Shown: positions 1 through 64,000 of the stretch, piece after piece | How the letters are laid out: each line of letters opens with the position of its first letter | Position numbering within the stretch: the stretch's first letter is position 1 | IMG/VR virus record: IMGVR_UViG_3300031758_000004 | Span: 124,001-188,000 of that record | DNA: 64,000 nucleotides | Source of the DNA: a virus | Direction: 5' to 3' (one strand) | The notes under the pieces: model-generated | Told to the model about the DNA's origin: nothing | Databases searched by the model: none | The model's input: only the letters and a program-made list of their open reading frames with translations | Program-made: the position numbers and the translations under genes

Positions 1-1
1 T

Positions 2-1057
2 TTCTATATTAAGAAAGCTCCTGGAAATACATCAACTAATAATAAAATTATAGCAAAGGAAGACCTTAATGGTTCTTGGGGATATGTTGAGTTCAATTTA
101 GATACAGGAACTACTTATATTTTTAATTCTTCTGGTATAAACATAACTGGCGCAGCGATGACTGATGAAGGAAACGGTTGGTGGAGATGTTCTATGAGTG
201 GAGATGTTCTTGCTGGTAGAACTGCAAATAAATTTCCGATAAACATTTTCAGGAACGGTAGTAATAATGGAAATTTCTCTTTTACCGGTGATACTGGTGC
301 TAAATATTATATCTGGGGTATGCAAGTCACAGGTACTTTAAATAATGTTTCTGGAAAAACTATACAACCTTATGCTAAAACAACAGTTGGGTCTGCAGGT
401 AACGGTTTTATAGTAACATGGTATGACCAGAGTGGAAATAGTAGACACGCTTCACAACCTACTGCTGCAAATCAGCCGTATATAGTATGGGAAGGGGCTA
501 TGCTAAAGAATAATGGTAAAGCAACTTTGAAAAAGTTCACGACTGGTTTAAATTCATACGGAAGTAGCATAGGAGGGGATACATCATATAGAGGTAGAAT
601 ACTTAGATATCCTTACGGATCGTTTACTATAACAAAACCTGTATCACTTTTTACTGTTACTAGATATAACGATACTGGCAATAGAGTGGCTGTTGGTGGT
701 GATTTGTATTCAGTATATAGCCCTAATTATTTAGATTCCATTACAAATGGTAAATTTTCAATATATACTAGTGGATATCTTTATTCATTATTAAATGCAA
801 ATACTAATAACAATATCAAGTTTATGCTTTATGATGGATCGAATTCAAAAATATCTGTTAATAATGGAGGTATTAATTCTACCGCTCTGGGAAATATCGA
901 ATTAAGAGGTATATCAATAGGTGCTGCATCTGGAACTCCTTATTTTTTGAATGAGTTTGATGGGGATATTCAAGAGGTTATTTTCTGGAATTCAGATAAG
1001 TCAAGTACTAGATTAGATATTCAAGATAACATGAATACTTATTATTCAGTATACTAA
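2..1057 (+). CDS. tail-fibre-like protein, 3' part (5' end outside window)
   Basis: The reading frame is open from base 2, so the start lies before the window; the ATG at 158 is internal. The visible part is about 350 residues, rich in Gly, Asn, Ser and Thr. It contains a motif, GNGFIVTWYDQSGN..HA (near base 400), that recurs in the next gene. That motif resembles the concanavalin-A-like fold of arabinofuranosidase-B type proteins. The last residues, YYSVY, are also shared with the next gene. It is inferred to be a host-recognition fibre or adhesin. The gene is followed directly by a TATAAATA box and a hairpin, as are the next two fibre genes. The partial nature is certain; the exact function is inferred from composition and paralogy. 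Confidence 0.75.
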   Translation, partial: FYIKKAPGNTSTNNKIIAKEDLNGSWGYVEFNLDTGTTYIFNSSGINITGAAMTDEGNGWWRCSMSGDVLAGRTANKFPINIFRNGSNNGNFSFTGDTGAKYYIWGMQVTGTLNNVSGKTIQPYAKTTVGSAGNGFIVTWYDQSGNSRHASQPTAANQPYIVWEGAMLKNNGKATLKKFTTGLNSYGSSIGGDTSYRGRILRYPYGSFTITKPVSLFTVTRYNDTGNRVAVGGDLYSVYSPNYLDSITNGKFSIYTSGYLYSLLNANTNNNIKFMLYDGSNSKISVNNGGINSTALGNIELRGISIGAASGTPYFLNEFDGDIQEVIFWNSDKSSTRLDIQDNMNTYYSVY

Positions 1058-1061
1058 ACTA

Positions 1062-1069
1062 TATAAATA
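1062..1069 (+). promoter_or_regulatory. TATAAATA box, T4-late-like promoter
   Basis: Exact match to the T4 late-promoter core TATAAATA, immediately 5' of a hairpin and 45 bases before the next start codon. The same box, hairpin and spacing recur after the next two genes (3524 and 6627). The repetition makes a regulatory role more likely than chance AT-richness. Confidence 0.5.
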
Positions 1070-1070
1070 A

Positions 1071-1097
1071 AGACTCGTCAAAGGGCGAGTCTTTTTT
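1071..1097 (+). terminator. GACTCG hairpin with T-run
   Basis: Stem AGACTCG/CGAGTCT (extendable by a wobble pair and a C-G pair) followed by six T residues. It is a rho-independent terminator for the upstream fibre gene. If the adjacent TATAAATA box is used, it could instead form the 5' stem-loop of the next transcript. Confidence 0.8.
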
Positions 1098-1113
1098 AAA
1101 AAATAAAAAAAAT

Positions 1114-3519
1114 ATGACACAAATAAGAGTTGGATGGCGAGCTTTTGTTACTTCGGTAGTCAATGCAGTAGATGCAGATGCTCAAGCATTTATATCAGCT
1201 GCAGGAATTACTAACTTAACTCAAGCAGCAGCTATCAATACGTTAGTAAATGATTTAAAGACCTATGGAATATGGTCAAAAATGAAAGCTATTTATCCAT
1301 TTGTTGGTGGATCTGCAACTTCACATAAATTCAACTTAAAAGATCCGAGGGATTTAGATGCTGCATTTAGATTAGTATTTAATGGTGGTTGGACACATAC
1401 AAGTAATGGTATAAAAGGAAATGGTACTACAGGATATGCAGATACTAAATTAATACCATCTTCCAATTATCCAACTGAATATGATATGGCTTTTGGTTTT
1501 TATTCAAGAACTGATATAATGGAAAATTCTAATGATATATCAGCTTACAATAGTGGTACTCAATGTATTGGTATTGATACTAGATGGTCGGATGGAAAAA
1601 TATATGGATATATTTATAGAGATGCAGTACCATATAATATAGTAGTCACTAATTCTAGTTCAGCTGGTCTCATATCTTTATCAAGAACATCAACAACTAT
1701 GATGAAAATATTCCGAAATACTTCTATATTGGGAACCACCACTACTGCAATGTCTGGTTCTGTCCCGAATATATCTATAAGACTTTCAGGTAGTACTGTT
1801 GGTTCATATTCAACTAGGGAAAAATCTTTTACTTATATTGGAAATGGACTATCAGATATTGATATAACAAACCTTTATACGACTATTCAAAAATTTCAAA
1901 CAACATTAGGTCGTCATGTTGGATCTCCGATTGTATCAGATTCAGATGCTCAAGCTTTCTTGAATGCTGCAGGTATTACAGATTTAGGCCAAGCTACTGC
2001 GGTTAATACATTAGTTGTTGATTTAAAAGCGGCTGGTATTTGGACTAAGATGAAGGCAATTTATCCATTCGTAGGTGGAACTGCAACAACACATAAATTC
2101 AACTTGAAAGATCCAAGAGATTTAGATGCTGCATTTAGATTGGTATTTAATGGTGGATGGACGCACAGTTCAACCGGAGCTAAACCAAATGGTACGACAG
2201 CATATGCTGACACTAAATTAAACGTAAACACTGCCTTAGACGGTACAAATAGTCACCTTTCATATTATTCAAGAACAACAGTAATTCCTGGTAGTGGTAA
2301 GGATAATTACATGATAGGTTCATATGATATATTAAACTCAAGATATTATGCTATTGATATATACGGTGCAGCACCTAATATATATGCTGGATTAGGTGGT
2401 TTTGTTAACCCAATTGATACTCCAGTTGCTGATACTAGAGGACTATTTATAATTAAAAAAGAAGCTAATACTCAGAAAGCTATTATAAATAATAGCGTTA
2501 TTGGTACTAAAACAGAAACAATAACAGTTAAACCTAATTACAATGTTGGTCTAGGTGCTGCAATATATAATAGTGGTATTTATGGTTATTCTACATTTGA
2601 ATCAGCATTCGCGTCAATTGGAGATGGTTTAACAGATGCTGAAGCTACCGCATTCTATACTGCGGTACAAAAATTCAATACAACATTAGGAAGACAAATT
2701 GGAACTCCAGTATTGGAATCTGGTCAAACTGCTAATTTATTAGATACTTATTCAAGTGCAGCTGCCGCATATTCATTAAGAAAATTAAGAACTGGGTATT
2801 ATGGATTTGCTATTAGAGTTAGAAGATCTTCTGATAATCTGGAACAAGATATTTCGTTTGACGCAAATGGCAATTTAGATACCACTTCGTTATTGGCATT
2901 TGTTGGTAGTGGTAATGGATTCGTAACTACATGGTACGACCAAAGTGGAAATAATCAACATGCAACACAAACAACTGCTACAAATCAACCAAGTATAGTT
3001 TTATCGGGTGTTTTAAATACACAAAATTCAAAACCTGTTATACTAACCGATGGAAGTTCATTTATGATTAATAGTTCGGCGTCTTGGAACCTGACAACTA
3101 ACTCTATTTTTGCAACTATAAAATTAAATGCATCTAGAGGAGCGATGGCCATGATGTCTTCAGTAGGTACTTCTAACCAACACTTCGTTTCTAGAAATGC
3201 TAATGGAACTGGTAGATACTATGACTCCGCTGGACAAGAGATTACAGCTGCTGCATTACCAAATGGATTTAATTTAATAAGCATACATGAAAACTCATCT
3301 GGCGTTACAGTATTTGAGAATGGAGCTAATTTAGTTACTAATTTTGCACATGATATCGGAGGTGCTGTTACTGGTGTTGTGATATTTAAAAGAGATGCGG
3401 GTAATGGATTGACAAGTGGTTCAGGTTTCTCTGAACTAATCATATATGGAAGTACATCGCAATTAAGCAATAATTCTGCAATTAATACTAATATAAACTC
3501 GTACTACTCAGTATACTAA
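1114..3519 (+). CDS. modular tail-fibre protein, two repeat modules plus lectin-like domain
   Basis: 801 residues. The N-terminus (GWRAFVTSVVNAVDADAQAF) is nearly identical to that of the next gene, down to the DNA level. Two copies of a module of about 260 residues start near residues 17 and 273. Each opens with DAQAF..AAGIT, followed by IW.KMKAIYPFVGG, FNLKDPRDLDAA and LVFNGGWTH. The part after residue 540 resembles the ConA-like catalytic-domain fold of arabinofuranosidase B, with the motif VTTWYDQSGNNQHA, and ends in YYSVY like the preceding gene. The conserved module cores alternate with variable stretches, as expected for receptor-binding fibres. The ATG at 1114 follows an A-rich leader without Shine-Dalgarno. 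Role in adsorption is inferred. Confidence 0.75.
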   Translation: MTQIRVGWRAFVTSVVNAVDADAQAFISAAGITNLTQAAAINTLVNDLKTYGIWSKMKAIYPFVGGSATSHKFNLKDPRDLDAAFRLVFNGGWTHTSNGIKGNGTTGYADTKLIPSSNYPTEYDMAFGFYSRTDIMENSNDISAYNSGTQCIGIDTRWSDGKIYGYIYRDAVPYNIVVTNSSSAGLISLSRTSTTMMKIFRNTSILGTTTTAMSGSVPNISIRLSGSTVGSYSTREKSFTYIGNGLSDIDITNLYTTIQKFQTTLGRHVGSPIVSDSDAQAFLNAAGITDLGQATAVNTLVVDLKAAGIWTKMKAIYPFVGGTATTHKFNLKDPRDLDAAFRLVFNGGWTHSSTGAKPNGTTAYADTKLNVNTALDGTNSHLSYYSRTTVIPGSGKDNYMIGSYDILNSRYYAIDIYGAAPNIYAGLGGFVNPIDTPVADTRGLFIIKKEANTQKAIINNSVIGTKTETITVKPNYNVGLGAAIYNSGIYGYSTFESAFASIGDGLTDAEATAFYTAVQKFNTTLGRQIGTPVLESGQTANLLDTYSSAAAAYSLRKLRTGYYGFAIRVRRSSDNLEQDISFDANGNLDTTSLLAFVGSGNGFVTTWYDQSGNNQHATQTTATNQPSIVLSGVLNTQNSKPVILTDGSSFMINSSASWNLTTNSIFATIKLNASRGAMAMMSSVGTSNQHFVSRNANGTGRYYDSAGQEITAAALPNGFNLISIHENSSGVTVFENGANLVTNFAHDIGGAVTGVVIFKRDAGNGLTSGSGFSELIIYGSTSQLSNNSAINTNINSYYSVY

Positions 3520-3523
3520 AATA

Positions 3524-3531
3524 TATAAATA
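3524..3531 (+). promoter_or_regulatory. TATAAATA box, T4-late-like promoter
   Basis: Second copy of the box, directly adjoining the hairpin 5' arm and 46 bases before the next ATG. Confidence 0.5.
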
Positions 3532-3561
3532 GAGACTCGTCATTTTGACGAGTCTCTTTAA
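3531..3561 (+). terminator. GACTCGTC hairpin with T-run
   Basis: Perfect 12-bp stem AGAGACTCGTCA/TGACGAGTCTCT (3531-3542 and 3546-3557) with a TTT loop. The T-run is short and followed by A residues. Confidence 0.8.
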
Positions 3562-3576
3562 AAAAATTAAAATTAA

Positions 3577-6500
3577 ATGACACAAGCAAGAGTTGGCTGG
3601 AGATCTTTTGTTACTTCGGTAGTCAATGCAGTAGATGCAGATGCACAAGCATTCATTTCGGCTGCAGGAATTACAGATTTAACACAGGCTGCAGCTATCA
3701 ATACATTAGTAAATGATTTAAAGACATATGGAATATGGACAAAAATGAAAGCTATTTATCCATTTGTCGGTGGATCGGCAACTTCACATAAATTTAACTT
3801 AAAGGATCCAAGAGATTTGGATGCTGCATTTAGATTAGTATTTAATGGCGGATGGACACATGCATCGACTGGTGCTAAACCTAATGGAACAACTGGTTAT
3901 GCTAATACTTTTTATAATCCATCTAGTAATTTAACACCTTTCTTAGGATATTACTCAATAACTAATGGTAATACTGGAACAGATCAGATAGATATGGGTT
4001 CTAGTGATTTGAGCAAATGGACATGGCTATCTGCTTGGTATAAAGCAGGAATTTATAATAATATACTTGCTAGAAACTCAGACAGTTCTGTTTTATTAGA
4101 CGGTGGTATACAGGCAGATTCAAGAGGCTGGTATTGGACTAATAAAGTGAGTACAAATGCTAAACTTGGTAAAAATGGAAATGTGTTGACAAGTTCTGCA
4201 GATTCTACGATTGCCGGTTCGGTAAATATAGCAATTGGTGCGATGGGAAGTCCAAGTGGGGCTAATTATTATTCAAATAGAGAGACTGCATTTTCAGTTA
4301 TAGCTGACGGTATGAGTGATACTGATACTACTAATCTATATACATCAATTCAAAAATTTCAAACAACATTAGGTCGTCATGTCGGAACTCCTTATGTTAG
4401 TGACGCAGATGCTGTTAGTTTCTTGACTGTGGCAGGAATTACCGATGGAAATCAAGCGGTGGCTATCAATACATTAGTTATTGATTTGAAAGCAGTCGGT
4501 ATATGGACTAAAATGAAAGCTATTTATCCATTTGTTGGTGGTACGGCTACATCTCATAAATTCAATTTAAAAGATCCGAGAGATTTAGACGCAGCTTATA
4601 GGTTAGTATTCAATGGTGGATGGACCCATAGCTCAACTGGTGCTTTACCTAATGGTACAACAGCATATGCTGATACTAAATTGGTACCATCATCTATATT
4701 AACACTAGGTAGTTTCCATCATTCTACATATAGTAGAACTACATGGAGTGTGAGTGCTATCATGGGTGGATGTAATGATAATAATTCCCCACAAAGATAT
4801 TTATTAATGTCAAATCCTAATGGAACAACATTAGGTAATATTATTTTCAATACCTCATTATCACCTTTCACCAGCCCTATTAATAACACCAGGGGTTTAA
4901 TGATGGGTAATAGAATTTCAACTACTACTGTTAATGCATGGAAAGATGGTGTAAAAGTACTTATTGATTCATCTAATGGTGTGACCGAAAGACCAACAAT
5001 AAACTACTACATAGGTGCAAGGAATAATGAATTAGTGGCTTCTGGATTTGACAATAAAGAAACTGCTTTTTATTCAATCGGAGATGGTCTAACAGATGCA
5101 GAATCAGCAGCATTCTACACAGCAGTACAAACATTCCAAACTACTTTAGGTAGACAAGTAAGTGTTCCATTAGTTTCGGATACAAATGCTCAAGCTTTCT
5201 TGAATGCGGCTAATATCACTAGCTTTCAACAAGCTTCTGCGGTTAATACTTTAGTAACTGATTTGAAAGCTGCTGGTATCTGGACTAAAATGAAAGCTCT
5301 TTATCCATTCGTAGGCGGAAGCGCTACTTCTCATAAATGGAACTTAAAAGATCCTAGAGATTTGGATGCTGCATATAGATTGGTGTTTAACGGCGGATGG
5401 ACTCACACATCTAGCGGTGCTCAACCAAATGGTACAACAGGTTATGCCAATACGTTTTTAAACCCAGTAAATTTTGCAATTGCTTCTGGATTAGGTGTTT
5501 ATTCAACTACTAATAGTAGTATTTCTTCAACTGATGTTGGTGCACTTAGTTACTTCCCTGTAAGAGCATTCCAAATTGCACATAATAGTACTACAACATT
5601 TGGTGGAGTTAACTCTGATGATTTTGTTAGTTTCGCAGATACAGACACCAGAGGTTTTTACCAATCGTATAGAACAGATTCAAATACGGTTAAAACTTTA
5701 AAAGATACTACATCTTATTCAAGATCACTTGCTTATTATCCAGTGAATTTAATATGTCTTATAGGAGGTAGAAGTGAAAATGGTGCGGTATCAGATCTAA
5801 GTAGTAGAAATTTATCAATTGTATATTTCCAAGAAAACTTTAATGATACAGATGCGCTTACTATGAGAACTATTGTACAAAAATTCCAAACTGCTTTAGG
5901 AAGACAAGTTGGAACTCCAGTTTATAACACTAACGGTTTAGTACTTAATTTAGATGCAGGTAATGCAAACTCATATCCAGGAACAGGAACAACTTGGTTC
6001 GATTTAGCTGCCGGTAATAATGGTACTTTAGTTAATGGACCAACTTATGATTCTACTAATGGAGGTTCTATATTATTCGACGGTGTTAATGATTATGTTA
6101 ATTTGGGTTCGAACTTTAGGTTTAACGATACAGACATAACATATGACTTCTGGGTTAAAGTAACGGACAATTCGGATGTTTATCATGAAATAATAACTCT
6201 TGGATCTTCTAACCAAACAAATTCTATTTCTCTTTGGAAGTTTAGAAGCGGTTCAAATTCTGGAAAAGTTTTTGCAAATATTAATGTTGTTGGATTTACG
6301 CAAACCTGGGTTTCTTCTCAATTAACAGGTGCTGATATTCTTAACACAATCGTTAATTATACGGCAGTATTCAAAAAAGAATCAGGTGTATATAAAATTT
6401 ACTTATATAGAAATGGTGTATTAGATGGATCAACTACATCAAATATAACTTCTTATAATATGAATAACTGGTCTAATTTTGAAGCGAGAATTGGTAGTGG

Positions 6501-6624
6501 ATCAAGTGTTTTTCCTGAATTATGGAAAGGTAATATTTACTCAGGTAAAGTTTATAATCGATCTTTATCAGCAACTGAAGTTCTACAAAACTTCAATAGT
6601 TCAAGAGGAAGATTTGGACTTTAA
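3577..6624 (+). CDS. modular tail-fibre protein, three repeat modules plus LamG-like domain
   Basis: 1015 residues. Three copies of the same module as in the preceding gene begin near residues 17, 275 and 531, each with KMKA(I/L)YPFVGG, NLKDPRDLDAA(F/Y)RLVFNGGWTH and a closing QKFQT(T/A)LGR. The C-terminal part from about residue 790 (GLVLNLDAGNANSYPGTGTT, then SILFDGVNDYVNLGS) is a typical LamG/concanavalin-A-like carbohydrate-binding domain, different from the C-terminal domain of the preceding fibre. This looks like domain swapping on a common backbone. Probably a receptor-binding fibre or adhesin. Position, length and composition all fit; assignment to a specific T4 fibre gene is not possible. 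Confidence 0.75.
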   Translation: MTQARVGWRSFVTSVVNAVDADAQAFISAAGITDLTQAAAINTLVNDLKTYGIWTKMKAIYPFVGGSATSHKFNLKDPRDLDAAFRLVFNGGWTHASTGAKPNGTTGYANTFYNPSSNLTPFLGYYSITNGNTGTDQIDMGSSDLSKWTWLSAWYKAGIYNNILARNSDSSVLLDGGIQADSRGWYWTNKVSTNAKLGKNGNVLTSSADSTIAGSVNIAIGAMGSPSGANYYSNRETAFSVIADGMSDTDTTNLYTSIQKFQTTLGRHVGTPYVSDADAVSFLTVAGITDGNQAVAINTLVIDLKAVGIWTKMKAIYPFVGGTATSHKFNLKDPRDLDAAYRLVFNGGWTHSSTGALPNGTTAYADTKLVPSSILTLGSFHHSTYSRTTWSVSAIMGGCNDNNSPQRYLLMSNPNGTTLGNIIFNTSLSPFTSPINNTRGLMMGNRISTTTVNAWKDGVKVLIDSSNGVTERPTINYYIGARNNELVASGFDNKETAFYSIGDGLTDAESAAFYTAVQTFQTTLGRQVSVPLVSDTNAQAFLNAANITSFQQASAVNTLVTDLKAAGIWTKMKALYPFVGGSATSHKWNLKDPRDLDAAYRLVFNGGWTHTSSGAQPNGTTGYANTFLNPVNFAIASGLGVYSTTNSSISSTDVGALSYFPVRAFQIAHNSTTTFGGVNSDDFVSFADTDTRGFYQSYRTDSNTVKTLKDTTSYSRSLAYYPVNLICLIGGRSENGAVSDLSSRNLSIVYFQENFNDTDALTMRTIVQKFQTALGRQVGTPVYNTNGLVLNLDAGNANSYPGTGTTWFDLAAGNNGTLVNGPTYDSTNGGSILFDGVNDYVNLGSNFRFNDTDITYDFWVKVTDNSDVYHEIITLGSSNQTNSISLWKFRSGSNSGKVFANINVVGFTQTWVSSQLTGADILNTIVNYTAVFKKESGVYKIYLYRNGVLDGSTTSNITSYNMNNWSNFEARIGSGSSVFPELWKGNIYSGKVYNRSLSATEVLQNFNSSRGRFGL

Positions 6625-6626
6625 TA

Positions 6627-6634
6627 TATAAATA
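6627..6634 (+). promoter_or_regulatory. TATAAATA box, T4-late-like promoter
   Basis: Third copy. Here it is embedded in TTTAATATATAAATA, which also contains the core of the 12-mer TTTTAATATATA seen upstream of many other genes. The next ATG is 44 bases further on. Confidence 0.5.
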
Positions 6635-6662
6635 AAGACTCGTCAAAAAGGCGAGTCTTTTA
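6634..6662 (+). terminator. AAAGACTCG hairpin with short T-run
   Basis: Stem AAAGACTCG/CGAGTCTTT (6634-6642 and 6652-6660). Same core sequence as the hairpins at 1071 and 3531. Confidence 0.75.
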
Positions 6663-6677
6663 AACACAAATTAAAAT

Positions 6678-6908
6678 ATGGAAAACTTAAAATTTATAGA
6701 AGTCTTTTCAGGATATGACTCAGAAGAAGACGTTGATTTATTAAGAGTTGCAGAATCAAATGAAGGTGATGTACTTACTCTAGTTAAAATGAAAGACGAA
6801 GAACAATATCAAATAGCTTTAATCATGCATGATGGAAGAGAGGCTTGTGATGTATTTTTTGAACGAGAATTTGCAGATTCTCTTTTTCAATCTATATTAC
6901 AACTTTAA
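6678..6908 (+). CDS. small acidic hypothetical protein
   Basis: 76 residues, acidic, no recognised domain. It is preceded by the third TATAAATA-hairpin unit and followed by a bidirectional terminator, so it may be the last gene of the fibre block. The spacing to the promoter unit matches that of the fibre genes, so it is probably expressed with them. No function is proposed. Confidence 0.65.
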   Translation: MENLKFIEVFSGYDSEEDVDLLRVAESNEGDVLTLVKMKDEEQYQIALIMHDGREACDVFFEREFADSLFQSILQL

Positions 6909-6921
6909 TTAAACTTAAAAT

Positions 6922-6949
6922 AAAAAAGCCACTATTTAGTGGCTTTTTT
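6922..6949. terminator. bidirectional terminator between convergent genes
   Basis: Perfect 12-bp inverted repeat AAAAAAGCCACT/AGTGGCTTTTTT with a 4-base loop. It has T-runs on both strands and serves the rightward 76-residue gene and the leftward glycosyltransferase, whose stop codon lies inside the loop region. Confidence 0.85.
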
Positions 6950-8212
6950 ATTTTTATATAGATTTGTTTTTGGGTTATATTCTAAACCATAATTACCACC
7001 ATTGAATAAATTTTCGATAAGCATGTCATATGTTTTAACAAGTCTTGGATTATCAGCATAATATCTCATTAAAACCTTATCATTTCTTTCATTATAAGAA
7101 TCAATATTTTTATCGTGTTCGGTTAAGATATAATCTAATTGTCTAGCACCCTCAACGGTATCGGATCCCTCATAATAATAACCTAAATCCTTACACATAG
7201 GAGCATTATGTAAAACAGGATAACCCATATAAGCTGCATCTAAGTAAATATAATTCAGAGGATTTAGTATTTGGTGACAAACTAATATATCCATATATTG
7301 TGAAAGTATAAATGCTGTTTGATATCTACTCTCAGCTGTGATTTTATCATCCTTATATAAATCGAAAGTTGAAATCATACCCATAAACTCTTTGTTTTTG
7401 CTGATTTTCTCTGAGTTTGTCAACATTAATTTTTCAATATGTTTTCTACCAATATCACCTCTATAAGATTCTTCAGTAATCATTGTTGGTATAAGTGCAA
7501 ATTTTACAATATTTATATTTGGTTCCATTACACCAATTCTCTTTTTTTCCTTACCAATTTGATAACGATAATCTTTTTTGAATTGACCTCTTTGAAATCC
7601 TCTTTCAATGTCAGTTAGAGCTTCTAATAGATATTGATTATGCCAAACAAATGGAACAATTAATGAATTTGTTCTATACAATGTATGATAGTATCCTCGA
7701 TTCACTTCATCTTGTTGTGGTATATACCAAACTTCATCATATGAATCTTCATATTGGTGTAATTTACCGGGATCATCTTCTTTAAATAGAATATTTTCCA
7801 TAGTAATAACATAGTTGTTACCACATTTATATGAAATAACTTTTTTATTTGGATTCTGTTTAAATTTTTTTATTTCAGCATTTGATATTTGAGCACCCAT
7901 AACAATCAACATATCCATATCTAAATATTTATCAATAAAGTTATGAAACTTTATATCTTGTAAATATTTGGGAATTAGAATTTCCCCATTACCATTATCA
8001 ACTCTTAAACAAGAACCCTTGGCAAAATCTGTTGAATTTTCTTCAGTCCAATCATTAATATTAACAGTATTCAATAAGTATATATCATAGTTTTTTTTAG
8101 AATTTTTTAAAAGTCTATATAAAACTAATACATTTTGTTTCATACCATTACTCCAAATGGATTCTGTATTTTCTCTCAATCCAATTGTAATTCCAATTTT
8201 TAATCTCTCCAT
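6932..8212 (-). CDS. DUF2827-like putative glycosyltransferase
   Basis: 426 residues. The N-terminal IGITIGLRENTESIWSNGMKQN, then DMLIVMGAQ, VISYKCGNNYVITMENILF, SYDEVWYIPQ, VPFVWHNQYL, EPNINIVKFALIPTMI and the C-terminal HQILNPLNYIYLDAAYMGYPVLHNA all match the pattern I know for DUF2827 proteins, a family related to GT-B glycosyltransferases. A plausible role is modification of the host surface glycan or of glucosylated phage DNA or proteins; the substrate cannot be told from sequence. The last codons run into the bidirectional terminator. It is followed on the same strand, 5 bases upstream, by a J-domain-like gene, so the two probably form one unit. Confidence 0.7.
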   Translation of the reverse strand: MERLKIGITIGLRENTESIWSNGMKQNVLVLYRLLKNSKKNYDIYLLNTVNINDWTEENSTDFAKGSCLRVDNGNGEILIPKYLQDIKFHNFIDKYLDMDMLIVMGAQISNAEIKKFKQNPNKKVISYKCGNNYVITMENILFKEDDPGKLHQYEDSYDEVWYIPQQDEVNRGYYHTLYRTNSLIVPFVWHNQYLLEALTDIERGFQRGQFKKDYRYQIGKEKKRIGVMEPNINIVKFALIPTMITEESYRGDIGRKHIEKLMLTNSEKISKNKEFMGMISTFDLYKDDKITAESRYQTAFILSQYMDILVCHQILNPLNYIYLDAAYMGYPVLHNAPMCKDLGYYYEGSDTVEGARQLDYILTEHDKNIDSYNERNDKVLMRYYADNPRLVKTYDMLIENLFNGGNYGLEYNPKTNLYKNKKATK

Positions 8213-8217
8213 AATAT

Positions 8218-8775
8218 TTAGCTATTTTTTTCAATAAATAGATTTACTATTTTATATTTTTCTTCTATAGTTTCAGCATTAATCCATAACCAGATATAAG
8301 AACTCTCTATAGATTTTATTTTATTTCTCTTAACCTCTAAATTATCTTCTAATATTTTTTTCTCATATAAATCAATTGACCATTTTATAGATAACTTATC
8401 ACAGATAACTAATAAATCATAAATATTTGATTCTTCTGATGCTATTTTAGCCTTTATATAAAGATCATTTAATTCAAGACGATTTTTCTTATTAAAAGTT
8501 TTATCGGGGTGTGTTAATTTAACTATCTCACGAAATAACTTCTTAATATTATCGGAAATGTGATCCCTTCTTTTATCCACAACAACACCTTTATCAACTG
8601 ATGTCTCTTTTGGATTTGATACCTCATTATCAAATCCCCTTTTGTGATAAATTTCTTTTAGAAATGTTTCCTTATTTGAATTTATTAGCTCATTTTTCCA
8701 TTCTTCTTCAATCTCCAATAATTTATACTCTTGTATAATTTTTCTTATTTCTAATTCAAATAACTTATCACTCAT
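8218..8775 (-). CDS. J-domain-like (DnaJ-type) protein
   Basis: 185 residues. Residues 75-125 contain an HPD tripeptide (H89-P90-D91) in the context IVKLTHPDKT, followed by a helix with LNDLYIKAK. This is the arrangement of a J-domain, the part of Hsp40 proteins that stimulates DnaK ATPase. The N-terminal 70 residues are charged and helical with no recognised fold, and there is no zinc finger. Similar short J-like proteins occur in large viruses. It is transcribed divergently from the 332-residue gene at 8827 and precedes the glycosyltransferase gene. HPD is the main evidence; the rest of the domain is divergent. Confidence 0.6.
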   Translation of the reverse strand: MSDKLFELEIRKIIQEYKLLEIEEEWKNELINSNKETFLKEIYHKRGFDNEVSNPKETSVDKGVVVDKRRDHISDNIKKLFREIVKLTHPDKTFNKKNRLELNDLYIKAKIASEESNIYDLLVICDKLSIKWSIDLYEKKILEDNLEVKRNKIKSIESSYIWLWINAETIEEKYKIVNLFIEKNS

Positions 8776-8810
8776 ATTCTATATATATATTTTATAAAGT
8801 GAATTTTTAA

Positions 8811-8822
8811 TTTTAATATATA
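8811..8822 (+). promoter_or_regulatory. TTTTAATATATA motif, putative phage promoter
   Basis: Exact 12-mer ending 4 bases before the ATG at 8827. The same 12-mer recurs upstream of at least eight other starts in the window (see findings). Confidence 0.55.
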
Positions 8823-8826
8823 ATAT

Positions 8827-9825
8827 ATGATTAAGAAATATTTAGAATTCATTAATGAGTCTTTTAGTAAAAATAGAGAAGATTTTAACTCATTAGGTGA
8901 ATGGGTTGAGTATTTATATTCAACTTTAGAAGGTGATGATTTAGAATATATCAAAAATATAGTAAATAGAGAATTTAATATTAGTAGAGAAGATGATTTG
9001 AGTGATATACCTTCTGATATTAGATTATCAAATGCGATTAACATATTAGATGATAATACTAAAAATGAAATAGAATCATTAATAAAAGATTTTATTGATA
9101 ATGGTATACAGGAGAAAGAAACTAATGTAGAATTTTCAACTGATTTAGAACCCCTAACTGAATCAGAAATTACTATGGCTGGTAAAAACATTTTCACATC
9201 ATTTTTAAAGTGTTTAACAGCACTTGGTCAAAAAGATGTCTTACCAAATAATGAAAAATTACCAGATGACTATCTTTTTTATTTTTTATTCGAATTAAAT
9301 TCAGATGATGTTAAATCTATATTTAATAGATTTTCATCACTTAAAAGATATGTAAATGATGTACCATATGATAGAAATGAGATTGAACTTTATTATGGTA
9401 TTAAAGATAATGGTTTGTTTGAATATGGTATTGTTAATCAACCAATAGGACAATTTAAATTATCAACAAGTGTTATAAAATGGATTCTTGGTTTAGATCT
9501 TAAATCAGCTTATAATCTTAAAAAGAGCTTAGTAAACTTTAATTTTAATGAATTGATGTTAATTAGTAAAATTAAAAAAGATTTAACTAGTTTCAATCCA
9601 GGTTTCTTTGATAAGAAATCAAAAGTGTGTGTAAGTGATAGAGTAATATCTATTGGTTATTATAACATTGGTACTTGGGATAATGGTCAATTAGACTTAG
9701 GAGAATATGAAAATATAAAACAAAACTTTAATAACTGGATTATAAATAAAAAATGGTCTGATAAAGTACAATATAATGTTAAACCAAACAATTCTTGGGT
9801 TTATTTCAACTTAAAATTAAAATAA
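8827..9825 (+). CDS. protein with capsid-targeting-like N-terminus
   Basis: 332 residues, no recognised enzymatic domain, acidic and helix-rich in the first half. The N-terminus MIKKYLEFINE followed by S resembles the T4 capsid-targeting sequence MKTYQEFIAE followed by A. Its I-N-E/S fits the (I/L)xE prohead-protease cleavage pattern. Several other proteins in the window begin the same way. The gene has the 12-mer late-type promoter motif 4 bases upstream of its start, and is followed 4 bases later by another gene with a similar N-terminus. Inferred, not proven, to be an internal head protein. Confidence 0.65.
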   Translation: MIKKYLEFINESFSKNREDFNSLGEWVEYLYSTLEGDDLEYIKNIVNREFNISREDDLSDIPSDIRLSNAINILDDNTKNEIESLIKDFIDNGIQEKETNVEFSTDLEPLTESEITMAGKNIFTSFLKCLTALGQKDVLPNNEKLPDDYLFYFLFELNSDDVKSIFNRFSSLKRYVNDVPYDRNEIELYYGIKDNGLFEYGIVNQPIGQFKLSTSVIKWILGLDLKSAYNLKKSLVNFNFNELMLISKIKKDLTSFNPGFFDKKSKVCVSDRVISIGYYNIGTWDNGQLDLGEYENIKQNFNNWIINKKWSDKVQYNVKPNNSWVYFNLKLK

Positions 9826-9829
9826 AATT

Positions 9830-10111
9830 ATGAAATATTTAAAAAAATTTAAAGAAGGTTTTGACTATAATAAAGATTGGGAAGATATGTCAAAAGAAGA
9901 AAGAGAAGAAACTGGTATTCCTGCTTATAGAAACGTAGAAGATGATATTGATTTCATTATTACTAAAATTAAGGAAAAATATCCAAAAGGAGAGGTAAAT
10001 GATAAATCAGACTTGATTGATATGATTGTTTGGTTTGAGGAGGAATTTCAAAGAGATATTAAAGATGAAGATAAAGTTATTGATATACTAACACATGAAT
10101 ATAACTTATAA
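9830..10111 (+). CDS. small acidic protein with capsid-targeting-like N-terminus
   Basis: 93 residues, rich in Glu, Asp and Lys. It starts MKYLKKFKE followed by G, again basic/aromatic and ending in F-x-E/G, a possible prohead-protease site. It lies 4 bases downstream of the 332-residue gene and ends in a terminator, so the two likely form one transcript and may both be packaged in the head. No domain recognised. Confidence 0.6.
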   Translation: MKYLKKFKEGFDYNKDWEDMSKEEREETGIPAYRNVEDDIDFIITKIKEKYPKGEVNDKSDLIDMIVWFEEEFQRDIKDEDKVIDILTHEYNL

Positions 10112-10121
10112 ACATTTAACT

Positions 10122-10152
10122 AAAACTTTTCTATAAAAAGAAAAGTTTTTTT
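10122..10152 (+). terminator. rho-independent terminator
   Basis: Stem AAAACTTTTC/GAAAAGTTTT (10122-10131 and 10140-10149) with an 8-base loop and a T-run. It ends the transcript of the two upstream genes, just before the next ATG at 10157. Confidence 0.7.
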
Positions 10153-10156
10153 GTTT

Positions 10157-10543
10157 ATGGAAAAACCAAATAAAGAAGAATTAATGAAAAAATGGGCACC
10201 TATTTTAAATAATATTGGTGTCACTGGATCAAAAGCCGATTGGATGGCTGAATATGCTGAACTACATTCAAATACAAAAATTGAAGAAAATACAACATCA
10301 CCAGGTGGAACTTCAGAAGAAGAAATGGAAAGAATTAAAAATGAAGTTAAAGCTGAAAATCGTGATAGAATAATAGAATCTTTAATCGAAGATAAGGAAT
10401 ATAAAGAAATGGATATTACTGAACACCCTGATTATAAAGGACCGGTTGGTACTCTATTTCACTTGGATTTTAAATACGGAGACGATACTGATGATGAAGA
10501 AGTTAAAAGAAGTGTTAAAACACTTGGTAAGAAGAAAAAGTAA
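10157..10543 (+). CDS. hypothetical charged protein
   Basis: 128 residues from the ATG at 10157; a TTG two codons upstream is inside the terminator T-run and is unlikely to be the start. The protein is hydrophilic, rich in Glu and Lys, begins MEKPNKEELMKKWAP and ends with a basic tail (LGKKKK). The middle, DITEHPDYKGPVGTLFHLDF, may be structured. No family recognised. The next gene overlaps its 3' end in another frame. Confidence 0.6.
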   Translation: MEKPNKEELMKKWAPILNNIGVTGSKADWMAEYAELHSNTKIEENTTSPGGTSEEEMERIKNEVKAENRDRIIESLIEDKEYKEMDITEHPDYKGPVGTLFHLDFKYGDDTDDEEVKRSVKTLGKKKK

Positions 10544-10691
10544 TTATAAAAAATTTTCTATAAAGATTGATGAAAAAACTGGAGAGGTTGACTTATCAGG
10601 TCATTTTATATCTTTCAATAACTATTGGTTTCCATACAACCCAAGACATGATAAAAGAAGAGTAAAAATTAAAAAAATTTATGATAAATAA
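10491..10691 (+). CDS. small hypothetical protein, start uncertain
   Basis: The convincing part is the C-terminal 45 residues (IDEKTGEVDLSGHFISFNNYW), which lie after the upstream gene's stop. The frame extends upstream inside that gene. I chose the ATG at 10491, which gives 66 residues and a 53-base overlap; a TTG at 10524 is an alternative. It overlaps the next gene by 11 bases. No function recognised. Confidence 0.45.
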   Translation: MMKKLKEVLKHLVRRKSNYKKFSIKIDEKTGEVDLSGHFISFNNYWFPYNPRHDKRRVKIKKIYDK

Positions 10692-10944
10692 AATAGTGGA
10701 GTTTGTAAAAAGTCTCTTTGTTAAGAAAAAGAAGAAAAATGTATGGGAGGATATAACTGGTATGTTACAAACATTCGAAAGAAGAAATAAAATTGCTAAA
10801 TTGTATGGTAAGAAATCACCGACATATCCGATTCCATATCGTAAGACTTTTTATATTCCAATAGGTGAGTTAGATAAAAATAAGGCTCAAAAAGAGATAA
10901 GTAAACTAATCTCTTCTTATAAAGAAGATATATTTAAAAAATAA
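10681..10944 (+). CDS. small basic hypothetical protein
   Basis: 87 residues, Lys-rich (KKKKKN near residue 17), with the motif RNKIAKLYGKKSPTYPIPYRK. The ATG overlaps the end of the preceding gene, which suggests translational coupling. No family recognised; the basic charge would allow nucleic-acid binding, but nothing specific supports that. Confidence 0.55.
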   Translation: MINKIVEFVKSLFVKKKKKNVWEDITGMLQTFERRNKIAKLYGKKSPTYPIPYRKTFYIPIGELDKNKAQKEISKLISSYKEDIFKK

Positions 10945-10977
10945 AAAATAGAGACATGAGGTGATTATATATACATT

Positions 10978-11313
10978 ATGATAAATGTATATTTAATCTC
11001 ATCAGAATTTGGAGGTAAAAAACTTTATAAAATAGGTTACACAAAAAGAAGTATAAATGAAAGAATGAAAGAATTCAAAACTGGTAATGCTTCTGACCTA
11101 AAAATAGAAAAGTCATTTCATTCAAAGTGGGGGACTAAAATAGAAGCACATCTTCATAAGAAGTTTAAAGCTTGTAAAGTAAGTGGGGAGTGGTTTGATT
11201 TAGAAAAAGAAGATATTGATAATTTTGAAACTTATTGTCAAATAGTACATAATAATTTAGAGATTATCGAAAAAAATAATACTTACTTCATAGATAGAGG
11301 TGGTAGATTTTAA
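10978..11313 (+). CDS. T5orf172/MUG113-type GIY-YIG domain protein
   Basis: 111 residues. VYLI near the start, YKIGYTKRSINERMKEF, TGNASDL, EAHLHKKFK and GEWFDL form the conserved pattern of the T5orf172 (MUG113) branch of the GIY-YIG nuclease superfamily: the GIY/YIG segment, an Arg in helix 1 and a catalytic-type Glu in the IEAHLH segment. Such small proteins are common in phages and may be DNA-cleaving or DNA-binding. The start is preceded by TATATATACATT, almost the same leader as at 47596. Confidence 0.75.
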   Translation: MINVYLISSEFGGKKLYKIGYTKRSINERMKEFKTGNASDLKIEKSFHSKWGTKIEAHLHKKFKACKVSGEWFDLEKEDIDNFETYCQIVHNNLEIIEKNNTYFIDRGGRF

Positions 11314-11329
11314 AAAATAAATAATTTGT

Positions 11330-11602
11330 ATGAACTCAATGAAAGAAATCGCAATTAGAGATTATATTTCTAAAATAAATTTTAAAGTAGATGATTGGAA
11401 ATTATCTCAAATCAAGGAAGATATGAGAAGATTTTTAGGTGAAGAGCCAGGTATTGATGTAGTTTACAAAAAAGATGTAATGGTAAACGAATTTACTGGT
11501 GAAGCGAGAGAGTTTAAAGATGTTGATAAAATATCAATTATCTTCACAGACTTAGATAATAGATTTAAAAAGATTGAATTTATTATTGATGAAAAATTGT
11601 AA
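11330..11602 (+). CDS. hypothetical protein
   Basis: 90 residues, mixed charge. The central IDVVYKKDVMVNEFTGEAREFKDVDKISIIFTD suggests a small alpha/beta fold. An alternative ATG lies at 11339. It is part of a rightward run of small genes from 10978 to 12211 with short gaps or overlaps. No family recognised. Confidence 0.55.
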   Translation: MNSMKEIAIRDYISKINFKVDDWKLSQIKEDMRRFLGEEPGIDVVYKKDVMVNEFTGEAREFKDVDKISIIFTDLDNRFKKIEFIIDEKL

Positions 11603-11610
11603 TAATTATA

Positions 11611-11847
11611 ATGAATGATAAAATTGGAAAATATTTTTTAGATTTAAATAAAATACACAAATTAGAAGATAAAGAAGAAAGACAGGCAATTCACACCTAC
11701 TATAAAGATATGTTATATGCTTATGGTGATGGTAGAAATGAAATGGCTGAGTCCATTAAGTGGACTTTAATTAATTCTGGTTATTTATTAAATAATGATC
11801 AGATTAAAAGAGATGAAAAAATAAATGATATTTTAAATGGAGATTAA
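11611..11847 (+). CDS. hypothetical protein
   Basis: 78 residues, mainly helical and charged. It starts 8 bases after the previous stop and overlaps the next start by 11 bases, so it is probably co-transcribed and translationally coupled. No domain recognised. Confidence 0.55.
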   Translation: MNDKIGKYFLDLNKIHKLEDKEERQAIHTYYKDMLYAYGDGRNEMAESIKWTLINSGYLLNNDQIKRDEKINDILNGD

Positions 11848-12211
11848 AGCCGATATAGTAGATTATATGGGTAAATATGAAAATGGTGTCTTGGTATTAA
11901 TTAGTCTAAATATAGATAATAAATTTTACGAAGGTACCATTTTTTATTCAGATAAAAATATTGTCTTAACGACTGATGAAACAGTTGAAGATGTAATTGG
12001 CATGAATATAGAATTATGGGATGGATATAAAGACTTATTAGAAAGTATTTTAAAAAAATTAATTCCATATGAAGAAATATCTAAAAGATTGGATGAAGTT
12101 GACTTTGAAAAATATGTTTCATATTACGAAGAAGACTTAGGTAAAATTGTTTTAGATGAAGTAAAACCGGAGGAAATAATAACAGCAACTAACTCAAACT
12201 TATTTCAATAA
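11837..12211 (+). CDS. hypothetical protein
   Basis: 124 residues, acidic, beta-rich N-terminal half (KADIVDYMGKYENGVLVLISL) and helical C-terminal half. It is the last gene of the small-gene run before the split gp46 locus. No family recognised. Confidence 0.55.
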   Translation: MEIKADIVDYMGKYENGVLVLISLNIDNKFYEGTIFYSDKNIVLTTDETVEDVIGMNIELWDGYKDLLESILKKLIPYEEISKRLDEVDFEKYVSYYEEDLGKIVLDEVKPEEIITATNSNLFQ

Positions 12212-12243
12212 AATTAGTATAATTTAAAAATTATTTTTATATT

Positions 12244-12543
12244 ATGCTGATTAGCGAAATTGGAATTAGAGGTTTTAAATCATTCGGAAATAATGAACAA
12301 GTCGTAAAATTAAATACAGAAAAAGGAGAACTTATCTTACTAGTTGGAAACAACGGAAATGGAAAATCTGTTGTTGATAAAACTGAGATTGAGATAAAAT
12401 TTTCAATAGATAATTTGAATATAGATGATTTTTGTACTTTTTTGGAAATAATGGATGGGGGAAAGGAATATATTGAATATATAAAAGAAAATAATTATTC
12501 TTTATATGAGCAATATATTAAAAAACAAAAATCAATTAGATAA
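12244..12543 (+). CDS. gp46/SbcC-like ATPase N-terminal fragment fused to split-intein N-half
   Basis: 99 residues. Residues 1-41 are the start of an SbcC/Rad50/T4 gp46-type ATPase: IRGFKSFGN, then the Walker A stretch GNNGNGK. The expected continuation is absent. From S42 the sequence SVVDKTEIEI has the spacing of an intein block A, aligning with NrdJ-1-type starts (C-L-V-G-S-S-E-I), but with Ser in place of the usual Cys1. The frame stops at 12543. The rest of the ATPase is encoded from 14034 after an intein C-half. Residues 42-99 are therefore read as IntN. After trans-splicing, Lys41 would join the Ser at 14403, restoring GNNGNGKSS. The 3' end overlaps the endonuclease gene by 38 bases. 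Confidence 0.8.
   Translation: MLISEIGIRGFKSFGNNEQVVKLNTEKGELILLVGNNGNGKSVVDKTEIEIKFSIDNLNIDDFCTFLEIMDGGKEYIEYIKENNYSLYEQYIKKQKSIR
12367..12540 (+). other. split intein, N-terminal half (IntN)
   Basis: 58 codons starting at the Ser codon 12367-12369, inside the Walker A motif at the GK/S position, a classic intein insertion point. Block A is readable. Block B is missing here and found in the C-half, so the split site is unusually early. Confidence 0.7.
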
Positions 12544-14044
12544 TTATCTAATTGATTTTCACCCAGATAAAAAAAATGAGATCTTAAATCTATTTAAAGA
12601 TTTTAATTTTGAATGTGGGAAGACCTCATTTATATCAAAAATGAAGTCTTTAATAGGAATGCCAAAGTTTGGTAAAAAAACTCTAATATATTGGTTAAGT
12701 AGAGGCTGGGATGAAGAAACCGCTAAAATAAAAAGAGTACCAACAATTAAAAATGTTGAAACATCTCCTATGAATATAAATTTTTGGTTAAAAAGGGGAT
12801 TTAGTTTAGAAGATTCTGAATATAAAATAAAATCTCAACGAAAAATGAACAAGGAATATTGGATGGAGAGAGGATATACATTGGAAAATTCTATAATAAA
12901 GTCAAATGAGTTTCAGAAAAATAGTAATAGTTGTTTTATATCAAAATTGGAAAATGATGTGGAGTTTAGAGAAATTATATCATCAAAAAGAAGTAATAAT
13001 ATAAATTACTGGATAAACAAAGGTTTTAATTTAGAAGAATCTAAAATTAAATTATCTAATAGACAATCAACATTTTCATTAGAAAAGTGTATTTCTAAAT
13101 ATGGATCCGATGAAGGTAAAAGAATTTGGTCAGAACGCCAAAATAAATGGCGAAAATCTTTGATGGAATCCGATTACAATGGAATCGATGATAAAGATTC
13201 TAGATCCATAGAACATTTTAAAAATAAGTATGGTGATATTTGGTTGGAAAAGTATATAGAAACTACATCATTTAAAGATAAAGAAGATATTAGATATCTA
13301 TTATCATTTGAGAATTATAAAGATATGATAATAACTCTTATAAATGATAATTTAACTTTAGCTAAAATAAGTTATAGACTTAATTATTCAGTATTATATG
13401 AAATATACAATACGAATAAAGAAGATATGTATTCATTTCTTTTGGAAAATTATGAAAAAACTTATGGAACTCCATCATATTATGAAAAAATGTATGGTGA
13501 TAAATGGGTAGATGAGTTTATAAAATCTAATAATTTTAAAGATAAAGAAGATATTGTTTTTTTATTATCTTTTGATAATTATTTTAAATTAGTAGATTAT
13601 TTAATGGAAAACTTTAGTATAACTGATATTGTTTTAAAAATAAAAAAAGTTATAGTATCATATTTTTATAAAACTACTTATGAAAAAATGTTTGAATATC
13701 TAATGTCTGTTAATCCAAGTATAAAATGCAAATATGGTTACATGAGATATTATAATAATCATCTTTGTAGAAGTTCCGGTGAGTATATGATTGCTAAATT
13801 TTTAAAATATAATGAAATTTCATATAAGTACGAAAAATTATATCCAAATTCTAAAAAAAGATGTGATTTTTATTTAATTGATCATGATATTTATATAGAA
13901 TATACAGGTATGTATAAAATCAAAAAACACAATGATAAATATAATGAAAAAAAATCATTTTGTATTGATAATAATATTAAACATTTTTTTTCAAACAATA
14001 TAGAAGAAATAGAAAATAAAATAAAAAGTATATATGGAATTTAA
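12506..14044 (+). CDS. free-standing homing endonuclease between intein halves, PD-(D/E)XK-like
   Basis: 512 residues. The N-terminal half has repeated units of the type (I/E)YW(I/M)..G(F/Y)..E(E/N)S.IK, followed by FSLEKCISKYGSDEGKRIW, then two copies of KYGD.W.(E/D)..I....FKDKEDI.(Y/F)LLSF, probably DNA-recognition repeats. The C-terminal 95 residues (RSSGEYMIAKFLKYN, then KRCDFYL, IYIEYTG and a Tyr-Asn-Glu-Lys stretch) follow the GE..IA...D.Y...E pattern of Vsr/PD-(D/E)XK-type nucleases. Such endonucleases are known from fractured genes, where they sit between two split-intein-bearing gene halves. It overlaps both neighbours (38 and 11 bases), so the locus is one transcriptional unit. The mobility role is inferred; the position is the strongest argument. 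Confidence 0.7.
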   Translation: MSNILKNKNQLDNYLIDFHPDKKNEILNLFKDFNFECGKTSFISKMKSLIGMPKFGKKTLIYWLSRGWDEETAKIKRVPTIKNVETSPMNINFWLKRGFSLEDSEYKIKSQRKMNKEYWMERGYTLENSIIKSNEFQKNSNSCFISKLENDVEFREIISSKRSNNINYWINKGFNLEESKIKLSNRQSTFSLEKCISKYGSDEGKRIWSERQNKWRKSLMESDYNGIDDKDSRSIEHFKNKYGDIWLEKYIETTSFKDKEDIRYLLSFENYKDMIITLINDNLTLAKISYRLNYSVLYEIYNTNKEDMYSFLLENYEKTYGTPSYYEKMYGDKWVDEFIKSNNFKDKEDIVFLLSFDNYFKLVDYLMENFSITDIVLKIKKVIVSYFYKTTYEKMFEYLMSVNPSIKCKYGYMRYYNNHLCRSSGEYMIAKFLKYNEISYKYEKLYPNSKKRCDFYLIDHDIYIEYTGMYKIKKHNDKYNEKKSFCIDNNIKHFFSNNIEEIENKIKSIYGI

Positions 14045-14402
14045 AATAGATCTAAAAAGGCTGAATATTCTAAATAATAAACTGTCTATCATCAATAAAG
14101 GTGTTAAAGTAAATACTCCAAATGGTTGGAAAAATATAAAAGAAATTGGTATAACATCACCTAATTCCGAAAAAATAATAATAAAAACAAAGGATTTTGA
14201 ATTGATTGGTTCTCCAAATCACAGAGTTAAATATTTAGAAAATTGGATTTTCTTAAAAAATCTAAAAATAGGTGATTTTATAAATACTAAAAATGGTGTA
14301 CAGACTATTTTATCAATATTAAAAGATGATAAAAGAGAAGATTTATGGGATATTGAAGTAGATGGTCATGAATACTATTCTAATGGAATATTAAGTCATA
14401 AT
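14034..14402 (+). other. split intein, C-terminal half (IntC)
   Basis: 123 codons. VNTPNGWKNI, then GSPNHRV (block B histidine), then LKIGDFI, then block F/G WDIEVDGHEYYSNGILSHN ending in His-Asn. The next residue (+1) is Ser at 14403. Block B in the C-half resembles the atypically split AceL-TerL type of intein. Confidence 0.8.
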
Positions 14403-15992
14403 TCATCATTTCTATCTTCCTTTGAATATACACTTTATGGTAAAGTAAGAGGTGGCCGTCAAAAAAAATGGTCTACTTTATCAACTCTCCCAAATAGAAT
14501 TAATGGTGAATTATTAAATAGAATTTCATTCAATTCTAACGGTGTTGATGTTGAAATCAAAAGAGGTATTTCACCAAATAAGTTGGAACTTTGGGAAAAC
14601 GGAGTTCACAATGAAAGAGCTGGTAAATCAAATATAGATGAAAAGATTGAAAAGTATGTAGGTATGGATATTGAAACATTCAAATCTTTTATATCTATGT
14701 CTATAAATGACTTCAAAAACTTTATATCTCTTTCAAATGAAGAAAAACAACTACTTTTAGATAAACTTTTTAACTTAGAAGTAATCAATATCTTAAATAG
14801 TATTTTAAAAGATATAAACAAGTCAAATAAAACAAGAATGGCTTCTTTAAACTCTGAAATAAATACTTTAGAAGAGTCTATTGAATCAATTCAAAGATCA
14901 ATTGATAAAACTATTAAACTTTCAATTGAAAAAGAAAAATTAAATCTACAAGCTGATATTGATCGTCTTATGGAAGAAATGAATTCTAAAAAGGAAGATT
15001 ATAAAGCTCTTAAAGAAAAAGTAGAAAAGATTAAAGAAAAAGAGGAAATTTTATCAAATGAAATTGAAAATGAAAAAAAACAATACATTAATATCCAAAA
15101 TGATATTCGTAATACACAGAAAGAGATCGATCTTTATGACTCTGGTAAATGTCCCACTTGTAGAACAGATTTTAATTCTGATTACTACTCTTCTTTAAGA
15201 CAATCACTTGTTGAGAAAAAAGAGGGTTTTGAAAAAATTAAGACTGAAATAGACGAGAATATCAAAAATATAAAAGAGAAGCAACTTAAACTGAAAGAAA
15301 TTTCAACTAAAACAAATGAAACATTCAGCGAAATGAGTTTCTTTTTAAAGAACTGTAAAACTCAAATTGATCAACTAACTAAAAAGAAAGAACTTGAACA
15401 AGTTGATAACTTACCAAATGTTGACGAGTTTAAAAAATCAATTGAAGAGTTAGAAGAAAAAATGTCTTTTAGTAAAGATAATGTTACAGTTTGTAAAGAT
15501 AAAGAATTATACTATAAAGAACTATCTAGAATATTTGGTGAAGATGGTGTTAAAAAGTCAATTATTGCTGGTATTATTAAACCACTTAACCACTTTATAC
15601 ATGAGAATATAACTAAGATGGGTATTGCTTTTGATGTTAAGTTGGATGAAACATTTACAGCGGAAATCAGACAATTTGGTTCACCAATTGAAAGTGATTC
15701 ATTATCTACTGGTGAGAATAAAAAAGTAAACATTGCTATTTTAATTGCTTACTTAAAGTTAATCCGAACTAAACGACATATCAATATTTTGTTCTTAGAC
15801 GAGGTTTTCTCTTCAATTGATATCGAAGGTATAGATTCTATTTTAACACTCTTAAAATCGTTCGCAAACGAGTATAACATAAATATATTTGTTGTACACC
15901 ATGCTATCTTAAATCAAGAAATGTTCGATAGAATTTTAAAAATAAACAAAGATGTTTTCTCAACAATTGAGGAGGTAAACTTCTTAGACTAA
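14034..15992 (+). CDS. split-intein C-half fused to gp46/SbcC-like ATPase C-terminal fragment
   Basis: 652 residues. Residues 1-123 are IntC. The rest (529 residues) continues the ATPase: SSFLSSFEYTLYG right after the splice point, long coiled coils flanking a zinc hook CPTC (about residues 373-376), the ABC signature LSTGENKK (about 555), Walker B ILFLDEVFSSID (about 587) and the H-loop FVVHH. Together with the 41-residue N-fragment the extein is about 570 residues, the size of T4 gp46. With a gp47-type nuclease, not seen here, it would process DNA ends for recombination-dependent replication. Without splicing this polypeptide lacks Walker A and should be inactive. Confidence 0.88.
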   Translation: MEFKIDLKRLNILNNKLSIINKGVKVNTPNGWKNIKEIGITSPNSEKIIIKTKDFELIGSPNHRVKYLENWIFLKNLKIGDFINTKNGVQTILSILKDDKREDLWDIEVDGHEYYSNGILSHNSSFLSSFEYTLYGKVRGGRQKKWSTLSTLPNRINGELLNRISFNSNGVDVEIKRGISPNKLELWENGVHNERAGKSNIDEKIEKYVGMDIETFKSFISMSINDFKNFISLSNEEKQLLLDKLFNLEVINILNSILKDINKSNKTRMASLNSEINTLEESIESIQRSIDKTIKLSIEKEKLNLQADIDRLMEEMNSKKEDYKALKEKVEKIKEKEEILSNEIENEKKQYINIQNDIRNTQKEIDLYDSGKCPTCRTDFNSDYYSSLRQSLVEKKEGFEKIKTEIDENIKNIKEKQLKLKEISTKTNETFSEMSFFLKNCKTQIDQLTKKKELEQVDNLPNVDEFKKSIEELEEKMSFSKDNVTVCKDKELYYKELSRIFGEDGVKKSIIAGIIKPLNHFIHENITKMGIAFDVKLDETFTAEIRQFGSPIESDSLSTGENKKVNIAILIAYLKLIRTKRHINILFLDEVFSSIDIEGIDSILTLLKSFANEYNINIFVVHHAILNQEMFDRILKINKDVFSTIEEVNFLD

Positions 15993-16007
15993 AAAATAAT
16001 AATAGTT

Positions 16008-16292
16008 ATGGCAAATATTTTGGGAAGTTGTAGTACAAGTACATCTAGTTATGGTATTGGAACTAATAGTGTTGTAGGTGGGTATAATAATATCGTAATT
16101 GGTAATAGCAACACTATTACAGGTTATTCTTGGGTTGATAAGACAACTTCAATTCAGGAATATATAGAGTTCGGTTTGAAACTAATGGGTATAGATTTAT
16201 CTTTTGAAGATTTTAATAATATGACTGAAACTGAAAGAACAGCATTTATGAGAAATCACAGATTAGATAATTTATTAAAAAATAAAGAATAA
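16008..16292 (+). CDS. small protein with YadA-head-like GN repeats
   Basis: 94 residues. Residues 15-40 (GIGTNSVVGGYNNIVIGNSN) have the G-x-x-N-x-V-x-G periodicity seen in trimeric autotransporter head repeats and beta-helical phage proteins. The C-terminal half is helical (IQEYIEFGLKLMGI, then NNMTETERTAF). It lies between the gp46 gene and the bS21 gene with gaps of 15 bases and 1 base. Function unknown; the repeat match is short and might be coincidental. Confidence 0.6.
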   Translation: MANILGSCSTSTSSYGIGTNSVVGGYNNIVIGNSNTITGYSWVDKTTSIQEYIEFGLKLMGIDLSFEDFNNMTETERTAFMRNHRLDNLLKNKE

Positions 16293-16293
16293 T

Positions 16294-16482
16294 ATGTTAA
16301 TAGTTGAAGTAGATAAAAGTGGTATTGAAAGAGCACTTAAAAAACTTAAAAAGAAGTGGGATAAAAACAAAATGATTAAAGAGTTAAGATCTCGAAAAGA
16401 ATTTATTAAAAACACTGATAAAAAAAGAGCAGCTAAAAGTAGAGCAGCTTATATTGAGAAAAAATATAGAAGTCAAGACTAA
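16294..16482 (+). CDS. rpsU: ribosomal protein bS21 homologue
   Basis: 62 residues, highly basic. MLIVEVDKSGIERALKKLKKK, then a Lys/Arg-rich helix ..IKELRSRKEFIK, follow bS21 closely, and the length is that of Bacteroidota bS21. bS21 is a late-joining small-subunit protein near the 3' end of 16S rRNA. In Flavobacterium it contributes to the pocket that hides the anti-Shine-Dalgarno sequence. A phage copy could replace the host protein on ribosomes and bias initiation toward phage mRNAs; this is inferred. The start is 1 base after the previous stop, and the stop overlaps the dnaJ start by one base. Confidence 0.88.
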   Translation: MLIVEVDKSGIERALKKLKKKWDKNKMIKELRSRKEFIKNTDKKRAAKSRAAYIEKKYRSQD

Positions 16483-17195
16483 TGAATTTATCAAAAAATT
16501 ATTATGCTATTTTAGGTGTTCCTAAAAATGCAGATGAAAAAACAATAAAAAAATCTTATTATAAGTTGAGTTTTAAACACCATCCTGATAAGAATGGAGA
16601 TGCTGATATTTTCTCCGAAATGACCGAGGCTTATGATGTTTTATGTGGTGAGAATCGAAGTGACTATGATTTAAAATCTAAATATGGAAATAACTATAAT
16701 GAATACTATGAGTTATTTAATATAAATATTGATTTAGAATATGATGATGTTAAATCAACTAGAGAAAAATTTAAAAAAAATGAAGTAAATGATATTATAA
16801 TACAAGTTGATGATGATTTTGATGGAACAGTCGAATTTGAAAGATGGGTAAAGTGTAAATCTTGTGATGGTACTGGTAAAGACTTCTCATCAAAAATTAT
16901 TATTCGTGATAACGATGGTAATATTTTAAAAGTTTTTGATGCTGATGATGGTTGTGACTTTTGTGAAGGTACTGGTAAATATATGGACCAAGAATGTTCT
17001 TTTTGTAATGGAAAGGGTCAAGTTGGATTAAATCATTGTAGTACTTGTAACGGTGAAAAAAGAATTTTAGGTAAACAAAAACTAACTGGTTTAAAACTAA
17101 AAGGTGATAAAACAAGAATAGATTCGATGGGTCATCATGCTAAAAACGGTAATGTTGGTCACTTATATTTAATAAAAAAAGAGTTACAACAGTAA
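16482..17195 (+). CDS. dnaJ: DnaJ-family co-chaperone with zinc fingers
   Basis: 237 residues. The N-terminal J-domain (residues 6-68) has YAILGV, HPD at 34-36 and AYDVL. Four CxxCxGx(G) elements at about 125, 158, 172 and 186 (CKSCDGTG, CDFCEGTG, CSFCNGKG, CSTCNGEK) form the DnaJ zinc-binding domain. The Gly/Phe linker is replaced by an acidic stretch and the C-terminal substrate domain is much shorter than in host DnaJ (about 370 residues). It would act with host DnaK in phage protein folding or replication-complex remodelling. It is translationally coupled to bS21 and ends at a bidirectional terminator. Confidence 0.88.
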   Translation: MNLSKNYYAILGVPKNADEKTIKKSYYKLSFKHHPDKNGDADIFSEMTEAYDVLCGENRSDYDLKSKYGNNYNEYYELFNINIDLEYDDVKSTREKFKKNEVNDIIIQVDDDFDGTVEFERWVKCKSCDGTGKDFSSKIIIRDNDGNILKVFDADDGCDFCEGTGKYMDQECSFCNGKGQVGLNHCSTCNGEKRILGKQKLTGLKLKGDKTRIDSMGHHAKNGNVGHLYLIKKELQQ

Positions 17196-17206
17196 CTCTT
17201 TTTTAT
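17174..17206. terminator. bidirectional terminator
   Basis: Inverted repeat AAAAAAGAGTTAC/GTAACTCTTTTTT with an AACA loop, between the convergent dnaJ and 1511-residue genes. The dnaJ C-terminus is encoded within the 5' arm. Confidence 0.85.
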
Positions 17207-17207
17207 T

Positions 17208-20200
17208 TTAGTCATACGCTATGTTTGTCCAACTCGATGGTGGTCTTGATTCAGGCCCATACTCATCTGCTCCATAACCAGGCACCCATTCCACTCCTAT
17301 AAATGGTGAATCTTCTGATGTATATGTTGGCCATGAATTGTAAACTACACTCCAATAGTCAGTATTACCACCATATGTTGGTTCTGGTATAACAATATTA
17401 ACAGGTGGATCAAATGGCACATCAAACGGTGTAATATCAGTTGAATCAACCCATAATTCACTTGATAACCCAGGTAAACCAACATTTTGATAAGTTTCTT
17501 CTAAATATTGATTTCTTTCTATTCTATCAAATTTAGGAGTTAATTCGATGAATCTATAAGCATATTGATTTTCTCTTCTATAAGTTCTTTTACTAACAAG
17601 TGGTGCTTGTACAGAATTATTAATATTTTCATTTGTAAAATATTTAAAGAATGGTATCATATCAACCTCAAAGAAATTTAAATTATCTATAACAAATTCC
17701 GAAATATTCTTACCACTATCACCAGATCCTCTAAATGACATCATTAAGTCTCTTTTATTAAAGAAGTATTCTACTTTCTTCTTATTTGGTGTTAAAATAT
17801 GATTAACATTTTTATAAACAGGTAAATAAGATGCTTCTACTGTATTTGTTATGAAGGTATTTAATGTTGGATAAATAATCTTTTTAGATATAACGTTTAA
17901 GTTACCAAAGTGTAAAATTGGTAATTCCATAGGTCTTGGATTATACTCAGATGATCTACCAACATAATTATTTTCAACTACATCTTTATTAACTAGATCA
18001 AACTCAATCATAGTGTATCTATTTTGTTCTAATTTATCAGTATCTCTATTACCAACATCTTCAAGTGGATTCTGTAAATTTAGAACACCTCCATCATATC
18101 TGGCTGAAACTTTCAACTCTTTCCCCTTTATCGGAAGAATTGTTGTAAAGAATCCACCAATTAGATCTTTAGCTTCATTTCTGGAGAAGGTAATATATGA
18201 TCCGGATGATGATGATGTACTCCATTTCCAACCAAGATCTTTAAACTTTTGTGAGTTTGGTCTAAAGTATTCAGAGAATTTACCAGAATCCCCTATGTAA
18301 TCATTAAAAACTTTATATTTTGTTCCTAATTTATAATTTCTAATAGATGTTGAAAAACTATCTCTAAATTTAGAAACACTTGATAAAACATCATAGGTTA
18401 TATAACCATATAAATTATTATTTGATATGTTATTATCTGTTAGAGCATCATAATCAGTTAAAGGTTTAAATATATTAGTAGCTGAACTTTGATCATATAC
18501 AACATCAATCCAAGAGTTATATGCAAAAATACTTCTATCATCTGTATTATTAATAGTAGTCGCTTTTGAAACATTTAATGAATCAAATTGCATATTTTGT
18601 ATAAGTCCGGTGTTTTTATAAGATCTTACTTTACCAACAAAATTTCTATTTGTGAGGAAATAAACAATTGAGTTTGAGGAAAAGATATTTGTTTCAATAG
18701 TTCTACCATCTATTACAGTATTCACCTTTGTTTTACCAAACATAATTGAATCTACACTATCATCTTCAAATTCACTAACATATATCTCATCACCAACATT
18801 TAAAGAATGTGTTGCACTTAAAGTTATATTAATAAATCTACCTCTTAATCCAGTTGATGAATTTGTTAGTCCAATATTACCTGATGAATATGTGAATGAA
18901 ATAATATTTGATTTAAAGTGACCACCAGATAACTCACCATCTATCCATTGAGTATCAACCATTTTAGTAGTATGTGGTAATCCATAGAAGCTACCGTTTG
19001 TCCAAACACCACCATTAAAATATCCATTGAAGAAATTACCACTTAACCAAATATTTTTAGTTACGTAAATAAAATGATAAGGTGAATCTTTTTCAACTCT
19101 TCTTAATGGAAAATCATATTCAAACTCAACTAATAATGTATTATTAGTTTTACTTATCACAGTATAATAATTTCTAATAAGTTTTCTTTCATTGTTTATA
19201 TCTATAGCAACTATATTAGAAATAGATATTTTATCTCCAACATTAAAATTATTAACATTATATGATGGTCCAGAGATTGTTAATCTCCATTTTTTATCTC
19301 TATTATATGAGTAGAATTGACTCACATCAAAAAAGTTTCTAACACTTCTATCTTCTCTATAACCATTTATCCAATTACCATCCTCCCATATACCAGATTT
19401 AAATTTACCGGTTCCAACTTTTGTCTTTATGGTAGAATAAGTTATTGATCTTACAGCATTTAAAGTATTACCAACTCCTATATTATAATAAAACTTTGGA
19501 GTTTCTATATAATCATATGAGTCGAATAGTCCAAATCCATAGTTTAGATAACCAGTAGGAAAACTATTTGTACCAACGGATAATAATGTATTATTTTGGA
19601 TATGATAGGTTTCTTCGATTTTTAAATCTGTTAATGATGCGACAATGTATGTTGCTCCAGTTGTTTGAGGCACTGTATCCCCAACGAATATTAGATATTG
19701 ATTTCCTTGTAAACCATAGAATGTATAATCTTTATCTGTAACACTATAAGTTAAAGATCCTAAATAATTTTGACTTGAATTATCATCAAATAAAAATTCT
19801 ATTGTCCATGTATTTAATTTACCAACATCTAACCCAGCGTCATCTTTTATGTAAAGTGTCCAGTTACCTACTATACTATCTGATGAATTTAATAGTTTTC
19901 TAATATCCTGTGTATTTGATCTATAAGCACCATATCCAACACCAACATCTTTTTTCATTCTAAATGTATCAGTAAAAGGAGCTGATCCTTTAGATATACT
20001 ATTTTTAGTATCATCTGATGTGAAAACGGTTGATTTTAAATTATCACTATTTCCTTTTTCTCTATTAAATAAATTTATAACTTTACCAATACCTTGAACA
20101 TCATTAGCTGCTGGACCTTTTAGATTTAAAATTAAATCACCATCCCAAGTATGATCTATATTAACTGTTACCTTAATCTCTTTTAATGTAGTAGCACTAG

Positions 20201-21743
20201 TTAAGTAATTATTTGAATCTAATGGTACACTAATTGTATCAGTTGTTGTTCCCCAATCTGCTATTGTTAAATTTGGTGACGATGATGCTATATAAGTAGC
20301 AATTGGTCTTTGTGAAGGAAGTCTACTAGATAAATAAAATTTTATACCAATATTATCATTTCTTGTATTCTTATACTTAAATGATAAATTGAATTTATCA
20401 TAATTTATAAACTTAGCAATATAATTATTTTTTCTAAATCCTTCATGTGGACTTTTTGAATACCCATTCAAACCACTACCAGAGTTAACTGTCTCTGTTG
20501 ACCTATTTGGTGTAACAAGACCAATTACATCTGATTCATCATCTGGATGAAATCCAAATCTATCATACCAGTTTGGTATATCAACTGTTGGACCATTTGA
20601 CCATGGTCCACCAACAGGCATATTAAAATAAGGTTCATTTGCTAATCCTTTATATAAAGCAGCTCCACTTGGAAATACTATACTTTGCCAATTTGTTGTT
20701 GTTGATTTTGGTCTATCATACCAAATATATCTATTTTGAGCAACATACCAACCGTTACCAAATAAATTACCTCCTTCAGTCCATGGTTTAGCTGAAAAAG
20801 TTGATCTTGTAGTAGGTGGAGTGAAAGGTGTGGTAATAACCTCAGTTTTAAATAAACTAACATATGAAAATCCTTGTATTAACCAATCCGTTTCATTTAC
20901 GGAGTATGATACAATACCTTCACCTGTATTAAGATGATTTCCAGATGTTTGATTACCATTTCCCTTAAATTCCGTATATCTATGATTAGATATAGTTATA
21001 AGATTGTTATAGGTTGTATTTGCGTGACTATTTCCGAATAAAATATTTGAATAAAAAGTTGATGGTCTTTCTGATAAAAAAGAACTAACATCTTCTTTCG
21101 GAGTCGAGTAATAGTGAAATGTGAAAATTCTACCAGAACCATCAACAGAATTTAGTGTATCTAAACTAGCTTTACTTTCAAAGTAAGCCCAAGGTATTAT
21201 AAATGTATCAGATTTTTTAAAATCATAATCGGTTAAATCTGATCCATTTATATTTTGTCTATAATCTTTATAAAATGTTTTATCAGCTAATAACTCAGCT
21301 TTATCTCCAATTGGAGTAACTAAATACAAAGCTGGTGATCTCCACTGTCTTGCATAAGTTGTATTTTCACCAATTTGTAAGTAGTTCATCATAACAGTAT
21401 TAAATTGATAAACTTTATCCTTTTTGAAACTTTTTGGAGTCGTATTATAAAAGCCAATAGCTTTTTGTAGCATATGTGCTTGTGTATAGTTTTCAGAAAT
21501 AGGAGGTAAAGTGGAAATACCCGGTCTATTATACCAGAATGTTATATCACTATTTGATTGTGTGTAAATCAATGGATTTACTCTCAATGCCATGAAAGAT
21601 GCCTCATTTGGACTATCTTTATATTTCATCAAAGAATAAGTCCAACCGAAGTTTTTTTGAGTATCTGCTATTACTGTTGTTATACCAGATGGTAAAGAAC
21701 CACCTATGTATGTATCTCTATTTATATTTTGTGACCAACCCAT
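17208..21743 (-). CDS. giant virion-type protein with P-domain
   Basis: 1511 residues. About residues 500-655 form a proprotein-convertase P-domain: KEIKVTVNIDHTWDGDLILN, GNWTLYIKDDAGLDVGKL and WTIEF, a jelly-roll fold common in secreted adhesins and enzymes. Elsewhere short W/F..G runs appear (FKSGIWEDGNWINGY, WLSGNFFNGYFNGGVW). The C-terminus SWTNIAYD matches that of the next giant gene (NWTNISYD). There is no signal peptide or membrane segment. Size, repeats and lectin-like domains suggest a tail or baseplate adhesin. The start at 21743 is 4 bases from a TTTTAATATATA motif. Confidence 0.75.
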   Translation of the reverse strand: MGWSQNINRDTYIGGSLPSGITTVIADTQKNFGWTYSLMKYKDSPNEASFMALRVNPLIYTQSNSDITFWYNRPGISTLPPISENYTQAHMLQKAIGFYNTTPKSFKKDKVYQFNTVMMNYLQIGENTTYARQWRSPALYLVTPIGDKAELLADKTFYKDYRQNINGSDLTDYDFKKSDTFIIPWAYFESKASLDTLNSVDGSGRIFTFHYYSTPKEDVSSFLSERPSTFYSNILFGNSHANTTYNNLITISNHRYTEFKGNGNQTSGNHLNTGEGIVSYSVNETDWLIQGFSYVSLFKTEVITTPFTPPTTRSTFSAKPWTEGGNLFGNGWYVAQNRYIWYDRPKSTTTNWQSIVFPSGAALYKGLANEPYFNMPVGGPWSNGPTVDIPNWYDRFGFHPDDESDVIGLVTPNRSTETVNSGSGLNGYSKSPHEGFRKNNYIAKFINYDKFNLSFKYKNTRNDNIGIKFYLSSRLPSQRPIATYIASSSPNLTIADWGTTTDTISVPLDSNNYLTSATTLKEIKVTVNIDHTWDGDLILNLKGPAANDVQGIGKVINLFNREKGNSDNLKSTVFTSDDTKNSISKGSAPFTDTFRMKKDVGVGYGAYRSNTQDIRKLLNSSDSIVGNWTLYIKDDAGLDVGKLNTWTIEFLFDDNSSQNYLGSLTYSVTDKDYTFYGLQGNQYLIFVGDTVPQTTGATYIVASLTDLKIEETYHIQNNTLLSVGTNSFPTGYLNYGFGLFDSYDYIETPKFYYNIGVGNTLNAVRSITYSTIKTKVGTGKFKSGIWEDGNWINGYREDRSVRNFFDVSQFYSYNRDKKWRLTISGPSYNVNNFNVGDKISISNIVAIDINNERKLIRNYYTVISKTNNTLLVEFEYDFPLRRVEKDSPYHFIYVTKNIWLSGNFFNGYFNGGVWTNGSFYGLPHTTKMVDTQWIDGELSGGHFKSNIISFTYSSGNIGLTNSSTGLRGRFINITLSATHSLNVGDEIYVSEFEDDSVDSIMFGKTKVNTVIDGRTIETNIFSSNSIVYFLTNRNFVGKVRSYKNTGLIQNMQFDSLNVSKATTINNTDDRSIFAYNSWIDVVYDQSSATNIFKPLTDYDALTDNNISNNNLYGYITYDVLSSVSKFRDSFSTSIRNYKLGTKYKVFNDYIGDSGKFSEYFRPNSQKFKDLGWKWSTSSSSGSYITFSRNEAKDLIGGFFTTILPIKGKELKVSARYDGGVLNLQNPLEDVGNRDTDKLEQNRYTMIEFDLVNKDVVENNYVGRSSEYNPRPMELPILHFGNLNVISKKIIYPTLNTFITNTVEASYLPVYKNVNHILTPNKKKVEYFFNKRDLMMSFRGSGDSGKNISEFVIDNLNFFEVDMIPFFKYFTNENINNSVQAPLVSKRTYRRENQYAYRFIELTPKFDRIERNQYLEETYQNVGLPGLSSELWVDSTDITPFDVPFDPPVNIVIPEPTYGGNTDYWSVVYNSWPTYTSEDSPFIGVEWVPGYGADEYGPESRPPSSWTNIAYD

Positions 21744-21747
21744 ATTC

Positions 21748-21759
21748 TATATATTAAAA
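21748..21759 (-). promoter_or_regulatory. TTTTAATATATA motif, putative phage promoter
   Basis: Exact 12-mer on the minus strand, ending 4 bases before the start of the 1511-residue gene. Confidence 0.55.
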
Positions 21760-21780
21760 TTATATTACTATTATCAAAAA

Positions 21781-24700
21781 TTAATCATAACTAATATTTG
21801 TCCAATTTGAAAATGGGTCTGAAGATGGTTCCGAAAAACTTGTGAATTCCCAGTTAGCATTTGGAATAGCCGTATTATTGTTATTATTAACTCCAAATAC
21901 ACTAAAATCTGTACTCCAATTTTCATTCCATGTTTCTGGATTGAATGAACCATCGCCAGAACTTTCGTCGGTAATTACCCAAGGTGTTATATTTGTTTCT
22001 GGTCTTGGTGGTCTGAATGTATATGATGTTCCTTCGTTTGGATCATAATATGTTCCAAAATTATAAGATGATGTATTTTCAACTGTTATATCAAAACTAA
22101 TATCACTAGATCCACCATCACTTATTTGATTAATTACCTTTGATGAATTTTTAAATAAATTCCAAATATGTACTTCATTTCGACCATAAGATTGACCGTC
22201 TGGTGGTGGAACCAAAGAATATGTTCCATTTACGTAGTCATATGGTTGTGTGGCAACAGAATTACCATTATCTCTCAATCCACGTTTTAATATATTATAA
22301 GTAAATTCATTGTTTACATAACCAACATAGTCAAAATTTGATCCATACCAGTTACCATTTTTCCAAGTACCTCCTTCCCAAATAACATTATAAGCATTCA
22401 TAAAATTAGAAACACCATTATAAAAAATCATACCCCATGCAGTACCACTAATGAAATTACCATTTAACCATCTCGACATATAAAAATCACTATCTATAAA
22501 ATCACCAGTTACCCAATTTGATTTATCTGGTATTGAATTATTAGTAGCATTAGTACTATTAAAGTTAGGAGTAAATGAATAATCACTATTCGTAGTATTT
22601 AACTTTAGCGGATATTCATCATTATTAGATCTAATTACATATGGATTAAAAGAACTATATTGAAATGTACCTTTATTAAATGTCCCGGTTAACCAAACAC
22701 TATTTTTAAACGTACCGTTATCACTACTAAATGTACCAGATAACCACAAAACTTTATCAAAATTTATTGAGTTATAAACTTTTGGAATTTTATTTCTAAC
22801 ATAAAAAGCTTTTTCTGATAAATATCTCCATTTATTATTTGTAGCAATTCCATCTACCCACAATCCATAAAAACTTTGCGTATATGAATCTACGAATTTA
22901 GAAGCATTTGAATTCTGATAATTATTTATATCTAGATTACCAATTGCTGAGAAGGTTGAGCTACCTTTGAAGTTACCACCAGTGAATAATCCATTATTCC
23001 AAATTTTACCTTTGAAGTCACCACCATTAAATATACCGTAATACCATGTTGAGTTATCTCCAGTTGATGAGTTACCAAATTCACCATCGTTAAATGTACC
23101 ATTCTCCCAAGAGTAAGTTAACTTGTCTTCTGAGTTATTATAAAATAAACCACTTTGGCTACATCCATAAGTAGATATAAATCTACCACCATTAAATGTA
23201 CCATTTTTCCACTTAGCATAATTTGTAAATTGTCCTCCATTAAATGTACCATTATACCAAGTTGCATAGTTATTTCTATCTATTGTATAATCAAGAGTAT
23301 TGTATTTAAATGTTAATTCCCACTCAAATAAGTATCCAATATCATATAGTGAATTATCAATGATTATCAATTCCCAATTTCCATTAAATGTATTATCAAA
23401 ATTTAATAATTCAGTTGAGTTAATTGTATTGGATAGGAAGCTATATGTTCCAAAAGTACCAATACCAAGTGATTTACTCATTCTAAATTTCAAATAAGGT
23501 GGGTTATCATTATTGTAGTATTGTGGTAAGACTGATGTTAATATTGGATTTGAATCATTTGTAGTAAAAACAATCGAGTCATTGGATTTAAAGTCATTAT
23601 CACTTCCTATATTATAGTCTTTAACATTTATAATTTTACCATTTGGGGATTTTAAATTTATCAATATATCACCTATATAAGTATGATTGATTTTAACTTT
23701 TAATTCTATATCAAAAGGAAGTTCAGGATTTACAATAACATCATATACTGTACTTGATAAACTTTGAGTTGATACTAAAAATCCCTGTGTTCTTTGATCA
23801 TTCCAAATATTACTAAAATTAGTTTGGTTTATAGACATACCATTACTACCATTTGGATTTGCAGTTGCGTTTAATGGGACAACATGATTAGAGTATGTTG
23901 ATCCACCAACATAAATATATAATCTTTCGTAATAAGAACCAAAAACACCATTATTAAATATACCATCATACCAGTTTATATTATAAATATCACCACTTTC
24001 AGTTGCTCCTAAATAATTTGGACTTTTAGCATATAGTGTGGCATTATTAACAGTTGCATAAAGAATATCTCCATTATAAATAACTGTTGATTCAGCCGCT
24101 GATTTTGGCTCACCAATTTGTCCGTTACTAAACGTACCTTTGTAGAACTTAGAATAATTAAATATACCATTCTTAAATACACCATCCTCCCAATCACTCT
24201 TAAAGAATATTCCATCTTTAAATTCTCCTTTGACCCAAGAGTATCTAAAGTTTGAAACAGTTGCTGTTACAACACCATCTATGTGATATGATTTTATTCT
24301 ATTATCATAATAATATTTCTTATCAATAGTACCATTACCATCAAATGATCTTGAGTTGTAAAAAGTTCCATTAGTAAATACACCATCATACCATTGAGAT
24401 TCTTTAATAACACCTTTATTGAAACCAAAGTTATTTAAAAATGAGTTTTGTATTATACCATCTTGCCAAACATCATTACCTCCGATAAAAAATGAATTTA
24501 AATAAGTTGCTGATGATAATATATTATTATTATTACTAAAAATTGTATCACTTATAATCAAACTTCTAATCTTCTCAAGATTGAAAAAATCTTTATCGGA
24601 TGAATCATAATTATCATTTTTTATCAATGAACTATTCATATATCCTCTTTTAAATAGCCCAGATTTTATTTTACTCTTATAGAATTTAACTTTGCTTAGA

Positions 24701-27234
24701 TAATTATATCTGTTTCTTGAATTATTTGTTTCAAAATATCCACCAGCTGTTAATCCGGATAATATATTAGTACCAATTTCTTTAAGTGTTAATTTGTTAA
24801 CATCAATTGATAATACTTCGTATGAATCAGGTATTCTTTTAACTACACCACCATTTATATAATCAACTGAGTTTAAATAAACAACATCACCAATTTTAAA
24901 ACTAAATTCTTTATTTTTTTCAGATACATATTGTGTATTAGTAACAATTAAAGTACTATTAACGGTATTTAAAGATATTCTATAAGTACCACTTCCTGTT
25001 AATGATGATATATTAACATCGTTGTTATAGTTTATATAATAACCACTATTCCAATCAGATGTTTCTAAAATACCACTATCAAAGTTTGAATTTATTATAA
25101 ATGCTTTTGATATATCAATTAAGTTACCTATATATGTTGATTGTGTACCAGGATTAGAATTATAGTTAAAATTAAATTCTGTTGAATCCACATCTCTATT
25201 TATAACATCTTGTATAGATACTAAAATATCAACTGAATAGTAATTTGAGTTTGTATTTGTTTTGATTATTCCAGTTGATTGAGCAACTATACTAGCAGTT
25301 GATGATAAAGTAGCACTTATCATCATTTGTAAATCAACAGATGCGGTTAAACTGTTTAAAACATAACTATTTTCTTCAGGTGTTGATAAATAAGCATTAT
25401 ACTCAAATCCTCTTTTATAGAAATTAGCCACTGTATTATCTCTTTCATATGTATAATCATCGTTTATAAAAGACTCTGTATATTCATCGTTAAAATCAAC
25501 CCAAGTTCCAATTTTAAATTTTTTATCAAAGAAATTTATTGGAATTTTTGAATTATTATTTATGTTTATACCCTTTAAATAGAAATAATCATCTAATTTA
25601 AGTTTTTTGTAGTCTTTTTCATCAATATAAAATTTGAATAATTTGTGTGTTGTTCTTGAATTTTGTAAGCTAAATGGACTAGATAGTTTTATTATACTAT
25701 AAGTACTTGATCCGGTTGGGTTATTTGCTAGATTAGTGTATCTATATTCTGAAACATTCCACTCATCGTAAGCTTTTATCTTAATAGAATCTTCCGAAAT
25801 ATAAGTAGAGTCTTTGACTACACTATCAATAACTTGGGAATTTACAATTCTACTATTTGTTATTTTACTATCAACTAACTTAGAGTTAATTAAAGTTGAA
25901 TTGTCAATTAATAATGAATTAAATTGTCCATCTTCAAAGTATCCTTTTTGAATAGATATATCAAAACTTTGTGTAGCAGAATTTAAGTGATTTTTTAAAA
26001 CTTTCTTAGTATTTGTACCACCTAATTTAGCATTTATTATTGTACCATTTTCAATATTAGCTTTTAATATACTAGAATCTATAATAAAGTTAAACCCTTT
26101 ACCACCATTATTATTAGTATTACTTTTTTGAATTGGATCACCAGAACTATCTAGTGTTGTTGTATAGTTTTGACCAGCAATTGTTATTTTTGAATTTAAA
26201 TCACCATTTTCCCAAATTGTATTTAATAAAGTACCACCATTCCACTTAGATTTTATACCTTTCCACTGTATTCTCTTTTCCTGTATTCCATAAATACCAT
26301 TATTAAAAGTTCCAAAAAAATCACCACTTCTAAAGTTAGACTTACTAATTATTGGTTTTGAGAAAAGTTTATCAACTCCCCAATATGAATTTGTAGGTCC
26401 AGTAACCCATTCATAAATATTTCCTTCTTTGAAATCGGTTCCTTTATGAGTGAAATCACCACTCATAACCATTAGTCTATTATTTGAATAAGTTCCAAGA
26501 GCTGCTGAAAAAGAACCATAAAAGTATAACTCTTTTGATATATTAATCCAATAACCACTACCATTTCTAACAAAAAATCCTGGAGCACCTGTTAAACCTA
26601 AACTAACACCATATCCAGCTATATTAGATATTGTACCTGCGGTATACTCTTCGTTATAAACTGGTTGATAAAAAACGTCATTAGAATCAGCATATATCAT
26701 ATTATTTTGATACTTATCAAACTTATAGTTAAGTTGACCTCCTCTTGATGATATTTGTTTATTAACATGTAAGAATTGTTCTCTTGTTGAAATTTTCCAA
26801 ACTTTTACAAAGTCATCCTTTTTTTCAGTATCATTGAATGGTAAAACACCAGTGTAATCTATATCAAGAACTATCTTACATTTATCAACATAAAGAACTA
26901 TATAACCATCTCTACCAGATTTATACTTATCATCCTTAATCAATAAATCACTATCATAATATCCATTTATTATAAATACTCTATCACCAACTTGTATATT
27001 TGAATTAACCTCTGTATAAAATAATGTTTTATTTATATCATTGACAGTATATGGTTCTACCCAGTTTACCAAACGAGGACTTGCGTAACCATTCGTTCTT
27101 TCCTCTAATATTTGAAAATTATCAAAATAAGCTAAATTATATTGCAATGGATCAACAAAAGTACCTAACTGATAATCCACAGCTGAAACTAAATATGGTT
27201 TATTTCTAATGATGTTTTGTGAAGGTAATGGCAT
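21781..27234 (-). CDS. giant virion-type protein with pentad repeats and P-domain
   Basis: 1817 residues. Around residues 443-480 an S-x-[LIV]-[VIT]-[ND] pentapeptide repeat runs for seven units (SKLVD SKITN SRIVN). From about 950 onward, and densely at 1320-1630, [W/F]xxGx pentads recur (WKNGTFNGGRF, WNNGLFTGGNF). A P-domain lies near 1160-1310 (KVKINHTYIGDILIN, NGNWELIIID). The C-terminus NWTNISYD matches the downstream 1511-residue protein, pointing to a shared terminal module. It is probably a tail or baseplate adhesin; the period-5 repeats suggest beta-helical rods. No catalytic motif is seen. Confidence 0.75.
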   Translation of the reverse strand: MPLPSQNIIRNKPYLVSAVDYQLGTFVDPLQYNLAYFDNFQILEERTNGYASPRLVNWVEPYTVNDINKTLFYTEVNSNIQVGDRVFIINGYYDSDLLIKDDKYKSGRDGYIVLYVDKCKIVLDIDYTGVLPFNDTEKKDDFVKVWKISTREQFLHVNKQISSRGGQLNYKFDKYQNNMIYADSNDVFYQPVYNEEYTAGTISNIAGYGVSLGLTGAPGFFVRNGSGYWINISKELYFYGSFSAALGTYSNNRLMVMSGDFTHKGTDFKEGNIYEWVTGPTNSYWGVDKLFSKPIISKSNFRSGDFFGTFNNGIYGIQEKRIQWKGIKSKWNGGTLLNTIWENGDLNSKITIAGQNYTTTLDSSGDPIQKSNTNNNGGKGFNFIIDSSILKANIENGTIINAKLGGTNTKKVLKNHLNSATQSFDISIQKGYFEDGQFNSLLIDNSTLINSKLVDSKITNSRIVNSQVIDSVVKDSTYISEDSIKIKAYDEWNVSEYRYTNLANNPTGSSTYSIIKLSSPFSLQNSRTTHKLFKFYIDEKDYKKLKLDDYFYLKGININNNSKIPINFFDKKFKIGTWVDFNDEYTESFINDDYTYERDNTVANFYKRGFEYNAYLSTPEENSYVLNSLTASVDLQMMISATLSSTASIVAQSTGIIKTNTNSNYYSVDILVSIQDVINRDVDSTEFNFNYNSNPGTQSTYIGNLIDISKAFIINSNFDSGILETSDWNSGYYINYNNDVNISSLTGSGTYRISLNTVNSTLIVTNTQYVSEKNKEFSFKIGDVVYLNSVDYINGGVVKRIPDSYEVLSIDVNKLTLKEIGTNILSGLTAGGYFETNNSRNRYNYLSKVKFYKSKIKSGLFKRGYMNSSLIKNDNYDSSDKDFFNLEKIRSLIISDTIFSNNNNILSSATYLNSFFIGGNDVWQDGIIQNSFLNNFGFNKGVIKESQWYDGVFTNGTFYNSRSFDGNGTIDKKYYYDNRIKSYHIDGVVTATVSNFRYSWVKGEFKDGIFFKSDWEDGVFKNGIFNYSKFYKGTFSNGQIGEPKSAAESTVIYNGDILYATVNNATLYAKSPNYLGATESGDIYNINWYDGIFNNGVFGSYYERLYIYVGGSTYSNHVVPLNATANPNGSNGMSINQTNFSNIWNDQRTQGFLVSTQSLSSTVYDVIVNPELPFDIELKVKINHTYIGDILINLKSPNGKIINVKDYNIGSDNDFKSNDSIVFTTNDSNPILTSVLPQYYNNDNPPYLKFRMSKSLGIGTFGTYSFLSNTINSTELLNFDNTFNGNWELIIIDNSLYDIGYLFEWELTFKYNTLDYTIDRNNYATWYNGTFNGGQFTNYAKWKNGTFNGGRFISTYGCSQSGLFYNNSEDKLTYSWENGTFNDGEFGNSSTGDNSTWYYGIFNGGDFKGKIWNNGLFTGGNFKGSSTFSAIGNLDINNYQNSNASKFVDSYTQSFYGLWVDGIATNNKWRYLSEKAFYVRNKIPKVYNSINFDKVLWLSGTFSSDNGTFKNSVWLTGTFNKGTFQYSSFNPYVIRSNNDEYPLKLNTTNSDYSFTPNFNSTNATNNSIPDKSNWVTGDFIDSDFYMSRWLNGNFISGTAWGMIFYNGVSNFMNAYNVIWEGGTWKNGNWYGSNFDYVGYVNNEFTYNILKRGLRDNGNSVATQPYDYVNGTYSLVPPPDGQSYGRNEVHIWNLFKNSSKVINQISDGGSSDISFDITVENTSSYNFGTYYDPNEGTSYTFRPPRPETNITPWVITDESSGDGSFNPETWNENWSTDFSVFGVNNNNNTAIPNANWEFTSFSEPSSDPFSNWTNISYD
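22340..24400 (-). repeat. degenerate repeats encoding [W/F]xxGx pentads
   Basis: Many copies of 15-base units related to CCATTTAAAnGTACCA / CCATTATTCCA on the plus strand, encoding W/F-x-x-G-x. Blocks lie at about 22340-22480, 22970-23270 and 24120-24400, separated by other domains including the P-domain. Confidence 0.7.
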
Positions 27235-27254
27235 TCAACTAATATATTTTTTAT

Positions 27255-27266
27255 TATATATTAAAA
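27255..27266 (-). promoter_or_regulatory. TTTTAATATATA motif, putative phage promoter
   Basis: Exact 12-mer on the minus strand, 20 bases upstream of the 1817-residue gene start. Confidence 0.55.
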
Positions 27267-27297
27267 TTTAAATACTTTCTAATAAACTTATTTTTAT

Positions 27298-27305
27298 TAT
27301 CTTTG
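27298..27305 (+). promoter_or_regulatory. TATCTTTG, Bacteroidota-type -7 box
   Basis: Match to TAnnTTTG, the vegetative -7 element of Bacteroidota, 10 bases before the sirtuin ATG at 27316. No clear -33 TTTG is visible at the usual distance. Confidence 0.5.
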
Positions 27306-27315
27306 TATATTATTT

Positions 27316-28035
27316 ATGTCTATGAAAAAAATATTAATATTTACTGGTGCTGGAGTTTCTAAAGAGTCGGGAGTTGAAACCTTTCGTGATTCTGATGGTC
27401 TTTGGTATAACTTCAAAATTGAAGATGTAGCAACCTTAACTGGTTGGAGAAAAGATAAAAATCGTGTTTTGGATTTTTATAACCAACGTCGCGCTCAAAT
27501 GAAAGATGTCTATCCAAATGATGCTCATAAAATAATTGCTGAGTTAGAAAAAGATTATAATGTAACTTTAGTTACTCAAAATGTTGATAATCTACACGAA
27601 AGAGCAGGTTCTACTAATGTAATTCATTTACACGGTGAATTATCAAAAGCTAAATCTTCTTTCCCTGGATCAGATGAAACGTTTGATTGGGAAGGTGATA
27701 TTAATATTGGTGATAAGTGTTCAAAAGGTTCTCAATTAAGACCAGCTGTTGTTTGGTTTGGTGAAAGTTTGAACTATAATTTATTATCAAAGGCAGAAGA
27801 AGCTGCTCAAAAGTGTGATATTTGTATTATTGTTGGAACATCAATGCAAGTAGCTCCTGCTAATTTACTACCAACATTGGTGAAGGATACTTGTAAGATA
27901 TATTATGTTGATCCTGCTGATGAAATGATTGTTTGGTCAGATTCTTATGGTTTGAGTAAGATTAATTATACACATATTAAAGAACCAGCAACAGTTGGTA
28001 TGAAAAAAATTGTTGATATTTTAAAAAATGTTTAA
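27316..28035 (+). CDS. cobB: sirtuin-family NAD-dependent protein deacylase (CobB-like)
   Basis: 239 residues, the full length of a compact sirtuin. Motifs in order: GAGVSKESG (11-19), FRDSDGLW, FYNQRR with Tyr55 and Arg58, TQNVDNLHE (87-95), catalytic His106 in HLHGEL, VVWFGE and GTSMQVAPA. The Tyr-x-x-Arg pair is the signature of class III sirtuins that remove acidic acyl groups such as succinyl. The zinc-binding cysteines are mostly missing. It consumes NAD and could strip acyl marks from host or phage proteins; target unknown. An alternative ATG lies two codons in. It has a Bacteroidota-type promoter and begins a rightward operon. Confidence 0.88.
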   Translation: MSMKKILIFTGAGVSKESGVETFRDSDGLWYNFKIEDVATLTGWRKDKNRVLDFYNQRRAQMKDVYPNDAHKIIAELEKDYNVTLVTQNVDNLHERAGSTNVIHLHGELSKAKSSFPGSDETFDWEGDINIGDKCSKGSQLRPAVVWFGESLNYNLLSKAEEAAQKCDICIIVGTSMQVAPANLLPTLVKDTCKIYYVDPADEMIVWSDSYGLSKINYTHIKEPATVGMKKIVDILKNV

Positions 28036-28198
28036 GGTTAAGGATGTGGATACTTATTTATCAGAAAGAAGAAAAGATTTTCATAATGAAAAAATGAAAA
28101 AACTGGTTGAGGAGACTGAGGTAATGCTTAAAAAGATGTATTTAGTGAGAATTTCTCAGAGAAGAAAAAAGATTATTGAATGGATATGGAAAAAGTAA
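28028..28198 (+). CDS. small basic helical protein
   Basis: 56 residues, starting MFKVKDVDTYLSERRK and ending IIEWIWKK. The ATG overlaps the last codons of the sirtuin gene by 8 bases and its end overlaps the next gene by 19 bases, so the three are probably coupled. It is strongly basic and predicted helical. It fills the only stretch between these genes. No family recognised. Confidence 0.5.
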   Translation: MFKVKDVDTYLSERRKDFHNEKMKKLVEETEVMLKKMYLVRISQRRKKIIEWIWKK

Positions 28199-28488
28199 AA
28201 TTGTTACAACTACTTATTGATATTTTAGATTTAAGAGATGAAAAGATGAAAGCTATTAAATCTCAAAGATATGAAGAAGGTGCCATACTCAGAGATAGAG
28301 AAAGAATTCTCGAAAGAATGTTTTACAAAGAAGTAATGGGGTGTGATGATAACTATCAAGACTTTGTTTATAGTAAATATACCGAATGTGTTAAAGATTA
28401 CTTAAAATCTGAATATAATTTAGATTATAATCATTATACAAAAACGGCTTTAATCAGAGAGATAAAATTAATTGAGTTGGGTTTATGA
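28180..28488 (+). CDS. UVR-motif protein
   Basis: 102 residues. AIKSQRYEEGAILRDRERILE (about residues 25-45) matches the UVR motif of UvrB, UvrC and McsA, a helical hairpin that mediates protein-protein contacts. No nuclease or ATPase domain accompanies it. It might contact host UvrABC or Clp-adaptor machinery. A second ATG two codons downstream is equally possible as start. Overlaps neighbours on both sides. Confidence 0.6.
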   Translation: MDMEKVKLLQLLIDILDLRDEKMKAIKSQRYEEGAILRDRERILERMFYKEVMGCDDNYQDFVYSKYTECVKDYLKSEYNLDYNHYTKTALIREIKLIELGL

Positions 28489-28625
28489 ATGTAATATTGG
28501 GAAAATCAAGACAAGTTGGTAGAAGCTATATGACTAGTGCGTTTTTTGAGTATCAAATGAAAATATTAAACTTTGAAAAGGTTAGTATAAGAAAGAGAAA
28601 GTTAAGAAAGATTTTTAATATATAG
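28485..28625 (+). CDS. 46-residue peptide with terminase-like P-loop
   Basis: Starts at an ATGA overlap with the previous stop. The sequence GKSRQVGRSYMTSAFFEYQ resembles the Walker A segment of phage terminase large subunits (..RQ.GKS....A), with Arg in place of the Lys, so it is unlikely to be an active ATPase. The C-terminus is basic (RKRKLRK). It may be a remnant or a dominant-negative-like fragment. The next promoter motif overlaps its 3' end. Confidence 0.45.
   Translation: MNVILGKSRQVGRSYMTSAFFEYQMKILNFEKVSIRKRKLRKIFNI
28613..28624 (+). promoter_or_regulatory. TTTTAATATATA motif, putative phage promoter
   Basis: Exact 12-mer ending 4 bases before the ATG at 28629. Confidence 0.55.
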
Positions 28626-28628
28626 TAT

Positions 28629-28979
28629 ATGAAAATTAAACGATTTAACGAAACTTTTAGTAACTTTACTATAAATCCAATAAAGTTTAATAATAGTAAA
28701 GGTATTGAAAAGATTGTCTATCCATCTGTTATTGTAAATGTTAGTTCTGTTACTAGTGAAGTAACAAGTTCTATTAGACGAGATATGATGGATTTAATGC
28801 ACAATCAAGGTTTTTTAACACCACCTAAATTTATTGACATTGATACTGGGAATGTATTAGAAGATAGACTTAGATATAGTGTTAAAAATCCAAGATGGGT
28901 ATTTTTCGTTGAAGAGAAAAATTTAAATAAAGCTAAAGAAATCGCTGAAAAATATGGCGTTGATTTCTATCAAAAATAA
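28629..28979 (+). CDS. protein with capsid-targeting-like N-terminus
   Basis: 116 residues. It begins MKIKRFNE followed by T, then a mixed alpha/beta sequence with VNVSSVTSEVTSSIRRDMMDL and WVFFVEEKNLNKAKEIAEKYG. The start and the adjacent 12-mer promoter motif match the other capsid-targeting-like genes, although the F-N-E/T site is a weaker fit to the (I/L)xE rule. The body of the protein is not recognised. Confidence 0.6.
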   Translation: MKIKRFNETFSNFTINPIKFNNSKGIEKIVYPSVIVNVSSVTSEVTSSIRRDMMDLMHNQGFLTPPKFIDIDTGNVLEDRLRYSVKNPRWVFFVEEKNLNKAKEIAEKYGVDFYQK

Positions 28980-28989
28980 TAGTAACTGA

Positions 28990-29547
28990 ATGGACTTACA
29001 ACAATTATTAGAAAAGTGGGGAATTAAGTGTGATATAAACACAATTCTTTCTATGTGGAATGAATCACATAGACACTACCACAACTTAAATCATCTTAAT
29101 GATTTGATTTCTCAAATCAACGAAAATAAATCTAAGTTTTCTGAAAAAGAATATGAAAAACTTATGTTAGCTGCTCTTTTTCATGATATCGTTTATGATC
29201 CTATTAGTAAAACAAATGAAGAAGATTCTGCTGATTTCTTAATGAGTTGCGCTGTTGATAAAACTAACAAAGATATTTTAGATGTTAAGCAAATTATTTT
29301 AGATACTAAAACTCATAATTCTACTACTAATTTATCAGAGTCTTTTAATCATTATGATATGAATATTGTTGAAAGAGATTTTGATCAATTGTTGGAGTGG
29401 GAGAACGGAATTAGTGAAGAGTTTTCGGTTTACCCTAAAGAAGATTATAAAATGGGTAGATTGAAATTTTTAGAAAGTTTATTAGATAAATATACTCATA
29501 ATACAGAAAACCTACTTAAATTAATTGACTATGTTAAATCAAACTAA
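28990..29547 (+). CDS. HD-superfamily metal-dependent phosphohydrolase (COG4339-like)
   Basis: 185 residues. SHRHYHNLNHL near residue 27, LAALFHDIVYD near 61 and a following NEEDSADF are the metal-ligand segments of the COG4339 branch of HD hydrolases, which probably act on nucleotides. A third histidine lies in DTKTHNS. The gene starts 10 bases after the 116-residue gene and overlaps the next by 17 bases. A role in nucleotide metabolism or signal-nucleotide degradation is plausible; the substrate is unknown. Confidence 0.75.
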   Translation: MDLQQLLEKWGIKCDINTILSMWNESHRHYHNLNHLNDLISQINENKSKFSEKEYEKLMLAALFHDIVYDPISKTNEEDSADFLMSCAVDKTNKDILDVKQIILDTKTHNSTTNLSESFNHYDMNIVERDFDQLLEWENGISEEFSVYPKEDYKMGRLKFLESLLDKYTHNTENLLKLIDYVKSN

Positions 29548-29971
29548 AGAGTACGGTGTATTTTATCTAAAAACTGTTTTCCCAAAAGGACACAGACTTG
29601 AATGGTTAAATTATTTACATATAAGTAGAGTTATACCAAAAGATCTATCTGATGAATTGGATTTATTAGTTTCTGATATAAACTCTAAAGAAGGTATTGT
29701 AATTCCTATGGATAAAGGAGTTGATCCAGGATGTGTTACCGAACCGGAAATAATTGAAGAAGTTGCTAATGAAGTTTATAATAGATATTGTGAAATATTT
29801 GAAAGGCTTACAAGTGATAATGTAAAAGATTGTATTAGATTAGTTTGGAGTATTGGGGAAATGGATAGTGTTGATTATAAATCAACTCATGATTTACCAG
29901 CTTATCCAATAATGATAAAAGTAGGTCGTTTTTTAGATTCTTCAAAAAAGTCAGGTATTTATAAAGTATAA
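29531..29971 (+). CDS. hypothetical protein
   Basis: 146 residues from the ATG at 29531 (a TTG two codons upstream is less likely). Contains YLKTVFPKGHRLEWLNYLHIS and VIPMDKGVDPGCVTEPEIIEEV. Acidic overall, no recognised domain. It overlaps the HD hydrolase gene and ends directly at a strong terminator. Confidence 0.6.
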   Translation: MLNQTKEYGVFYLKTVFPKGHRLEWLNYLHISRVIPKDLSDELDLLVSDINSKEGIVIPMDKGVDPGCVTEPEIIEEVANEVYNRYCEIFERLTSDNVKDCIRLVWSIGEMDSVDYKSTHDLPAYPIMIKVGRFLDSSKKSGIYKV

Positions 29972-30001
29972 AAAAAACCACTCAAATGAGTGGTTTTTTT
30001 T
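29971..30001. terminator. bidirectional terminator
   Basis: Stem AAACCACTC/GAGTGGTTT with an AAAT loop, flanked by A- and T-runs, between convergent genes ending at 29971 and 30003. Confidence 0.85.
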
Positions 30002-30002
30002 A

Positions 30003-30542
30003 TTATTCAATTGATATTATAAAATTATGTCTAACACTAGTAGGACTTGAACTAAAAACAGGAACTTCCCATATTATTTCTAATTCATCATTAATAGAAA
30101 CATCTAATTTATTTTGTAATTCGTAGTTATCTAATTGACTATTCGAATAATTTATATAATTAGAAGTTACTATCGATGATTGTCCAGAAGTATAATTATT
30201 TATTATAAAAATTTGAGGATCATTACTACCAACTTCTCCTAAAATTTGAGTCATTATACTAATATGTTTAATTGAACCTCCTATTAATGATTTAATCCTT
30301 CTTGATTTTATTGAACCGTTTGATTGAGCTGGTAGATCCGGAATATTACCAATATAATATCTCATATCATCAACTGGATCCATTGGGCAGTGTGAGAATT
30401 CATATGTTCCTGCCGGACCCAATGCAAGAATTGGATTTTCTCTTAGAGAAACCCATGCTTTACCAGACCATCTCCATTTAGATCCATTTGGACTAGTATA
30501 AATATCACCTATGTTTTTATTTAATGGCCAACTTATTAACAT
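30003..30542 (-). CDS. putative tail-fibre or virion surface protein
   Basis: 179 residues. GDIYTSPNGSKWRWSGKAWVS near the N-terminus is a motif frequent at the head-binding end of phage fibre proteins. The remainder is beta-rich (Ser, Asn, Ile) and ends with a short sandwich-like segment. It lies 23 bases downstream of the collagen-like fibre gene on the same strand, so they are probably one unit. Confidence 0.6.
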   Translation of the reverse strand: MLISWPLNKNIGDIYTSPNGSKWRWSGKAWVSLRENPILALGPAGTYEFSHCPMDPVDDMRYYIGNIPDLPAQSNGSIKSRRIKSLIGGSIKHISIMTQILGEVGSNDPQIFIINNYTSGQSSIVTSNYINYSNSQLDNYELQNKLDVSINDELEIIWEVPVFSSSPTSVRHNFIISIE

Positions 30543-30565
30543 TTTGTATTATTATTTTTTTTTAT

Positions 30566-31561
30566 TTAAGATACTTTTATATATCCATAATAAACCATTT
30601 GGTTTTCACTCGTATTATTAGTTATTCCAAATGTAAAAGTATTACTATTTACTGGATTTGGATCGGTCGTGATTATAGAACCAGATGTTCCAATTATATG
30701 ACTTGGTATTGAATCTAAAACCAATTGATTTCCTGCTAAATAATACCAACCATATTGATTTCCAATAACTGGAACATTTATATTTGAAATAGTAACCGTC
30801 GCATTCCAATTAATAATACCATTTGGTATATTACCATTAACCCACATAACATATGAATTTCCAACTGGAACTGTAAAACTAACTGTGTTTGAACCAGGAG
30901 ATAATATCCAAGATCCGGATGTTGGTGTATAGCTTGTTCCGGATGTACCATCAGTCCCGGATGTACCACTTGTTCCTGAAACACCGGATGTACCACTTGT
31001 TCCGGATGTACCATCAGTCCCGGATGTACCACTTATTGATGAGAAAAATGTATCTAATGATCCAATATTTCCCTCGTTTAACCAAACCTCATAAGCACTT
31101 AAACCTGGATCTCCTTGTGGACCAATTTCACCAACCGCTGTTACCCAGTTATAACCAGATATATTATCAAGTATATAAATATATAGAAATCCAAATTCGG
31201 TATCATACCAAAATGAACCAGGTTCTATAAAATCCGTATATGTCCCATCCGGAATATTACTTTGATAATAAAATGATTTGGATAACTTATTTAGGTATTT
31301 TCTACCAGTTCTCTTATTTAGATCACTTATTAATTGTTTAATTCTTGGAAGAGCCATTTTAGCCTCATTTAATGTTGAAAATGGTATAATAACAACTCTA
31401 CCACTTTTCAAACTAACCTTAACTAGGTTGTTATTAACCATGACATTTAATATTGTACTTGGGTTAATGGTGTGAGTAACAACTCCATCATCATTCATAA
31501 CCTGAACATTTACATCATTCATTGAAAAAGGTCTTAAAAATTTATCCCAACTATATCTCAT
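30566..31561 (-). CDS. collagen-like tail-fibre protein
   Basis: 331 residues. After an N-terminal globular part of about 145 residues comes GEIGPQGDPGLSAYEVWLNE, a segment often found at the start of phage collagen-like stalks. It is followed by about 11 Gly-x-y triplets, mostly GTS/GTD, and a C-terminal beta-rich head (VPVGNSYVMWVNG). The triplets should form a trimeric collagen-like stalk, and the C-terminal knob may bind the receptor. Gene neighbours are structural. The triplet run is encoded by tandem DNA repeats and is likely to vary in length. Confidence 0.8.
   Translation of the reverse strand: MRYSWDKFLRPFSMNDVNVQVMNDDGVVTHTINPSTILNVMVNNNLVKVSLKSGRVVIIPFSTLNEAKMALPRIKQLISDLNKRTGRKYLNKLSKSFYYQSNIPDGTYTDFIEPGSFWYDTEFGFLYIYILDNISGYNWVTAVGEIGPQGDPGLSAYEVWLNEGNIGSLDTFFSSISGTSGTDGTSGTSGTSGVSGTSGTSGTDGTSGTSYTPTSGSWILSPGSNTVSFTVPVGNSYVMWVNGNIPNGIINWNATVTISNINVPVIGNQYGWYYLAGNQLVLDSIPSHIIGTSGSIITTDPNPVNSNTFTFGITNNTSENQMVYYGYIKVS
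30934..31036 (-). repeat. tandem repeat encoding Gly-Thr-Ser/Asp collagen-like triplets
   Basis: Tandem 9-base units (GGATGTACC / CTTGTTCC variants on the plus strand) with two longer copies of TGTACCATCAGTCCCGGATG. Local G+C is much higher than in the surroundings. Confidence 0.85.
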
Positions 31562-31578
31562 TTTTTTATTAATTATTT

Positions 31579-32721
31579 TTAATTTACTATATCTAAGTTA
31601 ACAAATACATGATCTAACTTATTTTTAGCCAAATCCATGAAGTTAAATGTAACAGAATACGTACCTATGTTTGTAATTGAGTGAACAATTCCTGATACTC
31701 CTGAAATTATTAAATTTGAATCCATAAGATTTATAATACCATCTCTATTATCACTAACATGATCAATTAACAATTCAATCAATCTATCTTTTTGTATAAC
31801 ACTTGAAGTTCCATAAGTGGATAGACTTATAGAAGTAGAAAATGTAAAACCATATGATGTATCATATGGAACACCATAAGTTGCACTATTAAATTCTATA
31901 TAACTACCCATTGATCCAGATTTTGAATTGAAATAAATAACCGGTTGTACTGAATCCACAAGTGGATCTATATCATTAATATTAACAGTAGGATTTTCTA
32001 AAATATAATTTAGAAGTGAATGTGCTTGATTAGCATCAAACTCTGTTAAAAATTGTAAAAATATCATACCCTGACTTTCATCATCTATAATAATAAAGTT
32101 ACTATCTAATGTTATTGAATTTATATAAACTAATTCTAAGTAAATAAGTGCTCTTGGTGTTGTATTTTTATCATAAATAACAATAGATTCACCGACAACA
32201 TAAGATTTAATATCAGTGAATTCCAAACCAGTAAATGATGTTCCTGATTGATTTATATAATCATTAAATACCGAATAATTATCATCAATAACAGCAACCA
32301 TGACATCTAAATAAACCGGATAATTAACATTTGGGTTATTCAAATATAATTGAGGAACTCTATTTGATGAATTACCGGTTAAAACCAATAATTGAGCAAA
32401 ACTAAAAATCTGAACTGGGTAGTTATAATAACTATACTGAACATAATTATCAGCTTCAACTTTTGATTTTACATCATAAACAGCCTTTATAGAAAGAAAA
32501 GTAGCATTATCTCCTAATCCTAAATGATTTAATAGATAATTAGTTTGACCTTTTTTAAGAATAATTCTACTTTTTAAAATTTGTTTATAAGGTATTCTTA
32601 AATCAGAAAGCATCAATCTTTCTCTAATATTAGAACCTTCAGTTGCAATAAAGTCACCACCATTTGTCTTAATATATTGACTACTTGGTCCAAATAAAGA
32701 ACCGCCACATACTACACTCAT
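31579..32721 (-). CDS. putative structural protein
   Basis: 380 residues. Beta-rich, low in Lys and Cys; begins MSVVCGGSLFGPSSQYIKTNGG. No motif recognised. It sits in a leftward block of virion-type genes, 17 bases upstream of the collagen-like fibre gene, and has its own 12-mer promoter motif. Probably a tail or baseplate component by context only. Confidence 0.6.
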   Translation of the reverse strand: MSVVCGGSLFGPSSQYIKTNGGDFIATEGSNIRERLMLSDLRIPYKQILKSRIILKKGQTNYLLNHLGLGDNATFLSIKAVYDVKSKVEADNYVQYSYYNYPVQIFSFAQLLVLTGNSSNRVPQLYLNNPNVNYPVYLDVMVAVIDDNYSVFNDYINQSGTSFTGLEFTDIKSYVVGESIVIYDKNTTPRALIYLELVYINSITLDSNFIIIDDESQGMIFLQFLTEFDANQAHSLLNYILENPTVNINDIDPLVDSVQPVIYFNSKSGSMGSYIEFNSATYGVPYDTSYGFTFSTSISLSTYGTSSVIQKDRLIELLIDHVSDNRDGIINLMDSNLIISGVSGIVHSITNIGTYSVTFNFMDLAKNKLDHVFVNLDIVN

Positions 32722-32742
32722 ATTTAGTTTTATATTTTAATG

Positions 32743-32754
32743 TATATATTAAAA
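32743..32754 (-). promoter_or_regulatory. TTTTAATATATA motif, putative phage promoter
   Basis: Exact 12-mer on the minus strand, 21 bases upstream of the 380-residue gene start and just past the 903-residue gene's stop. Confidence 0.55.
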
Positions 32755-32768
32755 TATAAAACCGACAT

Positions 32769-35480
32769 TTATTTTAAATCTATAATTTCTACTCTATATC
32801 TTTCAGATAATACTGTGGAATTTTCAGAAATCCTAGTAACAATAATCTTTTTACCTTTATTTAAACTAAAGTATGGCTTATTAGATAACATAGAAGCAGT
32901 TGAACTATTCAAAATCATTGGTAGTGAAGCTGTTGTACCAAAACTTTTTAAACTCAAATTATTACTAACATCTAATGTGATATATGAGCTAGTCAAACCA
33001 ACCGTTGTTACTGTATATTGTCCTGAAAAATCATAAACCGAAGATGTTCCAACAAAAAAGTTATTTAAAGTTAGTGTATCACCAGCCTTTATTGAATTGT
33101 ATATTAAGTTACTACTACCATCAATTGGTACATCAATCACTGGACCTGATTTTAAAGTCATAGTTTCATTAAAGTTAATATCAAAATTAAAATCTTTCCA
33201 TAGATAAGATGAGTTTTGAGATCCATTAACTAAGTTATAACTAACTGGTAGATCTATATTACCAAGAAGTAATACCTGTGTAAGAGCAGTCGTTGTTCCA
33301 GTTATATCAGAATTTATATAAATATCCATTTTTTTATTTTGAGATGATGTTATTGTTGGATTAATATAAAACTCAACAGATTGTTTGAAATCCAAATCTC
33401 TACTCAAATAAACAGTTAATTTATCATTATTTGGTAGTGTAAATGGTACTTCATCGTTATTAGAAATATAAACTAACCAACTTTTATTTGTAGGAACATC
33501 TAAACTTAGTGGTATTATACCAGTAGCGCTATATAAATCAGTAGTTTTTATATAATCTATTTTATTATAAAGTGGATCTATACTATTTAATGATATACTT
33601 GGTGGTGACCCAGGTAGTGTAGTCACATCAATTGAATCAGATGAAACGATTTGATTAGTTGCATATAATCTTAACAAATCATTTAAACTATTAATTCTGG
33701 AATTAATGATATTAATATCAGACTGTGAATATATTAAAGATTTTAAATCTTGTAAGTCTGCTCTTAATTGATTTTGTTCAACTAAAATATTTAGAAATGA
33801 ATCATTAACAGAAGAAAGTCTTTGCATAGCTTTGTTAAATAAATTCATACTAAACATTGAATTTATTGCCTCTGGGTTATATGTTTCCTGAACATTATCA
33901 TTAATTATATTAAAATTTAAATTTAAACTAAAAGCAAATGATGTTCCATCTTGATCACTAGTTGAAACTAACTTTTTATACGTAGGGAATTTTATACCAA
34001 TTTCACTTTGTAATAAGTTATTAGCTGGATTATCTAAGAATGATATTCCATATAAGTTAGTGAATGTATTTCCTTTATCATCCTCAACAGTATAATACCA
34101 CAAAATAGCATTAAATTCAAAACTATCCGGTGGTGTGTTATTAACTTCAAGAGCATTAAACTGTTCAAAGTTAGTAATTACTCTATTAGCTAAATTCATT
34201 TTTACATAGTGACTTGTGTTAAAATCTAATGTGATACCATCCATACCAGATGTATCTACAACTGGGTTGTTTATATCACCACTAACACCAAAATAATCAC
34301 CACTTCTTCTTAAACTATCACCAGTAGATGTTTCATACGTGAAATCTAATGTATCAAATTGTCCAAAATAAGATCCTGGATAGTTTAAAGGCGAGCTTAC
34401 TATTGGTGATGTAAAATTCTCAGCTCCCATAATTTCAGCTTGGTATTGACTAGGTACAATTGGGAAAGTTAAATTTGGTTTATAATTTGTATCATACATA
34501 GTTCTGAAAAGAATATCAGGTGTCATTCCAGTATGATCTGGAATATGAGCATAAACTTCAGTATATGACCTATTTGCTTCTTGAACATTTGAAACACCAT
34601 TAATCTCACCAATATATTGAACAAGTCTATGATAAACCAATGCCGCTTGACCAGAAGACTCAGATTGAGTTCCTAATTGAGTGTTCGAAAACAGTATATC
34701 AACTACGATTCTTTGACCTCTTGTAGCATTAGATGGTATAACACTAAGTACTTTTGTATATTTACCGTCTTCTGTTGCGGAATCTAATAAATCGTTATTA
34801 TATAAATCATTATTATAAATACTCGAATTAGAAACATTATAAATTCTTATAGTATCACCAACTTTGAAGTTAGTTTCACCATTAAATTCTATTTCTAATT
34901 TATTAAGAAATCCAGACTCACCAGTTTCATAAAATGAAATAGTGTCCCAATCAACAACCTCTCTTTCTTTCCATAAATATTCAGGAAAGTATTCATCATC
35001 ATTTAAATTTCTTCTCTCAAATACTGGTAGATTACTAAAGTATTCATCATCAGGAATAGCAGGTTCAAAATCAATTAAATTTAATTTTTTACACCATTTA
35101 AAAAATAACTTTTCAGTTGTTGTTTCGAGTGAGTTTGTATTATAATAATAATCTGTATTATTTAATCTACTCTCTCTTATAACTACTTCTTGGTTAGCAA
35201 CATAATTTCTCAAAGACTCTACAATTTGATCACTAAATGATGATGGAGCCGAATAATTTTGAGATTTTTTAAAAGCACTATCAAAATCAAAATATATTTG
35301 ACTTGATTGTGTACCAGCACTTAAATTTCTTTTAGGTAAGTTTAATAAAACATATTTAGAAAAATACATTTTATAATTACTATTTTGATAAGCAGCTGAT
35401 ATATCTTCTGCTGCTCCTGGAAAAGCGTAAAAAGAAGTTCCGTTTGATTTTAATCCTTTATAAAGTGGTGTACTTGCCAT
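32769..35480 (-). CDS. large putative baseplate or tail structural protein
   Basis: 903 residues. The N-terminus (YKMYFSKYVLLNLPKR) and the following acidic region are followed by beta-rich segments. A coiled-coil-like stretch (LVEQNQLRADLQDLKSLIYS to LNDLLRLYATNQ) lies around residues 560-620, and the C-terminus is beta-rich and Ser/Asn/Thr-rich. Size, composition and location between fibre-type genes suggest a baseplate wedge or tail component. No family could be named. Confidence 0.6.
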   Translation of the reverse strand: MASTPLYKGLKSNGTSFYAFPGAAEDISAAYQNSNYKMYFSKYVLLNLPKRNLSAGTQSSQIYFDFDSAFKKSQNYSAPSSFSDQIVESLRNYVANQEVVIRESRLNNTDYYYNTNSLETTTEKLFFKWCKKLNLIDFEPAIPDDEYFSNLPVFERRNLNDDEYFPEYLWKEREVVDWDTISFYETGESGFLNKLEIEFNGETNFKVGDTIRIYNVSNSSIYNNDLYNNDLLDSATEDGKYTKVLSVIPSNATRGQRIVVDILFSNTQLGTQSESSGQAALVYHRLVQYIGEINGVSNVQEANRSYTEVYAHIPDHTGMTPDILFRTMYDTNYKPNLTFPIVPSQYQAEIMGAENFTSPIVSSPLNYPGSYFGQFDTLDFTYETSTGDSLRRSGDYFGVSGDINNPVVDTSGMDGITLDFNTSHYVKMNLANRVITNFEQFNALEVNNTPPDSFEFNAILWYYTVEDDKGNTFTNLYGISFLDNPANNLLQSEIGIKFPTYKKLVSTSDQDGTSFAFSLNLNFNIINDNVQETYNPEAINSMFSMNLFNKAMQRLSSVNDSFLNILVEQNQLRADLQDLKSLIYSQSDINIINSRINSLNDLLRLYATNQIVSSDSIDVTTLPGSPPSISLNSIDPLYNKIDYIKTTDLYSATGIIPLSLDVPTNKSWLVYISNNDEVPFTLPNNDKLTVYLSRDLDFKQSVEFYINPTITSSQNKKMDIYINSDITGTTTALTQVLLLGNIDLPVSYNLVNGSQNSSYLWKDFNFDINFNETMTLKSGPVIDVPIDGSSNLIYNSIKAGDTLTLNNFFVGTSSVYDFSGQYTVTTVGLTSSYITLDVSNNLSLKSFGTTASLPMILNSSTASMLSNKPYFSLNKGKKIIVTRISENSTVLSERYRVEIIDLK

Positions 35481-35539
35481 TTATTTAAATTTTATTTTAT
35501 ATTCTATATATAAACATTTCATATTTCCGTTTTTATTTT

Positions 35540-35547
35540 TATATTTG
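35540..35547 (+). promoter_or_regulatory. TATATTTG, Bacteroidota-type -7 box
   Basis: Match to TAnnTTTG, 18 bases before the ATG at 35566. It overlaps the alternative TTG start at 35545, which argues against that start. Confidence 0.5.
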
Positions 35548-35565
35548 TATCTCAAATTAAAAGCT

Positions 35566-35979
35566 ATGATTATTATTCAAGGTGAGATGTTAAGTGGTAA
35601 GTCAAGATTAGCAATTGACTTAGTAAAAAATAACAAGAGATCATTATATCTGACATTAGATAAGGATAATTCTGTTATTAAATCTTTAAAAGAGAATAAA
35701 ATAGAATACACATTAATGAATAAATGTCTTTTAATGGATATTAAATATAGAGTTTTGGAAAGAGGTGGTTTATTAAATAATGACTTAGACTTTGTAGTAG
35801 TAGATTCGTTAAATAAAATAACCGATAAAAAAACGTATATTGAGAAAATAAAATATTTATTAGAAGTTGAAAAAGATTTCAAAATAAAAATAATAGCAAC
35901 TATGAATACATTAAGGATGTTGGATAACATACAAAAGAAAATTGAAAATATTCCTGGTGTTGATTTTATAAATATTTAA
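35566..35979 (+). CDS. small P-loop ATPase-like protein
   Basis: 137 residues from the ATG at 35566. Walker A GEMLSGKS (residues 6-13) lies in MIIIQGEMLSGKSRLAIDL, and a Walker B-like segment DFVVVDSLNKI lies near residue 79. The spacing resembles a minimal RecA/KaiC-type core such as the short ATPase domains of DnaB or RadA relatives. There is no obvious DNA-binding domain. The gene has its own Bacteroidota-type promoter and is isolated between leftward structural genes, with a 4-base convergent overlap at its end. Confidence 0.65.
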   Translation: MIIIQGEMLSGKSRLAIDLVKNNKRSLYLTLDKDNSVIKSLKENKIEYTLMNKCLLMDIKYRVLERGGLLNNDLDFVVVDSLNKITDKKTYIEKIKYLLEVEKDFKIKIIATMNTLRMLDNIQKKIENIPGVDFINI

Positions 35980-36395
35980 GCTTCTGGTGACTGAGCTTGA
36001 GAATTTACCTCTTGAGCTTGATTACCTTCACTACCAGTTAATCCTTTAACAACTTCTTCTATCGCTCTTTGAGTTCCAGCTACGACATACTCATATAAAC
36101 CTAACTTACCAATTTTAGTAGGAGATTGATCATAGAATTTAATATCATTTAGAATTGGATCTACATCGTTTCGCCATTTAAGATAAAAATCAAATATATC
36201 ACTATCGTTTATCAAACCTTCAATTTTAGTATTTTCTGGTTCTTTGATAAATTTTTCAACAAATGAATTGAAATCACCACCACTTTTCTCAATAGTTTTT
36301 TCAATCATTTCCTTTAAATTGTCTTTAATCTCCTGAGAAATTTCAGTGTTAGACTCATTCGCTTCTGTAATAAATTGTTTATATCTCTTAATCAT
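35976..36395 (-). CDS. protein with capsid-targeting-like N-terminus
   Basis: 139 residues. The first 12 residues, MIKRYKQFITE then A, match the T4 capsid-targeting pattern MKTYQEFIAE then A closely, including the I-x-E/A cleavage site. The body is acidic and helical; the last 20 residues are Gln/Ala/Glu/Ser-rich. AATATATA lies just upstream of the start. Inferred to be a packaged internal head protein, or possibly a scaffold. Confidence 0.65.
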   Translation of the reverse strand: MIKRYKQFITEANESNTEISQEIKDNLKEMIEKTIEKSGGDFNSFVEKFIKEPENTKIEGLINDSDIFDFYLKWRNDVDPILNDIKFYDQSPTKIGKLGLYEYVVAGTQRAIEEVVKGLTGSEGNQAQEVNSQAQSPEA

Positions 36396-36423
36396 AAATT
36401 ATATATTATTTTTAAAAAATGAT

Positions 36424-39400
36424 TTATCCCCAAGTTCCTTTAAATATACCATCATACCAAATACCAGTCTCATATAAACCGCTTTCATAAATACCATTTG
36501 TCCAAATTCCGGATTTCCAATTAGCATTTGTAAACTTACTAACAATTCTTAAACCAGTATCAAATCCGTTTGTTATCGGATTGTTTAATTGAGCACCAAT
36601 TTTATCAGAGTAACAGAATTCTAATCTTAGATCATTAACTTTAACATCTAAACCATCAAATGATTTTATAAAGACTTCCCAATAACCCTTTGTTGTATTT
36701 TTAAATAAATCTTCAACGTTATTGGTTGTTACCAAATAATCTCCAACTCCGGTAGCTCCAGTAGCCCCTGAAAATTCATAAACTCCATCATAAAGAGGTG
36801 ATCCTAAAGAAAATTCAGTTGATTGAGTACCAGTAAATACAGTATTTTTCAAATAAATATCGGTATCACCAACACCCAACTTTTTAACATTTATAACATT
36901 ACCATTAGGAGCTTTAAGATTTATCATTAGATATGATAAAGACTGTGTTAAACCTGGATTAGTTTCTAAATTTATTTTAACTCTAACATTATTTATTTTA
37001 TCCTCAATTTCATCCGTGTAGAAATATTCTACAATAGAACCAGAGTAACCAGTAGATATACTTGAATTACCATAGATGCTATTAACCATTGTACCATCTT
37101 TAACATCAGATTTGAAAATACCAATATAATCACTTAATGATATATTATAATCAATATAAATCTCCGTAATTTTATTAACCTCATCTAATACACATCTTAA
37201 AATTGTATATTTTTTTGGTTCACTAAGACTTCCATATGTACTTAAACCAGAGTTGTTAAATTTATCTGTAACGTAGATAACATCTCCTATATTAAATCTA
37301 AATATACCATTTAATATAAATGAGTTATTAGTTTCATTTAGTCCTATAATTTCAATATCTTCTAGTATACCACCATGCCAAACACCTGATGTAAACTCCA
37401 TATTATATGCAATTCCACCATACCAATCACCATTTAAAAACTTACCAGTTTTCCATATTGAATACTTGTTTGTTTCCGAAGCATTTGATAATAATTTTAA
37501 GTTTGAATAGAAACTACCACCTTTAAAAGTACCACCATTCCAAGTAGCTGTTCTACTGTTATAAGCATTTGTACCAAATCTAGATAATCCATTTCTTTGC
37601 TCAAATATACCATTATACCAGATACCATTTTCAAAGTCACCACCATACCAATCGCCATCGATCCAATAAGCTGGTTCATTATCAGTATTAAAATTACCTG
37701 AATTCCAAGTACCTTCAACCCATATACCACCAATGAAACTACCATTATTCCAAGTTCCATCATTCCAGATACCATTATACCAAGAACCTTTATTCCAAGT
37801 TCCATCATACCATCTACCTGCTCTCCAAGTACCATCATTCCAAGTTCCATCATACCATCTACCTGTAAACCAAACAGATTTTGTGAAATCATCAACTTCA
37901 TCAACTTTAACAGAAAGTTTTAAGTCTCTTACATTTCTTGAATACCAGTTACCTTCATACCAATCTCCATATCTCCATTGACCAGAATACCAAGTACCAC
38001 CAAACCATCTACCAAACTCCCAAATACCTTTGTACCAAACTATACCATTCTCATCTTCACCAATTAAAGCATCTGAGATTTCAGCCTCTAATACCCAAGG
38101 ATATTTAGTATGTAGATCATCAAATGTTAGATTATCAACTAATCTAAATCTATATCTATTGTAATCAACATTAACTAAGCTATAAGTAGATCCTTCAATT
38201 TTTGTATTATCGGTATCTAATTGAATAGATTGTTTAGCTCTTTTATTTAAAGAAACATCAATTAAATCAACAGGCTCATAATTAAAGAAAGGATCTTTTT
38301 TGACATATTTAACATAACCTATATCATTACCTAAGTAAACATTTTGTCCGTAATCAACTTCTGTTAAGAAATCATATTCATTATAAACTTGTGTAACTAT
38401 ATGATAACCAAAATATTGTTGATTTAAATATTCAGATGAATATGTACCACCAATAAACTCTAAAATAACACCATCACCATTTCCCAATTCATGTTTTTCG
38501 TTACAACGAACATAAAGTTTACCATTCACATTAGCTGTATTATTAATGGAGATTTTATAATCTTTTTCCATTCTAGTTAAATTCATAGCCAACTCATTCT
38601 TATAATCCGTGTAAATTAAACCAGTTAAGTTTTGATATGTATCAACATCAGAAAGTAATATTTTTGCATATGAATCTGTTGATATCTTAAAATTAAGTTC
38701 TCTTTCATAATTATCATATGTTTGGCCACTATGTATTTCAGTTTGTTTACTAAGTCTTCTTTGAATATTATTCAATTCTTGTAAATCATCACTTATTTGC
38801 TCTAAAGTTCTTCTAGATGTAATGTTTAATTTTGATCCACCTATAGCAGTATTTAATTCGAAATTAACATTTCTATGAAACTCTATAACGTATCCAGATT
38901 TGATTGAATCATAATACTTATTTGTAACTAATAATCTTTCAGAAGAGAAAGTTCCACCTGTTGATAAATTTGCTAATGGTTGATAGATTGTTAAGTCAAT
39001 AAATGTATTAATAAAAATACTTTCCCACTCTAACTTCAAATTATCACCAAAATATATCTTATTATCTTTATAACTATAATTACCCTCAGATGCTGTCAAT
39101 CCAGCTGAATCCAAATAAACATTAGATGCTGTTAAACTACCAAACTCTAAATCATTATAGATAGGCATTGTTAAATACTCTTTTGTTGCGTAGAATGTTG
39201 GGTTAACATAATTTGTTTTATTTATACTAGTCATATAATCAAGTAGATTATATCTTGGTGTGTATCCAAATTTTAAGAAACCATCCGTATAAATTAACGG
39301 TTCTTTTATCTCTCCTTTGAATAAAATAGACCAATTTTTCAAATAACCAATATAACTTGATACACTATCCTCTATTACTAATTTCCAATCACCCTTTGCA

Positions 39401-42400
39401 TTACCTTCTATTAACAAATCATTAAAATCAACTGTTGTACTAACATAAGAATAAGAACCAGCACTTAAACCCATATTCATTTTAATTACATCCGTATAAG
39501 GAGATGAAAAAGTTCCTAATGTACCAGCTGTTGATTTAGTTGTAAATGTTGTGTTACTAAATGTGAAACCACTAATTGATTGTGATGCTCCATTCATAAC
39601 ATTTAATATTTCACCACTTGGACCAATTAGGTTTATTTTCAAATCAGATGGTCTTAAATGATATAAGTTGAAATTAACTCTAATCTCAGTTGGATAAACA
39701 TTTGAATTACAATTAAGTGTTTGTGGGACAGAGCTTGTTCCATCTGGAATACCATAATATAAAAAGTCTGATGAGTTAAATTCTAAATAATCATTATCAG
39801 AATTTACATGAATTTCTGTTGCTAAATTATAATAAGATGTGTAGTTATTAAATTTAGGATCAATTTTTAAGTAACCATCTCCATAATCACTCATTTTATA
39901 TCCTATTCCAAGCGGATGTGAATTAAAATTAGTGATTAAGTCATCTGAGTTATAAAATTTATTTAAATTCTTTAATACAATAGATGATGTTGATGTTTTT
40001 AGATTTTTTATTATATCTCCACTAAAATCCGAAAACATGTAAATATACTTATTACTATTGGTGAAATTTTCAATTCTATTAACTATGAAATTTCCTTCAA
40101 CAACACCAGATTCAATTCTTAAAACATCACCTAAATCAACATCAAAAGATTTATTATTACTAACTGCTGATGTACTATTTGTAACACCTAAAACCATCAA
40201 GTAATCTTTTAAATATAGTGTGAAATTAGATCCACCTACTGATGATATAGAAGCACCGATGTGTTTATATCTAGAACTTTGTGTACCAGTATAATTAAAT
40301 GATGGTGCTAATTTTAACAAATCAACTGTGTTTGTATTCACAAAACTGACAGTAGCCACCGTAAATTGAGTAGTTCCTGAAAATGTTTTTGATATTAAAA
40401 CTTTTGATGAGTTAGAAAGAGGATTAACAGAGTAATACTCAAATGTCTTTTCTCTATCACACCAATAGTCATACCAAGTTACTTCCGACTGCGTCATGAA
40501 ACTTGGGGCAGTAGCTCCATAAACTAAATTATTAAATGTTAATTCTGTACTTTCCGAAAAAACATTTTGTTTTATAATTGTTGAATTTGGTAATCTATAA
40601 TTTCCTTCATCAGTAAAGAAATTTAATTTACTACCCATATCATAATCTATAAATAATAGCTTTGATTTTAATTTTGAGAAAAAAGTCGAGTCTAAATCAA
40701 CAAAATCATATGATGATGAATGTGTAGATGATTTAACAAGAGTATAATTTCCACTTATTAACAAATATTCACCTCTATAATCATATAAACTATTTGCGTA
40801 TAAACTTGATATTTTCGAAGGTGCTGTTGCTGATATTATTGTATTTGAATATGTATTACCAACACCATAGTATTTAAAATCACTAATATCAAATTTATAG
40901 ATACCATCATCATTACTAAAAAAGAAATTATTAGTACCTTTTTGTTGTGTAATATTTTTTATATCACCATAATTTTTATCAAAATCAAAATATATAAAGT
41001 CACTATCTATAAAATTATTCTCATTATATGCAATTATTTTACCACCATCAACAGCCATAAAAACTAAATCCTTTGGTGATGAAATTGATTGTGTATAGTA
41101 TGAGTAACTTAATCCCCAACCACTTATTGATGTTTTCCATAAATCATTTATGTGATCTACTAAAACATACTCATCTTCATCATCTATTTGTCTAGATACT
41201 CTTCTCTTCCTAGCACTCCAACCATTTATATCTTCTGAGATTTCTAAAAATACACCACTCTTACCACCAATATAAAATTTAGTATCAGTCACAAAAATAA
41301 CCTTATTATAATTGTATTCTCTAAAACTTGTAAAATCTAATAACTGCCATTTTTCACCACCATCATTAGTTATATAAATAGTATTGTAATCACCTACGAT
41401 AACACCTCTCAAATTATTAACAAATGATATTGATCTTAAATTTGTATAGGTATCTAATTTTATATTTTTTATTTCGAAATCATGTTTACCTATTCTTAAT
41501 AAAGTTGTATTATCACCACAAATCCAGTAATAGTTTTCAGTACTTGTTATACTTCTTAAATTATCTTTATATTTACAAGGTATTATATTTGAATAACCAT
41601 CTTGAGTATTAACTATTGTACCAAATTCACCAACTGCAATTGTTCTTTCCGGTATACTGTAAGTTACACCACTTATATAAATAGATTGAGTGCCATGTCT
41701 AAAAATATCATAATAGTTAGTTTCAAATAAGTTATTATAATCTACTCTGTTTCTTAATAACCAATTATGTTTTTCAACGAATTCCATTGGCTCATTTCTG
41801 AATGATGTTGGATAAAACCCGTTTAATAATCTTCTAACACTAAACTGTTTATTTTGATTTGTTGTACCCATTTTAACATAAACGCTTAATCTAGAACATT
41901 TTTCATAGTCATCCAAGTCATTTAACTTAACTAATTTTCTATTCCTAAATTCATATAAGCCGTTCTCATTACTATAATATTGATATTCTATATCTAAACC
42001 TTCCTCATTAACTATTGTGTAAGGTCCTTTAAAATATTCATCTGGATTAACAGATATATCTAATATCTCAAATGTTACTTGGTCTTTAACTAAAACTTTG
42101 TGGCCATCTTTTAACTTAATATCATCTATATAATAGTTATCCAACTCTAATGTTAAATCAATTTGTTGTGTAGTAGCTACATCAACTTGAATATAATTAG
42201 CTAAAATATCTTTCATCAACCTTTCCGGTGTAAAAAGATTTTTTAAAGTAAGACTATATTCTTTTAAGTTTTTTGTGTAAAAATCATATTGAGAGTTTGT
42301 ATCAATTGGAGTTGGAAATTTTGTCGGTTGTGGTGTATAAGCAAAATTAGAACTTAATGTACTAACAAACCAGTTTCTTGGTTTCCAAGCATTAATAACA

Positions 42401-42567
42401 TCATATAAATTATTCACATCATCAATCGCAACATAAGCTGAACCACTTAGGGCTTTTGAATAAAACCTAGTAGCAACCAACTCTTGTTTATAAAAATCAA
42501 AATCTTCTTTTAATAAAGAATCTGTTTTTGTAAACCATTTACCATAATCACTATTGTATTTCCACAT
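36424..42567 (-). CDS. 2047-residue virion-type protein: propeller, P-domains and WxxGx rod
   Basis: Domains in order. Residues 1-300 are unique. About 305-480 hold beta-propeller-like repeats (VGEFGTIVNTQDG, CGDNTTLLRIG, VGDYNTIYITNDGGEKW) of the BNR/Ycf48 type. A P-domain lies at about 950-1090 (DLKINLIGPSGE, GDWKLVIEDS). About 1505-1690 is a nearly uninterrupted [W/F]xxGx pentad array (WYDGT WNDGT WRAGR WYDGT). A second P-domain lies at about 1855-2005. The C-terminus has further pentads. It is likely a long tail or baseplate fibre or adhesin. The 71-residue gene upstream is separated by 1 base. No enzymatic motif is seen. Confidence 0.78.
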   Translation of the reverse strand: MWKYNSDYGKWFTKTDSLLKEDFDFYKQELVATRFYSKALSGSAYVAIDDVNNLYDVINAWKPRNWFVSTLSSNFAYTPQPTKFPTPIDTNSQYDFYTKNLKEYSLTLKNLFTPERLMKDILANYIQVDVATTQQIDLTLELDNYYIDDIKLKDGHKVLVKDQVTFEILDISVNPDEYFKGPYTIVNEEGLDIEYQYYSNENGLYEFRNRKLVKLNDLDDYEKCSRLSVYVKMGTTNQNKQFSVRRLLNGFYPTSFRNEPMEFVEKHNWLLRNRVDYNNLFETNYYDIFRHGTQSIYISGVTYSIPERTIAVGEFGTIVNTQDGYSNIIPCKYKDNLRSITSTENYYWICGDNTTLLRIGKHDFEIKNIKLDTYTNLRSISFVNNLRGVIVGDYNTIYITNDGGEKWQLLDFTSFREYNYNKVIFVTDTKFYIGGKSGVFLEISEDINGWSARKRRVSRQIDDEDEYVLVDHINDLWKTSISGWGLSYSYYTQSISSPKDLVFMAVDGGKIIAYNENNFIDSDFIYFDFDKNYGDIKNITQQKGTNNFFFSNDDGIYKFDISDFKYYGVGNTYSNTIISATAPSKISSLYANSLYDYRGEYLLISGNYTLVKSSTHSSSYDFVDLDSTFFSKLKSKLLFIDYDMGSKLNFFTDEGNYRLPNSTIIKQNVFSESTELTFNNLVYGATAPSFMTQSEVTWYDYWCDREKTFEYYSVNPLSNSSKVLISKTFSGTTQFTVATVSFVNTNTVDLLKLAPSFNYTGTQSSRYKHIGASISSVGGSNFTLYLKDYLMVLGVTNSTSAVSNNKSFDVDLGDVLRIESGVVEGNFIVNRIENFTNSNKYIYMFSDFSGDIIKNLKTSTSSIVLKNLNKFYNSDDLITNFNSHPLGIGYKMSDYGDGYLKIDPKFNNYTSYYNLATEIHVNSDNDYLEFNSSDFLYYGIPDGTSSVPQTLNCNSNVYPTEIRVNFNLYHLRPSDLKINLIGPSGEILNVMNGASQSISGFTFSNTTFTTKSTAGTLGTFSSPYTDVIKMNMGLSAGSYSYVSTTVDFNDLLIEGNAKGDWKLVIEDSVSSYIGYLKNWSILFKGEIKEPLIYTDGFLKFGYTPRYNLLDYMTSINKTNYVNPTFYATKEYLTMPIYNDLEFGSLTASNVYLDSAGLTASEGNYSYKDNKIYFGDNLKLEWESIFINTFIDLTIYQPLANLSTGGTFSSERLLVTNKYYDSIKSGYVIEFHRNVNFELNTAIGGSKLNITSRRTLEQISDDLQELNNIQRRLSKQTEIHSGQTYDNYERELNFKISTDSYAKILLSDVDTYQNLTGLIYTDYKNELAMNLTRMEKDYKISINNTANVNGKLYVRCNEKHELGNGDGVILEFIGGTYSSEYLNQQYFGYHIVTQVYNEYDFLTEVDYGQNVYLGNDIGYVKYVKKDPFFNYEPVDLIDVSLNKRAKQSIQLDTDNTKIEGSTYSLVNVDYNRYRFRLVDNLTFDDLHTKYPWVLEAEISDALIGEDENGIVWYKGIWEFGRWFGGTWYSGQWRYGDWYEGNWYSRNVRDLKLSVKVDEVDDFTKSVWFTGRWYDGTWNDGTWRAGRWYDGTWNKGSWYNGIWNDGTWNNGSFIGGIWVEGTWNSGNFNTDNEPAYWIDGDWYGGDFENGIWYNGIFEQRNGLSRFGTNAYNSRTATWNGGTFKGGSFYSNLKLLSNASETNKYSIWKTGKFLNGDWYGGIAYNMEFTSGVWHGGILEDIEIIGLNETNNSFILNGIFRFNIGDVIYVTDKFNNSGLSTYGSLSEPKKYTILRCVLDEVNKITEIYIDYNISLSDYIGIFKSDVKDGTMVNSIYGNSSISTGYSGSIVEYFYTDEIEDKINNVRVKINLETNPGLTQSLSYLMINLKAPNGNVINVKKLGVGDTDIYLKNTVFTGTQSTEFSLGSPLYDGVYEFSGATGATGVGDYLVTTNNVEDLFKNTTKGYWEVFIKSFDGLDVKVNDLRLEFCYSDKIGAQLNNPITNGFDTGLRIVSKFTNANWKSGIWTNGIYESGLYETGIWYDGIFKGTWG
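37500..38050 (-). repeat. 15-base-periodic repeats encoding WxxGx pentads
   Basis: Repeated units such as CCAAGTTCCATCATTCC and CATACCATCTACCTG on the plus strand, with several near-identical copies between 37740 and 37870. They encode W-Y-D-G-T and W-N-D-G-T pentads. The near-identical DNA copies suggest recent expansion. Confidence 0.8.
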
Positions 42568-42568
42568 A

Positions 42569-42784
42569 TTACTTTTTTACTTTTAATTCCCAAGTAGCAG
42601 TCTTACTATCTACCTTTATTATACTTTTTATGATAGTTACTTTCGATTTTTTCATAACCAATTTAACATCATCAACAAAATCTTCATAACTATAAATATC
42701 ACTTACATATTCAGATAAATTTATTATATAGATTGTTTCATCTGAAAAAATCAAATCATAAATTAAATCATCTTTTGTTTTCAT
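42569..42784 (-). CDS. small hypothetical protein
   Basis: 71 residues, acidic first half (DDLIYDLIFSDETIYIINLSEYV) and basic C-terminus (KVDSKTATWELKVKK). It lies 1 base upstream of the 2047-residue gene on the same strand and downstream of a 12-mer promoter motif, so the two are probably co-expressed; an accessory or assembly role is possible. No family recognised. Confidence 0.55.
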   Translation of the reverse strand: MKTKDDLIYDLIFSDETIYIINLSEYVSDIYSYEDFVDDVKLVMKKSKVTIIKSIIKVDSKTATWELKVKK

Positions 42785-42803
42785 ATCAAAAAAATATTTT
42801 TAT

Positions 42804-42815
42804 TATATATTAAAA
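42804..42815 (-). promoter_or_regulatory. TTTTAATATATA motif, putative phage promoter
   Basis: Exact 12-mer on the minus strand, 19 bases upstream of the 71-residue gene start. Confidence 0.55.
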
Positions 42816-42885
42816 ACTTTTAAGTCCTCTAAATTTATAATGGGTAAATAGGGAGTAATAATATATACAAAAAACTATTTTACAA

Positions 42886-44751
42886 ATGGCTAAACGAGAT
42901 TTAAAATCAGAAATCGACGAAGGGATTCAAGATTATGAACACAGAAAAACATCAAGAAAGAAAAATTCATTATCTAAAGATGAATTTAATAAATCAAATG
43001 TTCAGTTAACTCCTAAACAACATGATCTCTATAAGGGTATTAGAAATAATATTCTAAGTGTAGTTCATGGACCAGCTGGTACCAGTAAAACATTCACAAC
43101 TTGTTATACAGCTTTAGCTTTATTAGCTGATAAGAAAGTTGAAAAAATTATTATTACTAAACCAGTTCAAGAATCCGGTGAGAATTTAGGTTCTTTACCT
43201 GGAACTATAGCTGAAAAAATTGATCCTTATAAACAATCTTATTATACAACGTTTTGTAAAATAATTGGGAAACAAAATACGGATTTTCTTTTTTCAACTG
43301 AAGAGATAAAATTTGAGCCACTTGCTTACATGAGAGGTTCTACTTATGATAATTGTATAATGTTACTTGACGAATGTTTTACTGGTGACTCAAGAGTAGT
43401 TACAAACCATAAAAAAAGAGGATCTTTTAATTACCTTAGAATGAAAGAAATTGTTAATTATTTCAAAATGGGTAAAGAAATTTATGTATCCAGTTGGGAT
43501 GAAAATAAAAAAATAGTTGAAAATAAAAAAGTAACGGGAGTTTTTGAAAATGGAATTAAAGATATTGTTAAAATATCGGTTAAAGATAGAGTTAAACCAT
43601 TAAAAACAACAATAAATCATCCATTTTCCGTATTCAGAGATGGTGAAATTAAATGGGAAGAGGTTAAAAACTTAACCATTGGTGATAGAATATGTAGATA
43701 TAAGAATACCGGAACGAATGATTCAACTATATTAACTAATGACTCTTATGATATAATATTAGGTATGTGCTTGGGTGACTCATCATTATTACCAAATAAA
43801 CAATTAAAAAAATCATATAGAATTTCGACAAACCATTCTATAAAACAAATTGAATATATGGAATTTAAAAAAAGTATATTTGAAAATATATCATCATATA
43901 GAAATTCATTGAAGTCTGGATATACAGGTGAACCACAATGTGGGTTTCAAACTAAATCAATTAATATATCTGAAAATTTTTATAATTCACTATATAAAGA
44001 CTCGAAAAAAACAATTAGTAATGATATTGAGAGATGGTTTACATTAAGAACATTATCCATATGGTATATGGATGATGGATCGGTTTCAAAATCAAATGGT
44101 TGTGTTACATTTTCTACCAATTCAATGAGTTTCACAGAGGTCCAAATATTATCAAATATAATTAAAAATAAATTTGGATTAGAAGGTAGTGTTTATAAGA
44201 CATCTAAAGGTAATATTTTAGTACTAAATAAAATAAACTCATTGAAAATGTTTAATTTGACTTCTAAATATATACATCCCTCAATGTTATATAAACTAAA
44301 TAATAGTTTAGAAAGTAATTTTGATAGAAATTTATACAATATAACATATAATGAAAATTTATCAGTAGTCGATATTGTAGATATACAAAATTCAGAACCT
44401 GAAATTGTATATAATATAGAGGTTGATGGTAACCATAATTATTTTGTTGAAAATATATTAGTTCATAATTGTCAAAATGCAAATATTAAACAACTTATGT
44501 TATGGGTTACTCGTTTGGGTAATGATTCAAAAGCTGTTATGATGGGAGATACATCACAATATGATGTGAGAAGAAGAGATTCTGGTTATGTAGATTTTAT
44601 TAAAATGGTTAATGGAATGGATGATCTTTTTATGTTTGAATTTGAAAATCAAGATATTGTTAGAAATAAATTCCTAGTTGAAATAGCAAACAGATATGAT
44701 AAATATCGTTTTGAAGAAGAAGAGAAATATAAAAATAATAAAAGAGATTAA
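42886..44751 (+). CDS. phoH: PhoH-like ATPase interrupted by a LAGLIDADG intein
   Basis: 621 residues before splicing. The host protein (about 256 residues after splicing) is PhoH-like: Walker A GPAGTSKT (62-69), ITKPVQESGE, LAYMRGSTYDNCIMLLDE with Walker B ending at Glu163, then CQNANIKQL and VMMGDTSQYD. An intein of 365 residues (C164 to the His-Asn before 44470) separates LLDE from CQN. PhoH proteins are widespread phage ATPases of the helicase-like family, and some are linked to RNA. The start at 42886 follows an A/T-rich leader; the gene ends at a strong terminator. Confidence 0.9.
   Translation: MAKRDLKSEIDEGIQDYEHRKTSRKKNSLSKDEFNKSNVQLTPKQHDLYKGIRNNILSVVHGPAGTSKTFTTCYTALALLADKKVEKIIITKPVQESGENLGSLPGTIAEKIDPYKQSYYTTFCKIIGKQNTDFLFSTEEIKFEPLAYMRGSTYDNCIMLLDECFTGDSRVVTNHKKRGSFNYLRMKEIVNYFKMGKEIYVSSWDENKKIVENKKVTGVFENGIKDIVKISVKDRVKPLKTTINHPFSVFRDGEIKWEEVKNLTIGDRICRYKNTGTNDSTILTNDSYDIILGMCLGDSSLLPNKQLKKSYRISTNHSIKQIEYMEFKKSIFENISSYRNSLKSGYTGEPQCGFQTKSINISENFYNSLYKDSKKTISNDIERWFTLRTLSIWYMDDGSVSKSNGCVTFSTNSMSFTEVQILSNIIKNKFGLEGSVYKTSKGNILVLNKINSLKMFNLTSKYIHPSMLYKLNNSLESNFDRNLYNITYNENLSVVDIVDIQNSEPEIVYNIEVDGNHNYFVENILVHNCQNANIKQLMLWVTRLGNDSKAVMMGDTSQYDVRRRDSGYVDFIKMVNGMDDLFMFEFENQDIVRNKFLVEIANRYDKYRFEEEEKYKNNKRD
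43375..44469 (+). other. full-length intein with LAGLIDADG endonuclease domain
   Basis: 365 codons. Cys1 block A CFTGDSRVVT, block B TTINHPF, LTIGDRI, then LAGLIDADG motifs IILGMCLGDSS and LSIWYMDDGSV, and block F/G VYNIEVDGNHNYF..NILVHN. The +1 residue is Cys. All splicing residues and both acidic endonuclease residues are present, so both splicing and homing may be active. Confidence 0.9.
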
Positions 44752-44753
44752 AT

Positions 44754-44783
44754 AAAAAAACCAGTCATTTGACTGGTTTTTTT
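44754..44783. terminator. bidirectional terminator
   Basis: Stem AAAAAAACCAGTC/GACTGGTTTTTTT with an ATTT loop, between convergent phoH and the 421-residue gene. Confidence 0.85.
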
Positions 44784-44784
44784 A

Positions 44785-46050
44785 TTATAGACCATCAAAT
44801 GGATCTAAAGGATCTAACTCAATTCTACCATTCTCTCTATTCTCTCTATTTGAAGATTCAATTTCATCGAAAAGTTCCATTATCACCAGACCATCAACAC
44901 CATTGACACCGGATGTACCGGATGTACCGGAGACACCATTGACACCTGATGGACCTACATCTTCTAAAGAAATACCTCTTCCTCTACGAATCCTCTCAGT
45001 AACACGAAGAGGTCTTGGAATCTCACGAGGTTCTTCACGAACTAGTCTTGGATTTTCATCTTCAATTGGAATTTCACTCCAATTAAAAGCATCATTATCA
45101 AATGTGAATGTCATATCATCATCACTAATATCCTCATCTTCTGGTAAGAAACCTCTACTCGACGTTAGAATATAGTCAAAGTATTTTAAATCATTATTTG
45201 AGAATCTTCCTTCTTTAACATTATAAAACTTAAATGTATCTAAATAAGGATAAGTTTCAAAATTTGATTTTTCCAATTTAATAGAAAGATTTAATCTCTT
45301 CTTTTTACCATCAACAAGGAAGTATAACTCAGATTTAGCATCCTGTCTCCATTTATAAATGTAACCATTTTCATCAGCCCATTTTTTAAGGATATCAACT
45401 TGATGATCAAAGAATGAATAAACTCTATCCATTACTTTCCATTCTGTTCCATTTTCATCAAAAACTTCACTCTCCCAAAGTATAGCACGTGCTTTAACCT
45501 TTTCTTCATCATCAAAAAGAACCAACATCTTGATATTTGGATTTACTGTATAGAGTTCCATAAATGAATTTCTTTCACTTTGTCTCATACAAGAGTTCCA
45601 AAGAGTACCATTTATATAACCATTATCTCTGTAATAGTTATCTTCTAAGTAATACTTTTGAATATCTTTACCCTCAACCACTTTAAGATTTTTACCATCT
45701 TCTGAAAAATATGATTTATAAGCATTTACAAATTTTTCAATCTCAGCATCATTAATTTTAAATTCACTCAATGAAAACTCAGTATAGAATTTTTTAATAA
45801 ATCTACCAATCTTTATTTTAACTCTACTTCTACTCTCAAATGGATTTTCATCTTTATCCATTTTAGATTTTGGTAAATATGAAATAGTATCATACTCACC
45901 TTCTACGGTTGAGATATAATTACCCTCATCTTTTAAGTGAGTACCAATAGCACCACTCGACATAATCTGTGATATTATAAATCTATTGTTAGCAAATCGT
46001 AAAAAATCTAACAATCTATCTTCTAAAATCAAATTTGTAAGTCTTAACAT
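44785..46050 (-). CDS. phage protein with WNSCMR motif and collagen-like segment
   Basis: 421 residues. The N-terminus MLRLTNLILE then D could be a capsid-targeting-like leader with an I-x-E site. The core (INGTLWNSCMRQSERNSF, LYTVNPNIKMLVLFDDE, KARAILWE, VMDRVYSFFDH) resembles a hypothetical family I have seen in large phages; its function is unknown. Residues of about 370-392 (GPSGVNGVSGTSGTSGVNGV) are collagen-like triplets of the same GTS type as in the fibre gene at 30566. The C-terminus is acidic. The mixed features, a conserved core plus a collagen segment, are unusual. Confidence 0.6.
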   Translation of the reverse strand: MLRLTNLILEDRLLDFLRFANNRFIISQIMSSGAIGTHLKDEGNYISTVEGEYDTISYLPKSKMDKDENPFESRSRVKIKIGRFIKKFYTEFSLSEFKINDAEIEKFVNAYKSYFSEDGKNLKVVEGKDIQKYYLEDNYYRDNGYINGTLWNSCMRQSERNSFMELYTVNPNIKMLVLFDDEEKVKARAILWESEVFDENGTEWKVMDRVYSFFDHQVDILKKWADENGYIYKWRQDAKSELYFLVDGKKKRLNLSIKLEKSNFETYPYLDTFKFYNVKEGRFSNNDLKYFDYILTSSRGFLPEDEDISDDDMTFTFDNDAFNWSEIPIEDENPRLVREEPREIPRPLRVTERIRRGRGISLEDVGPSGVNGVSGTSGTSGVNGVDGLVIMELFDEIESSNRENRENGRIELDPLDPFDGL

Positions 46051-46060
46051 TTAATATATA
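46049..46060 (+). promoter_or_regulatory. ATTTAATATATA motif, putative phage promoter
   Basis: One mismatch to the TTTTAATATATA 12-mer, ending 4 bases before the ATG at 46065, the same distance as at 8827 and 28629. Confidence 0.5.
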
Positions 46061-46064
46061 GTTT

Positions 46065-46322
46065 ATGAAATTTATACTCGAATACAAAAAGTGGAAGCCT
46101 ACTTATGAAGTAGGTGACATAGTATTAGTGGAATACTGGTACTTAAATGAAGATGATTGCTCACAATATTTAAATAAAGAATTACCACTAACACCAGTCA
46201 AAATCACTGAAAAGTTATCTAAAGTTTCTTTTAAAGTTACACATAATATTCCTAATTCCAAAATTAAAAACGCTCCGGATGAGGTTATAAAATCAACCGA
46301 TATTATAGACTATCATCGTTAA
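46065..46322 (+). CDS. small protein with possible capsid-targeting-like N-terminus
   Basis: 85 residues. It starts MKFILE then Y, basic/hydrophobic and ending in I-L-E, a shorter version of the leader seen elsewhere. The body (VGDIVLVEYWY, TPVKITEKLSKVSFKVTH) suggests a small SH3- or KOW-like beta barrel. It lies next to a late-type promoter motif and ends in a 20-base convergent overlap with the peptidase gene. Confidence 0.55.
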   Translation: MKFILEYKKWKPTYEVGDIVLVEYWYLNEDDCSQYLNKELPLTPVKITEKLSKVSFKVTHNIPNSKIKNAPDEVIKSTDIIDYHR

Positions 46323-47517
46323 TATATTCTACAAGATAATGATAGAATTGTTTATCATTTTCATTATCCATATCTAAATATTGACCTTTGATAATAGCCA
46401 ATTCCTCAACAGTTAACTTACCAGTAAATTTGCCTAAAATCCAACCGTAGTGAGATTTTGGTTTAGTAATATCAACTAGACCACTTCCGTTATCAAAGTA
46501 CTCTTTTCCATTATTTTTTTGTAATGTTGTTGATCCAACCCAATTAGGACAAAATCCATCTTCATCGAAAACTAAATTATCATCCCCATAATCATCGTGG
46601 TGATTATCATACCAATCATCATGGTAACCATAATCTTTTCTTTTATTTTTATTCTTTTTCTTTTTATTTCTTCTAGAATATCCATAATCAACTCCGTGAT
46701 AAGAGTCATGTGTACTATAAGATGATTTACTTGAACCATATGTCTTATAGTCAGAAACTTTTGGATCTCTTTTTGTTGGTAAGTTCTCCCAATCAATTTT
46801 TAAACAAGCTTTAGCCAGTCTTTCTAAGTGATTTATATCTTGACTTTCGGTTACAGTGTGTTCTTTGTAATAACCAACTGAAATATTTGTACATTCTGGA
46901 ATAATATCAATAAACTCAGCAGAGTCAGTATAAACACCACCATCATCCTTACGATAATTCAAGTCAAATCCACTAGCATTCAATTCTGATGCTAATTGGT
47001 CAGCAAAATCATCTGAACAACATCTTGACCAAGATTGGTGAGTGATAACAGAGAAAACATCACGTCTATCAAAAGAAATTATACGATCATATTTACCTTG
47101 AAACTCACTAATTGATTTAGCAGCCAAACCAGAACCAATACAACCAACTTCTTCACCAATAAAGAAATAGTAAAGACCTGGGATATTGTGTTTCATCATA
47201 TACAACATAACAGTTGTACCCGCTTTATCATCAGCACCTAATACAGTAGAACCATCGGTTTTGATAATATCACCATCAAAAACGTGATTTACTTTACTTG
47301 CTGTTTTTGTAGCCGTATCTAAGTGAGAAGCAAAAATAGTTCTTGATTCACCTATCTGATAGTAATAGTTACCATGAACATCTTTTTGTAAGTCTTTTGG
47401 AAAAAGACCAATCTTCTTCATATCAGCAACTAAAGTATCTTCTAGTCCATAAGGATATGTTCTCGAAGTAAGATTTAAGAAGGTATTTAAAATAAAGTTT
47501 TCTTTTGACTTGCTCAT
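46303..47517 (-). CDS. M42/M28/M20-like metallopeptidase with His/Lys-rich insert
   Basis: 404 residues. Di-zinc aminopeptidase signatures: HLDT (65-68), LGADDKAG (93-100), FIGEEVGCIGS (119-129), ISFDRRD, and TDSAEF with EHTVTESQD. These match the metal ligands and catalytic Asp and Glu of the M28/M42 clan. After about residue 255 comes a low-complexity segment of Tyr, His, Asp and Lys (KKKKNKNKRK, YHDDWYDNHHDDYGDD), then a C-terminal region of about 100 residues ending YLVEYINDDSL. A peptidase of this clan is unusual for a phage; the substrate is unknown. A clear TTTG-N19-TATATTTG promoter precedes it. Confidence 0.8.
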   Translation of the reverse strand: MSKSKENFILNTFLNLTSRTYPYGLEDTLVADMKKIGLFPKDLQKDVHGNYYYQIGESRTIFASHLDTATKTASKVNHVFDGDIIKTDGSTVLGADDKAGTTVMLYMMKHNIPGLYYFFIGEEVGCIGSGLAAKSISEFQGKYDRIISFDRRDVFSVITHQSWSRCCSDDFADQLASELNASGFDLNYRKDDGGVYTDSAEFIDIIPECTNISVGYYKEHTVTESQDINHLERLAKACLKIDWENLPTKRDPKVSDYKTYGSSKSSYSTHDSYHGVDYGYSRRNKKKKNKNKRKDYGYHDDWYDNHHDDYGDDNLVFDEDGFCPNWVGSTTLQKNNGKEYFDNGSGLVDITKPKSHYGWILGKFTGKLTVEELAIIKGQYLDMDNENDKQFYHYLVEYINDDSL

Positions 47518-47535
47518 CTTTCTTAATTTGTTTTA

Positions 47536-47543
47536 CAAATATA
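47536..47543 (-). promoter_or_regulatory. TATATTTG with upstream TTTG, Bacteroidota-type promoter
   Basis: Minus-strand TATATTTG preceded by TTTTG with a 19-base spacer, the consensus architecture of Bacteroidota vegetative promoters, about 18 bases before the peptidase ATG. Confidence 0.65.
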
Positions 47544-47595
47544 CAAACAATTTAGAATAATTCAAAATAAAAACATAAAAATTAATATATACATT

Positions 47596-48072
47596 ATGGT
47601 TTACAACGTAACAGGTGATTTTCAAAATGATGATGTTTTTACATTTACTACCGACTTAGGTGGTGAATATAGAATTGTTTTGAAAGATGGTGGTGAATAT
47701 AGATTTGTTGAAATATCAATAGTATCATCACATAAATATAATGAAGAGACATTTTCTACATATAATACCATTAAAACTATTTTATATAGAAGCAAATTTA
47801 ATAAATTTATTTTAACTATAAATACTGGAGATATTTATTATAGAAGAAGAATATTAGAAATATACAAAAGATGGTTAGACCAATTTGATATGGTTGTGGT
47901 TGAAAATCCACATTTACCACCAATGGGTCGAGATCATTACAATACAGTTTTAGATATAACTCAAGTTTTTTTAACTAAAAAGAAAAATATAAAAGTTAAA
48001 AAGTATTGTCCAAATTGTGGATCAGAGAATAATGATTATAAATTCTGTCCAAGTTGTGGTACAAAATTGTAA
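47596..48072 (+). CDS. zinc-ribbon protein
   Basis: 158 residues. The C-terminus KYCPNCGSENNDYKFCPSCG is a classical zinc ribbon (CxxC...CxxC). The N-terminal 125 residues (TFTTDLGGEYRIVLKDGGEYR, then a helical region ending in MVVVENPHLPP) are not recognised. A zinc ribbon at the C-terminus suggests a regulatory or nucleic-acid-contacting role. Leader AATATATACATT is like that of the gene at 10978. Confidence 0.65.
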   Translation: MVYNVTGDFQNDDVFTFTTDLGGEYRIVLKDGGEYRFVEISIVSSHKYNEETFSTYNTIKTILYRSKFNKFILTINTGDIYYRRRILEIYKRWLDQFDMVVVENPHLPPMGRDHYNTVLDITQVFLTKKKNIKVKKYCPNCGSENNDYKFCPSCGTKL

Positions 48073-48116
48073 ACAAAGAAGATATTTAATTATATATAAA
48101 CAAAGTTCTTAAACTT

Positions 48117-48182
48117 ATGTCAGGTAATTCCGGGTTACCTCTGAAATTTAGAAATGAATTGAGATATAAGTTAAAAAAATAA
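48117..48182 (+). CDS. possible 21-residue basic peptide
   Basis: MSGNSGLPLKFRNELRYKLKK, short and basic, between the zinc-ribbon gene and the SHOCT gene. It is preceded by ATTATATATAAA 20-30 bases upstream. It may be a leader peptide or just a spurious frame; only position and charge support it. Confidence 0.3.
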   Translation: MSGNSGLPLKFRNELRYKLKK

Positions 48183-48191
48183 AGAATAAAA

Positions 48192-49157
48192 ATGGCAAAA
48201 ATTGCAAACAACCACGTTTCTAAGCCAAGTGCTTGGGTCGTAAATTCTACTGATAGAGGTAGAAAATCTATTAAAAACGGAAAAGTTTATCTAAAAGATT
48301 CCGAAGAATTCCAAATCGAATTATATAATCCACTTACAGACTGTGTCTTAGCTGATATTAAGTTAAATGGTAATTCAATTTCAAAAACTGGATTGGTTTT
48401 AAAACCAGGTCAAAGATTTTATCTTGATTGTTTTATTGATGATAAAAAGAAATTTATTTTTTCAACTTATGAAGTTGACGCTTCATTAGAATCGATAAAC
48501 GCTACTCAAAATAACGGTAAATTAGAAGTTTTCTTTTATAAAGAATCTGTTGTTTCTATTAAAAATTGGAGAGATAGATTTAATACAGTTATAATTGAAA
48601 GATACTATCCTACATATCCAACATACCCAAACACTTGGATAACTTACGGAAGTGGAACATTAAGTGGGAATACAACTGGTGGTTATTACACAAATAATAT
48701 TATTGGTACAAACACAAGTGGTAGTACAACAACTACTTCATATAATTCTACCAATGCAACATATACAACTGGTGTGGATTTATCAAATTGTATTGGTTCT
48801 TTATCTTCTGGTCATAAGATTAACACTTCATTTGAAACCGGTAGAGTTGAAAAGGGATCATCATCTTCACAAAAGTTCTCTGAGATTGATATGGACTTTG
48901 ATACATATCATATTTCATCAACTATTTTACAATTATTACCTGAGAGTGTTAAACCAGTATCAACATCTGATATAAAAAAAGAACCATTGAAAAATAAAGT
49001 AAATGAAACTGAGTTGAAAAAAGAATGGGATAAAATAAAAGAGATTGATGGTATCTTAGATTTAATTAAGAAATTAGATGATTTACACAAAGCCGGTGTT
49101 TTAACCGATGAAGAGTTTTCGGAAAAGAAAAAAGAATTATTATCAAAGATATGTTAG
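48192..49157 (+). CDS. SHOCT-domain protein with conserved N-terminal domain
   Basis: 321 residues. Residues 5-130 (HVSKPSAWVVNSTDRGR, VYLKDSEEFQIELYNP, LKPGQRFYLDCFID) resemble a domain common in large Bacteroidota phages. The middle is Gly/Thr/Ser/Asn-rich (about 145-200), and the C-terminus IKKLDDLHKAGVLTDEEFSE matches the SHOCT motif, a short oligomerisation or tethering helix pair. A linking or scaffolding role is inferred. The end overlaps the next start by 7 bases. Confidence 0.7.
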   Translation: MAKIANNHVSKPSAWVVNSTDRGRKSIKNGKVYLKDSEEFQIELYNPLTDCVLADIKLNGNSISKTGLVLKPGQRFYLDCFIDDKKKFIFSTYEVDASLESINATQNNGKLEVFFYKESVVSIKNWRDRFNTVIIERYYPTYPTYPNTWITYGSGTLSGNTTGGYYTNNIIGTNTSGSTTTTSYNSTNATYTTGVDLSNCIGSLSSGHKINTSFETGRVEKGSSSSQKFSEIDMDFDTYHISSTILQLLPESVKPVSTSDIKKEPLKNKVNETELKKEWDKIKEIDGILDLIKKLDDLHKAGVLTDEEFSEKKKELLSKIC

Positions 49158-49483
49158 AACAGAATGAATTAAATTTAGATAACCCAATATTCACCTATTA
49201 TGTTAATATTGGTGGCATGTCTCGACAAAGAGCAGAGGAGACATTATCAGAAATAGCAAAATCGTTTAATTATCAAAATGTAACTATTTGGTTTGTACCA
49301 ATCCAACAAGGTGATTCTAGAATTGATTGCGTTTATGATGGTCGTATTAGAGAAAGAAGTGAAGAACTAAAATCACTAATAGAAGAATTAAATGAGAAAG
49401 TTGACATTCTATCAAGAACCAATTCATTTGAGGACTTTAAAATTGAAGTCAGAGATTGGAGATTGAAAAATCTATTTAAATAA
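49151..49483 (+). CDS. hypothetical protein
   Basis: 110 residues. NIGGMSRQRAEETLSEIAKS and VTIWFVPIQQGDSRIDCVYDG give a small alpha/beta fold, followed by a coiled-coil-like C-terminal helix (RSEELKSLIEELNEKVDIL). Overlaps the SHOCT gene and ends at a bidirectional terminator. No family recognised. Confidence 0.6.
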   Translation: MLEQNELNLDNPIFTYYVNIGGMSRQRAEETLSEIAKSFNYQNVTIWFVPIQQGDSRIDCVYDGRIRERSEELKSLIEELNEKVDILSRTNSFEDFKIEVRDWRLKNLFK

Positions 49484-49510
49484 AAAAAGAGACCTTTCAG
49501 TCTCTTTTTT
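49482..49510. terminator. bidirectional terminator
   Basis: Stem AAAAAAAGAGAC/GTCTCTTTTTT with a 6-base loop, between the convergent genes ending at 49483 and 49509. Confidence 0.8.
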
Positions 49511-51107
49511 ATATCATTGTTTTTAATGCTTTGAAGAATTCCATTGAATCTTCATAATTCACACCATCAAAATTAAATGTGTGTAATTCATCTCTATTTA
49601 CTCCCGCAAATGTTCTAATATAGTTTAAATCATTATAACTAATATCAGTTTCAATTGTTCTTTTAATATTATCAAGATTTCTATTTAATATTTTAAGTGA
49701 GTAAAGACTCATAAATTCACTTGATTTAATTTTATTTTTAAAAACTGAACCAACTTCAATGATTTGTTTTATCAAATCACCAAATCTACTATCCAATTCT
49801 GAAACTAATTTTATTTTAGAATCAATTTCAGTGTTAAACTTACTTTTTAATGACTTATAACTATTCAAATATGATTCAATATTTTTAAATCCACTTTTTA
49901 TATAATTCTCATCTCTATTTTCTTTTATATAAATGACCAGGTTTCTTATTGATGATATCAAACTCAAAAAGTCGTAATAAGTTCTATCCTGGAGAATTAT
50001 ATTTAATATAAAATAATCAGATAATAAATTACTGAAGAAATCATTTAATTTACTAAAATCAACACCTTCTATTGATATACCAGATCTTTTAAATGCTAAG
50101 TCTGTATATCTTTTGATATTAATTTCTTTTAATTCCTCATTGGATAAACCATGTGGTCCTCCAATAATACCAGATTTCAATTCTGTTCTTTTATCTTTAA
50201 TATCTTTTATTGATTTTGTTTTTAAATCAACTAATTCTATATAGATTCCAAAGTCAGCATCATTTATAATATCTTTCATACTACCAGAAGATGATAAATA
50301 ATCACCACTTACTTTTAGATTAAAATTATCAGGATTTGATTTATCAACTTCAACACCCTCCTTTCCATATGAGAGTGGTTTATCAGAAGGTGTATATAAA
50401 CTTAAATAATAATGGTCACCAAAACACGTAGTTGGATTACCTATACCCCAGCTATAACTACCATATTGATTCCACTCCCTACTATCATCATCTGTTGATC
50501 CATCAGCCTCCTCATTATCATGTATAATAAAGATTTTTCTATCTCTTTCTCTTTTCCAAATAGTACCAAATGTCATCGGACCTGTCCAATCTGTTGCTTC
50601 ATCATTATGAACTAAGTCTCTATCTTCACTAAACGGCATATCATATAAAAATGCAATTACTTTATCACCTCTATTCAATTGATTATAATTATCAACCGTT
50701 TTTTCAACAGAAGTTAAGTTACCAGTTTTTGGAATATTTGAAAAATAACCATTTCTAACACGTTCTAATAATTCATCCGGAATTTCATTACCCTCTGATA
50801 ATGAAATAAGTTTGTTTCCGACACCCGAATAACCAACATAACTTCCATCACGATTAAACCAGAATTTTAATCCTGAAATATTACTATCTCCCTTTGGGGA
50901 AATTTTCCAAATTTTAATTTTAGAACCATATTCAACATTTTGATCTGGTATATCACTAATAGGAATATCTAAATTTGAAAAAACTTTTAATAGGTCTGAT
51001 TTAAATTTGGATAAACTCGAATTACTTATATTCTCAGACTTTAAATACTTAATCATCTTGTTTAAGATGTCTGATGAAAAAGCTTCATATAATTTAATAT
51101 ACTTCAT
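49509..51107 (-). CDS. large protein with capsid-targeting-like N-terminus
   Basis: 532 residues. It starts MKYIKLYE then A; L-Y-E/A is a good (I/L)xE site. Its first 55 residues align with the truncated gene at 63854 (MKYIKLFEAF..), so there is a paralogous family. A central domain includes GDKVIAFLYDMPFSEDRDLV, IFIIHDNEEADG and SWGIGNPTTCFGDHYYLSLY; the C-terminal third is coiled-coil rich. No enzyme motif could be named. Promoter motif ATTTAATATATA lies 4 bases upstream. Candidate internal head protein, perhaps an injected effector. Confidence 0.65.
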   Translation of the reverse strand: MKYIKLYEAFSSDILNKMIKYLKSENISNSSLSKFKSDLLKVFSNLDIPISDIPDQNVEYGSKIKIWKISPKGDSNISGLKFWFNRDGSYVGYSGVGNKLISLSEGNEIPDELLERVRNGYFSNIPKTGNLTSVEKTVDNYNQLNRGDKVIAFLYDMPFSEDRDLVHNDEATDWTGPMTFGTIWKRERDRKIFIIHDNEEADGSTDDDSREWNQYGSYSWGIGNPTTCFGDHYYLSLYTPSDKPLSYGKEGVEVDKSNPDNFNLKVSGDYLSSSGSMKDIINDADFGIYIELVDLKTKSIKDIKDKRTELKSGIIGGPHGLSNEELKEINIKRYTDLAFKRSGISIEGVDFSKLNDFFSNLLSDYFILNIILQDRTYYDFLSLISSIRNLVIYIKENRDENYIKSGFKNIESYLNSYKSLKSKFNTEIDSKIKLVSELDSRFGDLIKQIIEVGSVFKNKIKSSEFMSLYSLKILNRNLDNIKRTIETDISYNDLNYIRTFAGVNRDELHTFNFDGVNYEDSMEFFKALKTMI

Positions 51108-51111
51108 ATCT

Positions 51112-51123
51112 TATATATTAAAT
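51112..51123 (-). promoter_or_regulatory. ATTTAATATATA motif, putative phage promoter
   Basis: One mismatch to the 12-mer; 4 bases upstream of the 532-residue gene start. Confidence 0.5.
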
Positions 51124-51140
51124 TATTTTTATAAAAATAA

Positions 51141-51170
51141 AAAAAACTCACTCTAATGAGTGAGTTTTTT
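51141..51170 (-). terminator. rho-independent terminator
   Basis: Perfect stem AAAAAACTCACTC/GAGTGAGTTTTTT with a TAAT loop, directly after the stop of the 73-residue leftward gene. Confidence 0.85.
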
Positions 51171-51172
51171 TA

Positions 51173-51394
51173 TTAACCTCCATAAACATCAATAACTAAA
51201 CCTCCTCTAACTCGAAAATTTAATCTATTTGTTTTGTTATCTAAAGCGTCAACCATAATAGAATTACCATCGGTTTCAGTAACTCTTACTATATACCCTC
51301 CTTCTTCAGCATATTTAGTAGCTTCTTCCAAAGTTTTACCTTTATATTCTGAAACTGAATATAATCCATTATTTCTCAATCTACTTTCAAACAT
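51173..51394 (-). CDS. I78-like peptidase-inhibitor-type small protein
   Basis: 73 residues. YKGKTLEEATKYAEEGGYIV, then RVTETDG, NRLNFRVRGGLVIDVYGG follow the pattern of inhibitor I78 family proteins (GK..EEA, RV...DG, RLN, C-terminal GG). I78 proteins inhibit serine peptidases. There is no signal peptide. The match is short and by eye; alternatively a generic small beta-hairpin protein. It is separated by 29 bases from the Nudix gene on the same strand and ended by a strong terminator. Confidence 0.55.
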   Translation of the reverse strand: MFESRLRNNGLYSVSEYKGKTLEEATKYAEEGGYIVRVTETDGNSIMVDALDNKTNRLNFRVRGGLVIDVYGG

Positions 51395-51423
51395 AATAAT
51401 CTTTTATTTTTTATATAAAATAT

Positions 51424-51990
51424 TTATTTTAAGTTTAAATATTCTTTAACTTTTAATAACATATAATCTGTAAAAATATCAGATGCGTTAAGAGAATCTA
51501 AATATTTAATATCAACTTTGACTGCCTTACTCATAGCCTCTGCTTTAGAACCATCACCTTTAGCAATCACTTCATGATAATCTCTTTCATTAAGTGGTAA
51601 AATAAATGGATAAAATTTAGCTGTTTGACCTTTACTCGCGAAAAGTGGTCTCAATTCCTCTGGTGAATAATCTTCTCTAACTACAATACCAGCTTCTTCT
51701 TCCAATTCTCTAAAAAGAGCTGTAAGTGGATCTTCTCCTTTTTCAATACCACCAGCAACTAAAGTTAAGTGATATTCAGTACCTTCAACATATTTATATG
51801 TTGGTACATATTCATATCTCAGAATAATTTGATTTGTTTCAATTAAAATTGGAATACAGATGATAGCATCACCACCTTTTACAATACTCCAATCTTCATA
51901 CTTAATTATTTTAAATTTATCACCATCAAAAACTACATCATCTTTTGGTTCGGAATTAGTCTTTGGTTTTAATCTCGAAAATTTCTCCAT
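51424..51990 (-). CDS. Nudix hydrolase
   Basis: 188 residues. The Nudix box GGIEKGE-x7-RELEEEAGI (about residues 90-112) is complete. IICIPILIETNQIILRYEYVPTY before it and GQTAKFYPFI after it resemble the ADP-ribose/nucleoside-diphosphate-sugar pyrophosphatase type. Might cleanse or recycle nucleotides or ADP-ribose, possibly in connection with the NAD-consuming sirtuin. Has a 12-mer promoter motif 21 bases upstream. Confidence 0.85.
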   Translation of the reverse strand: MEKFSRLKPKTNSEPKDDVVFDGDKFKIIKYEDWSIVKGGDAIICIPILIETNQIILRYEYVPTYKYVEGTEYHLTLVAGGIEKGEDPLTALFRELEEEAGIVVREDYSPEELRPLFASKGQTAKFYPFILPLNERDYHEVIAKGDGSKAEAMSKAVKVDIKYLDSLNASDIFTDYMLLKVKEYLNLK

Positions 51991-52011
51991 TTTAATTATA
52001 TACTATTTTCT

Positions 52012-52023
52012 TATATATTAAAA
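52012..52023 (-). promoter_or_regulatory. TTTTAATATATA motif, putative phage promoter
   Basis: Exact 12-mer on the minus strand, 21 bases upstream of the Nudix gene start. Confidence 0.5.
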
Positions 52024-52087
52024 AATGAGTATTGGTTTACTATAATTTCATTTAATAACGAAGTAGTCAAAATTAAATATATAATAT

Positions 52088-52843
52088 ATGAAAAAATGTA
52101 AAAAATGTGGAGAATATAAAGATCTGATAAACTTTAATAAATTAAAGATATCAAATGATGGATTAAGAACTCAATGTAAAGATTGTGAAAGAGAATATAG
52201 AATTAAAAATAGAGATAAAATGAAAAAATATCTCAATAATTATTATAAAGAAAATAAATATGATTTACTTGAAAAGTATAAAGAAAAGTACGAGTCAAAT
52301 AAAGAAGAAATTAATGAAAGACGAAGGAATAGATATAATACAGATCAAGAACTTAGAGATAAAATTTCAAATGCTGGTAGAAAATATAGAAAGAATAATT
52401 CAGAAAAGGTAAAAATATCTAAACGGAGATACTATGAAGAGAATAAAGATTATATTAGAAATTGGAAAAAGAAATACTATGAATCCATTAAAGATCTACC
52501 AGAACATAAAGAAAAACACAGAAAGTATATTTATAATTGGTCAAGTAAAAATCCACATATAGTAGCTTGGAGAAACTCACTACGTAGGGTACTATACTAT
52601 TTTAATATTAAAAAATCAGAGAGTACTATTGATATATTAGGATACTCATCGAAAGAATTTAGAGATAATATTGAAAGTAAATTTTTAGAAGGCATGTCTT
52701 GGGATAATTGGGGTGAATGGCATATTGATCATATAATACCAGTTAGTAAATTTGATAAAGAAACACCACCATCAATAGTCAATTCTTTATCAAATCTACA
52801 ACCATTATGGGCAATTGATAACTATAAAAAAAGTAATAATTAA
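52088..52843 (+). CDS. HNH homing endonuclease
   Basis: 251 residues. N-terminal zinc finger (CKKCGEYKDL, CKDCEREY), a Lys/Glu-rich helical linker with repeated YYEEN/KYYES units, then the HNH motif HIDHIIPVSKF with NSLSNLQPLWAIDNYKKSN at the C-terminus. It is a free-standing gene placed between Nudix and RNA ligase, ending in a 4-base convergent overlap with the ligase. The sequence is AT-rich like its surroundings. It is probably a selfish mobile gene. Confidence 0.88.
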   Translation: MKKCKKCGEYKDLINFNKLKISNDGLRTQCKDCEREYRIKNRDKMKKYLNNYYKENKYDLLEKYKEKYESNKEEINERRRNRYNTDQELRDKISNAGRKYRKNNSEKVKISKRRYYEENKDYIRNWKKKYYESIKDLPEHKEKHRKYIYNWSSKNPHIVAWRNSLRRVLYYFNIKKSESTIDILGYSSKEFRDNIESKFLEGMSWDNWGEWHIDHIIPVSKFDKETPPSIVNSLSNLQPLWAIDNYKKSNN

Positions 52844-53478
52844 AATTTATAGTTTTTAGTAGTCACTCTACATTTAATTTGACTACGTGAATTGTTTTTT
52901 GGAGTGTTTCCTATTTCTAATCTAGAATTCTTTCTTTTCAACACAAGACCCTCTAAAAGTTCGTTATTGTATGTTAGTTTATCAAACAACACACTAAAAT
53001 TATTTTCATATGATTTAACACGATAAACATTATCTGAAATTGAATAAAGATATTCTTTTTCTGATTCGTTTTGACCAAACATTTCATCTAACAATTTAAT
53101 TCGCTGTTCAAATGTTTTACCAATTAAATAATCACCATCATTAACCAAAATATCAAACAAAATCAATTTATGATTAAATGATTTTCTGTTTTCATCTTGT
53201 TTATTCTTGTTTAAGTATTCACCATTTAATACAGTCCATCCACCAGTACCTTTATATAAATTGAGTACTTCTTCATCTTTAATTTCAAATCTAGTAAGTC
53301 TATCATTATGTCTATTCATCTTATAAACAACTTCACCATTTGTGAAGATAAGACAGTTTGAACCATTTAATTTTGGTTGAGCAACCATCGAACCATTATC
53401 ATGATAATAAAGTTCAGAACTAGGAATTGCGTTCTCTGGACGAGGCGGGTATAAGTATCTAAATGTTGCGTATTTCAT
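52840..53478 (-). CDS. ATP-dependent RNA (or DNA) ligase
   Basis: 212 residues. Nucleotidyltransferase motifs: motif I KLNGSN with catalytic Lys36, RFE.., motif III NGEYLN, motif IIIa HKLILFDILV, motif IV EGLVLKRK, motif V QIKCR. This compact form resembles phage RNA ligases of the T4 Rnl2 type. With a phage tRNA just upstream on the same strand it could repair tRNAs cut by host defence nucleases; this is inferred. The Bacteroidota-type promoter at 53494 serves it. Confidence 0.82.
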   Translation of the reverse strand: MKYATFRYLYPPRPENAIPSSELYYHDNGSMVAQPKLNGSNCLIFTNGEVVYKMNRHNDRLTRFEIKDEEVLNLYKGTGGWTVLNGEYLNKNKQDENRKSFNHKLILFDILVNDGDYLIGKTFEQRIKLLDEMFGQNESEKEYLYSISDNVYRVKSYENNFSVLFDKLTYNNELLEGLVLKRKNSRLEIGNTPKNNSRSQIKCRVTTKNYKF

Positions 53479-53493
53479 AATGATTATTTTTTA

Positions 53494-53501
53494 CAAATAT
53501 A
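53494..53501 (-). promoter_or_regulatory. TATATTTG, Bacteroidota-type -7 box
   Basis: Minus-strand TATATTTG 15 bases before the ligase ATG; an upstream TTTG lies 16 bases before it. Confidence 0.55.
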
Positions 53502-53542
53502 ATAAAAAAATCCACACCAAAAAAATTAGTGTGGATTATTTG

Positions 53543-53615
53543 AGGTTGAGGATTGGATTCGAACCAACGTGCTTGCCTTTGCGGGGCAATCTCTAACCAC
53601 TCGATACACTCAACC
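53543..53615 (-). tRNA. tRNA-Cys (anticodon GCA)
   Basis: Minus strand. Acceptor stem GGTTGAG/CTCAACC (7 bp), anticodon stem TTGCC/GGCAA with loop CCGCAAA (anticodon GCA), T-arm GTTGG-TTCGAAT-CCAAT, discriminator U73 as expected for tRNA-Cys. Oddities: position 33 is C, not U; one extra C between T-stem and acceptor; an A-G mismatch in the D-stem; no encoded CCA. The oddities could mean a degenerate tRNA. It lies 1 base past the stop of the 60-residue gene and is probably co-transcribed with it. Confidence 0.75.
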
Positions 53616-53616
53616 A

Positions 53617-53799
53617 TTAAAAAGGTAAATCATTGAAATCTTCATCAGAAATAGTTTGAACACTATTCGGATTTAGTTGTTCCATATACAATTTATTTTT
53701 ATGATCTTCCATCAATCTTAAAAAATCATTATATTGATTGATATCCAAAGTTGTATTTTCAATCATATCATAAACTATACTATCTACTGAACCATTCAT
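53617..53799 (-). CDS. 60-residue protein with SSB-like acidic C-terminal tip
   Basis: 60 residues, helical, ending DEDFNDLPF. The tip resembles the conserved C-terminus of bacterial single-stranded-DNA-binding proteins (D-D-x-(I/L)-P-F), which recruits repair and replication partners. There is no OB fold here, so it cannot be an SSB itself. It may mimic the tip to recruit or sequester host proteins. It lies upstream of the tRNA-Cys gene in the same transcript. Confidence 0.6.
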   Translation of the reverse strand: MNGSVDSIVYDMIENTTLDINQYNDFLRLMEDHKNKLYMEQLNPNSVQTISDEDFNDLPF

Positions 53800-53819
53800 A
53801 ACTTATCTCTTTTGTTTTA

Positions 53820-53827
53820 CAAATATA
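53820..53827 (-). promoter_or_regulatory. TATATTTG, Bacteroidota-type -7 box
   Basis: Minus-strand TATATTTG 20 bases before the start of the 60-residue gene; the likely promoter for it and the tRNA. Confidence 0.5.
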
Positions 53828-53832
53828 AGGAA

Positions 53833-54240
53833 TTAATTTGAATGTTTATCAATTCTATCAAAAAAATCTCCAAGAGTTACAGTTGTTTGGTAATTAGGTT
53901 CTCTTAAACCTAAAATCATATCTATCTTACGATTTCTCATTTCGGATTTACCATAAACACTTTCCATATCAACATAAGTTCCAGGTACACTTGGATCACT
54001 GATACGCCAGTTACGAAATGATTTATTGATAACTTTATAACCCCAATCAATTTCCGGTATTTTTATATAATCCCATTCAATATACTCCCACTCATACTCA
54101 TAATCATCATAATCATCATCCCAATCATAATAAAATCCCCACCACCACTGACCATTACAGTGATTATATGGTCGAATATCAAGTTTGTCAATATCGTTCT
54201 CGATTATATCAAATTTACTTTTATATTTTTTCAAAGACAT
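53833..54240 (-). CDS. acidic, aromatic-rich hypothetical protein
   Basis: 135 residues. Residues 28-68 are exceptionally rich in Trp, Tyr, Asp and Glu (QWWWGFYYDWDDDYDDYEYE). The rest is ordinary, with ISDPSVPGTYVDMESVYGKS. Such composition can mimic DNA charge, but no known anti-restriction family is recognised. The start overlaps the stop of the 167-residue gene by one base, and the run of leftward genes up to 55474 is tightly packed. Confidence 0.6.
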   Translation of the reverse strand: MSLKKYKSKFDIIENDIDKLDIRPYNHCNGQWWWGFYYDWDDDYDDYEYEWEYIEWDYIKIPEIDWGYKVINKSFRNWRISDPSVPGTYVDMESVYGKSEMRNRKIDMILGLREPNYQTTVTLGDFFDRIDKHSN

Positions 54241-54743
54241 TATAATATATCATCTAATTTTCTATCTCTTCTAAAAGAAATTATTTCAGCAATTATCTTA
54301 CTTTTATTTCCAATAATGACAAACTCTTTCATTAATTTATCTAATACACCAAGTGGAAAATCATCATCCATCATATTATACCCACCTGACTCAGTTAATG
54401 ACTGTTTTAAATAACCATCTTCATCATTATAATCTGTATCATCAAATATATACTCTCCTGATAGCTCCGTTAAATCAGAAAGAAATGGACTTTCAAATAA
54501 ATACCCTGTCGGTGGTCTTAAATCAGTCAACCACTCATCAACATAAGTTATGTATATTTTATCCAATTTGTGTGATGATGTGTAAATCTCATATATATCA
54601 GATATATTATCATTTATATAAGTAGATCCTAAACGATGGTAAATTATATAATCACCATTCTCACATCTTAAATTATTTAAGTATTCTCTTCCTTGTTCTA
54701 TACTAAATAACTTTATTGGACTTTCCTCAGTTCCATAATTCAT
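54240..54743 (-). CDS. hypothetical protein
   Basis: 167 residues, acidic, with LSGEYIFDDTDYNDEDGYL and a basic C-terminal helix (FRRDRKLDDIL). No domain recognised. It overlaps the 135-residue gene by one base and follows the HAD-like gene after 3 bases, so it belongs to a leftward operon. Confidence 0.55.
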   Translation of the reverse strand: MNYGTEESPIKLFSIEQGREYLNNLRCENGDYIIYHRLGSTYINDNISDIYEIYTSSHKLDKIYITYVDEWLTDLRPPTGYLFESPFLSDLTELSGEYIFDDTDYNDEDGYLKQSLTESGGYNMMDDDFPLGVLDKLMKEFVIIGNKSKIIAEIISFRRDRKLDDIL

Positions 54744-54746
54744 ATT

Positions 54747-55181
54747 TTACATCAAATTTCTTATATCTATATGCGACAATTTTTCTAAGTCGTCATTAGA
54801 TTTAAAAAGTAAGAATGGAGTTTTAAAATATTTAGAATAAACCTCTGTATCATCAATATGTAAATCTATTCCCCACTTCTCACAATATTCACCTTTAATA
54901 CTATCCCACAAATCATTATCAAACTTTCTTTGTGTTGTACCATCAGGGAATTTAATTCTACCCATTTGTTTAGCACCAATACTTTTCAAATGATCATAAA
55001 CAGAAAATGAGTGTGTATAGATAACACCACTCTGTTCAACTAAATTTTTTAGCTCATCATTCCAAGTACCACCAGTGATGATGTGTACTTCTCCACCCGC
55101 ATCAATAACACTCTTACTGAGAAAAGCAAATATTTCAGGCTTACTATCAATAACTCCGTGTATATCCAAACCTAATTTCAT
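54747..55181 (-). CDS. HAD-superfamily phosphatase-like protein
   Basis: 144 residues. Motif I LGLDIHGVID (Asp in DIHG), motif II HIITGGTW, motif III Lys in the KFPDGTTQRK region, and motif IV LHIDDTEVYSKYF. This is the order of a HAD phosphatase such as the 5'-nucleotidase type; the first Asp is present, but the second catalytic-type Asp is replaced by Gly in D-x-H-G. Probably a nucleotide or sugar-phosphate hydrolase. Its stop is next to the 167-residue gene. Confidence 0.68.
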   Translation of the reverse strand: MKLGLDIHGVIDSKPEIFAFLSKSVIDAGGEVHIITGGTWNDELKNLVEQSGVIYTHSFSVYDHLKSIGAKQMGRIKFPDGTTQRKFDNDLWDSIKGEYCEKWGIDLHIDDTEVYSKYFKTPFLLFKSNDDLEKLSHIDIRNLM

Positions 55182-55474
55182 TACTCTAATATTTGGTTTA
55201 TTTTATTATCTCGCTCTTTTAAAATTATAATAGCCTTCACTTCTTCCAAGTCTAAGATGTAATCCATTATATACCTTGGGATTGCCTCTTTTTTATTTGG
55301 ATCAAAATAATCTATTCTTTTACAATTAGCAAAAGGACTCTTTCTTATCATTTTTTTGAAATTCTCACCTTCTTCTAATTGAAAAATTTCATGTTTAAGA
55401 TTCCATGGTGAACTAACAAGTTTACCACTCTCTTTAACAAAGACTCCTATATTTTCAAACTTCACAAAATACAT
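55181..55474 (-). CDS. hypothetical protein
   Basis: 97 residues: MYFVKFENIGVFVKESGKL, then WNLKHEIFQLEEGENFKKM and RYIMDYILDLEEVKAIIILKER. Mixed alpha/beta, basic C-terminus. The stop overlaps the HAD gene's start by one base. First gene of the leftward operon that runs to 53833, with a promoter-like box just upstream. Confidence 0.55.
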   Translation of the reverse strand: MYFVKFENIGVFVKESGKLVSSPWNLKHEIFQLEEGENFKKMIRKSPFANCKRIDYFDPNKKEAIPRYIMDYILDLEEVKAIIILKERDNKINQILE

Positions 55475-55479
55475 ATTTA

Positions 55480-55487
55480 CAAAAGTA
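55480..55487 (-). promoter_or_regulatory. TACTTTTG, Bacteroidota-type -7 box
   Basis: TAnnTTTG match on the minus strand, very close (5 bases) to the 97-residue gene start; weaker than the others because no -33 is seen and the leader would be nearly absent. Confidence 0.3.
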
Positions 55488-55507
55488 ATGAATTGTTTTA
55501 TTATATC

Positions 55508-56077
55508 CTAATCAGACATTGAAAGTTTTATATTATAAAGAATAACTAAGAAAGTATGTGCTATTTCAGCAATAGCCATACCCTTAAACATTGATATTAA
55601 TATCATTGGAATTATAGCCATGCCAACAGAAAGTATGACATAATGTAACCAATCCTTATAAGAAAGATATTTTCTATTTAAGTGAGAAAATGAAAAAATT
55701 GTTAAAGGATAAAAAAAGAAATATAAACCAGCGGAATAATTATGAATAGCACCCCAATCCATATTATAAAACCCAACCATAAATAGACAAATAGAAACAA
55801 ATGTAAATAATAAGTAAAATATATTTTTATATCTTACTCTTAAATTATTTCTAAGGTATAAAACCGAGTTTATGAAAATAGAAATGGCAAAAGTACAAAC
55901 AGCTGTGTTCCAAACTCTACCCAAAAATCCACTTCTACCCCAAATAGATATCTGAACTTGAGTTATATCAAATTTAGTAAATTTCCAGCAAATAAAAAAA
56001 ACTATAAAAAATAGTAATATTGATATGAATGTCTGTGTTCTTCTAACAACTCTAATTAACTCCTCTCTACTAGACAT
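55508..56077 (-). CDS. multi-pass membrane protein
   Basis: 189 residues with about six hydrophobic segments (TFISILLFFIVFFICW, AVCTFAISIFINSVLYL, IFYLLFTFVSICLFMVGFY, AGLYFFFYPLTIFSF, WLHYVILSVGMAIIPMILI, AEIAHTFLVILYNI). A conserved-looking loop ISIWGRSGFLGRVWNT resembles DUF998/Frag1-type proteins; this is tentative. Inner-membrane location is expected. A phage membrane protein of this type might act in superinfection exclusion or lysis timing; no direct evidence. It is preceded by a long inverted repeat. Confidence 0.65.
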   Translation of the reverse strand: MSSREELIRVVRRTQTFISILLFFIVFFICWKFTKFDITQVQISIWGRSGFLGRVWNTAVCTFAISIFINSVLYLRNNLRVRYKNIFYLLFTFVSICLFMVGFYNMDWGAIHNYSAGLYFFFYPLTIFSFSHLNRKYLSYKDWLHYVILSVGMAIIPMILISMFKGMAIAEIAHTFLVILYNIKLSMSD

Positions 56078-56126
56078 AATAGTAATATGAAAGGTGGTTT
56101 ATCCACCTTTCATATATATTACTATT
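56078..56126. repeat. long inverted repeat between gltX and membrane-protein gene
   Basis: Arms AATAGTAATATGAAAGGTGG and CCACCTTTCATATATATTACTATT with a 5-base loop and a 2-base bulge. It starts right at the start codon of the membrane gene. There is no U-tract, so it may be an mRNA structure affecting initiation or a processing or attenuation element rather than a plain terminator. Confidence 0.7.
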
Positions 56127-56133
56127 CAAATAC

Positions 56134-57627
56134 CTATTTTGTCATAGTATCATTATAACAAATTGATACACATTTAATTAATCTACTAATAGTTTCTCTC
56201 ATTCCTAAGATACTCATAGTAGTCATTAAGTCTGGTCCAGAGATACCACCCACAAGAGCCATTCTCAACCCTGGCATCACTTTACCCATTTTGATACCAT
56301 TGTTATTACAAATGTTGTTAATCAAATCTTTGATATCCATTGGAACATCAAAGTTAACACTTGTACAACTCTTGATAAATCCATCAACATCATTAGAAAA
56401 TACTGTGATAAAATTATCATCAATTTTTTTAATATCTGTAATAACCGGATCATTAAAGAAAAGGTCAACAATTGTATTCAAATCATGTTTGAATTCAGAT
56501 CTTTCTTTAGCCAAGTCAATGATTTTATTCAACTTATCATCAGAATATCTATCATCCTTAATATTGATAAATGGTTTCAAATCGTTATTTGGAGTCATTC
56601 TCAAATAATTAGCATTTATCCATTTTGCTTTATCCATATCAAAACGAGCTCCTGATTTATGAACTCTATCTAAAGAGAATGAATTAATCATATCATCCAT
56701 AGACATAATTTCAACATCACCTCCTGGGTTCCATCCAATTAACGCCAATGAATTGATAAAAGCTTTTGGATCAAATCCTAAATCTTTCCAACCATCAACA
56801 TAATTACCAGAATCATCTGTGTAACCAAGTGGAGCAATTGGAATACCATATTTCATTGCTGTTCTTTTAGATAACTTACCTTTACCATCTGGGTTCATAA
56901 TTAGTGGCAAATGAGCGAATGTAGGTACATCCCAACCAAATGCCTTATAAAGGATTACATGGAATGGTGTACTATTAACCCACTCGTTACCTCTAAGTAC
57001 GTGAGTAACACCCATATCATGGTCGTCACAAACATTACAAAGATGATAAGAACCAATACCATTTGATTTAATCAAAACTTTATCATCTAAAGTATTGGTA
57101 TTGATTGTGATACTTCCTAAGATAGCATCATCAAAAGTAATATCAACATTAGGTTCAACTGCGAAACGGATAACATACGGAACACCACTTTGCAACATTA
57201 CATCAGTTGATGGATTAGTCAATGAGTTATTCATAGACATACGAGTAGTCGCATCATATTTTAAACCTTTTGATTTAAGAACTTCTAATTCATCTTTAGT
57301 ATCAAAAGCGTAATAAGCCAATCCGTTATTTAACAAAAATTTAACTTTATCAGAATAATCTCTTTCTGATTGTACAAAAGAACCAATTGATGGATCTGGG
57401 TTCCAATAAGAACCATCTGGAACTATTCCTAACCAATCACACATATCCTTGAAATAATCGAGAAAAGAAGGTGTGTAACGATCTCTATCAGTGTCTTCTA
57501 ACCGCACATAGAACTTCCCACCATTTTTCTTAGCAAGAAAATAGTTATAAATTAAAGTTCTCAAATTTCCAAGATGCGAGAATGGTCCCGTGGGTGAAGG
57601 TGCTATCCTTGTTACAATTTTTGTCAT
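56134..57627 (-). CDS. gltX: glutamyl-tRNA synthetase
   Basis: 497 residues, full length for a bacterial GluRS. The class I signature HIGH appears as HLGN in IAPSPTGPFSHLGN (9-21); VRLEDTDRDRY; HVLRGNEW; and KMSKS as KLSKR (251-255) after LIMNPDGKG. An anticodon-binding C-terminal region (about 340-497) is present. It charges tRNA with glutamate. Phage-encoded aminoacyl-tRNA synthetases are rare and mostly in very large phages. The region around the catalytic core shows no frameshift or missing motif. A TTTG-N18/19-TATATTTG promoter precedes it. Confidence 0.92.
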   Translation of the reverse strand: MTKIVTRIAPSPTGPFSHLGNLRTLIYNYFLAKKNGGKFYVRLEDTDRDRYTPSFLDYFKDMCDWLGIVPDGSYWNPDPSIGSFVQSERDYSDKVKFLLNNGLAYYAFDTKDELEVLKSKGLKYDATTRMSMNNSLTNPSTDVMLQSGVPYVIRFAVEPNVDITFDDAILGSITINTNTLDDKVLIKSNGIGSYHLCNVCDDHDMGVTHVLRGNEWVNSTPFHVILYKAFGWDVPTFAHLPLIMNPDGKGKLSKRTAMKYGIPIAPLGYTDDSGNYVDGWKDLGFDPKAFINSLALIGWNPGGDVEIMSMDDMINSFSLDRVHKSGARFDMDKAKWINANYLRMTPNNDLKPFINIKDDRYSDDKLNKIIDLAKERSEFKHDLNTIVDLFFNDPVITDIKKIDDNFITVFSNDVDGFIKSCTSVNFDVPMDIKDLINNICNNNGIKMGKVMPGLRMALVGGISGPDLMTTMSILGMRETISRLIKCVSICYNDTMTK

Positions 57628-57656
57628 ATAGGTAATGTTATTTTTTATATATAATA

Positions 57657-57664
57657 CAAATATA
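57657..57664 (-). promoter_or_regulatory. TATATTTG with upstream TTTG, Bacteroidota-type promoter
   Basis: Minus-strand TATATTTG preceded by TTTTG with an 18-19 base spacer, 29 bases before the gltX start, inside the divergent region shared with the GIY-YIG gene. Confidence 0.6.
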
Positions 57665-57675
57665 ATAACTTTTTT

Positions 57676-58662
57676 ATGAATACAAAATTTATTTACACAC
57701 TTTCTGATCCAAATACTGGATTAGTTAGGTATATTGGAAAAACAAATAATATAAAAAGAAGACTAAGAGGTCATCTATCTAACAATAGCCTATCCGAAAA
57801 CACAAAGAAGAACAATTGGATAATCTCACTACTAAGAAACAAATCTATTCCGATAATAGAAGTATTGGATGAAGTAAACTCAGAAGATATTGATTTTTAT
57901 GAGGTTTTTTATATTTCACTATTTAAAACATGGGGATTTGATTTATTAAATGGTACTGAAGGTGGTGATGGATACGACTGGACTGGTAGAAAGCACAATG
58001 ATCAATCAAAACTAAAAAATAAAATAAACAGCCCACATAGAAAATCTGTAGCTCAATTTGATTTAGATGGTAATCTAATAAAAGAGTATCATTCTTTGAG
58101 AGAAGCTGCTTTATCAGTAAATGGTAATAGAGCTCATATATCTAGAGTTTGTCACGGTAAACAAAAAACATCAGCTGGCTTCAAATGGTCATTCATAGAT
58201 AGAATAAATAATTATGATATACAAGAACAAAAAGATAGAATTATAAAATATGAAAAACCCAGAATTGATAGTAGAATGAAAAAGATCCAAGTATTCGATT
58301 TGGATGGTAATCTATTGGATATTTGTAGAAGTGTAAATGAAACATCAACTAAATATAATTGCCACCGACTTTTGATAGAAAAATGTTGTGTATATAAAGG
58401 ATACTATCAAACAAAAAATCTAACCTTTAGATATGATGGTGATATATTTGATTATACACCTTACAAACATTATAGAAAAAACAAATCTTATAAAATCGGA
58501 ATATTTTCAGATAATGATGATTTAATAAAATCATTCAACTCATTAAGGGAAGTTGTTGATTACACCGGAATTGGTAAGCAATATATATCAAAATCTTGTA
58601 AAGAAAATGGTATCAATGGACAAAAAAAGTTAAAAAGTTATATCTTCCGTTTTATTAATTAA
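57676..58662 (+). CDS. GIY-YIG homing endonuclease with NUMOD repeats
   Basis: 328 residues. GIY-YIG domain: FIYTLSDPNTGLVRYIGKTN (residues 4-23), KRRLRGHL, and Glu in FYEVFYIS. After it comes a NUMOD3-like GRKHNDQSKLKNK and two to three NUMOD1-like units (SVAQFDLDGNLIKEYHSLRE with ISRVCHGKQKTSAGFKWSF; IQVFDLDGNLLDICRSVNE). A free-standing mobile gene placed divergently to gltX, with an 8-base convergent overlap with the SLOG-like gene. All catalytic residues seem present. Confidence 0.9.
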   Translation: MNTKFIYTLSDPNTGLVRYIGKTNNIKRRLRGHLSNNSLSENTKKNNWIISLLRNKSIPIIEVLDEVNSEDIDFYEVFYISLFKTWGFDLLNGTEGGDGYDWTGRKHNDQSKLKNKINSPHRKSVAQFDLDGNLIKEYHSLREAALSVNGNRAHISRVCHGKQKTSAGFKWSFIDRINNYDIQEQKDRIIKYEKPRIDSRMKKIQVFDLDGNLLDICRSVNETSTKYNCHRLLIEKCCVYKGYYQTKNLTFRYDGDIFDYTPYKHYRKNKSYKIGIFSDNDDLIKSFNSLREVVDYTGIGKQYISKSCKENGINGQKKLKSYIFRFIN

Positions 58663-59275
58663 AAGTTTTATTTAATAAATCTTCAATCGCTTGAACACCA
58701 TCACTATTTATCTCACGAGTACCAATTCCAGCAAAATTCTCTTCTGTTATTTTTGGAGTATCTTTTAATTGAACAAATCTTAAAGCATTATAAGACCATC
58801 TAAACCAAGACTTCTTATTTTGTTCATAAACGTAAACTTCTTTCTCGTTATTGATAGCCATTTGAACAGCATAACCAGTACCACCCGAAACGATATCATA
58901 TTTAGATTTATTATAATAACCCTTACTATCTTTACTACCAGGATTTACTATACTACCTATTGCAAAAACTTGATTAGAATATTTAACTTGAGACCAATTT
59001 CTAGCTAAGAGATTCATATATTTTTGAATACCAAATCTACCTAAAACCTTATTAGCACGGTTTATCTCATTAACACCTTCATTATAATCATCATCTGATA
59101 TCTCAACTTTATTAGGTGAGTCATGATATTTAGTTTTATAGGAAAAAGCCCTAACCTTAATACCTCTTTCAATACATTTATTTTCAAAAACAGTATCCGT
59201 TCCAACGGCACCACCAGAGTTACAAGTCATTCTATCAAGTCTAATTGGTCTTTTATTAAATAAATCGTCTATCAT
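58655..59275 (-). CDS. SLOG/DprA-like nucleotide-binding domain protein
   Basis: 206 residues. SGGAVGTDTVFENKCIERGI near the N-terminus, NWSQVKYSNQVFAIGSIVNPG, a second glycine-rich VSGGTGYAVQMAIN, then VYVYEQ and a C-terminal FAGIGTREI. This order fits Rossmann-like SLOG proteins that bind nucleotides or nucleic acid (related to DprA/LOG). Comparable proteins are common in large phages, where their role is unknown. Its ATG overlaps the stop of the 89-residue gene. Confidence 0.65.
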   Translation of the reverse strand: MIDDLFNKRPIRLDRMTCNSGGAVGTDTVFENKCIERGIKVRAFSYKTKYHDSPNKVEISDDDYNEGVNEINRANKVLGRFGIQKYMNLLARNWSQVKYSNQVFAIGSIVNPGSKDSKGYYNKSKYDIVSGGTGYAVQMAINNEKEVYVYEQNKKSWFRWSYNALRFVQLKDTPKITEENFAGIGTREINSDGVQAIEDLLNKTFN

Positions 59276-59541
59276 TTGTTTAAAATATTAGTTAGTATCA
59301 TTTCTCTAGTTAGTTGTTTGTCTGAAATCTTTAATATAATTGAAAATTTTTCTTCACCAAAGTTTCTATGTATAGTTACTTTTGTATCCTTATCAAAGGC
59401 TTGTATACCAAATTTTTTATTTATAAAATCTCTGCTACGATTTTTAGCTTGAGTTAGATTTTCACCAGAAAGAATTTCAAAATCAATATTATGACAACCA
59501 ATTAAATTATCATTTAAATCATATACAAATAAATCAGTCAT
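59272..59541 (-). CDS. hypothetical protein
   Basis: 89 residues, beta-rich N-terminal half (MTDLFVYDLNDNLIGCHN) and a helical C-terminal half. The start overlaps the 294-residue gene by 8 bases and the stop overlaps the SLOG gene by 4 bases, so it is within one operon running leftward from about 61940. No family recognised. Confidence 0.55.
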   Translation of the reverse strand: MTDLFVYDLNDNLIGCHNIDFEILSGENLTQAKNRSRDFINKKFGIQAFDKDTKVTIHRNFGEEKFSIILKISDKQLTREMILTNILNK

Positions 59542-60418
59542 TTAGTTCAATTTTTAAGTTTTCAACTCCCCAGATTGCTAAGTCACCATCACATCTAAAA
59601 TAAAGGTCTCTTATATCAATAGGTTCATTAAATATGTATTTTTTTAAGTAAATAAAGTATTTTCTACCATCACAACCAGTTAACTCCTTATATAGTTCAT
59701 TTTCAAAAAAGTCTAAATAAGTATTTATTCTAAAATCTTCTGTTATTTTAGTTTTGAATATTTTAACATTATAAGACTCATTTTTAATAATATCTAATAG
59801 AACTTCTTTTTGTAATTTTTTTATATCATCATAAGAGAATATAACCTCATCATACTTAATAAATTCCAATGTTAAACCATCAAAACCACTCAATTTATTA
59901 ATAACATCTTCAATCATAACTCTTTGAGCTCTAACTTGTCTTTTTGGATTTATATTACCAAAGATGTATTGTCTGAAATGTTTAGACTTGTGAAATATTG
60001 GATGTATATCAAACTTATTTAAGAAATCAGAATAAGTATCTCCTAATTCATTTAGGAAGAATGGATCATACTTTTTAAGAACCTGCCAATTAGCCATCTT
60101 CAAATCGATAGATAAATATTTTTTATCTTCTGATAAAGTAACATTTTTATTGGTTGGTAAATCAGTAATTAAATTATCATCATTTAATTCATTATAAGCT
60201 CTCGATTTTTTAAGAAACTCAATAGCCTCATTTGATTTATCCAATTTAAACTGGTAAATATCTTCAATCTCTAATTCAGCTGATTCATATAATGTTATTA
60301 AATCATCAATATTTTTCCACCTCCACAATTTTTTATATTGATTGATATAATAATCAAATTCATTGAAATTTGGAACATTCAAATCAAATAACTTACAAAA
60401 ACTCTTTATATCTTTCAT
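59534..60418 (-). CDS. conserved-looking phage hypothetical protein
   Basis: 294 residues. The central segment LSIDLKMANWQVLKKYDP, then KSKHFRQYIFGNINPKRQVRAQ, has the look of an enzyme core with clustered Lys/Arg/Asp, and I believe similar proteins occur in other large phages, but I cannot assign a family. The C-terminus is YFRCDGDLAIWGVENLKI. It is translationally overlapped with both neighbours. Confidence 0.6.
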   Translation of the reverse strand: MKDIKSFCKLFDLNVPNFNEFDYYINQYKKLWRWKNIDDLITLYESAELEIEDIYQFKLDKSNEAIEFLKKSRAYNELNDDNLITDLPTNKNVTLSEDKKYLSIDLKMANWQVLKKYDPFFLNELGDTYSDFLNKFDIHPIFHKSKHFRQYIFGNINPKRQVRAQRVMIEDVINKLSGFDGLTLEFIKYDEVIFSYDDIKKLQKEVLLDIIKNESYNVKIFKTKITEDFRINTYLDFFENELYKELTGCDGRKYFIYLKKYIFNEPIDIRDLYFRCDGDLAIWGVENLKIELND

Positions 60419-60819
60419 AATAACTTTTTTAATTGATAATCTCTTAGTTCAGATTTAAAATTTCTTTTCATTTTATTGAACCGACTTTTTAAATGATCTA
60501 CCTTTTTCTCAGCTTCCAACAATTCATCAAACCAATCCTTAAACATTTGTAATGATAACACACTATCGAAATCAATTTCATACTCATTGGAAATATTACA
60601 TCCAATAACAACCCAATGATCATTAAGTATTTGATTTCCTAATACTTTATTTTGTATTCTAACATGAGTATAAAAACCTTTAAATTTATTATTATACTTC
60701 TTTATACGAAAACTAGTATAGTTAGGTTTACCTAAAAAAGCATACTTTGCTTTATTTATTTCAAAGTTTTCTTCAAAATAGACATCCTTTATAATATCAA
60801 AAACTTCATCTTCTGTCAT
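60415..60819 (-). CDS. small hypothetical protein of C-terminal-tag family
   Basis: 134 residues. WVVIGCNISNEYEIDFDSVLS, then a coiled coil, ending SELRDYQLKKLL. The last residues are a degenerate form of the R-x-[DE]-K-L-x-x-L-G-I tag carried by the three upstream neighbours. Starts and stops overlap by 4 bases with the neighbouring genes. Function unknown. Confidence 0.55.
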   Translation of the reverse strand: MTEDEVFDIIKDVYFEENFEINKAKYAFLGKPNYTSFRIKKYNNKFKGFYTHVRIQNKVLGNQILNDHWVVIGCNISNEYEIDFDSVLSLQMFKDWFDELLEAEKKVDHLKSRFNKMKRNFKSELRDYQLKKLL

Positions 60820-61049
60820 ATACCCAATTGTTTAAGTTTTTCATCTCTTATTGTAGTCCTGTATCGACTTAATAATTCTTCATTTTTTTGAATAAAATTT
60901 TTTAACTCACTCATTTCTTGATAAACATCTATCTGACTTGGATAAATATTAAGTCTTGAATCATTTTCTAATTTTTTTAATTTTTTCTTAGCATCTAAAA
61001 TATCATTATATAAAGACATTACCAACACCTCAATAGTAGGAACTTTCAT
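60816..61049 (-). CDS. small coiled-coil protein with C-terminal KLxxLGI tag
   Basis: 77 residues, mainly coiled coil (ILDAKKKLKKLENDSRLN, EMSELKNFIQKNEELL), ending TTIRDEKLKQLGI. Overlaps both neighbours by 4 bases (ATGA). The same C-terminal tag ends the next two upstream genes although the rest of the proteins differ. Confidence 0.6.
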   Translation of the reverse strand: MKVPTIEVLVMSLYNDILDAKKKLKKLENDSRLNIYPSQIDVYQEMSELKNFIQKNEELLSRYRTTIRDEKLKQLGI

Positions 61050-61426
61050 ATACCCAACATTTTCAATTTATCATTTCTATAAGAAGACTTATTTGGTTTA
61101 TACTCAACTTTGATATAATCGAACCATTCTTCCCAAGACTCAAATACTTTATGACTATACCAAAGTGATTTCCTATAACCTTCATCTTGTAAAAGATAAT
61201 CTAACTGGTTATTATAACCTCTACAAATTTTTTCTTTATCAGATGTTTTAAGATTATTCCACCATAACTTTTCAATTCTATTTGAAAGTTTTCCCATATA
61301 AAAAATAGACAATTTATGTTCTAATTCTCTCCTCTTTTGTCTATCACTTTTATCTGAATAGTAATCAAAGTTACCATTTCTTTGTTTATCTTGATAGTTT
61401 ACAAAATTATTATCTTTATACTTCAT
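61046..61426 (-). CDS. small hypothetical protein with C-terminal KLxxLGI tag
   Basis: 126 residues, basic, Trp/Tyr-rich (WWNNLKTSDKEKICRGYNN, ESWEEWFDYIKVEY), ending SSYRNDKLKMLGI. No domain recognised. 4-base overlaps with both neighbours point to one operon. Confidence 0.6.
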   Translation of the reverse strand: MKYKDNNFVNYQDKQRNGNFDYYSDKSDRQKRRELEHKLSIFYMGKLSNRIEKLWWNNLKTSDKEKICRGYNNQLDYLLQDEGYRKSLWYSHKVFESWEEWFDYIKVEYKPNKSSYRNDKLKMLGI

Positions 61427-61776
61427 ATACCTAATTGATTAAGTTTATCTTCTCTTCTATCCGCTTTCAATTTAGTTTCCCAATATTCATCATAAGTTAT
61501 GAAATAAGTATTTAACTCATTTAAATCTAAATAATACCACTTAATTCTTTCTGAATATGGTTTTTTCCACCAATCTTTTATAAGATTACCTTTATCATCG
61601 TGTGATCCGTACCAATCATCTTCGATACAAATACCCCAACCTTTTCTACCACCAACTTCTGGGTCAGCATTAAAAGTCAAGTTTCCTCTACCTTTTATGT
61701 TATAAGAACCACCAACTCTATAATTTAAGTATGGTTTTATACAAACTACTGATTGTGCGTCTTCCCACTTTTCCAT
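61423..61776 (-). CDS. small hypothetical protein with C-terminal KLxxLGI tag
   Basis: 117 residues: SVVCIKPYLNYRVGGSYNIKG, NADPEVGGRKGWGICIEDDW, and a Trp/Tyr-rich helix ending RREDKLNQLGI. The first 65 residues look like a small beta barrel. Starts inside the end of the upstream 64-residue gene (31-base overlap). Confidence 0.6.
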   Translation of the reverse strand: MEKWEDAQSVVCIKPYLNYRVGGSYNIKGRGNLTFNADPEVGGRKGWGICIEDDWYGSHDDKGNLIKDWWKKPYSERIKWYYLDLNELNTYFITYDEYWETKLKADRREDKLNQLGI

Positions 61777-61940
61777 ATCTTTTCTATTTTATGAAATCTT
61801 TTATAAAGTATTTTTAACTTAAAAGTTTCTGAATAATATTCATCATCTATATTTAGAAACTTATTAGGCAAACCATAATTGGAGTTTATAATAATTTTTC
61901 TGAATTGTAAACTAACTTCTATAATTTGACTCTTATTCAT
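61746..61940 (-). CDS. small hypothetical protein
   Basis: 64 residues from the ATG at 61940; a GTG four codons further upstream is also open. Contains QFRKIIINSNYGLPNKFL and a basic helix. First gene of the leftward overlapping operon; its 3' end overlaps the next gene by 31 bases. No clear promoter box identified. Confidence 0.5.
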   Translation of the reverse strand: MNKSQIIEVSLQFRKIIINSNYGLPNKFLNIDDEYYSETFKLKILYKRFHKIEKIWKSGKTHNQ

Positions 61941-61984
61941 GATGATCAACACTAATTTTATAAAAATAAAAAAGTAATATTAAA

Positions 61985-62863
61985 TTACAAATTTTTTATA
62001 TAAAGATATTTTTCATATTTTCTTTTCAATCCTATAAAATCATCACCATATAAATAATCTCCAAATTTTAAAACATCTTTTTTATTGGATATTAAAACCA
62101 AAGAGTGTGTGTGAATATTACCACTTTTATTTATAGTCTCTCTCTTTTTAATTTTATATTCTATACCTAAATAATCAAAAATATCAGAGATGTGTCTCCA
62201 ATCCTGATTAATGGTGGATGATATTGAATATTGTGTATTATAATGTTTCGAATTATAATAAAAACAACCATCAGCATCCGACAATCCCATATAAAAATAC
62301 CTTTTCATATCAAAACTTAAATTATCTAAAATTATAGGATAATTATAAGATTTCTTATGATAGTCTAAAGATACTAAATATTCAATTAATATTCTATTAT
62401 ATATAGAAAAACAAATTTGCTCTTTTCTATTATTTCTTTTTCTATATGAAATATTCCAATTTATAACCGACATCATCTTTTCATAAATATCCAAACCATC
62501 ATCTTTAATAATTTCTAACGATACCGAATTTGATTTACCAAGACCACCATTATGAATATAACCATCACCCCATATATAACCTAAAATATATAAAAATGTA
62601 GGATTAGTATAAATGTCATCAATTGACACGTTTAATACCTTATTTAGGTTTTTTTGTGAGTCATTTCTTTTCTCCCAACTACATTTTACAGTTGATGATC
62701 TAAGAGACTTAATCGTTTCAATGTCAACTTTCAATCCAAGTTTTGAGGCCTTTTTTTGAACACTTCTTTGTGTTCTATTAAGAAAATTAGAACAAAAGCT
62801 AATTCCCTCTTTAGCATAATTAGATAACAAAAAATCCAATTCATCATTATTCCACTTTCTCAT
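61985..62863 (-). CDS. LAGLIDADG homing endonuclease
   Basis: 292 residues. N-terminal SANT/homeodomain-like helix-turn-helix (WNNDELDFLLSNYAKEG, LNRTQRSVQKKASKLGL). Two LAGLIDADG helices: FLYILGYIWGDGYI (about residue 90) and YFYMGLSDADGCFY (about 190), each with the catalytic acidic residue. A free-standing mobile gene between the small-gene operon and the metallophosphoesterase gene. An exact 12-mer promoter motif is 19 bases upstream. Confidence 0.9.
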   Translation of the reverse strand: MRKWNNDELDFLLSNYAKEGISFCSNFLNRTQRSVQKKASKLGLKVDIETIKSLRSSTVKCSWEKRNDSQKNLNKVLNVSIDDIYTNPTFLYILGYIWGDGYIHNGGLGKSNSVSLEIIKDDGLDIYEKMMSVINWNISYRKRNNRKEQICFSIYNRILIEYLVSLDYHKKSYNYPIILDNLSFDMKRYFYMGLSDADGCFYYNSKHYNTQYSISSTINQDWRHISDIFDYLGIEYKIKKRETINKSGNIHTHSLVLISNKKDVLKFGDYLYGDDFIGLKRKYEKYLYIKNL

Positions 62864-62882
62864 AAGAGTTTATTCTTTTAAT

Positions 62883-62894
62883 TATATATTAAAA
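62883..62894 (-). promoter_or_regulatory. TTTTAATATATA motif, putative phage promoter
   Basis: Exact 12-mer on the minus strand, 19 bases upstream of the LAGLIDADG gene. Confidence 0.5.
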
Positions 62895-62926
62895 GTGAAT
62901 AACTCCCTAATGATGTGCTATCTGAA

Positions 62927-63514
62927 TTATTTTTTTCTACTATTAAAATCAATAACCTCTTCTATACTAAAAGGTCTATATTCACCTAATACTATTTTAG
63001 CGGAATCGACACCAACATCCATTCTTAAAGTGTTTTTATTTAAATGATCAAAATATGAGTGTTCATGACCATGTAGCATAATAACCCCCTTATGACTCCC
63101 ATCCCAAGATAAATGTGGATAATGACTCATGAAAAATTTATGTTTTCCATGTGAAACTTGTAAAACATCTTGAACTGATGAAAAAAGTTCAATTGGGTTA
63201 AAAGAAGAATCGTGGAATTTTACTTCTTTATCAACTATATGCTGGTCGTGGTTTCCTAAAATAAGATGAATTTTTTTACAAACAATTGAATCTCTAAATA
63301 ATTTGATGTTGTGAATTCCACCAAAGCTCCAATCACCTAAGTGATATAGTATATCATTTTCTTTGACATACTTATTGATACCATCAATAAGAGCCATGTT
63401 CATCTCATGAACTGAATTAAAATTTCTATATCCAGAATTCCATCTAGATATTTTGGGACCAGCTATATTTGTATGCCCGAAATGCGTATCTGAAGTAAAC
63501 CATATATTACTCAT
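62927..63514 (-). CDS. calcineurin-like metallophosphoesterase
   Basis: 195 residues. All metal-ligand motifs are present: SDTHFGH (8-14), LGDWSFGG, LGNHDQH, SHYPHLSW and HGHEHS, with GVDS near the end. The compact form is close to the YfcE/MJ0936-type phosphodiesterases found in many phages. May hydrolyse cyclic nucleotides or phosphodiesters, including signal nucleotides of host defence; the substrate is unknown. The ATG overlaps the stop of the 89-residue gene (ATGA). Confidence 0.85.
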   Translation of the reverse strand: MSNIWFTSDTHFGHTNIAGPKISRWNSGYRNFNSVHEMNMALIDGINKYVKENDILYHLGDWSFGGIHNIKLFRDSIVCKKIHLILGNHDQHIVDKEVKFHDSSFNPIELFSSVQDVLQVSHGKHKFFMSHYPHLSWDGSHKGVIMLHGHEHSYFDHLNKNTLRMDVGVDSAKIVLGEYRPFSIEEVIDFNSRKK

Positions 63515-63780
63515 TTTCTTAATTTTTTTAATTTCTTTCTCACTAAATCTTCCACAACTTCAGTTCCGTATATTTCACTTATACATCTACCTTCTGAATT
63601 ATAGAACTGATAACATTCTAACTCACCATTAGAATCACAGAATATCTCACCATTTATCCTTTCACCATTAATTGAAAGTAAGACATAATAACAAGTCTCA
63701 TCACTAGATTCATCTATTCTCTTGACACGGAATTTAGCTGATGTTATCTCTTTATATCTACCAAAATCTAATATTCTCAT
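63511..63780 (-). CDS. hypothetical protein
   Basis: 89 residues from the ATG at 63780. A GTG start five codons upstream overlaps the TATATTTG box, so the ATG is preferred. YYVLLSINGERINGEIFCDSNGE gives a beta-rich middle; the C-terminus is basic (VRKKLKKLRK). Coupled with the metallophosphoesterase by a 4-base overlap. Confidence 0.6.
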   Translation of the reverse strand: MRILDFGRYKEITSAKFRVKRIDESSDETCYYVLLSINGERINGEIFCDSNGELECYQFYNSEGRCISEIYGTEVVEDLVRKKLKKLRK

Positions 63781-63794
63781 AATAATATTTTTCA

Positions 63795-63802
63795 CAAATA
63801 TA
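63795..63802 (-). promoter_or_regulatory. TATATTTG, Bacteroidota-type -7 box
   Basis: Minus-strand TATATTTG 14 bases before the ATG at 63780; an adjoining TTTTG immediately upstream is too close to be the -33. Confidence 0.45.
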
Positions 63803-63818
63803 CAAAATAAGTTTTACT

Positions 63819-63830
63819 TTTTAATATATA
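63819..63830 (+). promoter_or_regulatory. TTTTAATATATA motif, putative phage promoter
   Basis: Exact 12-mer, 23 bases before the ATG at 63854. Confidence 0.5.
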
Positions 63831-63853
63831 AAGAGTAAAAATATTATTATATT

Positions 63854-64000
63854 ATGAAGTATATAAAACTTTTCGAAGCATTTGAATCTAATGTAATTTC
63901 TAAAACATTAAATTATATAAAAAACGGGAAACCCAATTTCTTAGGTATGATTGATCATATATCAAGAGAATATGATATACCACAATCTAAAATAACTGAT
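63854..64000 (+). CDS. paralogue of the 532-residue capsid-targeting-like protein, 5' part
   Basis: The window ends after 49 codons. MKYIKLFE then A (an L-x-E/A site), followed by F.S(N/D)(V/I)(I/L).K...Y(I/L)K and DIP.S.I.D, aligns with the first 55 residues of the 532-residue protein at 51107. Both have a 12-mer-like promoter motif. The gene continues beyond the window. Confidence 0.7.
   Translation, partial: MKYIKLFEAFESNVISKTLNYIKNGKPNFLGMIDHISREYDIPQSKITD

What the first reader, a model, noticed from the sequence alone, without database searches (positions are those of the whole stretch)
12244..15992. Fractured gp46/SbcC gene: split intein halves with a homing endonuclease gene between them
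Seen: the ATPase is cut at GNNGNGK/S in Walker A. An intein N-half follows, then a 512-residue nuclease-like ORF in another frame, then an intein C-half ending in His-Asn and Ser+1, and the rest of the ATPase with zinc hook, signature motif and Walker B. Known: fractured genes with split inteins and Vsr-like endonucleases exist in phage metagenomes, mostly in other DNA-metabolism genes. Inference: without trans-splicing the recombination ATPase has no Walker A, so replication would depend on the intein.
Basis: partly seen in the sequence, partly recalled or inferred. Interest (0 to 1): 0.9.

Follow-up and report, generated by a model that had tools for sequence, protein, structure and literature searches.

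The report
Split intein fracturing phage gp46 gene
In this large uncultured phage the gene for a key DNA-recombination ATPase is broken in the middle of its ATP-binding site by a homing-endonuclease gene, and the two half-proteins carry complementary pieces of a self-splicing intein that should rejoin them; the trick is known, but this host gene was not found reported, and the same phage breaks two more essential genes in the same way.

Summary
Window 12244-15992 holds gp46/SbcC cut at GNNGNGK/SSFL: a 58-aa intein N-part (Ser1), a 512-aa homing-endonuclease (HEN) ORF, and a 123-aa intein C-part ending SHN/S. The joined protein aligns without a gap at the junction to intact gp46 in four related phages; two further IMG/VR records carry the identical arrangement; no second gp46 was found. 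The C-part's closest sequence and fold relative is the VidaL intein (predicted fold TM 0.73, rmsd 1.3 A). The split lies before block B, as in atypically split inteins. Beyond the finding: the same phage has a fractured gp41 helicase (same P-loop GK/S site, related HEN), a fractured NrdA (GIY-YIG HEN) and two contiguous LAGLIDADG inteins. One HEN DNA-binding module retrieved 80 loci (the finding's own among them), 75 with an intein C-part; at least 44 of 53 distinct junctions lie in a Walker A motif. Nine other contigs have a fractured gp46-family gene, so this is not unique. Distinctive: Ser1 (every other resolved junction is Cys1) and an unusual nuclease subtype. Verdict: new member of the known 'fractured gene' class. 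Splicing and cleavage are inferred, not shown.

The parts
12244..12366 (+). gp46/SbcC N-extein, 41 aa, ending in the Walker A piece GNNGNGK (12346-12366)
   Evidence: 41/41 residues identical to intact gp46 of L005
12367..12543 (+). intein N-part, 58 aa, Ser1, block A SVVDKTEIEI plus an N2-like stretch LNIDDFCTFLEI
   Evidence: aligns with block A and N2 of TerL inteins
12528..12559 (+). perfect 32-nt palindrome spanning the IntN stop codon, inside the start of the HEN ORF; role unknown
   Evidence: RNA hairpin z = -2.7; stem 16 nt against at most 10 in 200 shuffles
12506..14044 (+). homing-endonuclease-type ORF, 512 aa: N-terminal YWxxxGxxxEEA / SLEKCIxKYG...RQxKW DNA-binding-like repeats, C-terminal PD-(D/E)XK-like nuclease domain (about residues 413-512)
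14034..14402 (+). intein C-part, 123 aa, with block B (His codon 14220-14222), block F (WDIEVDG) and block G ending His-Asn (14397-14402)
14403..15992 (+). gp46/SbcC C-extein, 529 aa from Ser+1: zinc hook CPTC (15150-15161), signature LSTGE (15702-15716), Walker B LFLDE (15789-15803)
   Evidence: (PHROG 77, 6.5e-63; SbcC_Walker_B 6.2e-5)

Best explanation
A mobile element made of an atypically split class-1 intein plus a homing-endonuclease gene sits in the Walker A codons of the phage gp46/SbcC ATPase gene. Shown by sequence and comparison: the element's boundaries, its position between K and S of GNNGNGKSS, intein motifs and predicted Hint fold, empty sites in relatives, and the same layout in dozens of viral contigs. 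Inferred: two polypeptides are made (41-aa extein + IntN; IntC + 529-aa extein); the halves associate; Ser1 performs the N-O shift, Ser+1 the transesterification, and the terminal Asn cyclises with help from the penultimate His; this gives an intact 570-aa gp46 with a working P-loop. Also inferred: the HEN cuts gp46 alleles that lack the element, and recombination repair copies the whole IntN-HEN-IntC block into them. Because the cut lies inside the nucleotide-binding motif, imprecise loss of the element should destroy the ATPase, which would help it persist.
For: Exact gap-free junction against four intact gp46 genes. Identical arrangement in two further records. Intein C-part: PDB sequence hit VidaL 6vgv E 8.1e-7, then gp41-1; tblastn hits to TerL and UvsX inteins; HMM E 1.5e-18; AlphaFold model pLDDT 87 with best PDB match VidaL 6vgv (E 1.3e-7, TM 0.73, rmsd 1.3 A), the matches at E <= 0.001 being inteins or Hint-type BIL domains. 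Block B His, block F Asp and terminal S-H-N are invariant among eight aligned C-parts. HEN repeats shared with HENs of other fractured genes and a nuclease domain whose top fold match is I-Bth0305I. 75 of 80 loci carrying this HEN module have an intein C-part in the locus; at least 44 of 53 distinct junctions read as Walker A. Same phage: fractured gp41 at the same GK/S point.
Against: No splicing or cleavage data. Ser1 is unusual: every other resolved N-part in the family begins with Cys. The HEN lacks the canonical E-F-x-G-x-Y-W-H motif of most relatives, and its Foldseek E-value is only 0.077. The DNA-identity profile against L005 shows no obvious co-conversion tract. All copies of this exact element are identical, so selection on the intein or HEN cannot be measured. 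A gp47 partner was not identified in the partial genome.
Confidence: 0.9

Rival explanations
1. The intein is dead (Ser1 a degenerate replacement of Cys1) and gp46 is a pseudogene or is replaced by another nuclease; the locus is a decaying relic.
For: Ser1 instead of the family's Cys1; the genome record is incomplete, so another gp46 cannot be formally excluded.
Against: All three ORFs are fully open; block B His, block F Asp, terminal His-Asn and Ser+1 are intact; exteins are conserved through zinc hook, signature and Walker B; no other gp46 in this or sister records and one each in the 635-642 kb relatives; gp46 is 77-79% identical in protein to L005 while DNA identity is 53-82% per 90-nt window, as under purifying selection. 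Ser1 inteins are known to splice (cysteine-less inteins, PMC12707363).
Confidence: 0.06
2. One polypeptide is made by ribosomal frameshifting through the two overlaps, so the element is a cis intein with an embedded endonuclease rather than a split one.
For: IntN/HEN and HEN/IntC overlap by 38 and 11 nt; a strong palindrome lies at the first overlap.
Against: In relatives the N-part and HEN ORFs are often separated by a gap instead (e.g. L060 3421/3425, L089 3544/3548, L129 3323/3377), so there is no conserved overlap or slip site; the palindrome is absent from the relatives tested; split inteins need no fusion.
Confidence: 0.03
3. A group I or II intron, or simple insertion of a free-standing endonuclease, interrupts gp46, and the intein likeness is chance.
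For: Another gene of this phage seems to be interrupted by an HNH-like ORF.
Against: No Rfam intron match; intein HMM and fold matches are far beyond chance; the coding junction is exact only if the intein residues are removed.
Confidence: 0.01

Closest known systems
Fractured genes with split inteins and free-standing homing endonucleases (Dassa et al. 2009, NAR 37:2560; the paper itself was not available here)
   Same: IntN / endonuclease ORF / IntC layout in phage DNA-metabolism genes; endonuclease related in fold to I-Bth0305I.
   Different: Host gene is gp46/SbcC; the nuclease is a subtype without the G-x-Y-W-H motif.
Atypically split inteins VidaL (PDB 6vgv/6vgw) and, from general knowledge, AceL-TerL
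   Same: Closest in sequence and fold; block A and N2 in the N-part, block B onward in the C-part.
   Different: Ser1/Ser+1; N-part 58 aa, against about 25 aa for AceL-TerL as recalled; different host gene.
Fractured UvsX of Pseudomonas phage MIJ3/PA5oct and fractured PhoH of huge phage LR756500
   Same: Related HEN repeats and same IntC type, inserted in Walker A.
   Different: Inserted two residues earlier (GxxG/xGKS or T) and Cys1.
Fractured gp46-family genes in L061, L082, L083, L084, L091, L104, L113, L125 and L128 (IMG/VR)
   Same: Walker A GK/[ST] insertion in a gp46-family gene (PHROG 77 in the six products scanned), with a HEN and an IntC.
   Different: Cys1; EDxHD or GIY-YIG-like nuclease; in the intein tree seven of them form a separate clade (98/98) and L061 pairs with the window on a long branch. 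A common origin of the window's intein and that clade is not rejected (p-AU 0.057).
Cysteine-less split inteins (Aes123 PolB1, CL, LCGC14; PMC12707363, PMC11923092)
   Same: Ser1 and Ser/Thr+1 nucleophiles.
   Different: Those are PolB inteins, described as typically split; this one is split before block B. One non-catalytic Cys remains in the N-part.

Membership tests
Class-1 intein (Hint) | Cys/Ser nucleophile at position 1 followed by block A | tested here: met
   Ser1, SVVDKTEIEI aligns with block A of TerL inteins
Class-1 intein (Hint) | Block B His, block F, block G His-Asn and a +1 Cys/Ser/Thr | tested here: met
   invariant H, D and S-H-N columns; Ser+1
Class-1 intein (Hint) | Hint fold | tested here: met
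   IntC model best PDB match VidaL E 1.3e-7, TM 0.73; the assembled pair was not modelled, since a joined sequence is not accepted by the tool
Class-1 intein (Hint) | Insertion at a conserved host site with empty alleles in relatives | tested here: met
   four intact gp46 alleles
Class-1 intein (Hint) | Protein splicing activity | not testable with these tools
   needs expression
Fractured gene | Gene halves with IntN and IntC and an endonuclease ORF between them | tested here: met
Fractured gene | Endonuclease of the EDxHD / I-Bth0305I type | tested here: inconclusive
   top fold hits I-Bth0305I and Vsr but weak E; canonical G-x-Y-W-H absent, same subtype in L059, L077, L101
Atypically split intein (VidaL/AceL type) | Split between blocks A/N2 and B, short N-part | tested here: met
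   block B is in the C-part; N-part 58 aa
gp46/SbcC-Rad50 ATPase | Walker A, zinc hook, signature motif, Walker B | tested here: met
   all present together only after joining the exteins

The most novel reading that the evidence does not exclude
One lineage of homing endonucleases with a shared DNA-binding module (YWxxxGxxxEEA ... SLEKCIxKYG) is specialised on the conserved DNA of P-loop (Walker A) codons and has carried split inteins into many unrelated phage ATPases (terminase, gp41, gp46, PhoH, Clp, UvsW-like helicase and, with related repeats, UvsX), while exchanging its catalytic domain among at least three nuclease types. In the window's phage such elements would sit in two machines, gp46 and gp41, that homing repair itself is thought to use.
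Probability: 0.45. Interest if true: 0.65.

Novelty: new member of a known kind. Interest (0 to 1): 0.52.

Why it matters
It adds the recombination ATPase gp46 as a host of fractured genes (no such report in the open-access papers searched) and shows a phage in which three enzymes of DNA metabolism (replicative helicase, recombination ATPase, ribonucleotide reductase) are each in two pieces that must be rejoined by different split inteins. The Ser1/Ser+1, atypically split pair is a candidate catalytically cysteine-less splicing tool. The family survey makes a testable claim: one endonuclease scaffold is tied to P-loop coding sequences across unrelated ATPases. gp46/gp47, UvsX and gp41 are listed among T4 functions with a known or possible part in homing (PMC2988022), so the elements partly occupy genes of the machinery they need.

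Tried and rejected
Intron hypothesis: no Rfam intron match. Second gp46 copy: none found. Frameshift fusion: relatives have gaps rather than conserved overlaps. Palindrome at the IntN stop as a general regulatory feature: not found in 12 relatives; the phage's own gp41 junction has only a 6-nt stem and its NrdA junction an 11-nt stem; left unexplained. Direct Pfam, NCBIfam and PDB sequence searches with the HEN gave nothing useful; PHROG 559 gave a weak match. The search for related loci with single sequences returned mainly the same phage; with the IntC alignment it failed for lack of conserved stretches. Dassa et al. 2009 is not in the library. Two family searches failed on wrong coordinates and were repeated. 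Whether all gp46 inteins are one lineage or independent arrivals could not be settled (p-AU 0.057). gp47 was not convincingly found in the record.
Full report
Setting. The window is positions 124001-188000 of a 191,442-bp IMG/VR virus record. Its gp46 is 74-79% identical to that of L005 and of two huge-phage records of 635 and 642 kb, so the record is probably a fragment of a much larger genome. An identical 4300-bp stretch occurs in two other IMG/VR records.

Anatomy. Window 12244-12543 encodes 41 residues of gp46/SbcC ending in GNNGNGK and then SVVDKTEIEIKF...LNIDDFCTFLEI..., a 58-residue intein N-part. Window 12506-14044 encodes a 512-residue protein in another frame. Window 14034-15992 encodes a 123-residue intein C-part ending GILSHN and then SSFLSSFEYTLYGK... 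to the end of gp46. Joining GNNGNGK to SSFL gives a 570-residue protein that aligns without a gap at the junction to intact gp46 in L005 (all of the first 60 residues identical), LR745206, LR756502 and LR756504. Zinc hook CPTC, signature LSTGE and Walker B LFLDE are all in the C-part; the P-loop exists only after joining. PHROG 77 (SbcC-like) matches the C-extein at 6.5e-63.

Intein evidence. By sequence the best PDB relative is the VidaL intein (8.1e-7), followed by gp41-1. In phage genomes the relatives are terminase and UvsX inteins. An HMM built from six such inteins, without the window, finds the C-part at 1.5e-18. Across eight aligned C-parts the block B His, block F Asp and terminal S-H-N are invariant. 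An AlphaFold model of the C-part (pLDDT 87) matches VidaL 6vgv first, TM 0.73, rmsd 1.3 A; the matches at E up to 0.001 are inteins or Hint-type BIL domains. Block B lies in the C-part, so the split is of the atypical (VidaL/AceL) type.

Endonuclease. The N-terminal half has repeats YWxxxGxxxEEA and the module SLEKCIxKYGxxEGxxIWxxRQxKW. The module is shared with HENs of the gp41 gene of the same phage, of LR756500 and beside TerL of Caulobacter phage Cr30; the MIJ3 UvsX HEN shares the YWxxxG-type repeats. The C-terminal domain (helix-strands-helix-strand-helix; pLDDT about 80) has I-Bth0305I as top Foldseek hit, then Vsr; E-values are weak (0.077, 0.12, 2.5), so this is support, not proof. It lacks the E-F-x-G-x-Y-W-H motif found (in some form) in 39 of 54 related HENs, but L059, L077 and L101, in Clp-type ATPase genes, share its subtype. 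A further group (for example L085, L094, L128) ends in sequences that look GIY-YIG-like by eye; this was not confirmed by a profile. The catalytic domain appears to be swapped on one DNA-binding scaffold.

How general it is. Scanning 2.9 million viral contigs with the HEN module gave 80 loci, two of them the same-phage records. In 75 an intein C-part lies in the locus. Of 53 distinct junctions, a script that looked for an upstream ORF ending in a GK or GxxG motif plus an N-part resolved 45; 40 end in GK and four in GxxG immediately before the intein, and one (L126) looks spurious. Because the script required a P-loop-like ending, 44 of 53 is a lower bound on P-loop junctions among those tested, and the loci are the best 80 of 116, so it is not a frequency for the whole family. 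Hosts include terminase, gp41, Clp-type ATPases and PhoH; UvsW-like helicases appear from the C-extein side only. L061, L082, L083, L084, L091, L104, L113, L125 and L128 have a fractured gp46-family gene; PHROG 77 was confirmed for L061, L083, L091, L113, L125 and L128. Seven of their C-parts form a clade (98/98) apart from the window; L061 pairs with the window on a long branch. One origin for the window and the seven clade members is not rejected (p-AU 0.057; L061 was not in the tested set). Among resolved N-parts, Ser1 is found only in this element.

Same phage. gp41 helicase is fractured at ETNNGK/SLWMQN with a 403-aa HEN (record 34096-37188) and is intact in LR745206, LR756502 and LR756504. 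NrdA is fractured with a GIY-YIG HEN (record 38281-42162) and is uninterrupted at the site in LR756502 and LR756504; its intein has block B in the N-part, a canonical split. A PhoH-like gene in this window (42886-44748) and an NAD(P)H-oxidoreductase-like gene in the sister record carry contiguous LAGLIDADG-type inteins.

Mechanism. Shown by comparison: boundaries, motifs, predicted fold, empty sites, repeated layout. Inferred: two chains, trans-splicing by Ser1 and Ser+1 with Asn cyclisation, and homing driven by HEN cleavage of empty alleles. Dependence of replication on splicing is plausible, because the P-loop is complete in neither chain and no other gp46 was found, but the genome is incomplete.

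Known or new. The layout is the known fractured-gene arrangement (Dassa et al. 2009, cited through PMC6892783 and PMC7090010; the paper itself was not available), and the split site is that of VidaL/AceL inteins (AceL from general knowledge). Five open-access papers contain both 'intein' and 'gp46'. Passages of two were read and report no gp46 intein; the other three were judged by title and abstract only, so novelty of the host gene is not certain. This is a new member of a known kind, with a rare nucleophile combination and an unusual nuclease subtype. Its wider interest lies in the P-loop-focused family and in the concentration of inteins in one phage.

Noticed in passing
G000 record 34096-37188 (outside the window; L010 15096-18188): Second fractured gene: gp41/DnaB-like helicase split at NNGK/S by an intein N-part (Cys1), a 403-aa HEN with an EFNGDYWH motif, and an intein C-part.
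   Followed up: yes
G000 record 38281-42162 (L011 281-4162): Third fractured gene: ribonucleotide reductase NrdA with a canonically split intein and a GIY-YIG endonuclease ORF between the halves.
   Followed up: partly
window 42886-44748: PhoH-like gene with a contiguous LAGLIDADG intein inserted at the Walker B motif (LLDE/C...HN/CQN).
   Followed up: partly
G001:C1:40520-42436 (minus strand; L047): NAD(P)H-dependent oxidoreductase-like gene with a contiguous LAGLIDADG-like intein (C1...VHN/C), in the sister record beyond the end of this one; host gene and endonuclease class judged by eye.
   Followed up: partly
G000 record 42997-45144: A TROVE/Ro60-like gene (by eye) appears interrupted by an HNH-like ORF (43500-44192); possibly an intron or another insertion.
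   Followed up: no
L028 (LR756500.1 36397-45017): Fractured PhoH gene in a 462-kb huge phage: GKAG/C... intein N-part, 433-aa HEN, C-part, SHN/TGKT.
   Followed up: partly
L026 (Pseudomonas phage MIJ3, 2185-5203): Fractured UvsX/RecA at GESG/SGKS with a 481-aa HEN; the MIJ3 passages read describe only the PolB split intein.
   Followed up: partly
L029 (Caulobacter phage Cr30, 2629-5347): A HEN of the same family sits directly upstream of an uninterrupted terminase large-subunit gene, without an intein.
   Followed up: no
window 12528-12559: Perfect 32-nt palindrome without a G+C core at the intein N-part stop codon; other strong hairpins in the window look like terminators. Not found at the corresponding junction in 12 relatives.
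   Followed up: partly
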